A DNA stretch of 44,119 nucleotides from Agathobacter ruminis (GTDB lineage Bacteria > Bacillota > Clostridia > Lachnospirales > Lachnospiraceae). The translations under genes were made by a program, and so were the position numbers. Where the stretch lies: NCBI RefSeq assembly GCF_002735305.1, contig NZ_PDYG01000042.1, positions 1 through 44,119 on the forward strand, read 5' to 3'. Below the pieces are notes generated by a model. It searched no databases, had not been told where the DNA came from, and was given only the letters and a program-made list of their open reading frames with translations. Of the stretch, positions 1 through 44,119 are shown piece after piece. Numbering within the stretch: position 1 is the stretch's first letter; each line of letters begins with the position of its first letter.

Positions 1-423
1 GCCGCCTTCCGTGGCGGCGCATGCCTATAAACATCAAAACTCATTTTTATTTCACTAGGCGCACTCCAATTCACCCGGGGATCCTTTAGATGAGAAGTAC
101 ATATACGATTGCTTTTGTGTGTCCGCCAACGATAAACCTTTTTTCAAAATTGTACAGGCATGCAAAAGACAGATGGTAATAAGGATGCGAGCTTTTGCAT
201 ATATGAAAACCAAAATATTCTTGCAAAGTGAAGGGCACCGGGGCATGGACTGAGGATGTTTATCATAAGGTATACTGTGAATGGGAATCCATTTTCTTAT
301 AAAAGAGAGAGGGCCGGCAAATCTTCGATTTGCCGGCCAGACTTACACTAGGAGTAAGTTGCTAAGGGATTTTATATAGAATCAGCTTATCGCTGTTTCT
401 AACATATATTATCTGCTGTGATC
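1..423. other. Non-coding left edge with hairpins
   Basis: No convincing gene is visible here. Short open frames exist on both strands but have no ribosome binding site and no recognisable protein. Positions 1-18 form a perfect 6-bp GC-rich hairpin (GCCGCC/GGCGGC, loop TTCCGT), possibly the tail of a terminator or structured RNA that starts outside the window. Positions 312-338 form the probable flavodoxin terminator, listed separately. Positions 341-359 hold a small 6-bp hairpin (ACTTAC/GTAAGT). The stretch at 73-90 resembles a common cloning polylinker by one mismatch; see findings. I cannot assign a role to the rest. Confidence 0.5.
308..338 (-). terminator. Probable terminator of the flavodoxin operon
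   Basis: An 11-bp perfect GC-rich stem (312-322 with 328-338, loop CTTCG) lies 86 nt past the flavodoxin stop codon. In the minus-strand transcript the stem is followed by a pyrimidine-rich tract with a short run of T, so termination is likely but the U-tract is weak. Confidence 0.6.
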
Positions 424-834
424 TTATACAGAAGCAATTGCCTTTCCAAGTGCTTCACATTCTTCGAGTACATGTTCATCAGGTGCATCCTGACAAATCA
501 GTCCTTCATTGTTTACAATTGTTGCACCGGCATTTTGCATACGCTCCACCCAATCGCGCATCCACTCACCGTCGCCCCATCCATAGGAGCCAAATAAAGC
601 AATGGTCTTGCCTGACACAGAGCCTTCCAGCTCAGATACAAAAGGCTCCATTTCCGACTCTTCAAGCACTTCAGCGCCCATTGCCGGACATCCTAACGCA
701 AATGCTTTTTGCGCCTTTAAACTGTCAACCGATGCATCTCCAACATATACTGCACTGACGCCGGCTCCTTTGGCTACTGCCTCAGCCATTGCCTGTGTAT
801 TTCCTGATTGAGACCAATAAATTACACTTGTCAT
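424..834 (-). CDS. Flavodoxin
   Basis: A 136-residue short-chain flavodoxin, a cytoplasmic one-electron carrier that binds FMN and can replace ferredoxin. The N-terminal phosphate-binding loop reads SQSGNTQAMA at about residues 8-17, matching the flavodoxin T/S-x-T/S-G-x-T pattern. A central GSYGWGDGEW segment (about residues 82-91) is the usual isoalloxazine-binding loop. Length fits short-chain flavodoxins. The start has a strong site (GGAGG, 5-nt spacer) that overlaps the stop of the upstream DUF3793 gene, so the two are translationally coupled. The operon promoter and a candidate operator lie at about 1566-1625. From family knowledge, flavodoxins of this kind are often induced under iron limitation; the dyad in the promoter would fit that, but this is inference. 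Confidence 0.9.
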   Translation of the reverse strand: MTSVIYWSQSGNTQAMAEAVAKGAGVSAVYVGDASVDSLKAQKAFALGCPAMGAEVLEESEMEPFVSELEGSVSGKTIALFGSYGWGDGEWMRDWVERMQNAGATIVNNEGLICQDAPDEHVLEECEALGKAIASV

Positions 835-843
835 TTTTTCCTC

Positions 844-1470
844 CTAACACGCAGCTGAATCCACCTGCGAATTTTGATATTTTTGAATGATTGTGCGAAT
901 ATCTTGGTTCGCAGCAATCAAACGAACCAGTTCTTCTTTTGCGGCTTCATATTGCGCAAAAATTTTCTTTTTCTCTGTCACATTGTCATATACTTTCCAG
1001 TAACCGCGATACAGATAATTCTGCCCATCATTCCGGATAAAACCGACCACATCCTCTACCGGATAACCGAGGATCATTCCCATCTCATGCGGAAATTCAT
1101 TGCTTTCTCCCCGCATATAGTTCTCATAGCGCTGTTGAAAGCGACGCAGCACCGCACCGAGCGAATAAGACCGGTATCCACAGCTTTGCAAAAATGCTCT
1201 CACCTGCGCTTTTTGCAAATAAGCCAATAATTCGTCCCTGCGATAGAGCAAATATGTCACACGATCCGTCTCGCCACCGTCACTTAGGCGAAAATAATGT
1301 AAATGACTCTTGCGAAACAACATCCGAAACACTTCTTCCTGCTGACGTTTCATTGGAAACAAATTCGAGATTTTAACTCCGGTAATGGTCGGAGCACATT
1401 GAAGTGCCAACTGAAGGTTAAAATTCTTTTTATTCAATTTACAAACAATTTCCAACACTTCCTGGCACAT
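844..1470 (-). CDS. DUF3793 family protein
   Basis: A 208-residue protein with the hallmark HEMGMILGYPVEDVVGFI segment in its C-terminal half, typical of the DUF3793 family found in Clostridia next to flavodoxin and often ferrous-iron transport genes. No biochemical function is known. It is predicted soluble, basic in the middle, and ends in a charged helical region. The open frame extends to a GTG at 1482, but the better start is the ATG at 1468-1470, because GGAG sits 6 nt upstream of it and the GTG would overlap that site. It is the first gene of a two-gene operon with flavodoxin. The likely role is in iron or redox homeostasis, inferred only from neighbourhood. Confidence 0.8.
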   Translation of the reverse strand: MCQEVLEIVCKLNKKNFNLQLALQCAPTITGVKISNLFPMKRQQEEVFRMLFRKSHLHYFRLSDGGETDRVTYLLYRRDELLAYLQKAQVRAFLQSCGYRSYSLGAVLRRFQQRYENYMRGESNEFPHEMGMILGYPVEDVVGFIRNDGQNYLYRGYWKVYDNVTEKKKIFAQYEAAKEELVRLIAANQDIRTIIQKYQNSQVDSAAC

Positions 1471-1565
1471 CACATACTCCACTTTGTTTGAGAGAGAATC
1501 AAGAGGTTGATCTATTCTTCCACAAGTTAAAAGTCGCTATGCTTCAATATGGTTTCATTATTTAA

Positions 1566-1599
1566 ACTTGTGTTAGTTATCTCTAACCTATGTACAAGT
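1566..1599. promoter_or_regulatory. Candidate operator dyad over the promoter
   Basis: A 5-bp inverted repeat GTTAG/CTAAC (1572-1587, 6-nt spacer) is flanked by a second pair, ACTTGT (1566-1571) and ACAAGT (1594-1599). The inner dyad covers the predicted start site and the outer arm overlaps the -10 box, a typical repressor position. The TTAG/CTAA halves recall DtxR-family metal-regulator boxes. Assignment to a regulator is inference. Confidence 0.4.
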
Positions 1600-1625
1600 A
1601 TATCCATACCTGATGCATAAGTCAA
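1597..1625 (-). promoter_or_regulatory. SigA-type promoter of the DUF3793-flavodoxin operon
   Basis: Read on the minus strand: TTGACT (1620-1625), a 17-bp spacer, then TATACT (1597-1602). Both hexamers match consensus at five of six positions. The predicted start is near 1590, giving a leader of about 120 nt before the ATG at 1470. Confidence 0.75.
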
Positions 1626-1663
1626 CAAGATTTTTTTAGTATATAAGTACTATTTTTCAAAGT

Positions 1664-1695
1664 AAAAAAAAAGCAGAGGTGTTTCCACCTCTGCT
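1664..1695 (-). terminator. Intrinsic terminator of the HD-GYP gene
   Basis: A perfect 10-bp stem (1672-1681 with 1686-1695, loop TTTC) lies 7 nt after the HD-GYP stop codon. In the minus-strand transcript it is followed by a run of eight or nine U residues. Confidence 0.92.
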
Positions 1696-1702
1696 CTATA
1701 TA

Positions 1703-3439
1703 CTATGCAATTTCAATTGCCGATTCACATTCGCCTTCATATAAGCGAATCAAATCATCTTTGCATTCCACAAAATAGCGGCCGAGAACCGGATCAAAAT
1801 GTGTTCCCAATGAATTTTCGATGACAGAAAAAGCCTGTTCATAACTCATAGCCTGCTTATAACATCTCTCACTGACTAAGGCATCAAACACATCTGCAAG
1901 TGCCATGATTCTGGCCTCCATTGGAATGCGCTCACCCTTTAATCCTTCCGGATAGCCACTTCCGTCCCATTTCTCATGATGATAATGGGCGATATTGACA
2001 GCCACTTCCACGAATTCCGGTTCTTCAAATTCTCCAAAGACTTCCTCGACGATTTTTGCACCTTTGGCAGAATGCGTCTTCATTTCAGCATATTCATCTT
2101 CCGTATATTTACCCGGCTTGTTCAAAATATAATCTCGCACGGCGATTTTGCCCATATCATGCATCGGCGCAGCACGCCATACTGCCTCAAAATACTGTTC
2201 CGAGAATTGCAATTCCGGTTTCATACGCTTGAGATATTCCATAAACAGTCGAACGGTATGACTTGTCCTCTTGATATGGTCTCCCGTTGTAAAATCACGG
2301 TTCTCGACAATATTAGCCATGCTCATCAACACATGATTTTGTAATTCTTCAATATGATCAATCTTTTCTTTTACCTTTTCCTCCAATTCAAAATTGTAAT
2401 TATTGAGCAGATTGATATATTTGAATTGCTGAGAGTCATCAAACAATACCACGGTATATCCGACCTGACGATTCTTATGACCGTAACGAAGCGGACGAAT
2501 CATACAGCTTAATGCCTTGTCATCGTCATAGATGCGATGCGTCAATTTTTGTGCATCCGTACGCGAATCAAACTCGTTGAGCCATTTGTTGATGGTTCCG
2601 GTCACCGGAGCTTTCTTGCTTGTAAAAATATGCTCACACTCGAGATATCGCAGCTGTGGCAAAAGGTCTTCCGCCGTTTCATTGCATCCGAGATAATGGC
2701 GTTTCATATCTATAAAGATATATCCATAATCCTGCTGTTGAAGCATATGCGACACAATATTCGAATCAATGTCATGCATATTGATGGTTTGCACCATGGT
2801 AATCAATACAATTTCCATAATCAAAAATGCGAACGGATGTACTTTGACTGCAAAGTTGCCAAACCGCTCAAACAAAAAGGAAACCGTACCCAAAGCCATA
2901 ATTCCTATAATACGAAAGCAATTGGAATATGCCATCTTTGTTCGATGTCGATGTGCATAGAAAAAAATCATGACAAACAAAGCAAAAAGGAAAACCAACT
3001 GGAATTCAAATACGAGTTCCAACGGACCGGTTGAATAAGAGAGCTCCCCCATTTCATTCCTGCGCGTAAAACTCAAATCACGTACAAACCAGTCTGTCTT
3101 GCCAATGGTCATTACCGACATCATCGAAAACACACATAGAACCGACACCGGTGCACACCATATCGCACGCGGATGAATTTTGCAGAAGGTACACAAAATC
3201 AAAATTGCAACCAGTTCCAGGTAGCAGCGCCCCACATAGGTAAGCTGAAGGCCGATCATTGCCTCCTCTGCCGTTTCCGACATTGCAATGGTCCAATATC
3301 CAAATAAGCTGATGGAGATTAAAACGCAAAAGAAAATATAGTGCATATTATTATGTCGCTTGGACGAAATAATCACACCTGCCAGAATTGCTAATGAAAT
3401 AAAAAACGAAATCAAATATAAAAATGGTACAAAAAACAT
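1703..3439 (-). CDS. 7TM sensor with HD-GYP phosphodiesterase domain
   Basis: A 578-residue membrane signalling protein. Residues 1-220 hold about seven hydrophobic helices, as in histidine-kinase-type 7TM sensor regions. Residues 230-345 look like a PAS-like domain, and 350-370 a short coiled coil. Residues 370-560 are a complete HD-GYP domain: the HD pair is H427-D428 in MHDMGKIAV, followed by HHE at 487-489 and the signature GSGYPEG at 493-499. Domains with all of these residues usually hydrolyse cyclic di-GMP, with a two- or three-metal centre. It is monocistronic, with its own promoter and terminator. The start ATG has no clear Shine-Dalgarno site, so a downstream start is possible. The signal sensed is unknown. 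Confidence 0.88.
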   Translation of the reverse strand: MFFVPFLYLISFFISLAILAGVIISSKRHNNMHYIFFCVLISISLFGYWTIAMSETAEEAMIGLQLTYVGRCYLELVAILILCTFCKIHPRAIWCAPVSVLCVFSMMSVMTIGKTDWFVRDLSFTRRNEMGELSYSTGPLELVFEFQLVFLFALFVMIFFYAHRHRTKMAYSNCFRIIGIMALGTVSFLFERFGNFAVKVHPFAFLIMEIVLITMVQTINMHDIDSNIVSHMLQQQDYGYIFIDMKRHYLGCNETAEDLLPQLRYLECEHIFTSKKAPVTGTINKWLNEFDSRTDAQKLTHRIYDDDKALSCMIRPLRYGHKNRQVGYTVVLFDDSQQFKYINLLNNYNFELEEKVKEKIDHIEELQNHVLMSMANIVENRDFTTGDHIKRTSHTVRLFMEYLKRMKPELQFSEQYFEAVWRAAPMHDMGKIAVRDYILNKPGKYTEDEYAEMKTHSAKGAKIVEEVFGEFEEPEFVEVAVNIAHYHHEKWDGSGYPEGLKGERIPMEARIMALADVFDALVSERCYKQAMSYEQAFSVIENSLGTHFDPVLGRYFVECKDDLIRLYEGECESAIEIA

Positions 3440-3485
3440 GTTGCTAAAAATGAAAAAATTACCCTTTCATTAAAAATTCTTTTTT

Positions 3486-3514
3486 AGTATACGCGAACTT
3501 TGTCACTTTTTCAA
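3486..3514 (-). promoter_or_regulatory. SigA-type promoter of the HD-GYP gene
   Basis: Minus strand: TTGAAA (3509-3514), a 17-bp spacer, TATACT (3486-3491). The predicted start is about 40 nt upstream of the ATG. Just upstream on the same strand are two small dyads, GACTTTAAAGTC (3515-3526) and ATAAAATC/GATTTTAT (3527-3546), which could be regulatory. Confidence 0.75.
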
Positions 3515-3601
3515 GACTTTAAAGTCATAAAATCGCCTGATTTTATAAATCTTTCACAAATTCTGCGTCTCGTATTGTTCCCACCCGGAGTTTGCGTTTT
3601 A

Positions 3602-3628
3602 TTAGCACTCGATGTTAAAGAGTGCTAA
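3602..3628 (+). promoter_or_regulatory. CIRCE operator (HrcA binding site)
   Basis: An exact match to the CIRCE consensus: TTAGCACTC (3602-3610), nine spacer bases, GAGTGCTAA (3620-3628). CIRCE is bound by the heat-shock repressor HrcA, classically at groESL and dnaK operons. Here it lies 7 bp upstream of the -35 box of htpG, so htpG is predicted to belong to the HrcA regulon. Confidence 0.95.
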
Positions 3629-3635
3629 TTTTCTC

Positions 3636-3664
3636 TTGACATTTGAAATAAGCGGAATTATCAT
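3636..3664 (+). promoter_or_regulatory. SigA-type promoter of htpG
   Basis: TTGACA (3636-3641, perfect), a 17-bp spacer, TATCAT (3659-3664). The predicted start is about 35 nt upstream of the ATG. The adjacent CIRCE element ends 7 bp before the -35 box. Confidence 0.85.
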
Positions 3665-3705
3665 CATTTATGTACGATAAAAATACAAACTAAGGAGTGA
3701 TAATA

Positions 3706-5757
3706 ATGTCAGAAAAACATGGAACACTTTCCATTGATAGTGACAACCTGTTTCCTATCATCAAAAAATGGTTATATTCAGATCATGATATCTTCTATCG
3801 TGAATTGATTTCAAATGGATGCGATGCCATTACCAAATTAAAGAAGCTGGATATGATGGGCGAATGTGCTCTTCCATCCGATTATAAAGGCAAAATTTCC
3901 GTACTCGTCAATCCGGAGGAAAAGACCATCAAAATCATTGACAACGGTCTTGGAATGACCGCGGATGAAGTCGAGGAATATATCAGCCGTATCGCTTTTT
4001 CCGGTGCAACCGATTTCATCGAAAAATATAAAGACAAGAGCAATGATGACCAGATCATCGGTCACTTCGGTCTTGGATTTTATTCCGCATTTATGGTTGC
4101 CGATGAAGTTACCATCAATACCCTCTCTTATCAGGATGGAGCCACTCCGGTATTCTGGTCCTGCGACGGCGGTACCGAATATGAAATGAAAGACGGTGAC
4201 AGAACCGAAGTCGGAACCGAAATCACCTTACATTTGAATGAGGACTGTCTGGAATTCGCCAATGAATACCGCGCACGCGAAATCATTGAAAAGTATTGTT
4301 CGTTCATGCCGACAGAGATTTATCTTGCAAAAGAAAATGCGCCGGAAGAATACGAAACCATCGACAAGGCAGATCGTCTGGACACCGACCGTGTCATCGA
4401 AGAGATTCATGAGGAAGCAAAGACGGAGGAGCGCGAAAAAGAGGACGGTACCAAAGAAACCGTTGAGGTATCTCCTGCTTCCGACAAGTTAAAGATTGTA
4501 AAGCGCCCGGTTGCATTAAATGATATTCATCCTCTCTGGGCCAAGAATCCTAACGATTGTACGGATGAAGAATACAAAGCCTTCTACCGTAAAGTATTCC
4601 TCGATTACAAAGAGCCGCTCTTCTGGATTCATCTGAATATGGATTATCCGTTTAATCTCAAGGGAATTCTCTACTTCCCGAAGATTAATACGGAATATGA
4701 ATCCATCGAAGGTAAGATTAAACTTTATAACAATCAGGTATTTATCGCAGACAATATCAAGGAAGTCATTCCTGAATTCCTGATGCTCTTAAAGGGTGTC
4801 ATCGATTGTCCTGATTTACCGCTGAATGTATCCCGTTCCGCTCTTCAGAATGATGGATTTGTCCGCAAAATTTCAGAATATATCACGAAGAAAGTTGCAG
4901 ACAAATTGATCGGTCTGTGTAAGACAGATAAAGAAAATTATGAAAAATACTGGGATGACATCAGTCCATTCATCAAATTTGGCTGCCTGAAAGACGGCAA
5001 ATTCTGCGACAAGATGAATGACTATATCCTCTTTAAGGATATCAATGACAAATATCTCACACTTCCTGAACTGCTCGTTCCTGTAGAAGAGCCTGAAGGC
5101 GAAACCGAGACAAAGCCAAAAGAGTCAGCAGACAATGAAGAAAAGAAACAGAAAACCGTATACTATGTAACTGACAAAGTACAGCAGAGCCAGTATATCA
5201 ACCTGTTTAAAGAACAAGGATTAAATGCCGTCATCCTCGATCAGGCAATTGATACTTCTTTCATTACACAATTAGAACAGCGCAATGAGCATTATCGTTT
5301 TGCACGTGTGGATGCAGAAATGACCGACACCTTAAAAGATGATTCCAATGATACCAATCTCGAGGAAGAGACCAAAGCACTTTCCGAATTGTTCAAGAAA
5401 GTTTTGAACAATGACAAGCTGACCGTCACCGTCGAGGCATTAAAGAATGCAGAGATTGCATCTGTATTAACGCTCTCCGAGCAGGGACGACGCATGCAGG
5501 ATATGATGAAAATGTATGCAGCCGGCGGTATGGGAGCCATGGATTTCAACATGTTTGCCGCAGATCAGACCCTGACTTTAAATGCCAACAACGAGCTGGT
5601 TCAGTACATCTTCAAGCACTCAGACAGCGAACATGTGCCGACATTTGTCGAGCAGCTCTATGATCTTGCCGTATTGGCAAACCAGCCGCTCTCACCGGAA
5701 GCAATGACCAAATTTGTCAATCGTACAAACAAGATTATGCTTTTACTTGCAAAATAA
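3706..5757 (+). CDS. htpG: Molecular chaperone HtpG (Hsp90 family)
   Basis: A 683-residue cytoplasmic ATP-dependent chaperone. The N-terminal GHKL ATPase domain shows ELISNGCDA (about 33-41, Mg/ATP-binding Glu and Asn), DNGLGM (about 80) and the glycine-rich lid GHFGLGFYS (about 117). The middle domain carries the conserved LPLNVSRSALQND segment. A lysine/glutamate-rich stretch interrupts the region around residues 460-485, and the C-terminal dimerisation domain follows. It is somewhat longer than usual for bacteria (620-640), and classic positions differ (GC for AS after ISN; AFSGAT for AKSGT). The open frame extends to a GTG at 3697, but that overlaps the AAGGAG site; the ATG at 3706 has an 8-nt spacer and is the real start. 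Preceded by CIRCE and a strong promoter. Confidence 0.95.
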   Translation: MSEKHGTLSIDSDNLFPIIKKWLYSDHDIFYRELISNGCDAITKLKKLDMMGECALPSDYKGKISVLVNPEEKTIKIIDNGLGMTADEVEEYISRIAFSGATDFIEKYKDKSNDDQIIGHFGLGFYSAFMVADEVTINTLSYQDGATPVFWSCDGGTEYEMKDGDRTEVGTEITLHLNEDCLEFANEYRAREIIEKYCSFMPTEIYLAKENAPEEYETIDKADRLDTDRVIEEIHEEAKTEEREKEDGTKETVEVSPASDKLKIVKRPVALNDIHPLWAKNPNDCTDEEYKAFYRKVFLDYKEPLFWIHLNMDYPFNLKGILYFPKINTEYESIEGKIKLYNNQVFIADNIKEVIPEFLMLLKGVIDCPDLPLNVSRSALQNDGFVRKISEYITKKVADKLIGLCKTDKENYEKYWDDISPFIKFGCLKDGKFCDKMNDYILFKDINDKYLTLPELLVPVEEPEGETETKPKESADNEEKKQKTVYYVTDKVQQSQYINLFKEQGLNAVILDQAIDTSFITQLEQRNEHYRFARVDAEMTDTLKDDSNDTNLEEETKALSELFKKVLNNDKLTVTVEALKNAEIASVLTLSEQGRRMQDMMKMYAAGGMGAMDFNMFAADQTLTLNANNELVQYIFKHSDSEHVPTFVEQLYDLAVLANQPLSPEAMTKFVNRTNKIMLLLAK

Positions 5758-5760
5758 TCA

Positions 5761-5790
5761 AAAACGACCTGCAATCGCAGGTCGTTTTTT
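5761..5790. terminator. Bidirectional terminator between htpG and PAP2
   Basis: A perfect 12-bp stem (5761-5772 with 5777-5788, loop AATC) has A residues on its left and T residues on its right, so it can end transcription from both convergent genes. The PAP2 stop codon (5789-5791) touches its edge. Confidence 0.93.
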
Positions 5791-6346
5791 ATGCTTCTGT
5801 ATGTTTTGCTTGAATTTTATTTTGCCAATATCGGAAGATGAAATGCATACAGACGGATGATAAAATCCCGATTGCAATTCCACCGATGATATCAGTCGGG
5901 AAATGACAATAATTATACATGCGCGAAAAAGCAATTGCCAGTGCCAGGATGGCAGCCGGAATACCAATTCTGCGGTCATAAAACAACAAAATCATGGCTG
6001 CAGTCACACCATTCATGGTATGACCTGACGGAAATGAAGCATCACCCGGCAGTTTCAGTCCCGCCGGAAAATCCGTAAATCCACTCACAACCCATGGTCT
6101 TGTTCGATTAAATGCATTTTTCATGATCAAATTGCCGATGATAAAGGTAAATAGCATTGCTGCGATGGTTTCCAGTCCCATCCAGCGCGTCTTCTTAGGA
6201 ATCAGCAGAATCAATGCCAGGATAATCCAAAAAATACCGGCATTCCCAAGTGTTGATATTACAACCATAATCCGGTCAAGAATTGGATTGCGTATCGTCT
6301 GCAGATAGTCAAGAAACGGAATTTCCCATGATAAACTCCAGGTCAT
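5789..6346 (-). CDS. PAP2-family membrane phosphatase
   Basis: A 185-residue integral membrane protein with about five to six helices. It has the three acid-phosphatase motifs: KNAFNRTRP (KX6RP), FPSGHT (PSGH) and SRMYNYCHFPTD (SRX5HX3D). All catalytic residues are present. Members hydrolyse lipid phosphates such as phosphatidic acid, phosphatidylglycerophosphate or undecaprenyl pyrophosphate (BcrC-like); the exact substrate cannot be told from sequence. It starts 2 nt after the upstream foldase stop, with GGGAG and a 7-nt spacer, and is the last gene of the addBA run. A role in recycling undecaprenyl pyrophosphate would suit an envelope enzyme, but this is inference. Confidence 0.88.
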   Translation of the reverse strand: MTWSLSWEIPFLDYLQTIRNPILDRIMVVISTLGNAGIFWIILALILLIPKKTRWMGLETIAAMLFTFIIGNLIMKNAFNRTRPWVVSGFTDFPAGLKLPGDASFPSGHTMNGVTAAMILLFYDRRIGIPAAILALAIAFSRMYNYCHFPTDIIGGIAIGILSSVCMHFIFRYWQNKIQAKHTEA

Positions 6347-6348
6347 AT

Positions 6349-7344
6349 CTATTCTCCCATCTTTTGTTTATAGATCGAAAAAAACGAATCGGTTGTCAGC
6401 TCATAATCCGTATCAAGTGTAATCTCATCCAGCGCATCCTGATTCAGATGAAATACCGCCGAATCAATATAAGCATCATAGGAATCGTCAAACTGTGCTT
6501 TCTGCTTTTGCAGACGGATTTTTTCGATGTTTTCGCGTGTCTTCTGCTCATCAAATTTATTGATTACTTTTACGAAATAATAGCCTTCTTCCGTCTCAAT
6601 CATGTCCGACTCCGCATCATTGTCGAGATTGAATACCACATCTTCCACTTCTTTCGGATAATCCCCTCGGGCAATAAATGTTTCCAGTGAATCATTCTCG
6701 TTATAACTGGTTCCAATTGCCGCAAAATCACTGGATCCTGACAATTTTTCTTTGACAATTTCAGCCTGACTCTTATCTTTGATAAAAATCATTTGAACTT
6801 CCATAACGCGGGCTTCGTCATCGCTTACTTCTTCGTTGACGCCCTCGGTCATCATCTTATAGACCTTTTGCGCAAGAATATAATGCTTATAAGCTTCTGT
6901 CAGATGTTTTAAAGAGATTCCCGTGAATTCGAGTTCATCATCGGTCAGCGACTCATAATATTCATTGGCCATCTCTTCCGCTTTTTGATTTTCGCTTTCG
7001 GAGAGCTCCACTTCCTGTTGCTTTGCCAGTCCGTTAATGGCATAAATGCGTTCAATTTCACTGAGCGAGATTTTCTTAATATATTCCCTCAGTTTGCTCT
7101 CATCATAGTCCTTGCCCCAAAGGTCGACACCATAAGATGTTCCGTACAAATTTTTGTAATTGGCAAGATAGAGCTTTACTTCATCGATTTCACATTCTTC
7201 TCCATCCAGAGTAAATGCGACATCGGAACTCATCTTTTTTTCTTTTAATATAAATTCGGTATTGCCGATTCGGCATCCGTTTAGCATCGTTGCACAGATG
7301 CAGCCGGCCATCAAAACTCCGACATGTTTTCTGTTCAATTTCAT
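6349..7344 (-). CDS. PpiC-type peptidyl-prolyl isomerase lipoprotein (PrsA/SurA-like)
   Basis: A 331-residue secreted lipoprotein. The N-terminus has basic residues, a hydrophobic stretch and a lipobox MLNGC, with the lipidated cysteine at about residue 24. An N-terminal SurA-like helical region covers about 80-165. A parvulin-type rotamase domain follows at about 178-265, starting with EVQMIFIK and containing the GDYPKEVEDVVF and EEGYYFVKV elements. A C-terminal helical extension completes it. PrsA-like foldases help exported proteins fold outside the membrane; the exact clients are unknown. The start has GGAAGG and a 6-nt spacer, 2 nt after orf87. This domain is divergent, so isomerase activity is uncertain while the foldase fold is likely. 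Confidence 0.8.
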   Translation of the reverse strand: MKLNRKHVGVLMAGCICATMLNGCRIGNTEFILKEKKMSSDVAFTLDGEECEIDEVKLYLANYKNLYGTSYGVDLWGKDYDESKLREYIKKISLSEIERIYAINGLAKQQEVELSESENQKAEEMANEYYESLTDDELEFTGISLKHLTEAYKHYILAQKVYKMMTEGVNEEVSDDEARVMEVQMIFIKDKSQAEIVKEKLSGSSDFAAIGTSYNENDSLETFIARGDYPKEVEDVVFNLDNDAESDMIETEEGYYFVKVINKFDEQKTRENIEKIRLQKQKAQFDDSYDAYIDSAVFHLNQDALDEITLDTDYELTTDSFFSIYKQKMGE

Positions 7345-7346
7345 AA

Positions 7347-7610
7347 TTATCCTTCCACAATCAGATAACGCCCATCCCCAATCGAAAAGACTTCATCTGC
7401 TTCTAATATTTCTTCGTGAGTCATGCCGGAAATATCACTTCCGGTTTCCTCAAAATATGTAACGACTTCTTTTTTGTTTTTGCAGACAGTCGCCATACAA
7501 TCCTCGAGAAATGCTTCTGCCTCTTCGAGATTATCTGCTACCGGCTCCGGAAACAGTTTTCCCTGCTGTTCTAAAAAAGCTTCCAATACTTTTTCATCGA
7601 ATTCACTCAT
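7347..7610 (-). CDS. Conserved small acidic protein, unknown function
   Basis: An 87-residue, strongly acidic, soluble protein. It has two helix-like halves and ends in a hydrophobic strand, GRYLIVEG. Similar short proteins occur in Lachnospiraceae and are sometimes labelled glyoxalase without good evidence; I see no glyoxalase metal-binding residues. No cysteine pair or membrane segment supports another role. It has a good ribosome site (AGGAG, 6-nt spacer). It lies between maf and the foldase lipoprotein in a tight same-strand run, so it is probably translated as part of that operon. Confidence 0.7.
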   Translation of the reverse strand: MSEFDEKVLEAFLEQQGKLFPEPVADNLEEAEAFLEDCMATVCKNKKEVVTYFEETGSDISGMTHEEILEADEVFSIGDGRYLIVEG

Positions 7611-7648
7611 ATAATTCTCCTCTGTTCAGATACAATATGATATCAATT

Positions 7649-8308
7649 TTACCATTTTCTGATGTCAATGCCAATCTTCTTTAATTCAGAATAGAATCTC
7701 GCAAGCGGAAATCCCACAACATTTTGATAATCTCCTTCAATGCGCGAGATAAACATTCCAAAAGCTCCCTGAATCCCGTATGCTCCTGCCTTGTCCATCG
7801 GCTCACCGGTCGCGATATAATCCCTAATCTCCTGATCCGTTAATGGTGCGACATGCACCTGTGTCTCCTCAGAAAAAGTGATTTTGCCGCTTCTTCCCGA
7901 CGGTTCCATCAGGACAATCGTCACACCGGTATAGACTTTATGGGCACGACCACTGAGATTTTTCAGCATTTCAAACGCATCCTTCTCATCTTTTGGTTTT
8001 CCGAGAATTTTGCCATCGCAGGCAACAACCGTATCTGCACCAATGACCATCGTATCCGTCACCAGTTTTTTCTCTTCAGAGCCCTCTTCCTCACAGAACA
8101 GATTCTCCAGTTGTTTTTGCGAATAATGATAAATATTTCCGGCGACTTCAAGTGCTTTCTGTGCAGACAGGTCCTGCACCACCAGATCCGGCTCGGTGTG
8201 AAGAATCTGTTCTTCCCCTTTTGCCGGAATAATTTCAAATGATAAGCCGGCAGTCTCAAGAATCTCCTTGCGGCGAGGAGAACCTGATGCCAGAATAATC
8301 ATACTCAT
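7649..8308 (-). CDS. maf: Maf-family nucleotide pyrophosphatase
   Basis: A 219-residue cytoplasmic Maf protein. It has the N-terminal ASGSPRRKEIL signature (about residues 7-17), IGADTVV in the middle (catalytic Asp) and the KPKDEKDAFEMLKNLSG segment. Maf enzymes hydrolyse non-canonical or modified nucleoside triphosphates, mainly pyrimidines, and overexpression blocks septum formation. At 219 residues it is longer than the usual 190; the extra length is an acidic stretch around residues 66-82 just before the GADTVV strand. It overlaps the addA stop codon (ATGA type), and its AAGGAGG site lies inside addA, so it is translationally coupled. Confidence 0.93.
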   Translation of the reverse strand: MSMIILASGSPRRKEILETAGLSFEIIPAKGEEQILHTEPDLVVQDLSAQKALEVAGNIYHYSQKQLENLFCEEEGSEEKKLVTDTMVIGADTVVACDGKILGKPKDEKDAFEMLKNLSGRAHKVYTGVTIVLMEPSGRSGKITFSEETQVHVAPLTDQEIRDYIATGEPMDKAGAYGIQGAFGMFISRIEGDYQNVVGFPLARFYSELKKIGIDIRKW

Positions 8309-11300
8309 ATTGAAATAACCTCCTTCAGGCGGAATGAATAAATCAAAGTCCTGCTAACCGGGCCAAAGAGTTTCTCCAGGGCATCTTTGTACAGGAGTAA
8401 CTGTTCCTCATAACGCAGGATCAATTCCTGTGCCTGTTCGACGCGGTCGGTCTTGTAGTCAAGCAATACCATTCCCTCGTCTGTCTTCCAAAAAACATCA
8501 ATGATTCCCTGTACCAGGGTGCCATCCTTTCGTTGCATGACAAATGGTTTTTCTCTATAAAGTTCTCCTGCAGCAGCTGCTTTTGCCATGGATTCTGCAA
8601 TCGGACTTTTTAAGAAATCCAAAAGTTCTCCTCCATGCAAACGATCAAACAGCGCCTCCTCGAGTGCTCCCGATTCTTTCATCTGTGCCAGCTGTGCATC
8701 TGCATAAGCCCGCAACTGCTCTTCACTCGCAAAATCCACCTTGGCCAATTGCGCAAAATCAAGCACTTCCATCATACGATGGACCGCCGTTCCAAACAAT
8801 GCACCTGCAGACACCTGTGGCATCTGCGGATCCTGCTCTTGAACGGTTCTTGCGAATGCAGGAATATATGGATCTTTTTCCTGCAGCAGAAACGGAGCGG
8901 TCTCCACTTCGCCCTCAAGTGCATCATAGCGCTGTTTCATGGATTCATGTTTGATTTCGGAAACAGAATATTTCGATTTGCGCGAAACATCTGCCTGATA
9001 AGGATATTGATAAGCCATGGAATCAAGTACCAATTGCACCTTATCGGAATCCGCCTTGTCTATCTTATCACAAACTTCGCCATATGCCAGCATTTTTTCG
9101 ACGGTTTGCTCCTGTTGTCCTTTTTCGAAATAACTTTGATCAAGTTCTTTCACATAATCATGTTTTCCGGACTGATACAGGATCGGCAAAATCCAGTCAT
9201 AATAGCACTTTGCCGCCGCTTTTTCTCCGAATCCCAGAATTCCGTCTGTTTCAATTTCTTTTTTCGGTGCCACTCCGGTCAGAATCAGTTTTTCCTTTGC
9301 TCTGGTTAAGGCGACATACAGGATACGCATTTCTTCTCCCAAAGCTTCCAGATGTAAATAATTCTTAATTGCAGAAAGCATAATATTATCTTTCTTTTTG
9401 CGCGGATTGCCATAGATTTCGCGCATTGCCATACCCAGTTCCGGATGCAGCAACATATCTCCCTTTTCATCCTGCATATTGAAATTCTTGGACATTCCGG
9501 ACACAAATACAATCGGATATTCCAGACCCTTGCTTTTATGAATGGTCTTAATATGTACGACATCGCCATTCTCTCCCTCGGCATCCGCTTCCCCAAAGTC
9601 CTTTTCGTATTTGCGCATTTGCGCAATATAGCGAAGGAAATGAAAGATTCCTTTATAGCTGGTCTGCTCGAATATCATCGCTTTCTCCACAAGTGTGGTC
9701 AAATTCGCATAGCGCGTCTTTCCGCCCGGCAATGCAGCCACATAACTGTCATATCCTGTGCGTCGGAAAATCAACTGAATCATTTCATGTACACTCAGAT
9801 CCTTGCGTGAGCGCAATTCCAAAAGCAGGTCATAAAACGGATGCTCATTTGCTTTCAAATAGCGCAATGCAGCTTCTGCGAACGATTGTGCTTTCGGCAA
9901 TTCATCCTCTTTGCATCCTTCAATTTTAATTTCAGCCAAATCCTCATCTGTAAGTTGTACAATCGGAGATTTTAACAGGGCTGCCATCGGAATATCCTGA
10001 TACGGATTGTCAATCAACCTCAGGAAATTCAAAATCAGATTGACTTCTGTTGCGTCAAAATAACCGGTCGTGGAATCCACATGCGCAGGAATGCCGTATT
10101 GCTCCAGTGTCTCTACAAATATTGGTCCGGCCGTCTTGATGGAGCGAAGCAGAATCACAATATCGGAGAATTCCGCACCTCGCATTTCTTCGGTACGCTT
10201 GTCCCTGATCTGCATTTTCCGGCGCAAATCCAAAATGCGATGCGCAACCATGCGCGCCTCCAATTTAATTTTGTCATTTTCCTGTTCTTCTTCAGACAGC
10301 TGTTCATTGATTTCATCTTTGTTAAAAATCAAAACTTCCGCACATGGTTCCTCTGAATCAGGATATTTCGCGCCATAATTCAATTTGGCTTCATCATCAT
10401 ATTCGACGCCACCGAGTTCACGGTTCATCAATTTATAAAAAATATCATTGCAAAAATCCAATACCCCTTCGCGGCTTCGGTAATTGCATTGCAGATCGAT
10501 TCGCTGCTGCTTACTGTCTTCTTTGGAATAAGATTCATATTTTCCGATAAACAGCTCCGGTTTTGCCATTCTGAAGCGATAAATACTCTGCTTGACATCA
10601 CCAACCATAAACATATTGTAATTGCCCTGTTCATGGCCGGAAATCGCGGTCAGAATTGCCTCCTGTACCTCGTTGGAGTCCTGATATTCATCAATCATAA
10701 TCTCCTTAAAATGCTTCCGGAATTCCTCCGCAGCCGGGCGTGCCTGTCCTGTTTCCTCATCCACTAAAATAGACAGTGCCAAATGTTCCATGTCGGAAAA
10801 ATCAACCATATGACGCTTTTTCTTTTCTTCCCGGACATAGCAGTCCAACTTGATTGCCAGATTAACCAGTGTTTTCATATAAGGGAAAACGCGCTGCTGC
10901 TGCGCGAGAATTTCTTCCTCCGACATGAAAAAATAGGTTTTTTTGAGTCCATCCAGCTGTTTTTTATATTTCTCACGAATTGCTTTTACTTTTTCTTTCA
11001 GCTCCGGTGAGGCTGTCTCACATTTTGAGCTGGAAAGCTTCTGATATTTTAATGACGAAAGGCCTTCCTGCAATTCCTGAAAAGTCTTACATTCTTCCAG
11101 TCCCCGAAGCATTTCCAAATCCGACTGAAAAACTTCACAATAAGGCGTATTTCCGCTCGGGCTCATACAAATTTCCAGTGCAAGTTGTGCCATACGGGTT
11201 GCAGATTGAATATCTGCAACTGCCAGATCAACCACTTTTTGAATCGCACGTTTTTCCGTATCGTCTTCGAGCAAGCCATTCATCCATTTCTTTGGCCAGG

Positions 11301-11832
11301 CAGCGGATTGCGCAGACTGATAGATTTTTTCTACCATATCACGCACTTTCGCATCACTTCGCGCATCGGCATACTGATCAATCAAAGCCAGGAAATCCGG
11401 ATTTTCGACCGCATATTCCGCATCAAACAATTCCTTGAGCATATCCTTGACCAACAGCTGTCCCTCGGTTTCATCTGCGACACGAAAATTGGGATCCAGA
11501 TTGATTTCCTCAAAATAATTGCGGATCACAAAAAGGCAAAAACTGTCGATGGTCGTAATCTGCGCATGCGGCACCAGTGCACTTTGCTTTCGCAGATTTA
11601 AATCATCCAATGCTTTTCCGATTCGCTCTTTCATCTCGCCGGCTGCCGCTTTTGTAAATGTTACAACGAGCAGTTCATCGATATCGATCGGATCAGTAGG
11701 GTCGGTAATTCTTCGGATAATGCGTTCTACCAGAACGGTCGTTTTTCCGCTTCCTGCAGCCGCAGAGACCAAAATATCCCGATTGCGCAAATTGATTACT
11801 TTTAATTGATCGTCAGACCATGTAATACCCAT
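8305..11832 (-). CDS. addA: ATP-dependent helicase/nuclease subunit A
   Basis: A 1175-residue UvrD-like helicase with a C-terminal nuclease, the RecB counterpart of the AddAB double-strand break repair enzyme. Walker A is AAAGSGKTTVLVE (about residues 24-36), followed by FTKAAAGEMKERI (motif Ia) and the Walker B box MIDEYQDSNEVQE (about 390). Motif IV-VI elements include HKSKGLEYPIVF and RILYVALTRAKEK. The PD-(D/E)XK nuclease core is LLDYKTDR, with a downstream QLLLYKDAL. Length fits AddA (about 1200). It follows addB with a 5-nt gap and a weak ribosome site, so translation probably depends on coupling. In the cell it unwinds and resects DNA ends up to Chi sites and loads RecA. Confidence 0.97.
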   Translation of the reverse strand: MGITWSDDQLKVINLRNRDILVSAAAGSGKTTVLVERIIRRITDPTDPIDIDELLVVTFTKAAAGEMKERIGKALDDLNLRKQSALVPHAQITTIDSFCLFVIRNYFEEINLDPNFRVADETEGQLLVKDMLKELFDAEYAVENPDFLALIDQYADARSDAKVRDMVEKIYQSAQSAAWPKKWMNGLLEDDTEKRAIQKVVDLAVADIQSATRMAQLALEICMSPSGNTPYCEVFQSDLEMLRGLEECKTFQELQEGLSSLKYQKLSSSKCETASPELKEKVKAIREKYKKQLDGLKKTYFFMSEEEILAQQQRVFPYMKTLVNLAIKLDCYVREEKKKRHMVDFSDMEHLALSILVDEETGQARPAAEEFRKHFKEIMIDEYQDSNEVQEAILTAISGHEQGNYNMFMVGDVKQSIYRFRMAKPELFIGKYESYSKEDSKQQRIDLQCNYRSREGVLDFCNDIFYKLMNRELGGVEYDDEAKLNYGAKYPDSEEPCAEVLIFNKDEINEQLSEEEQENDKIKLEARMVAHRILDLRRKMQIRDKRTEEMRGAEFSDIVILLRSIKTAGPIFVETLEQYGIPAHVDSTTGYFDATEVNLILNFLRLIDNPYQDIPMAALLKSPIVQLTDEDLAEIKIEGCKEDELPKAQSFAEAALRYLKANEHPFYDLLLELRSRKDLSVHEMIQLIFRRTGYDSYVAALPGGKTRYANLTTLVEKAMIFEQTSYKGIFHFLRYIAQMRKYEKDFGEADAEGENGDVVHIKTIHKSKGLEYPIVFVSGMSKNFNMQDEKGDMLLHPELGMAMREIYGNPRKKKDNIMLSAIKNYLHLEALGEEMRILYVALTRAKEKLILTGVAPKKEIETDGILGFGEKAAAKCYYDWILPILYQSGKHDYVKELDQSYFEKGQQEQTVEKMLAYGEVCDKIDKADSDKVQLVLDSMAYQYPYQADVSRKSKYSVSEIKHESMKQRYDALEGEVETAPFLLQEKDPYIPAFARTVQEQDPQMPQVSAGALFGTAVHRMMEVLDFAQLAKVDFASEEQLRAYADAQLAQMKESGALEEALFDRLHGGELLDFLKSPIAESMAKAAAAGELYREKPFVMQRKDGTLVQGIIDVFWKTDEGMVLLDYKTDRVEQAQELILRYEEQLLLYKDALEKLFGPVSRTLIYSFRLKEVISI

Positions 11833-11837
11833 ATTTC

Positions 11838-14800
11838 TTAACCAATATCCTTCCCTGAATTGATGTCTGTTTTCATCATTTCAATCCATTCTTCCGTCTC
11901 CCGTTTTGCATCAATATTACGATATTGATATCCCGGAATCTTTTTGTCGAATCCGCAAATGCCCCGATACTGGCAGTATGCACAGGCATTTGTCGCCTTT
12001 TGTTCATACGGATTCACGGCTACATTGCCTTCATAAATCGCATCTCCGCTTTCCTTCATTCGCATGATCGCATAATCCGACAAAATGCCAAAGTCTTCTT
12101 CATTCAAAACCGAAGCACCCGATCTCAATCCCATATCTTTCTTCACACCTACCGGAATCACATTAGAATCATATGACGGATTGGCCAGATCATAATCCAT
12201 TGCAAGATAGACATCCTGCTCTGCCAAAACGCGTCCGTTTGGTCTTAATTCCTTCAGATAATCATTCATCGGGTCATCTGTTTCTTTCAAAACCGGATCG
12301 GTAATTTTCTGATACAGGATTCCTGCCGGAACCGCATGCTCTTTCATCTGCAGTATCGCATTCAAATATACTGACAGCTGCAATTGCAGACCATGATAAA
12401 TACGTGACAATTCCATCTGGGTATTGCCCGTCTTATAGTCGACGATTTTGACATAGATTTTGCCATCTTTGCGATATTCATCCAGACGGTCAATCTTACC
12501 GCTGACGCGAAGCAGACGTCCGTTTTTCAAGGCAAACTGCAGCTCATTGTCTGCTCCTGCACCGAATTTAATTTCAAAATCCTCCGGGACAAATTCCCCT
12601 TTGGCAATCTGAGCTGTCATGACCCACGCATTTCTGCGAAAAATTTCACGCATGCGTTTCAGCTGATACAGATCCGCATCATGCTCTTCTCCGGATTGTT
12701 CATATCCAAGCGCAACAAGAGCCTCTGACATTGCGCGGTCAGCCAGTTCGTCTCTTTTTTCTTCCTGAAGCATCGACCAGGAAATACCGGAATCCTTTAC
12801 CGCACGTCCAAAACGTTCCATTGCCATATGATACAAATCTCCGACGTCCATCACATTCAGGCCGGCCTCCTGTCGTTCGCGCAATTGTAATCCGTAATTT
12901 AAGAAATGTGCATAGGCGCATGAAAAATATTTTTCAATTCGAGTTACGCTGCCATACAAAACATCTCCGTATAGCTGACGCGCAACATTTTTGCTGATTG
13001 GCTGTGCCTGATAACTGCAATATGGAGCGGCAATCAATTGTTCTGTCATCTCATGATGTTCCAGCGCTTTTGCAGCTGCATACCACCAGTCATCTTTCCG
13101 TCCCTGCGCGAGATAAGAAAGTGTCACCATTTCCGTCGAAAAATCCGGTTCTTCCATCAAAGAAGGCAGAATCTGTACCTGCAGATTCTCAAACAGCTGC
13201 AATACGGTCTTAATCAAATAAGACTCCTGCAAAGCCTTTCCGTCGCTACCGCTTCGCGCAAAACTCAAATATAAACGTTCTGACGGCTTTGTCAAATTGC
13301 GATACAGATAGAATCTCTGGATAAATGCCTTTTCGCGTGCAGACGGAGCCAACATAATATCAGCATCCAGCAGAGCCTGTCTCTCATATTCAGAGATAAT
13401 GCCGCCATGATTGGTATTCTTTGGGATCACGCCTTCGTTGATTCCGACAAAGAATAATACTTTCGCGCCGTTTAATCTGGTACGCTCGATATCACCGACG
13501 GTAATCGCATCATATCCCGGCGGAACCGCGGCCAGCTGGATTGCTGACAGACCTGCATCCAGCAATTCCGAAAATACCTGTAAATCATATGGTTCTTCTC
13601 CGAGAAGTTCTTCATATTTTTCAAGCAATTGCATGACTTTTTCATACAATTGTTCATATTCTTTTGCTTTGCTCTGCAATCCTCTCTCCAGATACTCATT
13701 GGCAGATTGCATCAGCTGATCCGCAGATTGCATTGCGACAATAATCTGATAAATGGCATGGATTCCATCAGCCAGCGTCGCATCTTTTTGCTTTTGCAGA
13801 AGAATCATCGGATTCCATAAATCCATCAACTGCAGACGCATGGACTCGACGCGCTCAAGATCAAAGTCCTTGCTCTTTCCTTTTCGTCCAAGCCATGACC
13901 TTGACCAGCCTGATTGCCTTCTGATTCCGGTTGCAATGAGATAATTGTCCAGATAATCAATCTCTTCTTCTTCGAGGTTTGCGAAGCCGCAACGCAGGAA
14001 TCTCATCACCGACTCATAATTAAAATCTCGATCAAATATCTCGATCAGGGCTCGAATGCAGTCTGTAAACGGCGAATAAAATACCGAGGTCGTACTGTCA
14101 AGGAAATATGGAATTCCATAATTTTCCATCACTTCCTGCGCATAGATTTGATACTGTTCCAAAGCGCCTGTCACAATCGCAATATCGCGATAACGATAAT
14201 GTTCCCTGCGCACCAGTGTGTTGATCTGTCTGGCGACAAATATCATTTCTTCCCGCGGTGTCATCGCATTCCAGATTGAAATTGCCTGATGTGGCTGATC
14301 GCTCTGATATTTCTGACAGTCCTGACGAAACAGATTGGCCTCGAGATGTGCAAGCTCCGGAACTGCGGCAAATCTGCGCTCGGACGGACTTTTCATAATG
14401 ACAGGATCCTCCACAGGAATTCCCTGTCTCCCGGAAATCTCCGACAGTTTGCGAATGGTCGTCTTCGAAAGATCAAACAGATCTTCCATGCCCTCACTTG
14501 GCTTGAATGCTTCCCGTTCATCAATCGATAAGGATACATAAATGCGGTCGGTTACCGTCAGCAGCTGTTCGAGCAGTCGATACTGAATCGGGGTAAATCC
14601 GGTATATTCATCCAGCACAATCACACTGTCGCGCAACAATTCCGAATCTTTTGCAACGTCACATAAAACATTTAAAATTTCTTCGGCCATAATATAATGG
14701 TCTTTCATATATTCCAGAAATTTGGTATATAAGATATTTACGTCCTTCATCTTTGTGATAAAATTGCGCGAAAAGTTGCCAATTGATGCAAACTGATCAA

Positions 14801-15215
14801 TCAGCTCCGGAGAAATATTATATTGCACAAATTCTGAAATCAAAGATTTTAACTGTTCCACATAGCCCATGCGGCTCATATTGTTTTTTAACACCGTCAG
14901 ATTGGCATCCTCTTCCTGCGCGATTCGGCGCAGCAACAGATTCTTGCCCGTTTCTTCCAAAACAGCCAAATCGGACATTCCCATGTCATCAAAGACTCGA
15001 TATGCCAATCGCTTAAAACTTAAGATATCAATGTTCATAATCGCGCCATTTGGCGACAATGAAACCAGCTTTTGCTGTGTGGAAAGCGTAAACTGCTCCG
15101 GTACAATCACAAGATAATTCTTGTTGGGATGTTCCATCGCCTGCTTTGTAATCAAACGATAAAGATATTCGCTTTTTCCGCTTCCCGATCCGCCTAAAAT
15201 AAATTGAATTCCCAT
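11838..15215 (-). CDS. addB: ATP-dependent helicase/nuclease subunit B
   Basis: A 1125-residue partner of AddA. The N-terminal Walker A-like loop is LGGSGSGKSEYLY (about residues 7-19). A long inactivated helicase region follows. The C-terminal RecB-type nuclease has IVDYKTG and QLQLSVYLNAI. The Fe-S cluster cysteines seen in AddB are present: one in FSCAYAHFL before the nuclease and three in CAYCQYRGIC near the end. Length fits AddB (about 1150). AddB recognises Chi and cuts the second strand. It is preceded by AAGGGA 5 nt from ATG and lies 15 nt after the DUF4422 gene, in the usual addB-addA order. Confidence 0.97.
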   Translation of the reverse strand: MGIQFILGGSGSGKSEYLYRLITKQAMEHPNKNYLVIVPEQFTLSTQQKLVSLSPNGAIMNIDILSFKRLAYRVFDDMGMSDLAVLEETGKNLLLRRIAQEEDANLTVLKNNMSRMGYVEQLKSLISEFVQYNISPELIDQFASIGNFSRNFITKMKDVNILYTKFLEYMKDHYIMAEEILNVLCDVAKDSELLRDSVIVLDEYTGFTPIQYRLLEQLLTVTDRIYVSLSIDEREAFKPSEGMEDLFDLSKTTIRKLSEISGRQGIPVEDPVIMKSPSERRFAAVPELAHLEANLFRQDCQKYQSDQPHQAISIWNAMTPREEMIFVARQINTLVRREHYRYRDIAIVTGALEQYQIYAQEVMENYGIPYFLDSTTSVFYSPFTDCIRALIEIFDRDFNYESVMRFLRCGFANLEEEEIDYLDNYLIATGIRRQSGWSRSWLGRKGKSKDFDLERVESMRLQLMDLWNPMILLQKQKDATLADGIHAIYQIIVAMQSADQLMQSANEYLERGLQSKAKEYEQLYEKVMQLLEKYEELLGEEPYDLQVFSELLDAGLSAIQLAAVPPGYDAITVGDIERTRLNGAKVLFFVGINEGVIPKNTNHGGIISEYERQALLDADIMLAPSAREKAFIQRFYLYRNLTKPSERLYLSFARSGSDGKALQESYLIKTVLQLFENLQVQILPSLMEEPDFSTEMVTLSYLAQGRKDDWWYAAAKALEHHEMTEQLIAAPYCSYQAQPISKNVARQLYGDVLYGSVTRIEKYFSCAYAHFLNYGLQLRERQEAGLNVMDVGDLYHMAMERFGRAVKDSGISWSMLQEEKRDELADRAMSEALVALGYEQSGEEHDADLYQLKRMREIFRRNAWVMTAQIAKGEFVPEDFEIKFGAGADNELQFALKNGRLLRVSGKIDRLDEYRKDGKIYVKIVDYKTGNTQMELSRIYHGLQLQLSVYLNAILQMKEHAVPAGILYQKITDPVLKETDDPMNDYLKELRPNGRVLAEQDVYLAMDYDLANPSYDSNVIPVGVKKDMGLRSGASVLNEEDFGILSDYAIMRMKESGDAIYEGNVAVNPYEQKATNACAYCQYRGICGFDKKIPGYQYRNIDAKRETEEWIEMMKTDINSGKDIG

Positions 15216-15230
15216 ACTCGTCCCTTTATT

Positions 15231-16331
15231 TTATATTTTTGAAATATTGATATGTCCGTCGATGCTGGCCTGCATCACCTGTTCGGAGATTCGATGCGCG
15301 ACATCACTGATTTCATGCGCATCAATCCAATCCTGCAATGCCGGTTCCACATGGTCCTTTGCCAGTTGCGCATGATAAGCATTCAGATGATTCATATATT
15401 GCATCAATTCCTCGAACTGATTCGTATGCGAAAGCAGATTGGTCCCATATTGCCGCTGCTCAAGCCCTGCAGTCACAATCACCTGCATACACAGATGTAA
15501 TTCTCCTGTCACATCGGAGGCTTCCATCAAAATATCAGGCCGCTTCTGCCTACATTCGAGAAAATAATTCTTTGCGCCTTCAAAATCACATTTTGCAAAA
15601 AATCTGCCCAGCTGTTGTTTCACTTCTCTGGTCTCAGCCTTTTCCCCCAGCATGCCGACCATGCATTCGTAAACCTTCAGATTCCGGTGTACAATCCAGA
15701 CATATTGCAGAAATTCAGAGATAAAGCCAAAGATTCTGCGGTGATAGCTGTCCTCTTCTTCGACTGTGATCCGCTTTTCCAGCTCAAATAATGTTCCAAA
15801 CAAAAATTCCATATATGCATCATACAGTTCCTTTTTGCAAATCATCATATTGCCGAAATAGGTATGCTTTTCCTGCACCAGCCTGCGAAATGTCGTGGCA
15901 TAGTCCGGATACAGATCATCCAGCACCTTCATGGTCTCATCGAGATAATAGATTTTATGATTCTCACCGAATCCATAATAATAAGAAAAATTCAGGTCCA
16001 GTCGTTTGGTGGTGATGATATCATAAGACTTCAGAATCGTTTGGATTTCATCCTGTCGAAACATATATCCGGCATGATTGAGCAGGTATCGCCGATAATG
16101 GCAGCATCCGACTATATCTGCGCATTTCTCATTTTTCCATATCCAATACAGACCTGTCAATTCGCTGTAATAACAATTCTTTTCGGAAATGGAATCTCCC
16201 GTATCATCTCCCAGATAAGAGGCCAGTTCCGGATTCGGGTGGGTTGCTCTGCCCACCTGCATCGGCAGATACATCGAATCCGACGGAATATCAAATTTTT
16301 TGTGTGTCATCACATATATTTTTGTTCTCAT
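15231..16331 (-). CDS. DUF4422 family protein (putative glycosyltransferase)
   Basis: A protein of about 366 residues. Its first 220 residues match the DUF4422 family: the start MRTKIYVMTHKKF, GCCHYRRYL in the middle and KHTYFGNMMICKKELY further on. These proteins are often found in capsule or exopolysaccharide clusters and are thought to be glycosyltransferases; activity is not established for this one. The C-terminal 150 residues are a helical region without a recognised domain. Start choice is uncertain. An in-frame ATG at 16349 has AAGGAG only 2 nt away. The ATG at 16331, where the family N-terminus begins, has no site but lies next to a possible TATAAT at 16339-16344, so translation could begin at or near the transcript end. 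It heads the addBA run. Confidence 0.8.
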   Translation of the reverse strand: MRTKIYVMTHKKFDIPSDSMYLPMQVGRATHPNPELASYLGDDTGDSISEKNCYYSELTGLYWIWKNEKCADIVGCCHYRRYLLNHAGYMFRQDEIQTILKSYDIITTKRLDLNFSYYYGFGENHKIYYLDETMKVLDDLYPDYATTFRRLVQEKHTYFGNMMICKKELYDAYMEFLFGTLFELEKRITVEEEDSYHRRIFGFISEFLQYVWIVHRNLKVYECMVGMLGEKAETREVKQQLGRFFAKCDFEGAKNYFLECRQKRPDILMEASDVTGELHLCMQVIVTAGLEQRQYGTNLLSHTNQFEELMQYMNHLNAYHAQLAKDHVEPALQDWIDAHEISDVAHRISEQVMQASIDGHINISKI

Positions 16332-16355
16332 ATCTTCTATTATACACATTTCTCC

Positions 16356-16384
16356 TTGACATCACTTCTAATTTTTTGCAAAAT
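16356..16384 (+). promoter_or_regulatory. Candidate promoter of the phosphofructokinase gene
   Basis: TTGACA (16356-16361, perfect) is followed after 17 bp by CAAAAT (16379-16384, weak). The predicted start would be about 35 nt before the ATG at 16425. It lies in the short divergent region shared with the DUF4422 gene. Confidence 0.55.
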
Positions 16385-16424
16385 AGCCTTTGGGTGTTTT
16401 CTATTAAAAGGAAGGAAAAAAGAA

Positions 16425-17663
16425 ATGAAAAACTGTTTTGTTGCTCAATCGGGCGGTCCTACCGCCGCAATCAACTCCTCTTTGGCAGGAGTAATTTCAG
16501 CTGTTCAAAAAACTGAACACTTTGATCGTATTTACGGTCTTCTCAATGGAATTACAGGACTTTTCGAAAATCGTTTTATTGATTTGTCCGAACATTTTGC
16601 AACGGAGCGTTCCCTGGAACAATTAAAGACCACTCCGGCCATGTTTCTCGGTTCCTGCCGTTTCCAGCTGCCATCCGTTGAAGAAGATTCTGCCGTCTAT
16701 GAAAAAATCTTTGCCTTTTTCAAAGAACATGATGTGGCTGCATTCTTTTATATTGGCGGAAATGACTCCATGGATACCGCAATGAAACTGTCTGCTTATG
16801 CAAAGCGCATCGGCTCTCAAGTCAAAATCATCGGTGTTCCGAAAACCATCGACAACGATCTGGTTCACATCGATCATACGCCGGGATTTGGCTCCGCAGC
16901 CAAATATGTCGCTGCAAGTATGCTCGAGATGGCATATGACACTTCGATTTACAAATTAAACAGTGTCACCATCGTGGAAGTCATGGGACGCGACGCCGGA
17001 TGGCTGACCGCCGCAACCGCGCTTGCCAGAACAGAATTCTCAGATGCTCCGCATTTGATTTATCTGCCGGAAGTACCGTTTGATACCGAACAGTTCCTTG
17101 AAGATGTCCGCGAAAAGGTCATCCAATATAATAATGTCCTTGTCGCCGTATCTGAGGGAATCCGTGATGCACAGGGTAATTATATCAGTGCAACGGAAGC
17201 AACCGTTGATCAGTTTGGTCACAGCCAGCTTAGTGGCGCAGGAAAGACGTTGGAGCGTCTCGTAGCCCGCGAGCTCGGCATTAAAGTACGCTCTGTAGAA
17301 ATCAATATCCTGCAGCGCTGCGGAGGCCATTTTGCATCCCGCACAGACCTTGAAGAAGCATTTCGACTCGGCGCCAATGCTGTCGCTTATGCACAGGAAG
17401 GCATCAGCGGCATGATGTCCACTCTGACACGCGAAAACGGGGCTGAAGGCTATCAGGTAAGCTATGGATATGCTGATTTAAATGAAATTGCAAACCGTGT
17501 CAAATCCGTACCGCTTTCATTTATCAATGAGGCACATAATGATGTAACCGATGAAGCAATCAAATACCTGAAGCCATTGATTCAGGGTGAATACGAAACC
17601 CGCTATCAGAATGGACTTCCATGCTATACGCCGATTTATTGTTCTTCGAACATCTCCCGATAA
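16425..17663 (+). CDS. pfp: 6-phosphofructokinase, PPi-type
   Basis: A 412-residue cytoplasmic glycolytic enzyme that phosphorylates fructose 6-phosphate. The substrate and phosphate loop is GGNDSMDT (111-118). The catalytic segment is PKTIDND (139-145), with K140 in place of the glycine found in ATP-dependent enzymes and D143 as the base. A Lys there is the hallmark of pyrophosphate-dependent enzymes, so PPi use, and reversibility, is predicted. MGRDAGW is present at about 186. The open frame runs far upstream through the antisense DUF4422 gene, but the family begins MKNCFVAQSGGPT, and the purine-rich AAGGAAGG about 10 nt upstream of the ATG at 16425 supports this start. It has no operon partners. 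Confidence 0.92.
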   Translation: MKNCFVAQSGGPTAAINSSLAGVISAVQKTEHFDRIYGLLNGITGLFENRFIDLSEHFATERSLEQLKTTPAMFLGSCRFQLPSVEEDSAVYEKIFAFFKEHDVAAFFYIGGNDSMDTAMKLSAYAKRIGSQVKIIGVPKTIDNDLVHIDHTPGFGSAAKYVAASMLEMAYDTSIYKLNSVTIVEVMGRDAGWLTAATALARTEFSDAPHLIYLPEVPFDTEQFLEDVREKVIQYNNVLVAVSEGIRDAQGNYISATEATVDQFGHSQLSGAGKTLERLVARELGIKVRSVEINILQRCGGHFASRTDLEEAFRLGANAVAYAQEGISGMMSTLTRENGAEGYQVSYGYADLNEIANRVKSVPLSFINEAHNDVTDEAIKYLKPLIQGEYETRYQNGLPCYTPIYCSSNISR

Positions 17664-17740
17664 TCCTGTTCATCCGCAAAAAGCTGATAGGTACCATCGA
17701 GATAACCCATATATCCGTTTGAAGTATAATATCCTTTCAT
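17636..17740 (-). CDS. Small conserved protein, 34 residues
   Basis: An open frame of 34 codons plus stop, starting MKGYYTSNGYMGYLDG and ending YREMFEEQ. It is rich in Tyr, Gly and acidic residues. I recognise the MKGYYTSxGYMG start as a recurring short protein of Clostridia with no known function. It has a near-ideal ribosome site, AAAGGAG with a spacer of T residues before ATG. That site sits in the 3' arm of the hairpin at 17745-17800 that follows the formyltransferase gene, and the T-run is its spacer. Its last 28 bp overlap the end of the convergent phosphofructokinase gene. Synthesis may depend on read-through of the purine operon. Confidence 0.75.
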   Translation of the reverse strand: MKGYYTSNGYMGYLDGTYQLFADEQDYREMFEEQ

Positions 17741-17800
17741 AAAAAAACTCCTTTCATAGCGAAGTAAATGTGTATCATTTCTTTGTTATGAAAGGAGTTT
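17741..17800. terminator. Hairpin terminator after the AICAR formyltransferase gene, containing the small gene's RBS
   Basis: A perfect 13-bp inverted repeat (17745-17757 with 17788-17800) encloses a further partly paired inner stem (17758-17770 with 17776-17787), giving a long imperfect hairpin. In the minus-strand transcript it is followed by seven U residues (17741-17747), the form of an intrinsic terminator. The 3' arm contains AAAGGAG, which would be the Shine-Dalgarno site of the 34-residue gene that starts right after the T-run. In the plus direction it could also end the phosphofructokinase transcript, but the T-tract is weaker. Confidence 0.8.
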
Positions 17801-17831
17801 ATTCTATTTAGTGTCCGATAAATCGAACATT

Positions 17832-19013
17832 TTAGTGATGGAACAGACGAATTCCGGTAAAGCTCATCACCATATCATATTTATTACAGGTGTCAATTAC
17901 ATGATCGTCGCGCACCGATCCTCCCGGCTGTGCAACATATTTCACACCGCTTCTGTGTGCACGCTCAATGTTGTCACCGAACGGGAAGAATGCATCCGAT
18001 CCAAGTGCCACATCCGTATTCTGATCCAGCCATGCTCTCTTTTCTTCTGCAGTAAATACAGCCGGCTTGGTCTTGAAGATCTTTTCCCAGGCCCCATCAG
18101 CCAGGACATCCATATAATCCTCACCCATATATAAGTCAATTGCATTGTCGCGGTCTGCGCGCTTGATTCCATCCACAAACGGAAGATTCAATACCTGTGG
18201 AGACTGACGCAGCCACCAGTTGTCTGCCTTTGATCCGGCAAGTCTGGTGCAGTGAATTCTCGACTGCTGGCCGGCGCCGATTCCGATTGCCTGTCCGCCT
18301 TTTACATAGCAGACACTGTTTGACTGGGTATATTTCAAAGTAATCATTGCAATCGCAAGATCAATCTTTGCCTGCTCGGTCAAAGCCTTGTTCTCTGTCA
18401 CAATATTGTCAAAGAAATGCTCATCGATTTTTAATTCATTGCGTCCCTGCTCAAATGTAATTCCGAATACTTCCTTTTTCTCGGATGCCTTTGGCACATA
18501 ATTCGGATCAATCTTGATGACACAGTAATTGCCGTTTTTCTTTGCCTTTAAAATTTCAAGCGCCTCATCGGTATAATCCGGTGCAATCACGCCGTCAGAT
18601 ACTTCTCTTTTGATAACAAGTGCGGTGGAAGCATCACAGGTATCGGAAAGAGAGATAAAATCTCCGAAGCTTGACATTCTGTCTGCGCCTCTTGCACGGA
18701 TATAGGCATTTGCCATCGGTGTAAATTCGATGTCCATATCCTCTACCCAGTAGATTTTCTTTTCTACATCTGTCAGCGGAAGTCCGACTGCGGCACCTGC
18801 CGGTGATACATGCTTGAAAGAAGTTGCGGCCGGAAGTCCGGTTGCACGCTTTAACTCTGATACCAGCTGCCATCCGTTAAATGCGTCAAGGAAATTGATA
18901 TATCCGGCTCTGCCGTTTAATACCTCAATTGGAAGATCACTTCCATCTTCCATGTAGATTCTGGAAGGCTTCTGGTTTGGATTACATCCGTATTTTAATT
19001 CATATTCGTTCAT
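17832..19013 (-). CDS. purH: AICAR formyltransferase (stand-alone PurH domain)
   Basis: A 393-residue enzyme that transfers a formyl group from 10-formyltetrahydrofolate to AICAR (ZMP), the next-to-last step of IMP synthesis. The catalytic Lys-His pair is in TSFKHVSPAGAA (K67, H68), with QSNSVCYVKGGQAIGIGAGQQSR split across two conserved blocks and the C-terminal PGGSVRDDHVI region. It has no N-terminal IMP cyclohydrolase domain, so it is the stand-alone form; the missing activity is encoded by the gene before it. The ORF begins at 19019, but AGGAG is only 1 nt from that ATG and 7 nt from the ATG at 19013, which I prefer. It is 47 nt after purO and under the ZTP riboswitch. Confidence 0.94.
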   Translation of the reverse strand: MNEYELKYGCNPNQKPSRIYMEDGSDLPIEVLNGRAGYINFLDAFNGWQLVSELKRATGLPAATSFKHVSPAGAAVGLPLTDVEKKIYWVEDMDIEFTPMANAYIRARGADRMSSFGDFISLSDTCDASTALVIKREVSDGVIAPDYTDEALEILKAKKNGNYCVIKIDPNYVPKASEKKEVFGITFEQGRNELKIDEHFFDNIVTENKALTEQAKIDLAIAMITLKYTQSNSVCYVKGGQAIGIGAGQQSRIHCTRLAGSKADNWWLRQSPQVLNLPFVDGIKRADRDNAIDLYMGEDYMDVLADGAWEKIFKTKPAVFTAEEKRAWLDQNTDVALGSDAFFPFGDNIERAHRSGVKYVAQPGGSVRDDHVIDTCNKYDMVMSFTGIRLFHH

Positions 19014-19060
19014 CGTCATTCTCCTATTTCTGATTCAATTTTTTCGCACAATCGGCTTTT

Positions 19061-19774
19061 TTATTGATTCTTATTGATGATGCGGGTTTCATATTTTCCG
19101 GTTTCAATATCGATGTAGCGGACAAAAAGAGAAACCTTATTGTCTTCATTCAGGTTTGACCATACAAGATTGGTAAATTCATCGATGTCTCCGCAAATAT
19201 CAACCCAGGTCGGTTCTCCTTCAAAGCTTGGAAGCGGATTGCCGTCTCCCATATAGGTATGGATGAATCTGCCCTCTCCTGCCTTTGGATTCTCATAAGA
19301 GAAGGTGTAACGGTTGCAGGAATCCGAGTCTCCGTTGTTGCTCTTTAAAATAGACATTGCATATTCAAATGCACCGTCTTTGATTTCCATAACACCGGAA
19401 ATACGAGGTGTATAATTTGGTCCGTCCGGCTCAAATTCACGACAACGCAGAGAAACTTCAAAAGTCTCCCCTTTGCTCATTCCTTTATAAACGGTATCAG
19501 TCTGATCTCCATTCGTAACAATGGTCTTATCTCCCAGCACGCGAACCGGTGCATAGATAATCAGGCTTGGATCAGTTAACTTGCTCGGATCAAATGCCTG
19601 TGTGCGGATGCCTTCGCCATCTTCCACAAATACACGGTTACGGCTATTCTCGCTGCGGCCCATAATAAAATATGCTGTTACGGCATATTTTCCGTCTGCT
19701 GAGCGGCCGATTACAATTCCGCGGCCCGGATAAGTTGTTGCAGATAATTCTGTTGCAAGTGAAATTCTGTTCAT
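19061..19774 (-). CDS. purO: IMP cyclohydrolase, PurO type
   Basis: A 237-residue cytoplasmic enzyme that closes FAICAR to IMP, the last step of de novo purine synthesis. It begins MNRISLATELSATTYPGRGI and contains YTPRISGVMEI, matching the archaeal-type PurO fold, which is unrelated to the cyclohydrolase domain of bifunctional PurH. The open frame extends 10 codons further, but AAGGAG with a 7-nt spacer defines the ATG at 19772-19774. It is directly downstream of the ZTP riboswitch and upstream of the formyltransferase gene, so the two last purine steps are coded by adjacent genes. Expression is predicted to rise when ZMP or ZTP accumulates. Confidence 0.9.
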   Translation of the reverse strand: MNRISLATELSATTYPGRGIVIGRSADGKYAVTAYFIMGRSENSRNRVFVEDGEGIRTQAFDPSKLTDPSLIIYAPVRVLGDKTIVTNGDQTDTVYKGMSKGETFEVSLRCREFEPDGPNYTPRISGVMEIKDGAFEYAMSILKSNNGDSDSCNRYTFSYENPKAGEGRFIHTYMGDGNPLPSFEGEPTWVDICGDIDEFTNLVWSNLNEDNKVSLFVRYIDIETGKYETRIINKNQ

Positions 19775-19857
19775 TTCTTGTCTCCTTTTTTGACACAAAA
19801 CCATTACTTGGGAAGAAGTCTCTGTTGCATCGGCAAACCAGAGGGGGGGAAGAATAC

Positions 19858-19927
19858 AAAAAATGCCGACAGTCCAAGCAACAATTATCGAAACTTCTTC
19901 TTCATAATTGGTGCCCAGACGGTCGGC
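19858..19927 (-). terminator. Riboswitch-controlled terminator
   Basis: On the minus strand GCCGAC (19922-19927 on the plus axis) can pair with GTCGGC (19865-19870), with CAATTAT/ATAATTG pairing inside, and a six-U run follows (19858-19863). The 5' arm overlaps the conserved 3' half of the ZTP aptamer, so ligand binding and terminator formation are mutually exclusive. This predicts an ON switch: ZMP or ZTP binding prevents termination before purO. Confidence 0.85.
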
Positions 19928-19981
19928 TTAATATTCGTTATACTTCATGTGGTATGCTCCACTTTCCGTCAGTCATATAAC
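19911..19981 (-). ncRNA. ZTP riboswitch (pfl motif) aptamer
   Basis: The minus-strand leader carries the conserved pfl elements in order: P1 GUUAUA (19976-19981) paired with UAUAAC (19937-19942), a CUGACGG core, P2 GUGG/CCAC (19959-19962 with 19949-19952), and the 3' block GCCGACCGUCUGGGC. The pseudoknot GACGG (19966-19970) pairs with CCGUC (19918-19922); usually this is GGCG/CGCC, so the A and U here are compensatory changes. The aptamer begins at the predicted transcription start. Known ligands are ZMP and ZTP, the AICAR nucleotides that build up when 10-formyltetrahydrofolate is low. Confidence 0.93.
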
Positions 19982-19987
19982 ACAGTT

Positions 19988-20017
19988 ATTATAATCAAAC
20001 GATTGCCCCAAAGTCAA
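19988..20017 (-). promoter_or_regulatory. SigA-type promoter of the purO-purH operon
   Basis: Minus strand: TTGACT (20012-20017), an 18-bp spacer, and a perfect TATAAT (19988-19993). The predicted start near 19981 is the first base of the ZTP aptamer P1 stem. Confidence 0.82.
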
Positions 20018-20047
20018 CCCGCAATTTTTCCTAAAGTTAACATATGC

Positions 20048-20071
20048 AAAAGCTCCGGCGAAAGCCGGAGC
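20048..20071 (-). terminator. Terminator of the DUF711 operon
   Basis: A perfect 8-bp GC-rich stem (20052-20059 with 20064-20071, loop TTTC on the transcript) lies 7 nt past the DUF711 stop and is followed by four U residues. It probably ends the 12-gene run that begins at 37204. Confidence 0.82.
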
Positions 20072-20077
20072 ATGGTT

Positions 20078-21442
20078 TTAGTTTTTGAAACTGTGAATTG
20101 GAGCCGGAATGCGTCCACCGCGGTTGATGAAGTCTGCACATGAGAACGGGTTAACCGGCATAATCGGAGCATATCCAAACAGACCTCCGAATTCCACCTG
20201 GTCGCCAACTTTCTTTCCGATTGCAGGAATCAGACGTGCCGCAGTCGTCTTCTGGTTCACCATACCAAGCGCCATCTCGTCTGCAATCATACCCGAAATC
20301 GTCGTTGCAGGAGTGTCTCCCGGAATGGCAATCATGTCAAGTCCGACTGAACATACACAGGTCATGGCTTCAAGCTTTTCGAGATTGATTGCGCCGGCTT
20401 CGACCGCATTAATCATACCCTGGTCTTCCGATACAGGAATAAATGCGCCGGACAAACCACCGACGTAAGAGGATGCCATAACACCACCCTTTTTGACCTG
20501 ATCATTGAGCATAGCAAGCGCAGCTGTCGTACCTGGAGCACCTGCATATTCAAGTCCGATGGAGCAAAGAATATCTGCAACACTGTCGCCGACTGCCGGC
20601 GTCGGTGCCAATGACAAATCCACAATACCAAACGGAATATTGAGCATACGGGATGCTTCTTTTGCCACCAGTTGTCCCACACGGGTTACTTTAAATGCGG
20701 TCTTTTTGATGGTTTCGCAGAGAACTTCAAAGCTTTCGCCCTTTACCTTTTCTACTGCACGCAATACCACACCAGGGCCGGATACTCCGACATTGATAAC
20801 TGCATCGGTCTCTGTCACGCCGTGGAATGCACCGGCCATAAACGGATTGTCATCCGGTGCGTTGCAGAATACAACCAGCTTCATGCAGTCTGCAGAATCA
20901 TTGTCTTTGGAAATTTCAGCCACTTCAAGAATAATCTCGCCCATCAGCTTAACCGCGTCCATATTGATACCGGTCTTGGTGGATGCAAGATTGACAGAAC
21001 TGCATACACGCTCGGTTCTGTGAAGTGCAATCGGGATGGAACGAATCAGCATCTCGTCCGCTTTCGTCATACCCTTTGATACCAATGCGGAATATCCGCC
21101 GATCAGGTTGACACCAACCTGCTTTGCGGCACGGTCCATGGTATCTGCGATGGTTGCAAAATCTTCCGGACTCTTGCAGGCTGCTCCGCCGACTAATGCA
21201 ATCGGTGTTACGGAGATGCGCTTGTTGACAATCGGAATACAGTAGTTGGATTCAATCTCATTTCCAACTTTTACCAGATTTTTGGCAACCGTTGTAATTT
21301 TGTTGTAAATCTTTTCGTTTAATTTCTGCAAATCGGAATCTATACAGTCCAAAAGGCTGATTCCAATGGTGATGGTGCGGACATCAAGATTTTCCTTTTC
21401 GACCATCTCATTGGTTTCCAATACTTCGCCAATATTAATCAT
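20078..21442 (-). CDS. DUF711 / UPF0210 family protein
   Basis: A 454-residue soluble protein of the DUF711 family (UPF0210), sometimes labelled PFL family because of a glycine-rich structural resemblance to pyruvate formate-lyase. No activity has been shown. Recognisable segments are [25 protein letters not shown], and the C-terminal [16 protein letters not shown] near residue 430. Length is typical (about 450). It starts with GAGAGG 7 nt upstream and lies 16 nt after the ACT gene; this ACT-DUF711 order is a frequent conserved pair. Together with the terminator it closes the 12-gene run. I cannot assign a substrate. Confidence 0.9.
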
Positions 21443-21458
21443 GTTCTATCCTCTCTCA

Positions 21459-21731
21459 CTAAATTCTGTGCATCATCTGGAAAATTTCTTCTTTTTGACA
21501 CTTGATCACAACGCCGATGGATTCGCCCAACTGATCGAGTTCATCGGAAATTGTAGCAAAATTCTTTGCTGCATCAGCGGTATCTACAATCATCATCATA
21601 TTGAAATACCCTGACACGATGGTCTGGGAAATGTCCAGCACATTAACACCTGAATCAGCAAGATATGTACATACCTTTGCAATGATACCAACGGTATCTT
21701 TTCCTACTACAGTAATGATAGTTTTGTTCAT
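21459..21731 (-). CDS. ACT domain protein (UPF0237)
   Basis: A 90-residue protein made of a single ACT domain, beginning MNKTIITVVGKDTVGIIAKV and having the DISQTIV strand. ACT domains bind amino acids or related small ligands and act as regulators. In UPF0237 members the gene is commonly next to a DUF711 gene, as here, which suggests a regulatory subunit, but this has not been shown. It starts with AGGAG and a 6-nt spacer and lies 27 nt after the MBL-fold gene. Confidence 0.92.
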   Translation of the reverse strand: MNKTIITVVGKDTVGIIAKVCTYLADSGVNVLDISQTIVSGYFNMMMIVDTADAAKNFATISDELDQLGESIGVVIKCQKEEIFQMMHRI

Positions 21732-21758
21732 GATTCTCTCCTCTTTTGACTATCTGCC

Positions 21759-22562
21759 TTAACCTACCTGTATCATTGGAGAAACGGTATCCCGCTTTGC
21801 CACCTGCAGATGGAAATCATCTGCATGATATGGATTATCCGCCGCATTGATTTCGACGCGGACGGTCTCATACGCCAGCTCTTCAAGATTATTCTCCTTG
21901 CTTAAATGTCCGAGCATCACACTCGTCATTCTATCGCTTAACAGTTCACTCAGGAACTGACCGCTTCGTTCATTGGACAAATGACCTTTGTTTCCCAAAA
22001 TACGCTGTTTGAGCGGATATGGGTAAATTCCGGTCTCAAGCATACGAATGTCATGATTCGATTCCAACAAAATCGCATCAAGGTCCTGTAATTGCTGAAC
22101 CTGATGCGAATCATAAATTCCCAAATCAGTTACGACCGCAAAGCGATGTGTTCCATCCGTGAACCGGTAACAGACGGGATCGGCCGCATCATGCGAAATT
22201 TCAAGAGGATGAAATGTCACATCTCCAATCATAAAATCCTCATTTTTTTCAATCGGATGAAACAATTCGGCATCAATTTTCCCGAGTGATGACATAGACT
22301 GCATCGCTGTAATGGTCTTTTGCGTAGCATAAATTGGCAAGTGGTAGCGACGCGCCATGACACCGAGACCGGCAACATGATCGATATGTTCATGGGTAAT
22401 CAGAATGCCCGACATATCTCTTGCAGTCATATCGATGGAATTCAAACCGTTCTCGATTCTCTTTCCACTGATTCCGGCATCAATCAGCACATGCGTGGAA
22501 TTGCTTCCGACACAGATGCAATTTCCGCTGCTGCCACTTGCGATACTGCATAATTGTAACAT
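21759..22562 (-). CDS. MBL-fold metal-dependent hydrolase (YycJ/WalJ-like)
   Basis: A 267-residue cytoplasmic protein. The N-terminus (SIASGSSGNCICVGS) and the HxHxDH motif in THEHIDHVAG (about residues 56-65) are typical of the YycJ/WalJ branch. Later metal ligands include the His in ISHDAAD and LLESNHD and GHLSKENN near the end. YycJ-like proteins have been linked to DNA metabolism and to the WalRK region, but no exact activity is agreed. The open frame reaches back 11 codons into the upstream gene. The ATG at 22560-22562 matches the family start and is separated from the FtsA-like stop by a single nucleotide, so translation is coupled. Confidence 0.88.
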   Translation of the reverse strand: MLQLCSIASGSSGNCICVGSNSTHVLIDAGISGKRIENGLNSIDMTARDMSGILITHEHIDHVAGLGVMARRYHLPIYATQKTITAMQSMSSLGKIDAELFHPIEKNEDFMIGDVTFHPLEISHDAADPVCYRFTDGTHRFAVVTDLGIYDSHQVQQLQDLDAILLESNHDIRMLETGIYPYPLKQRILGNKGHLSNERSGQFLSELLSDRMTSVMLGHLSKENNLEELAYETVRVEINAADNPYHADDFHLQVAKRDTVSPMIQVG

Positions 22563-22563
22563 A

Positions 22564-24669
22564 TTAATTCTCTTTCCAATAAATTTCAAGGACATCGCCC
22601 TGATTCAGAGGCTGCGAATACTGTGCATTCTCACCGTTGATTGTGGTGACAACAGCTCTGCCCGCACCCGCTTTCAAATCAAAGTCAATAAAATCAAAGA
22701 TATCAACAAAGATATATCCACTCTTTCCGTGCAAAATCACATCTTCTCCGTTGACTTTCACACGAAGAGCGACATCGATGGTATTGATGTTGTCTGACTT
22801 CGGCTCTGATTTTGTTTCTGATTCTACAACATTTTCAGAATCTGCGCCAGTATTTTCCTCTGTTTTGTCTTCCGGAACATCATCTTTGTTATATTCTTCG
22901 ATGACCTCGCCCTCAAAAAGCGGATCATTATCAAATACACAGTCCAGAGAGAAATTCTCATAAACCAGAGTATCCATGTTCGCGGTTTTGTTGTTCACCA
23001 GAATTTCATGATTCTCGTCGATGACGACATCCAAAAATTCCGCAACCTGTGCAACTGTATAATAGCCGCGCGTTTCAATGACATCGCCCTCTTTGATCCG
23101 ATAGCTTTCCGGCTCAAGAATGCCATTGACTTCCACAAATTTCGGACAGGTTACACGCTTGCCGTTTACCACAAAGCTCATAGAGGAATTGCGATATTCT
23201 TCCAGCTGTCCGACGGTATATACCGCATCCGAACCTGCCGATGAAGGTGTGATGGTGATTTCGCAATTTGGCTCAAGCGGTGTGTTGATATTGGCCGGTT
23301 CCCCGTTTAAGGTTACAACCGCAGAATCACCAGCCTCGCCACGCGCGATGCGCTGAGCACCATTCACCGTAAAGTTGATTGGTGTACCCCGTTTCGGGAA
23401 CAGGGCATCATTCGGGAACCCTGCCGTCAATGCAGCATCGACAACCGTCAAATGATTATTGTCATATAATTTCAGACGCTCCCCGTTGAAATGTACCATG
23501 ATAAAGTTGTTCTTTTGATCGTAATAATTCAGACAGATACCAACCGGTGTGACAATCAAAGGATCTTTTTTGATTTCCGCCTGTTCAAATACAACATCTC
23601 CCAATACCTCCTCGCCACGCAATGCAACGCGCTCATACGGAAGCTCGAGATGATCTGCCAGATGTTCGGTAAATCCATGGATTTTTCCGCCTCCGCCGAC
23701 CACAAAACATGCACTGACCGTCTTGTCTCCGTTCAATTCACGAATCTTCTGGGCGATTTCACCGGTAATGCGGTCTACAACAGGCTCTACCAAATCCCAG
23801 ATTTCTTTGGAAGGAATCGTATGTGAAATGCTCATAATATCTTTGTAGGTCACCTCATCCTCTGTTGTGGATGCAAGTTTCATGGACTCTGCGGTCTTGA
23901 AATCTACAAGATATTGCTGCACGATTACTTCCGTCAATTCATCACCCGCATGAGGAATCATGCCATAGGCGATAATACTGCCGTCCCGGGTAATGGAAAT
24001 ATCACTGGTACCTGCGCCGACATCGACCAGAGCGATGTTCAGCAATCTGAAGTTTTCCGGAATCGCCACATTGATTGCGGCAATTGGCTCGAGAGTCATA
24101 TTCGCAACGGTCAGATCCGCCTGTCCGACAGCAGAATATAATCCGTCTACAACATCTTCCGGAAGGAAGGTCGCAATGATATCCTCTCCGATTTTCATCG
24201 CTTTATGCGCTTCAAGATTGATGAATACTTCATCATTCAAATAATATTTTACAACAGAATAACCCACACAATAAAATTTGTACTGGGTATCATTATTTTC
24301 TTTCAAAATATTCTGTGCTTTTTCCACACCAAGCAGGTCGAGGGTATGGATGTCCTCATCCGTCACCACACTCTCTTCCGGATATTCATATTCAATATGT
24401 GTGGTTACCGTCTTTAATACGCGACCAGCGGCTGCGATACATACATCCGAGAGAGTCTCTCGCGTCTGTTCTTCGAGCGCTTCTTTTACCTTTTTGATGG
24501 TACGGCCGACGCGACCGATGTCATGAATCTGACCGTCCAGCATGGCTCGTGTCTCATGCTCCTTGTTGTATTGCGCAATGACAACAAACTGATCGTCTTC
24601 ATTTTTGTATCCAACTGTCCCCACAACATTTCTTGTTCCAATATCAAGACCAAATACATTGTTACTCAT
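22564..24669 (-). CDS. FtsA-like actin-fold ATPase with C-terminal repeats
   Basis: A 701-residue cytoplasmic protein of the FtsA/Hsp70-actin superfamily. It carries phosphate-1 (FGLDIGTRNVVGTVG, 6-20), a 1C/SHS2-like region (about 75-200), phosphate-2 (LVDVGAGTSDISI, 214-226) and the adenosine motif (FVVGGGGKIHGF, 322-333). Beyond residue 385 it departs from classic FtsA (about 420 residues): three similar beta-rich modules follow, and an acidic disordered linker (about 590-628) separates the third. The modules share VNG strands and a VVTxNGE plus GD-x-IE ending. I see no C-terminal membrane-targeting amphipathic helix, so it is not ordinary FtsA; this long form is common in Lachnospiraceae. 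The start overlaps coaE by 8 bp, with AAGGAG and an 8-nt spacer. Confidence 0.85.
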   Translation of the reverse strand: MSNNVFGLDIGTRNVVGTVGYKNEDDQFVVIAQYNKEHETRAMLDGQIHDIGRVGRTIKKVKEALEEQTRETLSDVCIAAAGRVLKTVTTHIEYEYPEESVVTDEDIHTLDLLGVEKAQNILKENNDTQYKFYCVGYSVVKYYLNDEVFINLEAHKAMKIGEDIIATFLPEDVVDGLYSAVGQADLTVANMTLEPIAAINVAIPENFRLLNIALVDVGAGTSDISITRDGSIIAYGMIPHAGDELTEVIVQQYLVDFKTAESMKLASTTEDEVTYKDIMSISHTIPSKEIWDLVEPVVDRITGEIAQKIRELNGDKTVSACFVVGGGGKIHGFTEHLADHLELPYERVALRGEEVLGDVVFEQAEIKKDPLIVTPVGICLNYYDQKNNFIMVHFNGERLKLYDNNHLTVVDAALTAGFPNDALFPKRGTPINFTVNGAQRIARGEAGDSAVVTLNGEPANINTPLEPNCEITITPSSAGSDAVYTVGQLEEYRNSSMSFVVNGKRVTCPKFVEVNGILEPESYRIKEGDVIETRGYYTVAQVAEFLDVVIDENHEILVNNKTANMDTLVYENFSLDCVFDNDPLFEGEVIEEYNKDDVPEDKTEENTGADSENVVESETKSEPKSDNINTIDVALRVKVNGEDVILHGKSGYIFVDIFDFIDFDLKAGAGRAVVTTINGENAQYSQPLNQGDVLEIYWKEN

Positions 24670-25267
24670 GGATTTTTCTCCTTAACACATTATAAATTTG
24701 GTTTTTTAATTCATCCGTTGTTCCATTGTTTGTGATGATTTCTTTACAAACAGCGGAAAATTCTTCTCGTGACTTCTGGCTTGCAAAGATCTGTGAAATC
24801 TTTTCATCCGAGTATCCTCTGGATGCCTTTAATCTTGATCGACGAATCGTATCATCCGTATCAATATACCAAAGTTCGTCACAAATTGCATCATATTGTT
24901 CTTCAATTAACAGTGCAGCTTCGAAAAAAAAGAAATTCAGTTTTCCTTTTTCACGCTCCGTTTCAACCTGATGCAATACATATTCTTTTACCGCGGGATG
25001 CACAATCTGATTGATACGCGTGCGCCCATTCTCATCGCGAAATAGCCATTGTGCCATCTGTATACGATCAAATTCGCCATCCTCTGCCAGCAATTGCGGG
25101 TCAGGAAATTCTTTTATAATCTGTTTATAGCAGGGCTGTCCTTTTTGCATCAGCAAATGTGCCACTTCGTCCGCCAGCAAAACTCTTGTGTCTTCTCTTT
25201 CCTCGAGAATGTGCATCACTTCTGATTTGCCGGTTCCGACACCACCCGTAATTCCGATAAAATACAT
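24662..25267 (-). CDS. coaE: Dephospho-CoA kinase
   Basis: A 201-residue cytoplasmic kinase that phosphorylates the 3' hydroxyl of the ribose in dephospho-CoA, the last step of coenzyme A synthesis. The P-loop is GITGGVGTGKS (5-15), followed by the LADEVAHLL segment with the catalytic Asp and RRSRLKASRGYSDEKI, the arginine-rich lid. Length fits the family. It lies 14 nt after polA, with GGAGG and a 6-nt spacer, the order seen in many Gram-positive genomes. Confidence 0.95.
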   Translation of the reverse strand: MYFIGITGGVGTGKSEVMHILEEREDTRVLLADEVAHLLMQKGQPCYKQIIKEFPDPQLLAEDGEFDRIQMAQWLFRDENGRTRINQIVHPAVKEYVLHQVETEREKGKLNFFFFEAALLIEEQYDAICDELWYIDTDDTIRRSRLKASRGYSDEKISQIFASQKSREEFSAVCKEIITNNGTTDELKNQIYNVLRRKIHE

Positions 25268-25281
25268 CCGTTTCCTCCAAG

Positions 25282-27924
25282 CTAGTGCGCTTCGTACCAG
25301 TCTTTGCCGATTTGTGTATCCACAACCAGATCCACGGCAAGATTGGCTGCGCCACGCATCTCCTCTTCAAGCAGCGCAATCACGGCCTCTTTTTCATTTT
25401 CCGGTGACTCAATCAGCAATTCATCATGCACCTGAAGCAAAAGACGTGCCTGATAATTTTCCTGAATCAAGCGGTCATGTACACGAATCATCGCCACCTT
25501 AATGATGTCCGCCGCCGTTCCCTGAATCGGGGAATTCATCGCCACACGCTCTCCAAACTGGCGTGTCATGAAATTGCCGCTGGACAATTCCGGAATTGGA
25601 CGAATGCGTCCAAACATAGTTTTAATATACCCTTTTTCTTTTGCATCTTCCACTGTTGCATCCAAAAATTCTTTAATTTTCGGATAGGTTGCAAAATATT
25701 GATCGATATATTCCTGTGCTTCTTTTCTGCCGATTCCGAGATCCTGGGACAGACCATATGCGCTGATTCCGTATACAATACCAAAATTCACGGCCTTTGC
25801 ATTGCGTCGTTGAAGCGTCGTAACCTCATCAAACGGTACAGAAAATACCTTTGACGCCGTGCTGGTATGGATGTCCTTTCCTTCGCGGAATGCCTCTATC
25901 AGATTCTCATCCCCGGATACATGTGCAAGTACACGCAATTCGATTTGTGAATAATCTGAGTCGATAAATACACATCCTGCTTTCGGATAAAATACTTTGC
26001 GAATCTGTTTGCCCAATTCGATACGAATCGGAATATTCTGCAGGTTCGGATCGGTGCTGCTCAGACGTCCCGTCGCAGTAATCGTCTGATTGTAGCTGGT
26101 ACGGATGCGTCCGTCCGCCTCTACAAAATTGCTCAATCCATCTGCATAAGTGGATTTTAATTTGGTCAGCTGACGATATTCGAGAATATCCGCAACAATC
26201 GGATAGGATCCCTTTAATCCTTCGAGCACATCCGCAGAAGTCGAATAACCGGTCTTGGTCTTTTTTGCGCCCGGCAATTCCATCTTTTCAAACAAAATCA
26301 CACCCAGCTGCTTTGGCGAATTGATATTAAATTTTTCCCCGGCAGCCTCATAGATACGGCTTTCCAGTGCGTCCACTGACACCTGAAGTGTTCTGCCGTA
26401 TTCCTGCAGTGTCTCCTTGTCCATCAGGATACCTTCCTGCTCCATGTCAGCCAGGACAAAGGCGAGTGGCATCTCAATTTCACGGAACAATTGCATCATT
26501 CCCATTTCATCCAGTCTGTCCAGCAAAAGTTGGTAAGAACGATAGGTCACATTTGCTTCATGACACAAATAGGTCTCGATTTCATGATTCTTTTTGCCAA
26601 TTAGTTCATCCTTTGAAGGAAGGAATTGTCCGAGATAATCCTTTGCAATCAGATCATACGGATAATCGCCGATGGTCGGATTGATCAGATAAGCTGCAAT
26701 GGTGCGGTCATAAAAATGATTGCGATACGGATTCAGCGAAATGCCATGTGTAAGCAGATAGCGCAATGTCTTTTTCACTTCAGCCGTCTCAAATACAGCA
26801 GTCTCATCCTGCTTTGCAATGCGGATCACAGCATCCGCAAATGCAGCAGCCAGTTTCTGTTCCTCATATTGTTCGGTACTCGGAATATAAACCAGATGCT
26901 CTCCATCAGCGATGGAAATTGCGATTCCGGTCTCTGTCTGTGTAAATGCAAATGCAAACCCGCTTTTCAGATTCAGCAAAAATGCATTTGCAATCATCTC
27001 ATTGTCCAATATCGTAAATGATAATGCTTCTTCTTTTGCATTGTCCGCATGTTCAAATCTGGACAGCAGGTTCTTAAATTCCAGACGTTTGCACATCTTA
27101 TAGGCTTCGTCCGTATACAATGATGCGATGCCGTCGAGTTTCGCCTGTTCAAAGTCATAGACGACAGGCGCATCCAGAATAATTGTCGCAAGTTCTTTGC
27201 TCATCACGGCCTGGTCCCAATATTCGAGAATATTCTTGGACGCGCGCGGCGGCTTGACATTTGCAGCATCCTCATGCACCGCTTCGATGCTGTGGTATTG
27301 CGCGATCAGCGCAGATGCTGTCTTTTCTCCAATCCCCGGCACACCCGGAATATTGTCGGAGGTATCGCCCTGTAAAGCCTTGACATCAATGAATTCTTTT
27401 GGGGTCACCTGATAACGTGCGAGCACATCTTTTGCATAATAATTTTCGATTTCCGTTCCGGTCTTTTTGGTCTTTGGAATGCGGATTTGAATCTGTTCCG
27501 TCGCAAGCTGTAGCAAATCGCGATCTCCGGAAATGACTGAAACCTGCATTCCGCGCTGTTCCGCCAGATGAGAAATGGTTCCAAGAATATCATCGGCCTC
27601 ATATCCCGGCAGTTCAACAACCGTCACTCCCATGGAGCGAAGCATCTCTTTCATCAAAGGGACCTGCTGACGGAGTTCATCCGCCATCGGTTTACGTGTG
27701 CCCTTATATCCATCATACATTTTATGGCGGAAAGTCGGCTCGTGAACATCGAATGCCACCGTCAGATATTGTGGTTTTTCTTCTTCAAGAATTTTAAACA
27801 TAATATTCAGGAAACCATATACCGCATTGGTATGCAGTCCTTCCGAATTGGTCAAATCCGGCAGTCCGAAGAATGCTCTGTTTAAAATACTGTGTCCATC
27901 TATCAATACTAATTTTTCCGCCAT
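25282..27924 (-). CDS. polA: DNA polymerase I
   Basis: An 880-residue polymerase for Okazaki fragment maturation and excision repair. Residues 1-290 are the 5' to 3' exonuclease (LVLIDGHSILNRAFF; YEADDILGT; SGDRDLLQLA). Residues 300-480 correspond to the 3' to 5' exonuclease domain, but no DxE-type metal-binding residues are visible, so proofreading is probably absent as in Taq and Bacillus enzymes. Residues 490-880 form the polymerase: motif A DSDYSQIELRVLAH (about 655), motif B RRNAKAVNFGIVYG (about 708) and motif C QVHDELL (about 832). It has AGAGG and a 7-nt spacer. Confidence 0.97.
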   Translation of the reverse strand: MAEKLVLIDGHSILNRAFFGLPDLTNSEGLHTNAVYGFLNIMFKILEEEKPQYLTVAFDVHEPTFRHKMYDGYKGTRKPMADELRQQVPLMKEMLRSMGVTVVELPGYEADDILGTISHLAEQRGMQVSVISGDRDLLQLATEQIQIRIPKTKKTGTEIENYYAKDVLARYQVTPKEFIDVKALQGDTSDNIPGVPGIGEKTASALIAQYHSIEAVHEDAANVKPPRASKNILEYWDQAVMSKELATIILDAPVVYDFEQAKLDGIASLYTDEAYKMCKRLEFKNLLSRFEHADNAKEEALSFTILDNEMIANAFLLNLKSGFAFAFTQTETGIAISIADGEHLVYIPSTEQYEEQKLAAAFADAVIRIAKQDETAVFETAEVKKTLRYLLTHGISLNPYRNHFYDRTIAAYLINPTIGDYPYDLIAKDYLGQFLPSKDELIGKKNHEIETYLCHEANVTYRSYQLLLDRLDEMGMMQLFREIEMPLAFVLADMEQEGILMDKETLQEYGRTLQVSVDALESRIYEAAGEKFNINSPKQLGVILFEKMELPGAKKTKTGYSTSADVLEGLKGSYPIVADILEYRQLTKLKSTYADGLSNFVEADGRIRTSYNQTITATGRLSSTDPNLQNIPIRIELGKQIRKVFYPKAGCVFIDSDYSQIELRVLAHVSGDENLIEAFREGKDIHTSTASKVFSVPFDEVTTLQRRNAKAVNFGIVYGISAYGLSQDLGIGRKEAQEYIDQYFATYPKIKEFLDATVEDAKEKGYIKTMFGRIRPIPELSSGNFMTRQFGERVAMNSPIQGTAADIIKVAMIRVHDRLIQENYQARLLLQVHDELLIESPENEKEAVIALLEEEMRGAANLAVDLVVDTQIGKDWYEAH

Positions 27925-27951
27925 AAAAATTCCTCTGTCTTTCCTGTTACT

Positions 27952-29748
27952 TTAAATGCTTCTGGTGGCCTCTTTCAACCATGCCAGCTCATCACCTTCG
28001 AAATACGGTGCCAGCTTGTCGTAAACCATCTTATGGTAAGCATTCAAATATCCGATTTCCCGTTCACTCATCTGTGCTTTGTCAATTGCATCCAGATCGA
28101 ATGGTACATAGGTAATCGATTCAAAACTCATGAATTGTCCGTATGCATTTTTTTCATCTTTTTGACATACCAATTCATTTTCAAGACGAATACCGAATTT
28201 ACCTTCCAGATAAATTCCCGGTTCGTCAGTGGTAATCATTCCTGCTTCCAGACAACTGTCTTCATGTCTGCCCGGAGATGTTCTCCAACGGAACGCGTTC
28301 GGTCCTTCATGCACATTCAGGATATGTCCGACGCCATGTCCGGTTCCGTGATTGTAATCCATTCCAATCTCCCAGAATGGAGCACGCGCCAGAATATCGA
28401 GATTGATGCCGGAACATCCGTATAAGAATTTTGCATTTGCAAGATTCATATGACTGCGCATGCAACGGGTGTACATTTCTTTCTCTTCGGCCGTCAGCTC
28501 CCCAAGTGCAATCGTTCTGGTGATATCGGTGGTTCCCTCCAGATAATGTCCGCCGGAATCCACAAGCAAAAAGCTCTTTGGTTCCAATGGAATATCGGTT
28601 TCCGGTGTTGCCTCATAATGTACAATCGCACCATGTGCCGCATATCCGGAAATCGTATCAAAACTGATTCCGAGGAATCCCTCCTGCTGCTCTCTCAGCG
28701 AAAGCAGATAGTCGGAAGCCGAAATCTCTGTCATCGGAATCTTTCCGATATTCTTTTTCATCCAGTAAATGAATTTGGTGACAGCGATTCCGTCCTTTAA
28801 ATGTGCTTTTCGATTGTTTGCAAGCTCGGTCTCGTTCTTGACTGCCTTTAAGGTGGTAGTCGGTTCGAGTTCACTGATTACCTTTACCGAATCATCAATC
28901 GAAGTATTGGTGCGGTAATTTGCATTGTCTCTGTTCAGCAGAACCGTCTTGTCACGCAGCGCTTCCACATAAGCATAAAAATCATCATACGGTCTGGTCT
29001 CAATTGCATTCTCTCGCAGATAGGCTTTTACCTTTTCATCAAGCGCCTCCTCCTGCACAAACCAGATGCAGGATTCTGCAGTCAGTGCCAGGTAAGACAA
29101 TACGACCGGTACGCAGGCAATGTCATCACCGCGCACATTCAAAAGCCATGCGATATCATACAGGCTGGTCAAAAGATGTACATCCGCTTCTTTTTCCGCC
29201 ATTGCTTCGCGTACTTTTGCAAGCTTGTCTTTTGTGCTCATTCCGCTGTATTTTTCTTCGAGAATCCATACCGGCGCCTTGGACAGTTCCGGACGGTCGG
29301 TCCAGATTTTTCCAACCAGATCTTCGTCCACCTTCAGCTTGCCGTTTTTCTCTGATGCAATTGTTGCAAATGCATTTCCGGTATTTGCATCGATGACTCT
29401 TCCGTCAAAGCCGATGACTTCATTCTCTTTTAAGGTATTTTTGATATATTCGCGAATGGTAGGAACGCCTTCTTCTCCCATCTTGCGCAAAATCACACAG
29501 CTGTCTTTTAACTGATCTTCCGCCTGCAAAAAGTAACGGCCATCGGTCCATAGATTTGCCTCTTCCATTGTGATGACGGCAATTCCTGCGGAACCGGTAA
29601 ATCCGGTGATGAATTCGCGTGCTTTAAAATGATCGCCGACATATTCCGAATTGTGAAAATCCGAAGTAGGCACCACATAAACTGCAATATTTTGCTTTTG
29701 CATTTCCTCCCGTAATTGTTGAATTCTTGTGTCGATTGTTTGTGACAT
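27952..29748 (-). CDS. Aminopeptidase P family (Xaa-Pro aminopeptidase)
   Basis: A 598-residue metallopeptidase of the M24B family that removes an N-terminal residue before proline. It has the long three-domain form, with two creatinase-type N-terminal domains as in eukaryotic cytosolic XPNPEP1, rather than the 440-residue E. coli PepP. The C-terminal pita-bread domain shows the metal ligands in VDSGGHYLEGTTDITRT (two Asp), HGTGHGVGH (His) and TTDEPGIYLEG and RLENE (two Glu). The start ATG at 29746-29748 was chosen over an in-frame upstream one because of its AGG with a 7-nt spacer and its family-like N-terminus. It sits 17 nt after the helicase gene. Confidence 0.92.
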   Translation of the reverse strand: MSQTIDTRIQQLREEMQKQNIAVYVVPTSDFHNSEYVGDHFKAREFITGFTGSAGIAVITMEEANLWTDGRYFLQAEDQLKDSCVILRKMGEEGVPTIREYIKNTLKENEVIGFDGRVIDANTGNAFATIASEKNGKLKVDEDLVGKIWTDRPELSKAPVWILEEKYSGMSTKDKLAKVREAMAEKEADVHLLTSLYDIAWLLNVRGDDIACVPVVLSYLALTAESCIWFVQEEALDEKVKAYLRENAIETRPYDDFYAYVEALRDKTVLLNRDNANYRTNTSIDDSVKVISELEPTTTLKAVKNETELANNRKAHLKDGIAVTKFIYWMKKNIGKIPMTEISASDYLLSLREQQEGFLGISFDTISGYAAHGAIVHYEATPETDIPLEPKSFLLVDSGGHYLEGTTDITRTIALGELTAEEKEMYTRCMRSHMNLANAKFLYGCSGINLDILARAPFWEIGMDYNHGTGHGVGHILNVHEGPNAFRWRTSPGRHEDSCLEAGMITTDEPGIYLEGKFGIRLENELVCQKDEKNAYGQFMSFESITYVPFDLDAIDKAQMSEREIGYLNAYHKMVYDKLAPYFEGDELAWLKEATRSI

Positions 29749-29765
29749 GATAGTACCTGTCCTTT

Positions 29766-31721
29766 CTACGAATAATGATATCCCCAATTGTTCTCACGCA
29801 GCTGACTGCATCGTTTGCATAAGCGCGTGCCGGAATCGAGCGGCAGCACTTTTCCGCAATACTTGCAGCGCAGAATGAAATCCCCTTTATCCTGCGCGAG
29901 CAACTCCATAATCTTATCCTGTGTCTTCTCTCTCTCTTCTTCGAGCCACTTGCCATCGTAGAGTTTGCCCATGCGCATGGAGAATTGATAATACAAATCC
30001 AGTTTCTTGTAATAGGATTCATATTTTCTCAGTTCGTCATAACGGCTTCTCTTCGTCGGCGGTGTCAGCATAATATCTGCAGTATAATTCTCGCAATAAT
30101 CATTCCATTGCCGCACCAGCTCACGGTCTTTGATATCAATCGGGCATGTAATCATCTTGTATAATACAAATTTATCATCAAAGTCGACAATATATCTGCG
30201 GTTCTTATATGCCTCCTGATACAAAAACATCATCTCTTCAATATTAATTTTTTCAAACGGATCCGAAGGCTTAACATCTTTCCATAAATTGATAATGACA
30301 TCAAGCGGTGCATCCATATTGAGCAATACCTGTGGGAAGCCAAGCGTAACTTTTTTGATTGGCTCCTCTTCCTTTGACAATTGCCGGCTTAAAAAGCGCA
30401 ATTTGCTCTCATCCATTGCGGTGATATATCCGGTCTCATAAATACCAAATCGTCCCGCGCGACCTGCAATCTGTTTGATTTCAGGCAATTCGAGCGCACG
30501 CATCTGTCTGCCGTCATATTTGTCCACTTCCATGAAGACAATGCGGCGAACCGGAAGGTTCAGGCCCATTCCGATGGCATCGGTTGAGACCACCACTTTG
30601 GTTTCCTTGCTCAAGAACATCTCCATCTGGCGACGACGGATTTCCGGTGGCAGACTGCCGTAAATGACACTGGCATTGATGCCATGCTGTTCCAGACGCG
30701 CAGCAATATTCAAAACCGATTTCTTTGAAAAGACAATCAATGCGTCTCCCTCACGGACATCCTCCGGGAAGGAAATCGGTTCTTTTTCAAGTTCAAGTCC
30801 TGTCATTCGTTCATACTGCTTGATTTCATAATCCGAATTCTCACATAAACGAATCAGATGCGTAACAACATCTGTCGCAGCAGGGCTCATACAAATATGA
30901 ATCTCATGTGCTCTGACGCCAAGAATTGCACGTGTCCATGAATGTCCACGGCTCTCGTCCGCAACCATTTGTGCCTCATCGATGACAGCCACATCATAGG
31001 TTTGATCGATATCGAGCATTTCTACCGTAGAAGCAGTGATGCGCGCATCCGGCACTTCCAGACACTCCTGTCCGGTCAGCATGGTACATGGCACCTGCGC
31101 ACCATTCATCTTTTCATATACTTCCAGAGCAAGCAGACGAAGCGGTCCGAGATATACGCCATGTTCGGCAGTCTTCAGACGCTCGAGTGCATGATATGTC
31201 TTTCCGCTGTTTGTCGGACCGATATGCAGGATAAAATGACGCTTCATCTTGTGTGTCTCTGCAAATTCCATCTCCGGTCGTGCCGGAACGAGTTCCACAA
31301 TCTGCTTGCGCAGAATCCTTGCCATATATCCGCGGTATACCTGCGCAAACGACTGTCTGGTCAGCGCACCGCCGCTTTCTTTGCGTATCCGCTTTAATAC
31401 ATCTTCCGTAATATAGTCCAGTTCGGCCGGACTCATATCAAACAGATCGATACGCATCAGTTCCGGCATTAATTCCAAATTAAACCGTCTGATTGCGCGC
31501 TTGTCATTATGAAAATATACGGTTTCTGCCAACGCCTTGACATCCTTGTGATGCTTTTCAAGGCGCAGCGGATTGGCAGTTCGTGTATTTTGTAATTCTC
31601 TGATTTTGGAATTCATGCGATGCAGATATTTGTTGATATGCGCCGGCTTTTTGACCGTGCGCGCCGCAGTGCGGTATTGCTCAACATAGAATTCCAGAAT
31701 CATATTCATATTATTATCCAT
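29766..31721 (-). CDS. SUV3-like DExH RNA helicase with C-terminal zinc ribbon
   Basis: A 651-residue superfamily 2 helicase. Walker A is GPTNSGKTYHAL (168-179), Walker B is VIDEAQM (246-252), and motifs V and VI are STDAIGMGLNLP and QIAGRAGRFG (417-426). These match eukaryotic mitochondrial SUV3 (SUPV3L1) unusually well, including YLGPLRLLALE and VIYGSLPP. A SUV3-type C-terminal region follows, and a four-cysteine zinc ribbon (C619, C622, C635, C638) closes the protein. Mitochondrial SUV3 unwinds RNA for degradation by a 3' exonuclease; the bacterial role is unknown and RNA turnover is inference. The ATG at 31721 overlaps the upstream GT2 stop by 8 nt; the ORF otherwise starts at a TTG. Confidence 0.85.
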   Translation of the reverse strand: MDNNMNMILEFYVEQYRTAARTVKKPAHINKYLHRMNSKIRELQNTRTANPLRLEKHHKDVKALAETVYFHNDKRAIRRFNLELMPELMRIDLFDMSPAELDYITEDVLKRIRKESGGALTRQSFAQVYRGYMARILRKQIVELVPARPEMEFAETHKMKRHFILHIGPTNSGKTYHALERLKTAEHGVYLGPLRLLALEVYEKMNGAQVPCTMLTGQECLEVPDARITASTVEMLDIDQTYDVAVIDEAQMVADESRGHSWTRAILGVRAHEIHICMSPAATDVVTHLIRLCENSDYEIKQYERMTGLELEKEPISFPEDVREGDALIVFSKKSVLNIAARLEQHGINASVIYGSLPPEIRRRQMEMFLSKETKVVVSTDAIGMGLNLPVRRIVFMEVDKYDGRQMRALELPEIKQIAGRAGRFGIYETGYITAMDESKLRFLSRQLSKEEEPIKKVTLGFPQVLLNMDAPLDVIINLWKDVKPSDPFEKINIEEMMFLYQEAYKNRRYIVDFDDKFVLYKMITCPIDIKDRELVRQWNDYCENYTADIMLTPPTKRSRYDELRKYESYYKKLDLYYQFSMRMGKLYDGKWLEEEREKTQDKIMELLAQDKGDFILRCKYCGKVLPLDSGTRLCKRCSQLRENNWGYHYS

Positions 31722-32664
31722 TGTATTCACATTCTCGATTCGTCTCTCCGACAATATAATGCGGACGACGCTTCACTTCCATATAAGTTTTCGAGATATA
31801 TTGCCCCATAATTCCCATACAAAACAGTTGAATTCCACCGATAAAGGTGATGATACAAACCAGACTCGGCCATCCTGCAACAGGATCTTTAAAAATCAAT
31901 GCGCGAATCACTTCAAAAATAATCGCACAAAAAGAAAGAATGGTCATCATGATTCCCAATATGGATGCCAGCCGAATCGGCGCATTCGAAAAATTCACAA
32001 TGCCATCCACTGAATAACGCAGAAGCTGCCAGAAATTCCATTTGGTCTCTCCGGCACTGCGCTTTACATTTTCAAATTCAATCCATTTGGTCCGATATCC
32101 TACCCATGCAAAAATTCCTTTGGAAAAGCGATTATATTCCGGCAATGCAAGGATGGAATTCACCATTGCTCTGTTCATCATACGATAATCGCGCGCCCCG
32201 TCCGCAATCTCAATATGCGTCATTTTGCGCATCCATTTATAAAATTTGCGTGCGAAAAAAGAACGGATCAAAGGCTCCCCTTTTCGCGTCACGCGACGGC
32301 TTGCCACATTGTCATACACACCGCTTTCAAGCGCTTCCACCATCTGCGGAATCAGTTCCGGCGGATCCTGCATATCTGCATCCATCGTTGCGATATAATC
32401 TCCGGATGCATTTTTCAACCCGCACAAAAGTGCGGCTTCCTTCCCGAAATTGCGCGAAAAAGAATAATATGATACTCGCACATCTTTTTGTGCAAGTGTT
32501 CTCATCACTTCGAGTGTATGATCATTCGATCCGTCATTGACCAATACAAATTCAAAGTCAAATTGCGTCATCTGTGCTGCAATTTCGACCAGTTTCTCAT
32601 AAATAATTCCGAGCGCCTGTTCTTCATTATAGCACGGAATCACAATGCTGATTTTCTTTTGCAT
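31714..32664 (-). CDS. GT2 family glycosyltransferase (GtrB/CsbB-like)
   Basis: A 316-residue membrane-associated glycosyltransferase. The soluble GT2 domain (1-220) has ISIVIPCYNEEQAL, LVNDGSNDHT, MDADMQDPP (DXD-like metal and substrate site) and an SRNFGKEAAL segment. Two membrane helices follow at about 232-255 and 267-290. This layout matches enzymes that put a sugar on undecaprenyl phosphate, such as CsbB. It has an excellent site (AAGGAG, 8-nt spacer) inside the end of the YfhO-like gene, which it overlaps by 38 bp. Next to LTA synthase-like and YfhO genes, it is a candidate donor enzyme for lipoteichoic acid glycosylation. Confidence 0.9.
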   Translation of the reverse strand: MQKKISIVIPCYNEEQALGIIYEKLVEIAAQMTQFDFEFVLVNDGSNDHTLEVMRTLAQKDVRVSYYSFSRNFGKEAALLCGLKNASGDYIATMDADMQDPPELIPQMVEALESGVYDNVASRRVTRKGEPLIRSFFARKFYKWMRKMTHIEIADGARDYRMMNRAMVNSILALPEYNRFSKGIFAWVGYRTKWIEFENVKRSAGETKWNFWQLLRYSVDGIVNFSNAPIRLASILGIMMTILSFCAIIFEVIRALIFKDPVAGWPSLVCIITFIGGIQLFCMGIMGQYISKTYMEVKRRPHYIVGETNRECEYNG

Positions 32665-35158
32665 AAAAAAATCTCCTTCCTACTAACAATAGCAGAAATA
32701 TCGCAATACATAAAGCAGAAATTACAGCTCCGGTCAAAAGTCCCGGCGTATGATATTCCAGATGAATATCATGTGTTCCGCTCCCCAGCGAAAGAGACAA
32801 AAATGCATCTTCAAACGGTTGTAATTCACACTCTTTTCCATCCACATAAGCTTTCCATCCCGGCACATACGGAATCGAAAAAATCATCTGACCGCCCTCA
32901 GTCTTCACGGTGCCGTCCAATGTTGTATCGGAATGTCCGGTCACCTTAAGCTGTTCTTTTGCCAATGTCTCATATGCGGTTTGAACCGTTTCCTCATTCA
33001 ATGAAAACAGATTAAATTGCAAAATATCACCTTTTGCATTCGAAATCTTTATTTCATCTCCGGCTTCACATGCTCCAAGCTCGAGCAGATAGCGGTGGGA
33101 AGCCTTTGAGAAAGTCCTCTGATAGCCTCGCGAACTGCTCATCGTCAATCTGTCACTGCTATTGGTGAAATAAGATGCATAATAATATCCCGGCTCTTCA
33201 ATATGGATTGTGGTACAGCCTTCTTCCCGGTCTTCTTCATGCGCACAAAGACGCAGATAGCGATCGGATGCACCAAGCAGTTCCGTAAGTTCTGTCAGAT
33301 TGTTAATCCGGTCGCTTGTGGTCGGATACGCACTGTCCCACATCTGCGGAATTCCGGAATCAATCACATATCCTGCGGAAAGTGAATAGGTTGCCCGGTA
33401 CAGATACAGATTTCCGGATTGTTCTGCCAATGTCCAATAAGGATTCTCCGCCAACTCATTTTGCGTAATGATATAGTCGACCGAAAGCATTGCGGAAGTC
33501 AGCGGGGTAGCTCCGTTATAGCAGTAGTAATTCTTGCCGCCCTCCATATAGACACTCTGATAAAAATGACTGACATCAATATTCATCAGGGAAGAAAATA
33601 CCGTAGCAGCCGGATAAGAATGATAACTGCAGTCGTTTTTGGTCAACCGGTTCGGTGCCTCCACACGATAAAAGTCGTCCCCTTCCCTGTCGCGCACAAC
33701 CGAAAGCAGGTAGGCATAGTCCGCATCATTTTGCTTATAGCTGACACGACTGGTCACGCCGATTCCCGTCGCCGTCATATTGGCTGCAATCTCTGAGAAT
33801 ACAACAAGCATCAGAAACCATTTCATGCCCTTGCTCCTGCGCACGAGATAAAGCAGCAGATATAACAGGAAAAACATTGCCGTCAGCGCATAACTCCAGA
33901 ATGGCGTAATCTCCTCTTTCCCGTTCCAATAAGACAGACCAAGCAATGCGAGCGCAACCGCTACGGCGACAAAAATCTGCCAGTTGTAATAACTGCGTTT
34001 GCGCCAAGCATCAAATGCCATCGTCAGCAACAAAAATGCAAACAGATAGGACTGTCTTCCCGGCAGTGATTCTGGAAAATGGAATCCATGCCAGAAGAAA
34101 TCCAGATAATTATTCGCATATCCAATCATGAAAAATGCCACCATGGCAAATGCCGCCAGTTTGTTTTTCCATGAAATTTTTCGATTAAAGGCATATAAAA
34201 TCACAAGCAGGATCGTAAATGCGCCGCAATACAAATTCGGCCAGTGCTCCGTGCTTGTATAGATATCGGTTGCCACATTCATACGACCAAATTCCGCAAG
34301 CACATTAAAATACCATTCCATCTTTGACGGGAATCCGTCTCCCATCGATGATCCGGAATATCCAAGCACAATGATTTCCGGCAGGATCAGTATCGCCGAC
34401 ATGCCGCCGGCGAGCAGAGAATACAGTCCGAAGCGACCGGTTGCAAGTATCTTTGCCTTCCATCCCTTTGCTTTTGTCATAAAAAGCCATACAAAATAGC
34501 AAACCAAAAAGATGCAAAGCATAATTGCAATATAATAATTAGACCAGATGGCAACTGCAAGCGAGATGGTATACAATGCCGGTTTCTGATCTTTTACCAG
34601 CTTTTCCAGTCCCAGAATCACAAGCGGGGCCAGTGCTACCGTGTCCATCCACATGATGTCCCAACTATAGGCTGCGACAAATCCGCTGAGCGCATAGGTC
34701 GTGGAAAAGACAAGTGCGGCTCTCTTTAAGCTGTTGCGCTTTGCGCTTGCAAGTAAATTCAGTCTGCCATGGTCGCGCAGATATAAATACATCATCATGC
34801 CGGAAAGACCAATCTTAAACAGAATGGTCAGCTCCATAAATTCTATGACAAAAGCACGCGGGCACAAAATCAGCAGAAAATTGAGCGGACTGGCCAGATA
34901 ATACGCATATAGCGAAATATAATCCGATCCCAGCCCCAGATTCCAGGTATAAAGCAGACTTCCGCCATGCTTCAGTTTTTCTGCGAATTCTGTAAAAAAC
35001 GGACAATATTGATGGTACATATCGATATGCAGCATACTGTTTGGTCCAAATGGGAAAACCCGATTGCCGATGCAAATCAAAACAGCAATCAAAAAAGGAA
35101 TTCCAAAAGCCATCAGTCCATATCGTTTCTGTTTTATATATTTTGTTATGCGTTCCAT
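32627..35158 (-). CDS. YfhO family membrane protein (GT-C type)
   Basis: A polytopic membrane protein of about 843 residues with roughly 12-14 hydrophobic helices in the first 500 residues, followed by a large extracytoplasmic domain and a last helix at about 815-835. The early loop LHIDMYHQYCPFF, with its acidic residue, and WNLGLGSDY are typical of YfhO, a GT-C fold glycosyltransferase that moves sugars from undecaprenyl-linked donors to acceptors outside the cell. In Bacillus, YfhO acts with CsbB in glycosylating lipoteichoic acid. An alternative ATG at 35179 directly follows the upstream stop; I prefer 35158, which has GGGGA 6 nt upstream. The 3' end overlaps the GT2 gene. Confidence 0.88.
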   Translation of the reverse strand: MERITKYIKQKRYGLMAFGIPFLIAVLICIGNRVFPFGPNSMLHIDMYHQYCPFFTEFAEKLKHGGSLLYTWNLGLGSDYISLYAYYLASPLNFLLILCPRAFVIEFMELTILFKIGLSGMMMYLYLRDHGRLNLLASAKRNSLKRAALVFSTTYALSGFVAAYSWDIMWMDTVALAPLVILGLEKLVKDQKPALYTISLAVAIWSNYYIAIMLCIFLVCYFVWLFMTKAKGWKAKILATGRFGLYSLLAGGMSAILILPEIIVLGYSGSSMGDGFPSKMEWYFNVLAEFGRMNVATDIYTSTEHWPNLYCGAFTILLVILYAFNRKISWKNKLAAFAMVAFFMIGYANNYLDFFWHGFHFPESLPGRQSYLFAFLLLTMAFDAWRKRSYYNWQIFVAVAVALALLGLSYWNGKEEITPFWSYALTAMFFLLYLLLYLVRRSKGMKWFLMLVVFSEIAANMTATGIGVTSRVSYKQNDADYAYLLSVVRDREGDDFYRVEAPNRLTKNDCSYHSYPAATVFSSLMNIDVSHFYQSVYMEGGKNYYCYNGATPLTSAMLSVDYIITQNELAENPYWTLAEQSGNLYLYRATYSLSAGYVIDSGIPQMWDSAYPTTSDRINNLTELTELLGASDRYLRLCAHEEDREEGCTTIHIEEPGYYYASYFTNSSDRLTMSSSRGYQRTFSKASHRYLLELGACEAGDEIKISNAKGDILQFNLFSLNEETVQTAYETLAKEQLKVTGHSDTTLDGTVKTEGGQMIFSIPYVPGWKAYVDGKECELQPFEDAFLSLSLGSGTHDIHLEYHTPGLLTGAVISALCIAIFLLLLVGRRFFYAKENQHCDSVL

Positions 35159-35179
35159 TTTCAGTCCCCGTTCATCCAT

Positions 35180-36907
35180 TTAATCCGCTTTGTAATCAAA
35201 CATGGAATAGTATTGCAATTTTTGATAAGTATCCAGCATCTCCTGCTGTGCCTCATCTGTCTGTTCCATCCGGACAGATGAAATAATCGGATATTGTTTT
35301 GCCAGCTCCAATAAGAAATTTTGATACTTCGAGCGTGGCATTCCAAGATCCTCCAGCATCTGAGCGGCCAGATAGTTTGCGCTGGTGTCGCATTCTTTCT
35401 CCGGGATATCATAGTTCGCCCAGATCATATACGGCACCTGATATCGGATTTCTTCGTCGCCCGAAGCGCTCCAGATTGGTCTGACCGTATAATCATTCGG
35501 CTGATGGTCGCCAAAGAATACCACCACCGTCTTTTCTTTTTGTTCTTTAAAATATTCAATCAGATCCGCCAGTTCCCTGTCAGTTACCTGAATCAGCGAC
35601 AAATATTGCGAAAGCTCAAACTGGCTGGATCCGCTTATGGTCACATTCGGATGAAAATTCTCATAAGCATCTGAATAACTGCCATGATTTTGCATGGTTA
35701 CATTAAACAAAAACAAAGGTGAATCCGAATTTTTCTCATAAACCTGTCGAATCATATCAAAATCACAGGCATCGCTGATATAGCTGCGCAGATAGCTTCT
35801 GTAAAACCAGTCTTCGTAAAAGACGGTATGATCAAGTCCCAGCAGCGGATAAACCGTATCTCTGTCCCAACCGCTCGCATAATACGGATGCATTCCATAG
35901 GTCTCATATCCAAGTGTTTTCAAAAACCGGGCCAGACTCGGCATCTCATTTTTCACATACTGCTGATACGGAATACTTCCCGTCGGCAGGAAACGCATGG
36001 TATTACCGGTCAGGAATTCAAATTCCGTATTGGCCGTATTGCCACCGCATACAGACACGTTTAAATATCCGTGAATCGTATTTTCGACCTCTCCTGCCAT
36101 CACGCGGTGCATAAATGGCATATAATCTTCATTTGTCTGAAAATCAGACAAAATTCCGACATCCGAAAAAGCCTCATTCATAATGACAATAATATTCGGA
36201 TACTCCTCCGTCACAGTGCTGTCATCGTCATCATATTCCTCGAGAATCTCCTGTGCCTCATCCGCATGATATCCGGCCGGTTTCTCAACATGCACATATT
36301 CCAGATTCATCATAAAGGTTACCGTCATGCCGTTTACTTTGGTCATATAAGCCGGTGTAAACAAAAACGGATATAAATAATGTTTTGTCTGAAATTCATC
36401 GTCCTGCAGCAGCTTTGCAAACAGAATCGTCAATAAAAAGCAGGCAGCAAACGGAATCAGACGATAATAGATTTTTAATTCGATTTGAAAATGAAAAAAC
36501 TGCAGTCCCGCAATCACGGCAAGAAATAAGACGGTTACGATTACGGTACGCACATCGGGCGTGAAATCATAATTGCCGGCCACTGATTTTGCTGTTTTGA
36601 TGGAAAAAATATCCCACGGAACAAATGGTGTGGAACGAAATTTCATGACATAATGATTGATCAATCCGAACAGCATCGCACAGATGCTAAGAATGCGAAG
36701 CGAAATCATCGCTTTTTTGCATATAAAAAATAGTCCCCATCCAATTAGTTCAAAGATCAGGACATTAAAAAACTGTGCTTCCGCACGCACTTCCACAAAT
36801 GGGTTGTGCTCATAGAATTCCATGAGATAAAACAGCATTGCCGGAACCACCGTAGCAATCAAAATGTTCACGGCAAGCTGTATTCTCTCTTTTTTTGTTT
36901 TTGGCAT
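35180..36907 (-). CDS. LTA synthase family protein (sulfatase fold)
   Basis: A 575-residue membrane protein with about five helices (1-165) and a large extracellular sulfatase-fold domain. The catalytic threonine is predicted to be T291 in GGNTANTEFEFLTG. Metal ligands appear in IMNEAFSD (E245), MQNHGSYSD and FFGDHQPND. This is the pattern of lipoteichoic acid synthase and related phosphoglycerol transferases, which polymerise glycerol phosphate from phosphatidylglycerol. Length is slightly shorter than typical LtaS (about 640). It starts with AAGGAAG and a 7-nt spacer. It directly precedes the YfhO-like gene, so synthesis and modification of the polymer may be encoded together. The exact product is not determinable. 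Confidence 0.9.
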   Translation of the reverse strand: MPKTKKERIQLAVNILIATVVPAMLFYLMEFYEHNPFVEVRAEAQFFNVLIFELIGWGLFFICKKAMISLRILSICAMLFGLINHYVMKFRSTPFVPWDIFSIKTAKSVAGNYDFTPDVRTVIVTVLFLAVIAGLQFFHFQIELKIYYRLIPFAACFLLTILFAKLLQDDEFQTKHYLYPFLFTPAYMTKVNGMTVTFMMNLEYVHVEKPAGYHADEAQEILEEYDDDDSTVTEEYPNIIVIMNEAFSDVGILSDFQTNEDYMPFMHRVMAGEVENTIHGYLNVSVCGGNTANTEFEFLTGNTMRFLPTGSIPYQQYVKNEMPSLARFLKTLGYETYGMHPYYASGWDRDTVYPLLGLDHTVFYEDWFYRSYLRSYISDACDFDMIRQVYEKNSDSPLFLFNVTMQNHGSYSDAYENFHPNVTISGSSQFELSQYLSLIQVTDRELADLIEYFKEQKEKTVVVFFGDHQPNDYTVRPIWSASGDEEIRYQVPYMIWANYDIPEKECDTSANYLAAQMLEDLGMPRSKYQNFLLELAKQYPIISSVRMEQTDEAQQEMLDTYQKLQYYSMFDYKAD

Positions 36908-36919
36908 AATCGCACTTCC

Positions 36920-37204
36920 TTAGTAATTACTAAGGACAAGGCGCTCCTTTGTACCTTGATCAAGGCGGTCGATGGCTCTGCGCGCCTGTCCATAACGGTG
37001 CGGATTTGTCTCAATGACCCATACCTTTTCTGCGCCATTATATTTGTCGCGCTTAAAGAAAGGAATCTTTCTGCAATTCTTTGTGAATGGAATCTGTTCA
37101 TCCAACAAAAGCTGCACCGTCCGATTACCGACACGCTCATTATATGTGTGACAAAGTTCAACATTATTTCCTGAAAAATTATCCAAAAATTTGCCTTTGT
37201 TCAT
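36920..37204 (-). CDS. Conserved small basic protein, unknown function
   Basis: A 94-residue protein, basic and soluble, with the conserved-looking segments VELCHTYNERVGNRTVQLLL, PFTKNCRKIPFFKRDKYNG and a final RLVLSNY. It contains two cysteines. It has no signal peptide, no membrane segment and no motif that I can name. Related sequences seem to occur in Lachnospiraceae, without a known function. The ORF begins at a TTG (37222); the ATG at 37202-37204 is preferred, although its GGGGAG site is 10 nt away, longer than usual. It lies 12 nt before the LTA synthase-like gene and may head the 12-gene run. Confidence 0.6.
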   Translation of the reverse strand: MNKGKFLDNFSGNNVELCHTYNERVGNRTVQLLLDEQIPFTKNCRKIPFFKRDKYNGAEKVWVIETNPHRYGQARRAIDRLDQGTKERLVLSNY

Positions 37205-37352
37205 GTACCTGTGTCTCCCCAAGATATTGTTTATTGGTGTGTGGCTAAAACATATTTAACCCTACATATAGTACATCGGTAATTCTAATAATAGATTAAC
37301 CCATTTGGGGATATTTTTTAATGGTACTTTAGTATCGTATTTTCATAAGCAT

Positions 37353-37382
37353 AAAAAAAATGAGTTCTTTCGAACTCATTTT
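37353..37382 (-). terminator. Terminator of tRNA-Leu
   Basis: A perfect 11-bp stem (37357-37367 with 37372-37382, loop GAAA on the transcript) starts just after the tRNA 3' end and is followed by eight U residues. Confidence 0.93.
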
Positions 37383-37385
37383 GAA

Positions 37386-37469
37386 TGCCGGCAGTGGGAC
37401 TTGAACCCACACGACCATACAGCCAACAGATTTTGAGTCTGTCTCGTCTGCCAATTCCGACATGCCGGC
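37386..37469 (-). tRNA. tRNA-Leu (anticodon CAA)
   Basis: An 84-nt class II tRNA. The 5' acceptor GCCGGCA pairs with TGCCGGC at the 3' end, followed by discriminator A; CCA is not encoded. The 7-nt anticodon loop CTCAAAA gives anticodon CAA, which reads UUG leucine codons. The D-arm region GGAATTGGCAGACGAG, the long variable arm GTTGGCTGTATGGTCGT and the T-arm GGGTTCAAGTCCC are all present. The gene is separately transcribed, with its own terminator. Confidence 0.97.
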
Positions 37470-37492
37470 ATATCACTTTTTGCGACTTAACT

Positions 37493-37521
37493 ATCCTATC
37501 ATAAGAGCAGAATAAACGCAA
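37493..37521 (-). promoter_or_regulatory. Candidate promoter of tRNA-Leu
   Basis: Minus strand: TTGCGT (37516-37521), a 17-bp spacer, and TAGGAT (37493-37498), 24 nt before the tRNA 5' end. Match to consensus is moderate. The -35 region lies inside the hairpin at 37507-37563. Confidence 0.5.
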
Positions 37522-37563
37522 GGGAAAAATTTATTTTTTTCATTTTTCCCCGGTTTATTCTGC
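37507..37563. repeat. Long AT-rich hairpin between lysA and tRNA-Leu
   Basis: Two nested perfect inverted repeats form one long stem: GCAGAATAAAC (37507-37517) with GTTTATTCTGC (37553-37563), and GGGAAAAAT (37522-37530) with ATTTTTCCC (37542-37550). It starts 18 nt after the lysA stop, so it is probably the lysA terminator, although no strong U-tract follows. Its outer arm overlaps the possible -35 box of the tRNA gene. Confidence 0.6.
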
Positions 37564-37580
37564 AAACGAGACTTGAATTT

Positions 37581-38849
37581 CTACTCTGTAATCTTGATAT
37601 CCTCAAAACAGTCAAAGGTTGCGAAATAATCTGCCGGAGTCTCTGCACGGCGGATCAGCTTCACACTGCCATCTTCCTGAAGCAGCAATTCTGCGGAAAG
37701 CAGGCGTCCGTTATAATGATATCCCATGGCAAATCCATGCGCACCGGTATCATGGATATAGATATAATCGCCCATATCAATCTTTGGCAATTTGCGGTCA
37801 ATCGCAAATTTATCATTGTTCTCACAAAGCGAACCAACCACATCATATACCTCGGTTGCTTCGGCATTTTCTTTTCCAAGTACTGTCACATGATGATATG
37901 AGCCATACATTGCCGGTCTCATCAGATTGGCGGCACAGGCATCAACACCAATGTATTCTTTATAAATATGTTTCTCATGAATGGCTTTTGTCACGAGTGC
38001 GCCATATGGTCCGAGCATGAAGCGGCCCATCTCGGCATAAATCTTTAATCCATCCAATCCTGCCGGAACGATAATCTTCTCATATGCTTTTCTTACCCCT
38101 TCACCGATTGCACGAATATCATTCGGCTCTTTGTCCGGTGTATATGGGATTCCAACTCCCCCGGAAAGATTTACAAAATCAAAATCGCATCCGGTCTCTT
38201 TTTGAATCTCTACAATCAGTTCAAACAGCTGTGCTGCAAGCTCCGGATAATATTCATTGGTTACGGTATTGCTGGCGAGGAATGCATGGATACCGAATTT
38301 GCGAACGCCCTTACTCTTTAAAATCTTATAGGCCTCCACAATCTGCTCTCTGGTCATTCCATACTTGGAATCGCCCGGATTGTCCATGATTCCGTTTGAA
38401 AGTTCAAATACCCCGCCCGGATTAAAGCGACATGACATGGTTTCCGGAAGGGTTCCCACAATCTCCTCAAGGAAATCGATATGCGTAATATCATCGAGAT
38501 TGATGATGGCATTTAATTTGTTTGCATATGCATATTCTTCAGCCGGAGTCTCATTGGAAGAAAACATAATATGTTCTCCGTCAAAGCCACATGACTTTGC
38601 AAGCATCAGCTCAGTATATGATGAACAATCGCATCCAAAATCATAATCTTTTAAAATCTTTAAAATATACGGATTCGGAGTTGCCTTTACTGCAAAATAC
38701 TCACGAAATCCTTTGTTCCATGCAAAAGCTTCCTTGACTGCTTTCGCATTCTCACGGATTCCTTTCTCATCATAGATATGAAATGGGGTCGGATAGGTTT
38801 TTACAATTTCTTCAACCTGTTCTTTTGTAACAAATGGTATTTTTTTCAT
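37581..38849 (-). CDS. lysA: Diaminopimelate decarboxylase
   Basis: A 422-residue PLP enzyme of fold III that decarboxylates meso-diaminopimelate to lysine. K55 in YFAVKATPNP is the Schiff-base lysine. The glycine-rich phosphate loop is SGGVGIPY (about 230), and EMGRFMLGP and GSLCENNDKF (the catalytic Cys region) follow. Length fits the family. A fold-III arginine, ornithine or carboxynorspermidine decarboxylase is the main alternative, but the CENND motif favours a diaminopimelate-type enzyme. It starts with AGGAG and a 6-nt spacer. The promoter region has a 10-bp palindrome; no lysine riboswitch is seen in the short leader. Confidence 0.85.
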   Translation of the reverse strand: MKKIPFVTKEQVEEIVKTYPTPFHIYDEKGIRENAKAVKEAFAWNKGFREYFAVKATPNPYILKILKDYDFGCDCSSYTELMLAKSCGFDGEHIMFSSNETPAEEYAYANKLNAIINLDDITHIDFLEEIVGTLPETMSCRFNPGGVFELSNGIMDNPGDSKYGMTREQIVEAYKILKSKGVRKFGIHAFLASNTVTNEYYPELAAQLFELIVEIQKETGCDFDFVNLSGGVGIPYTPDKEPNDIRAIGEGVRKAYEKIIVPAGLDGLKIYAEMGRFMLGPYGALVTKAIHEKHIYKEYIGVDACAANLMRPAMYGSYHHVTVLGKENAEATEVYDVVGSLCENNDKFAIDRKLPKIDMGDYIYIHDTGAHGFAMGYHYNGRLLSAELLLQEDGSVKLIRRAETPADYFATFDCFEDIKITE

Positions 38850-38904
38850 GGTTCTCTCCTGTTACTTCATTCAATTAGAGTGTCACATCATTGTCCACTA
38901 TCTT

Positions 38905-38937
38905 ACTATACAAATTGTACTAATTCAAGTACAATTT
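38905..38937 (-). promoter_or_regulatory. Putative lysA promoter with 10-bp palindromic operator
   Basis: The arms AAATTGTACT (38912-38921) and AGTACAATTT (38928-38937) are perfect inverted repeats with a 6-nt centre. A possible promoter reads, on the minus strand, TTGTAC (38929-38934), 18 bp, TATAGT (38905-38910), so the palindrome would cover the -35 and most of the spacer, as a repressor operator. It could instead be a weak terminator for the upstream ttcA-like gene, but no U-tract follows. Confidence 0.5.
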
Positions 38938-38944
38938 CATTTTC

Positions 38945-39904
38945 TTAAGAAAATAAAGTCTGATCCCTTTTCACAATTTTATTCCAGACAGAATCTTTTT
39001 TATCTGCAGTCTTTTCCTGTCCGCTTTGCTCCTCACGCAATTTTTGATATGCGCCCGACTCATAATATTTTGCCATCTCATCATAATCATCGAGGAAATT
39101 ATGGCGCACACCATCTTTTTTGTATTCAATTACCGTATTCAGATTGACATTCTCAACACTCCTGAAAATATTCATCTCAATATACGGATTTGTTTTGGCC
39201 AGTTGTGCGATTAGCCGCTTCACTTCCTTTCGCTTGGACTGACTGGTCTCCTCCACTTCCGCTTCGAGCATTTCCGTAAATCTGCATGCACAGCGAATAA
39301 ATTTCAAATCATTCAGCTTCATCCATCGGATGATATCCGCTTCACGAATCAGATAAAGCGGGCGAATCAATTCCATCCCCGGGAAATTGGTGCTGTGCAA
39401 TTTCGGCATCATGGTCTGAATCTGCGCCCCGTAAAGCATTCCCATCACAATGGTCTCAATCACATCATCAAAATGATGTCCCAATGCAATCTTATTGCAG
39501 CCAAGCTCCTTTGCCTTTGCATACAGATAGCCACGGCGCATGCGCGCGCAAAGATAACACGGATTGTCTTTGATATCCACCACCGAATCAAAAATCTGTG
39601 TATGAAAAGGCACAATCGGCACTTCGAGCAGTTTTGCATTGTTGATGATATTCTGATAATTTTCCTCATTATATCCCGGATCCATCACAATGAATTCCAA
39701 TTCAAAATTATTCTTTCCATGCCGCTTCAACTCCTGAAACAGTTTTGCCATCAGCATGGAATCTTTGCCGCCCGAAATACAAACCGCAATTTTATCCCCG
39801 TCCTGAATCATCTGATATTCATTGATTGCCTTTGTAAATTTACGCCAGATTTCTTTCTTATAGGTTTTTATAATACTGCGCTCAACATCTTTGTTCTCTG
39901 TCAT
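38945..39904 (-). CDS. TtcA-family PP-loop ATPase (tRNA thiolation)
   Basis: A 319-residue cytoplasmic enzyme. The ATP-binding PP-loop is SGGKDS (44-49). The PCYLCARMRRG segment (C116, C119) and a downstream cysteine pair in RCACRF match TtcA-like proteins that thiolate tRNA with the help of an Fe-S cluster. TtcA makes 2-thiocytidine at position 32, but the branch of this protein, with a 60-residue charged C-terminal tail, cannot be fixed by eye and could act on another nucleoside. It has GGAG and an 8-nt spacer. A promoter lies at 39943-39971. It is followed by lysA after 95 nt. Confidence 0.85.
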   Translation of the reverse strand: MTENKDVERSIIKTYKKEIWRKFTKAINEYQMIQDGDKIAVCISGGKDSMLMAKLFQELKRHGKNNFELEFIVMDPGYNEENYQNIINNAKLLEVPIVPFHTQIFDSVVDIKDNPCYLCARMRRGYLYAKAKELGCNKIALGHHFDDVIETIVMGMLYGAQIQTMMPKLHSTNFPGMELIRPLYLIREADIIRWMKLNDLKFIRCACRFTEMLEAEVEETSQSKRKEVKRLIAQLAKTNPYIEMNIFRSVENVNLNTVIEYKKDGVRHNFLDDYDEMAKYYESGAYQKLREEQSGQEKTADKKDSVWNKIVKRDQTLFS

Positions 39905-39942
39905 TGCGATTTCTCCGCTGTTTCTTTATAATAATATCTGCA

Positions 39943-39971
39943 AGTATAACACGGTGTATTCATTTTTTCAA
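39943..39971 (-). promoter_or_regulatory. SigA-type promoter of the ttcA-like gene
   Basis: Minus strand: TTGAAA (39966-39971), a 17-bp spacer, TATACT (39943-39948), about 39 nt before the ATG. It lies in the 161-bp divergent region shared with the lytic transglycosylase gene. Confidence 0.75.
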
Positions 39972-39986
39972 AGAATCTGCCGATAC
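39959..39986 (+). promoter_or_regulatory. Weak sigma-28-like promoter candidate before the transglycosylase gene
   Basis: TTCA (39959-39962), 16 bp, then GCCGATAC (39979-39986). The second box differs by one base from the sigma-D/sigma-28 -10 consensus GCCGATAT; the -35 match to TAAA is poor. The same pair at the same spacing recurs before the next gene. Confidence 0.3.
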
Positions 39987-40065
39987 ATTTTATGAAATCT
40001 ACTGTTTGCTTAAAATTCATTTTAATTGCACACAATTATTATGCATTTTGTCAGAGGGAAAAAAG

Positions 40066-40857
40066 ATGGATGTAAAAATTTACAATTATCTGAATCAGGA
40101 TGCCGTACGCGACAATATAAAAGAAGCTTCGGAAAATGCTTCAAAAAATTCAGTCAAGGCCACATTTCATCAAACCTATGAACAGGCCAAGCGTACCGAA
40201 ACCGCATTAAAAGTGGATCAAATCCTTCATCAATTAAAGGAATCCGGTCAGAACGGATTTTCGCTGAATTCAAAAATTGCATATGATCTCGGTCTGGTCA
40301 AATCATATCAGCCGACTCCATCCGCATCATCCGCTCCGGCCCCGTCAGCATCGACAAACAAGACGTCCCCGATTACCTCGGTTGACCGTTCTAGCCTTCC
40401 TGTTGATGTCACCGGTCATACAACTTCGAAATGTCCAAGTCATACCGGTTCAAGCGGATATGAAAATACCGGCGATTTGAAATGCTCTGATGAATTGCAA
40501 AAATATTTTGAACAGGCTGCAGCCGCAACCGGTGTTGATGTCAAATTATTAAAGGCCGTTGCCTATCGTGAATCCAGCTTTAATCCAAAAGACTTAAGTC
40601 ATGCAGGCGCCATGGGAATCATGCAGCTGATGCCTTGCAATGTCGAGGATTACAATATCAAAGATCCATACAATGCACAGCAAAACATTCTCGGCGGTGC
40701 ATGTGAGCTGGCCGACTATCTGAACAAATACAACGGTGATTTGCGTTTGTCGCTGGCCGCATACAACGCAGGATCCGGTACCGTCAAGAAATATGGCGGT
40801 GTCCCTGAATTCTGCAACAGATACATTGACAAAATCGTCGAATTATACAACAGCTGA
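40066..40857 (+). CDS. Lytic transglycosylase (SLT domain), no signal peptide
   Basis: A 263-residue protein with a helical, charged N-terminus (1-75), a Ser/Thr/Pro-rich linker (about 80-135) and a C-terminal SLT domain (about 140-263). The domain has the catalytic E169 in AYRESSFNP, GAMGIMQLMP and AAYNAGSG, as in soluble lytic transglycosylases that cleave peptidoglycan glycan strands with 1,6-anhydro ends. It starts at the ATG at 40066, with AGAGGG and a 7-nt spacer; the open frame upstream to 39904 is not coding. No signal peptide is visible, so export would need another route, such as the flagellar system. It is followed by the Ca-binding protein gene. Confidence 0.88.
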   Translation: MDVKIYNYLNQDAVRDNIKEASENASKNSVKATFHQTYEQAKRTETALKVDQILHQLKESGQNGFSLNSKIAYDLGLVKSYQPTPSASSAPAPSASTNKTSPITSVDRSSLPVDVTGHTTSKCPSHTGSSGYENTGDLKCSDELQKYFEQAAAATGVDVKLLKAVAYRESSFNPKDLSHAGAMGIMQLMPCNVEDYNIKDPYNAQQNILGGACELADYLNKYNGDLRLSLAAYNAGSGTVKKYGGVPEFCNRYIDKIVELYNS

Positions 40858-40901
40858 CAGATGATTTTGTAAATAAGTGTATTCAGTTTTGCATCATTCG
40901 C

Positions 40902-40909
40902 GCCGATAT
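40902..40909 (+). promoter_or_regulatory. Perfect sigma-28-type -10 box before the EF-hand gene
   Basis: GCCGATAT at 40902-40909 is identical to the sigma-D/sigma-28 -10 consensus. TTCA lies 16 bp upstream at 40882-40885, the same arrangement as before the transglycosylase gene. The predicted start near 40916 fits the beginning of the structured leader. The weak -35 keeps this tentative. Confidence 0.35.
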
Positions 40910-40916
40910 ATATTTT

Positions 40917-41041
40917 GTCTGAACATGAAAGGGAATACATGTAAGACCCGCCGGAGTATGGTGGTCCTCCGGATTTTACACAACAAACAATTCAATACAG
41001 TAACGCCATGGACGGAAAGCATAGTCTTTTCGTCTTTTTTT
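40917..41041 (+). ncRNA. Structured leader with intrinsic terminator, class unknown
   Basis: The segment between the two genes folds into three stems. First: GTCT (40917-40920)/AGAC (40944-40947), plus ACATG (40923-40927)/CATGT (40938-40942). Second: CCGGAG (40951-40956)/CTCCGG (40967-40972). Third: a 9-bp terminator stem (41011-41019 with 41026-41034), followed by seven T residues (41035-41041). The terminator is 62 nt before the ATG of the next gene. This is either the terminator of the transglycosylase gene or an attenuator of the downstream gene. I compared it with well-known riboswitch consensus sequences from memory and found no match. Confidence 0.5.
41011..41041 (+). terminator. Intrinsic terminator in the intergenic leader
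   Basis: A 9-bp stem with one G-T pair (41011-41019 with 41026-41034, loop CATAGT) followed by seven T residues. It is 154 nt past the transglycosylase stop and 62 nt before the next start codon. Confidence 0.85.
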
Positions 41042-41102
41042 GTTTCTTGCTTGAACGGACTCATAAGAGAAATCATCGTTACTCACAAAAGGAGTGAAAA
41101 GA

Positions 41103-42158
41103 ATGATTATCACATCAAGTAATGTAAACATGGCATCTGCACGAAGTTACAGGAAGCGCGAACTCTCTTTTTCTGAGTATTCCTCGAGCCTCGTTGATAC
41201 AGGTGCCAAAATCACACAATCCGATTTTGAAAAACTCATGTCTGCAAAGGAGGATGATTTGGCAGAACACAAAGAATCGCTTGCCGCCAAATCCAATGGA
41301 GTGCGCAATACACTCTTCTCCAATCAGATGGGAAAAATCGAAAAAGTGCGTCAGGAAATCTTTCAGTATTTTCTGCGTCTGCTCTTTGGAGACCCTTGCT
41401 CATCGGAGTCTGTCAATCCATATGAATATGCTGAGGATCGTGCAAATAATGAACAGACTTATGAATTCGGCTTTTCAACGCAAAGCTATCTGACACATTA
41501 TGAATTTCAGGAGGATGAATCGGTGCAGTTAAATACCTCCGGAATCATACAGACTGCAGACGGAAGGACCATCGAATTCGGCATGCAAATGAATCTGTCG
41601 CGCAGCTTTACAATGGCTGCTTCTCAGCAGATTGATTTTACACAGCCGGTTCTCATCGATCCGCTGGTGATACAGGTGGATTCCGATTTCATCCAAATGG
41701 ATGATCAGACATTTTTCTTCGACATGGATGCCGATGGCACTGCTGAAGAAATCAAAGGGCTTGGACAAGGCAGCGGCTTTTTGGCGCTTGACCGCAACAA
41801 CAACGGCACCATCGATGACGGCAGCGAGCTGTTTGGCACCAAAAGCGGCAACGGCTTTGCCGATCTTGCAGCTTATGACGAAGATGGCAACGGCTGGATT
41901 GATGAAGCCGATTCCATATTTTCAAAATTAAAAGTCTGGTGCAAAAATCCGGACGGAACCGACCACATGATGGACTTGAAATCAACATCTGTAGGTGCCA
42001 TCTACCTGGGCAGTTCCGCAGCTGATTTTTCACTGACAGACAGCATGAATCACACCGATGCGATTATCAGACGACACGGCATTTTCCTATATGAAAATGG
42101 CAATGTAGGCACCATCGCTCAGGTCGATATGGCTGTCGCAGCCGATTATCAGGCATAA
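41103..42158 (+). CDS. EF-hand-type calcium-binding protein
   Basis: A 351-residue protein. After a charged helical N-terminus and a coiled-coil-like region, a beta-rich module begins QTADGRTIEFGMQMNLSR (about 150-167). Then come Asp-rich loops: DMDADGTAEE (207-216), DRNNNGTIDDGSELFG (230-245) and DEDGNGWIDEAD (259-270), followed by SKLKVW. This order recurs in a bacterial family of unknown role, found also in Proteobacteria; the loops predict calcium binding. There is no signal peptide. The ORF begins at a GTG (41094) that overlaps AAAAGGAG; the ATG at 41103, with an 8-nt spacer, is right. Possibly a flagellar or surface-associated substrate, but that is inference. Confidence 0.85.
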   Translation: MIITSSNVNMASARSYRKRELSFSEYSSSLVDTGAKITQSDFEKLMSAKEDDLAEHKESLAAKSNGVRNTLFSNQMGKIEKVRQEIFQYFLRLLFGDPCSSESVNPYEYAEDRANNEQTYEFGFSTQSYLTHYEFQEDESVQLNTSGIIQTADGRTIEFGMQMNLSRSFTMAASQQIDFTQPVLIDPLVIQVDSDFIQMDDQTFFFDMDADGTAEEIKGLGQGSGFLALDRNNNGTIDDGSELFGTKSGNGFADLAAYDEDGNGWIDEADSIFSKLKVWCKNPDGTDHMMDLKSTSVGAIYLGSSAADFSLTDSMNHTDAIIRRHGIFLYENGNVGTIAQVDMAVAADYQA

Positions 42159-42174
42159 TCTCTTTTGACCACCA

Positions 42175-42211
42175 AAAATGGCCCGGCATCTGCCGGGCCA
42201 TTTTCTTTTTT
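42175..42211. terminator. Bidirectional terminator between the EF-hand gene and trpF
   Basis: A perfect 13-bp stem (42175-42187 with 42192-42204, loop ATCT) has A residues before and T-rich sequence after it, so it can end transcription from both sides. It lies 16 nt past the EF-hand stop and about 50 nt past trpF. Confidence 0.9.
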
Positions 42212-42259
42212 AAGCTTATATCATTCTTTTGTGCGTCTATTTTGCTCTACGCGTTTCAA

Positions 42260-42871
42260 CTACGCACCTTCGCGAACCGCCCGGATAAACGCCTCCACTT
42301 TGGCCGCGTCTTTTCCCATCTCAGGCAGCTCCACTCCACTGCTTACATCAACAATATCCGGTTGGAACAGTTGTATGCCTTCGCAAACATTCTCTGCATT
42401 CAGACCGCCTGCCAGAATCAGATGCGGCAAAGATACACAGGCCTTTGCGAGTTCTTTCGACCATGCAAACGACTGCCCACTGCCATATTTTGCTCCATCT
42501 ACCACATATCCGACAATTTTCGGATGCGACATAATCTCCGGAAGATCTTCCCCTTCAACATTCACAGCCTGCCAAATCTGATTTGGCCACTGTTCAATCA
42601 TCTCATTCGTCAAATTTCCATGAATCTGTATGATTGGAAATCCCAACCGCGCAATCGCTTCAATACGCGCAGAATCCGGGGAAACACATACTGCAACAGG
42701 AGTAATCCCATGATCCAGATTTGCAAGCAAATCAGCCGCCTGATCATAAGTCAAATGTCGCTTGCTCTTTTCAAAAAATACAAAGCCGGCATAATCCGGC
42801 TTTGTACGGTTCATAATCACGATATCCTGTTGTGTTTTGATGCCACAGATTTTTATTTTGGTTCTATTCAT
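42260..42871 (-). CDS. trpF: Phosphoribosylanthranilate isomerase
   Basis: A 203-residue TIM-barrel enzyme of tryptophan synthesis (PRA to CdRP). KICGIK near the N-terminus (C9) and DVSSGVE (about 174-180) supply the catalytic Cys and Asp; ILAGGLNAENV is the phosphate-binding block. Length is normal. The open frame starts earlier, inside alr, but GAGG with a 6-nt spacer marks the ATG at 42869-42871, which overlaps the alr stop. No other trp gene lies in the window, so this is a detached trpF coupled to alanine racemase. This arrangement is unusual but may simply reflect scattered trp genes. Confidence 0.93.
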   Translation of the reverse strand: MNRTKIKICGIKTQQDIVIMNRTKPDYAGFVFFEKSKRHLTYDQAADLLANLDHGITPVAVCVSPDSARIEAIARLGFPIIQIHGNLTNEMIEQWPNQIWQAVNVEGEDLPEIMSHPKIVGYVVDGAKYGSGQSFAWSKELAKACVSLPHLILAGGLNAENVCEGIQLFQPDIVDVSSGVELPEMGKDAAKVEAFIRAVREGA

Positions 42872-44051
42872 CGATGTCCTCATCATGAATCTTCAATTTC
42901 AATTCGCGTTCTATTTCAATTCCGTCTTTAAAGAAGGCACGCGGTACACGCTTTGAGACCGCACAGGTCAATTCATACGGGATTGTGCCTGCCGCCTTTG
43001 CCATTTCATCCAGAGAGTTATGTGCTCCGAAGACCGTCACTTCATCGCCTACACCGACATTCGGTGCATCCGTCAAATCAATCATGCACATATCCATGCA
43101 AATGCGGCCTCTGATTGGTGCCGGACCATCTGCTGTATAAAAGGCATATTGATTGGATAGTGCGCGGAACAATCCATCCGCATATCCGATTGGAACCACA
43201 CCCATTCGTGTCTTGCGTGAACTTGTCCATGTTGCGCCGTAACTCACACAGGTTCCCGGCTCATAAATCTTGATGGTACTGATGGTTGTTTTCAGTTCCA
43301 TCACCGGTTTTAATCCCAGGGAATGCGCTTCCGGTCCATAACCATACAACAGCAATCCCGGACGCACCATATCCAGATATGTCTGCGGATAATTTGCAAC
43401 CGCTCCTGTATTGGCACAATGACGAATCTGAAAATGGAATCCTTTTGCCTCGACCGCATCAATCACTTTGCAAAACAAATCAAATTGCTTTTGCGTATAT
43501 TCCTTTGCAAAATCGGTATATTCATCTGACAACGCGAAATGGGTAAAGATCCCTTCCGTGTCCAGATTCGGTAACGTCACAGCATGATAAATTGCTTCCA
43601 CGCCATGCTCAAAATGCTGATCGTTGCACAAAAATCCCAATCGCGACATACCGGTATCCAGTTTGATATGCACTTTTAACTTCTTTCCAAGTTTTTGTGC
43701 TTCTTCGTTGTATTCGATTGCTTTGCTTTCGCAGGTAATGGCCTGTGTAATCTGATATTCGATCAAAGTTGCAACCTGATCTTTTGGGGTATGTCCCAAT
43801 ACCAGAATCGGCATCGTAATGCCTGCGTCACGCAACTCGCGTCCTTCATCCGTGCTTGATACAGCCAGATAGTCCGCACCAAGATTCTGTAATTCACGGG
43901 CGATCTGCGTCGCGCCATGTCCGTAGGCATCCGCTTTTACCACGCCCAAAAATTTGCAATTTGAGCCGATTCGTTTTCTGAGCGACTCATAATTATATTT
44001 CAAATGATCCAGATTGATTTCCGCCCAGGTTCTTCTGAGTTCGGTGTACAT
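42864..44051 (-). CDS. alr: Alanine racemase
   Basis: A 395-residue PLP enzyme that makes D-alanine for peptidoglycan. K39 in VVKADAYGHG binds PLP, and SYGATW carries the catalytic tyrosine of the other face. Length fits the family, with a 15-residue charged C-terminal tail (KIHDEDIDE). AGGAG with an 8-nt spacer defines the ATG at 44051. It overlaps trpF by 8 nt. The upstream side runs off the window; the 14-residue frame ending at 44075 may be the end of a gene in the same operon. Confidence 0.96.
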   Translation of the reverse strand: MYTELRRTWAEINLDHLKYNYESLRKRIGSNCKFLGVVKADAYGHGATQIARELQNLGADYLAVSSTDEGRELRDAGITMPILVLGHTPKDQVATLIEYQITQAITCESKAIEYNEEAQKLGKKLKVHIKLDTGMSRLGFLCNDQHFEHGVEAIYHAVTLPNLDTEGIFTHFALSDEYTDFAKEYTQKQFDLFCKVIDAVEAKGFHFQIRHCANTGAVANYPQTYLDMVRPGLLLYGYGPEAHSLGLKPVMELKTTISTIKIYEPGTCVSYGATWTSSRKTRMGVVPIGYADGLFRALSNQYAFYTADGPAPIRGRICMDMCMIDLTDAPNVGVGDEVTVFGAHNSLDEMAKAAGTIPYELTCAVSKRVPRAFFKDGIEIERELKLKIHDEDIDE

Positions 44052-44074
44052 TTCATCATCTCCTACTATTAGTA

Positions 44075-44119
44075 TTAGTCATAGTCTTTCTTTACCTTTT
44101 CAATAGGTTCGACTATGCT
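44075..44119 (-). CDS. Possible C-terminal fragment of an upstream gene
   Basis: From the window edge, one minus-strand frame reads SIVEPIEKVKKDYD and stops at TAA (44075-44077), 23 nt before alr. The sequence looks protein-like and the spacing fits an operon partner of alr, but 14 codons are too few to identify a gene. Confidence 0.3.
   Translation of the reverse strand, partial: SIVEPIEKVKKDYD

Follow-up and report, generated by a model that had tools for sequence, protein, structure and literature searches.

We find that a canonical ZMP/ZTP riboswitch, whose expression platform is an intrinsic terminator, very probably controls a two-gene operon, consisting of purO followed by a gene for AICAR formyltransferase, and that it acts as an ON switch for a Z nucleotide; we put the probability of this reading at about 0.94. 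The DNA analysed, which we call the window, is the 44,119-nt contig NZ_PDYG01000042.1 of Agathobacter ruminis, and the leader and both genes are read from its minus strand. When the whole window was compared with 4227 Rfam families, the ZMP/ZTP riboswitch family RF01750 matched at 19986-19906 (-) over its full length (model positions 1-86 of 86), with 61.6 bits against a gathering score of 39 bits and E = 1e-7. An earlier sequence-only reading had named a ZTP riboswitch with the full pfl-motif order and proposed an Infernal comparison with RF01750, and this match above threshold bears out the riboswitch. It is the single RF01750 match at E <= 0.001 in the A. ruminis genome, a 2.86-Mb draft in 134 contigs.

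The aptamer (19906..19986, -) consists of P1 with seven pairs (19981-19975/19943-19937), P2 with four pairs (19962-19959/19952-19949), P3 with three pairs (19927-19925/19915-19913), and a pseudoknot formed by a 5′ strand GACGG (19966..19970) and a 3′ strand CCGUC (19918..19922), the latter also being part of the 5′ arm of the terminator. To examine covariation, we aligned 85 of 102 aptamers from the same bacterial family, leaving out rows that were duplicates or longer than 88 nt. Across these 85 aptamers, 95.6% of the paired cells are standard, as compared with 32-44% when the structure is slid along the alignment, and none of 500 shuffles reached the observed pairing and covariation. The pseudoknot helix is 99.8% paired, and 15 of the 19 pairs have changes on both sides. 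The paired substitutions that had been reported for the pseudoknot come down to a single covarying pair with A-U in place of G-C, and this covariation is genuine; the window, however, does not depart from the common form as had been supposed, because A-U is the majority form of this pair (A-U in 57 of the 85 aptamers, G-C in 25 and G-U in 3). The P1-P2 helix-junction-helix and the P3 with H-type pseudoknot, both with covariation, are all present, and the window element is a textbook ZTP riboswitch, apparently complete and without surprise. The ligand of the class was named by Kim et al. 2015, as cited in a passage of PMC10912719.

A putative sigma-70-type promoter, TTGACT-18-TATAAT (19988..20017, -), lies directly before the aptamer; it has 11 of 12 consensus matches and is the top of 8 in the scanned region, and transcription would be expected to start at about 19981, near the first base of P1. 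Farther upstream, a terminator-like hairpin (20052..20071, -; 8-bp stem with 7 G-C pairs and a TTTT tail) stands 3′ of a DUF711/UPF0210 gene and sets that gene apart from the leader, although the scan for such hairpins found 2 sites in the region as against 2.4 expected in shuffles. The DUF711/UPF0210 gene and an ACT-domain gene occupy window positions 20078-21731 directly upstream.

The expression platform (19858..19927, -) is a hairpin predicted at 19927-19865 followed by a U6 tract at 19863-19858. The stretch 19927-19863 folds at -32.7 kcal/mol (z -6.81), a stability that none of 200 shuffles equalled, and the same hairpin is seen when the entire leader is folded to its minimum energy. The limits of the element had been placed at 19858..20017, and these coordinates are good, since the -35 box TTGACT starts at 20017 and the U tract ends at 19858. 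It had also been claimed that the 5′ arm of the terminator overlaps the aptamer core, and in the predicted fold this arm indeed contains P3, the 3′ pseudoknot strand CCGUC and the conserved UGGGC. Thus, the predicted terminator cannot coexist with the folded aptamer, and the model makes the hairpin and P3/pseudoknot mutually exclusive. A T-run and a hairpin with P3 as its 5′ arm are found in 96 of 102 relatives, a loose test that 40-51 of the 102 also pass when the part after P3 is shuffled (five shuffles), and for this reason we dropped the count as decisive evidence. Farther downstream, an AGGAG (19786-19782, -) precedes the start codon of purO.

Which ligand is bound, which way the switch turns and what triggers it in the cell are carried over from the riboswitch class, and the switch would then work as follows. 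With 10-formyl-THF in short supply or ZMP building up, a Z nucleotide would bind the nascent aptamer and stabilise P3 and the pseudoknot, which would block invasion by the 3′ arm of the terminator and let the polymerase read through, giving the ZMP-consuming enzyme together with the enzyme that closes the ring to IMP. When no ligand is bound, the 3′ arm would displace P3 and the pseudoknot, and transcription would stop at the U tract near 19858. This arrangement had been called a feed-forward loop, but a consuming enzyme that is induced by its own substrate would lower ZMP, so that homeostatic feedback on ZMP would be the better name. In the Clostridium beijerinckii pfl switch, the ligand gates a strand displacement that runs through P3 and the pseudoknot (excerpts of PMC10085676), and the same rearrangement is seen in a covariation model that covers the entire ZTP switch (an excerpt of PMC13273304). 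Judged by the predicted fold, the window has the parts of this C. beijerinckii-type displacement mechanism. It shares with such terminator-type switches the aptamer architecture, the 5′ arm of the terminator and the presence of purine or one-carbon genes downstream, and nothing categorical sets it apart from them; what follows in the window is purO and a stand-alone formyltransferase gene rather than fused purH, pfl or fhs.

The aptamer might instead be unresponsive, having lost its response; the hairpin would then attenuate or simply terminate transcription whatever the ligand, and PurO and the formyltransferase would be kept at a constant level. Many relatives carry both genes without an aptamer match, two pairs of the Rfam consensus are flagged in the window as non-standard (an outer P1 pair and the outermost pair on the P3 side), and at the conserved junction between the UPF0210 gene and purO two relatives (L193 and L198) have just 25 and 36 nt from stop to start codon, with a ribosome-binding site and no aptamer. 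All 19 named pairs, however, are standard in the window, one of them as G-U, and in the best named relative (L192, with a PurO 89% identical) the junction is 417 nt long and keeps an aptamer that scores 79.2 bits with model R1, just as the window keeps one there. We consider an unresponsive aptamer very improbable. A comparison of relatives that carry the switch with others that lack it at one and the same junction could show its value to the cell.

Nor is it easy to see the aptamer as a specificity variant that senses a related but different ligand, a reading that we regard as more improbable still. On inspection by eye, the window and eight other alignment rows have UGAAG 3′ of P2 where most rows have GGGAG, but nothing is altered in the core of pseudoknot and P3, and in the eight relatives that share UGAAG the aptamer precedes genes for purO, formyltransferase, pfl or the pfl activase. 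A Z-nucleotide switch of the usual kind remains our reading, and by class its ligand is the substrate of the formyltransferase encoded in the operon, as had been proposed. The element is a clean, testable instance of a known riboswitch placed before an enzyme that consumes the riboswitch's own ligand.

The genes downstream had been named as those for PurO and AICAR formyltransferase, and both family assignments stand (PF07826 and NF005492), but not the order, which is purO first and the formyltransferase gene second. The purO-like gene (19061..19774, -), with its ATG beginning at 19774, encodes 237 residues of the IMP cyclohydrolase family and matches PF07826 with 240.2 bits (cut-off 28.1 bits). 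Against the two NCBIfam PurO models the protein stays below cut-off, with 42.8 bits for purO_arch (cut-off 158.35) and 47.7 bits for the other (cut-off 150), so the function of the protein as PurO rests on family, context and phyletic pattern. Comparison with the Methanothermobacter thermautotrophicus enzyme (PDB 2ntk) gives 34 bits, significant over residues 14-130. In this alignment the catalytic-type Arg, Tyr and Glu are present, R30, Y59 and E104 being aligned to R, Y and E, and we take these to be the residue numbers assigned to the catalytic Arg, Tyr and Glu of PurO. The side chains of Arg, Glu and Tyr are the postulated PurO catalysts in a section of PMC6797443. As compared with archaeal PurO (M. 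thermautotrophicus, PDB 2ntk/1kuu), the N54 position is Asp in the alignment; R, Y and E align, yet the window protein scores under the NCBIfam cut-offs, and its activity is a predicted one.

The second gene (17832..19019, -) encodes a stand-alone AICAR formyltransferase of 395 residues, without an IMP cyclohydrolase domain, which matches NF005492 with 725.3 bits (cut-off 415 bits) and PF01808 at profile positions 76-311; it is the genome's sole PF01808 gene. Human ATIC (PDB 1p4r) aligns with residues 5-395 of this protein with 478 bits. Among the 80 best named purO loci, which by their titles are mostly from Lachnospiraceae, a formyltransferase gene begins less than 600 nt after purO in 79, and in the 80th the contig ends 21 nt past purO.

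The pair had been described as a split purO-purH, and taking it as a divided form of the bifunctional enzyme does not hold. Excerpts of PMC6797443 state that PurO is unrelated to the cyclohydrolase domain of PurH. For the other half, a comparison within the bacterial family of 21 stand-alone formyltransferases with 19 fused proteins gave a median identity of 28% (median aligned length 394; higher values, reaching 70%, come from local alignments just 57-90 residues long). The C-terminal formyltransferase domain of human ATIC is 55% identical to the window protein and 53-60% identical (median 57%) to the stand-alone proteins, whereas fused PurH of the same bacterial family has a median of 29% to human ATIC. 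Because PurO is unrelated and the formyltransferase is distant from fused PurH, these sequence comparisons point to an operon in which PurH has been replaced by two other enzymes, a replacement pair rather than a split PurH. As compared with a ZTP switch before bifunctional purH, the riboswitch class and the metabolic step are the same, but the enzymes downstream are an unrelated cyclohydrolase and a distant formyltransferase.

The two forms also exclude one another among genomes. PF07826 is present in 163 of 200 genomes of the bacterial family (one genome per genus) and fused PurH in 30, and all 30 of these are absent from the 163. In one of the genomes with fused PurH (L103, G082:C12), a second, stand-alone formyltransferase gene has an aptamer of its own, and the genome has no PF07826 match. 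Earlier work has called PurO archaeal (in an excerpt of PMC4177761), and an earlier count, given in part of PMC6797443, placed it in 22 of 1266 bacteria. Across the phylum, PF07826 matched in 13 of 249 genomes, among them 4 from this bacterial family, and RF01750 matched in 45; an aptamer lies upstream of 5 of the 13 purO genes (G000, G341, G444, G268 and, at ~1.6 kb, G391).

The tie between the switch and this pair had been singled out as the interesting part, and the distribution in relatives argues against giving it that weight. There are 131 RF01750 matches in 101 of the 200 related genomes, 3 of the 131 being below the family cut-off. Fused purH is preceded by 20 of them, in 20 of the 30 genomes that have it, and purO by 52, directly in 51 and with the formyltransferase gene first in one (G096); because aptamers precede both, this control is not peculiar to the two-gene form. 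Coordinates of purO were listed for 150 of the 163 purO genomes, and by this count, made with Infernal's stricter filters, 52 of the 150 genes have the aptamer and 98 have no match, which means that the operon does not need it; one further purO with an aptamer (L101, in G107) lies beyond the 52. Among the 80 best named purO loci, model R1 finds the aptamer in 31 (E 0.001 or better), and two of the remaining loci have under 100 nt of upstream DNA.

As for other targets, at least 9 of the 131 aptamers precede fhs, the gene for formate-THF ligase. First genes behind the 102 of these 131 aptamers that we examined also include pyruvate formate lyase (a cluster of 17), its radical-SAM activase, stand-alone formyltransferase (first behind 4 of the 102), fhs, purE and formate transporters, representatives of the first-gene clusters having been checked with Pfam. 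These genes fit the pfl-motif genes named in an excerpt of PMC2864571, which in 2010 counted purH among the commonest, and a 2024 review gives purH as the predominant purine gene (a passage of PMC10912719). Open-access literature searches that joined this riboswitch with purO or IMP cyclohydrolase turned up no description of its purO link; this link is a small extension of the known one to purH.

Tentatively, the switch may be a labile module on a replacement pair. On this reading, which we hold to be somewhat doubtful, most genomes of the bacterial family would have an archaeal-type PurO and a eukaryote-like formyltransferase in place of bifunctional PurH, and the switch would have been gained or lost repeatedly before the two genes, as at the UPF0210-purO junction, where the window and L192 have it and L193 and L198 lack it, and might move between families along with them. 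In Intestinibacter bartlettii, of the Peptostreptococcaceae, an aptamer, a purO (80% identical) and a formyltransferase gene (75%) stand together at L202 2830-4993, and transfer of this whole unit is possible. Megablast of the operon against 72,556 plasmid records gave no match.

We also considered that enzymes were swapped in place under one inherited riboswitch. Among the genes around 20 fused-purH loci and those around 21 purO loci, the shared families are scattered ones, such as transporters and response regulators, with no consistent gene order (in this comparison the ORF picker overlooked the fused gene in L168), and because the two kinds of locus have no consistent gene order in common, an in-place swap is unsupported.

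Similarly, we looked for another known RNA element before the purO genes that have no aptamer. Rfam gave one sub-threshold microRNA match and nothing else in 12 such leaders and nothing in 20 further ones, and model R1 gave nothing in these 32 of the 98 leaders, so this candidate was set aside for the 32 covered. In 47 named leaders without the aptamer, the enriched words are mainly those of ribosome-binding sites, and a hairpin with a T-run occurs in 3 of the 47.

Where the two genes part, control might be aimed at the formyltransferase. Of 113 stand-alone formyltransferase genes with both coordinates listed, 112 are no farther than 2 kb from purO, the one exception being in G169. In G169, G179 and G133, where purO and the formyltransferase gene are apart, an aptamer precedes the formyltransferase gene in each and also purO in G169 only. 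Since two of these three genomes were found through the aptamer, the pattern is not independent evidence, and three of three selected genomes are too little to support such a claim.

Elsewhere among the relatives, the first genes behind aptamers encode an ECF transporter component, formate/nitrite transporters, an NADH/iron-sulphur oxidoreductase and a DUF1576 membrane protein (L091, L075, L093, L115, L105 and L112, the first gene of L115 being assigned by similarity only). The ZTP riboswitch is common to many related gut bacteria.
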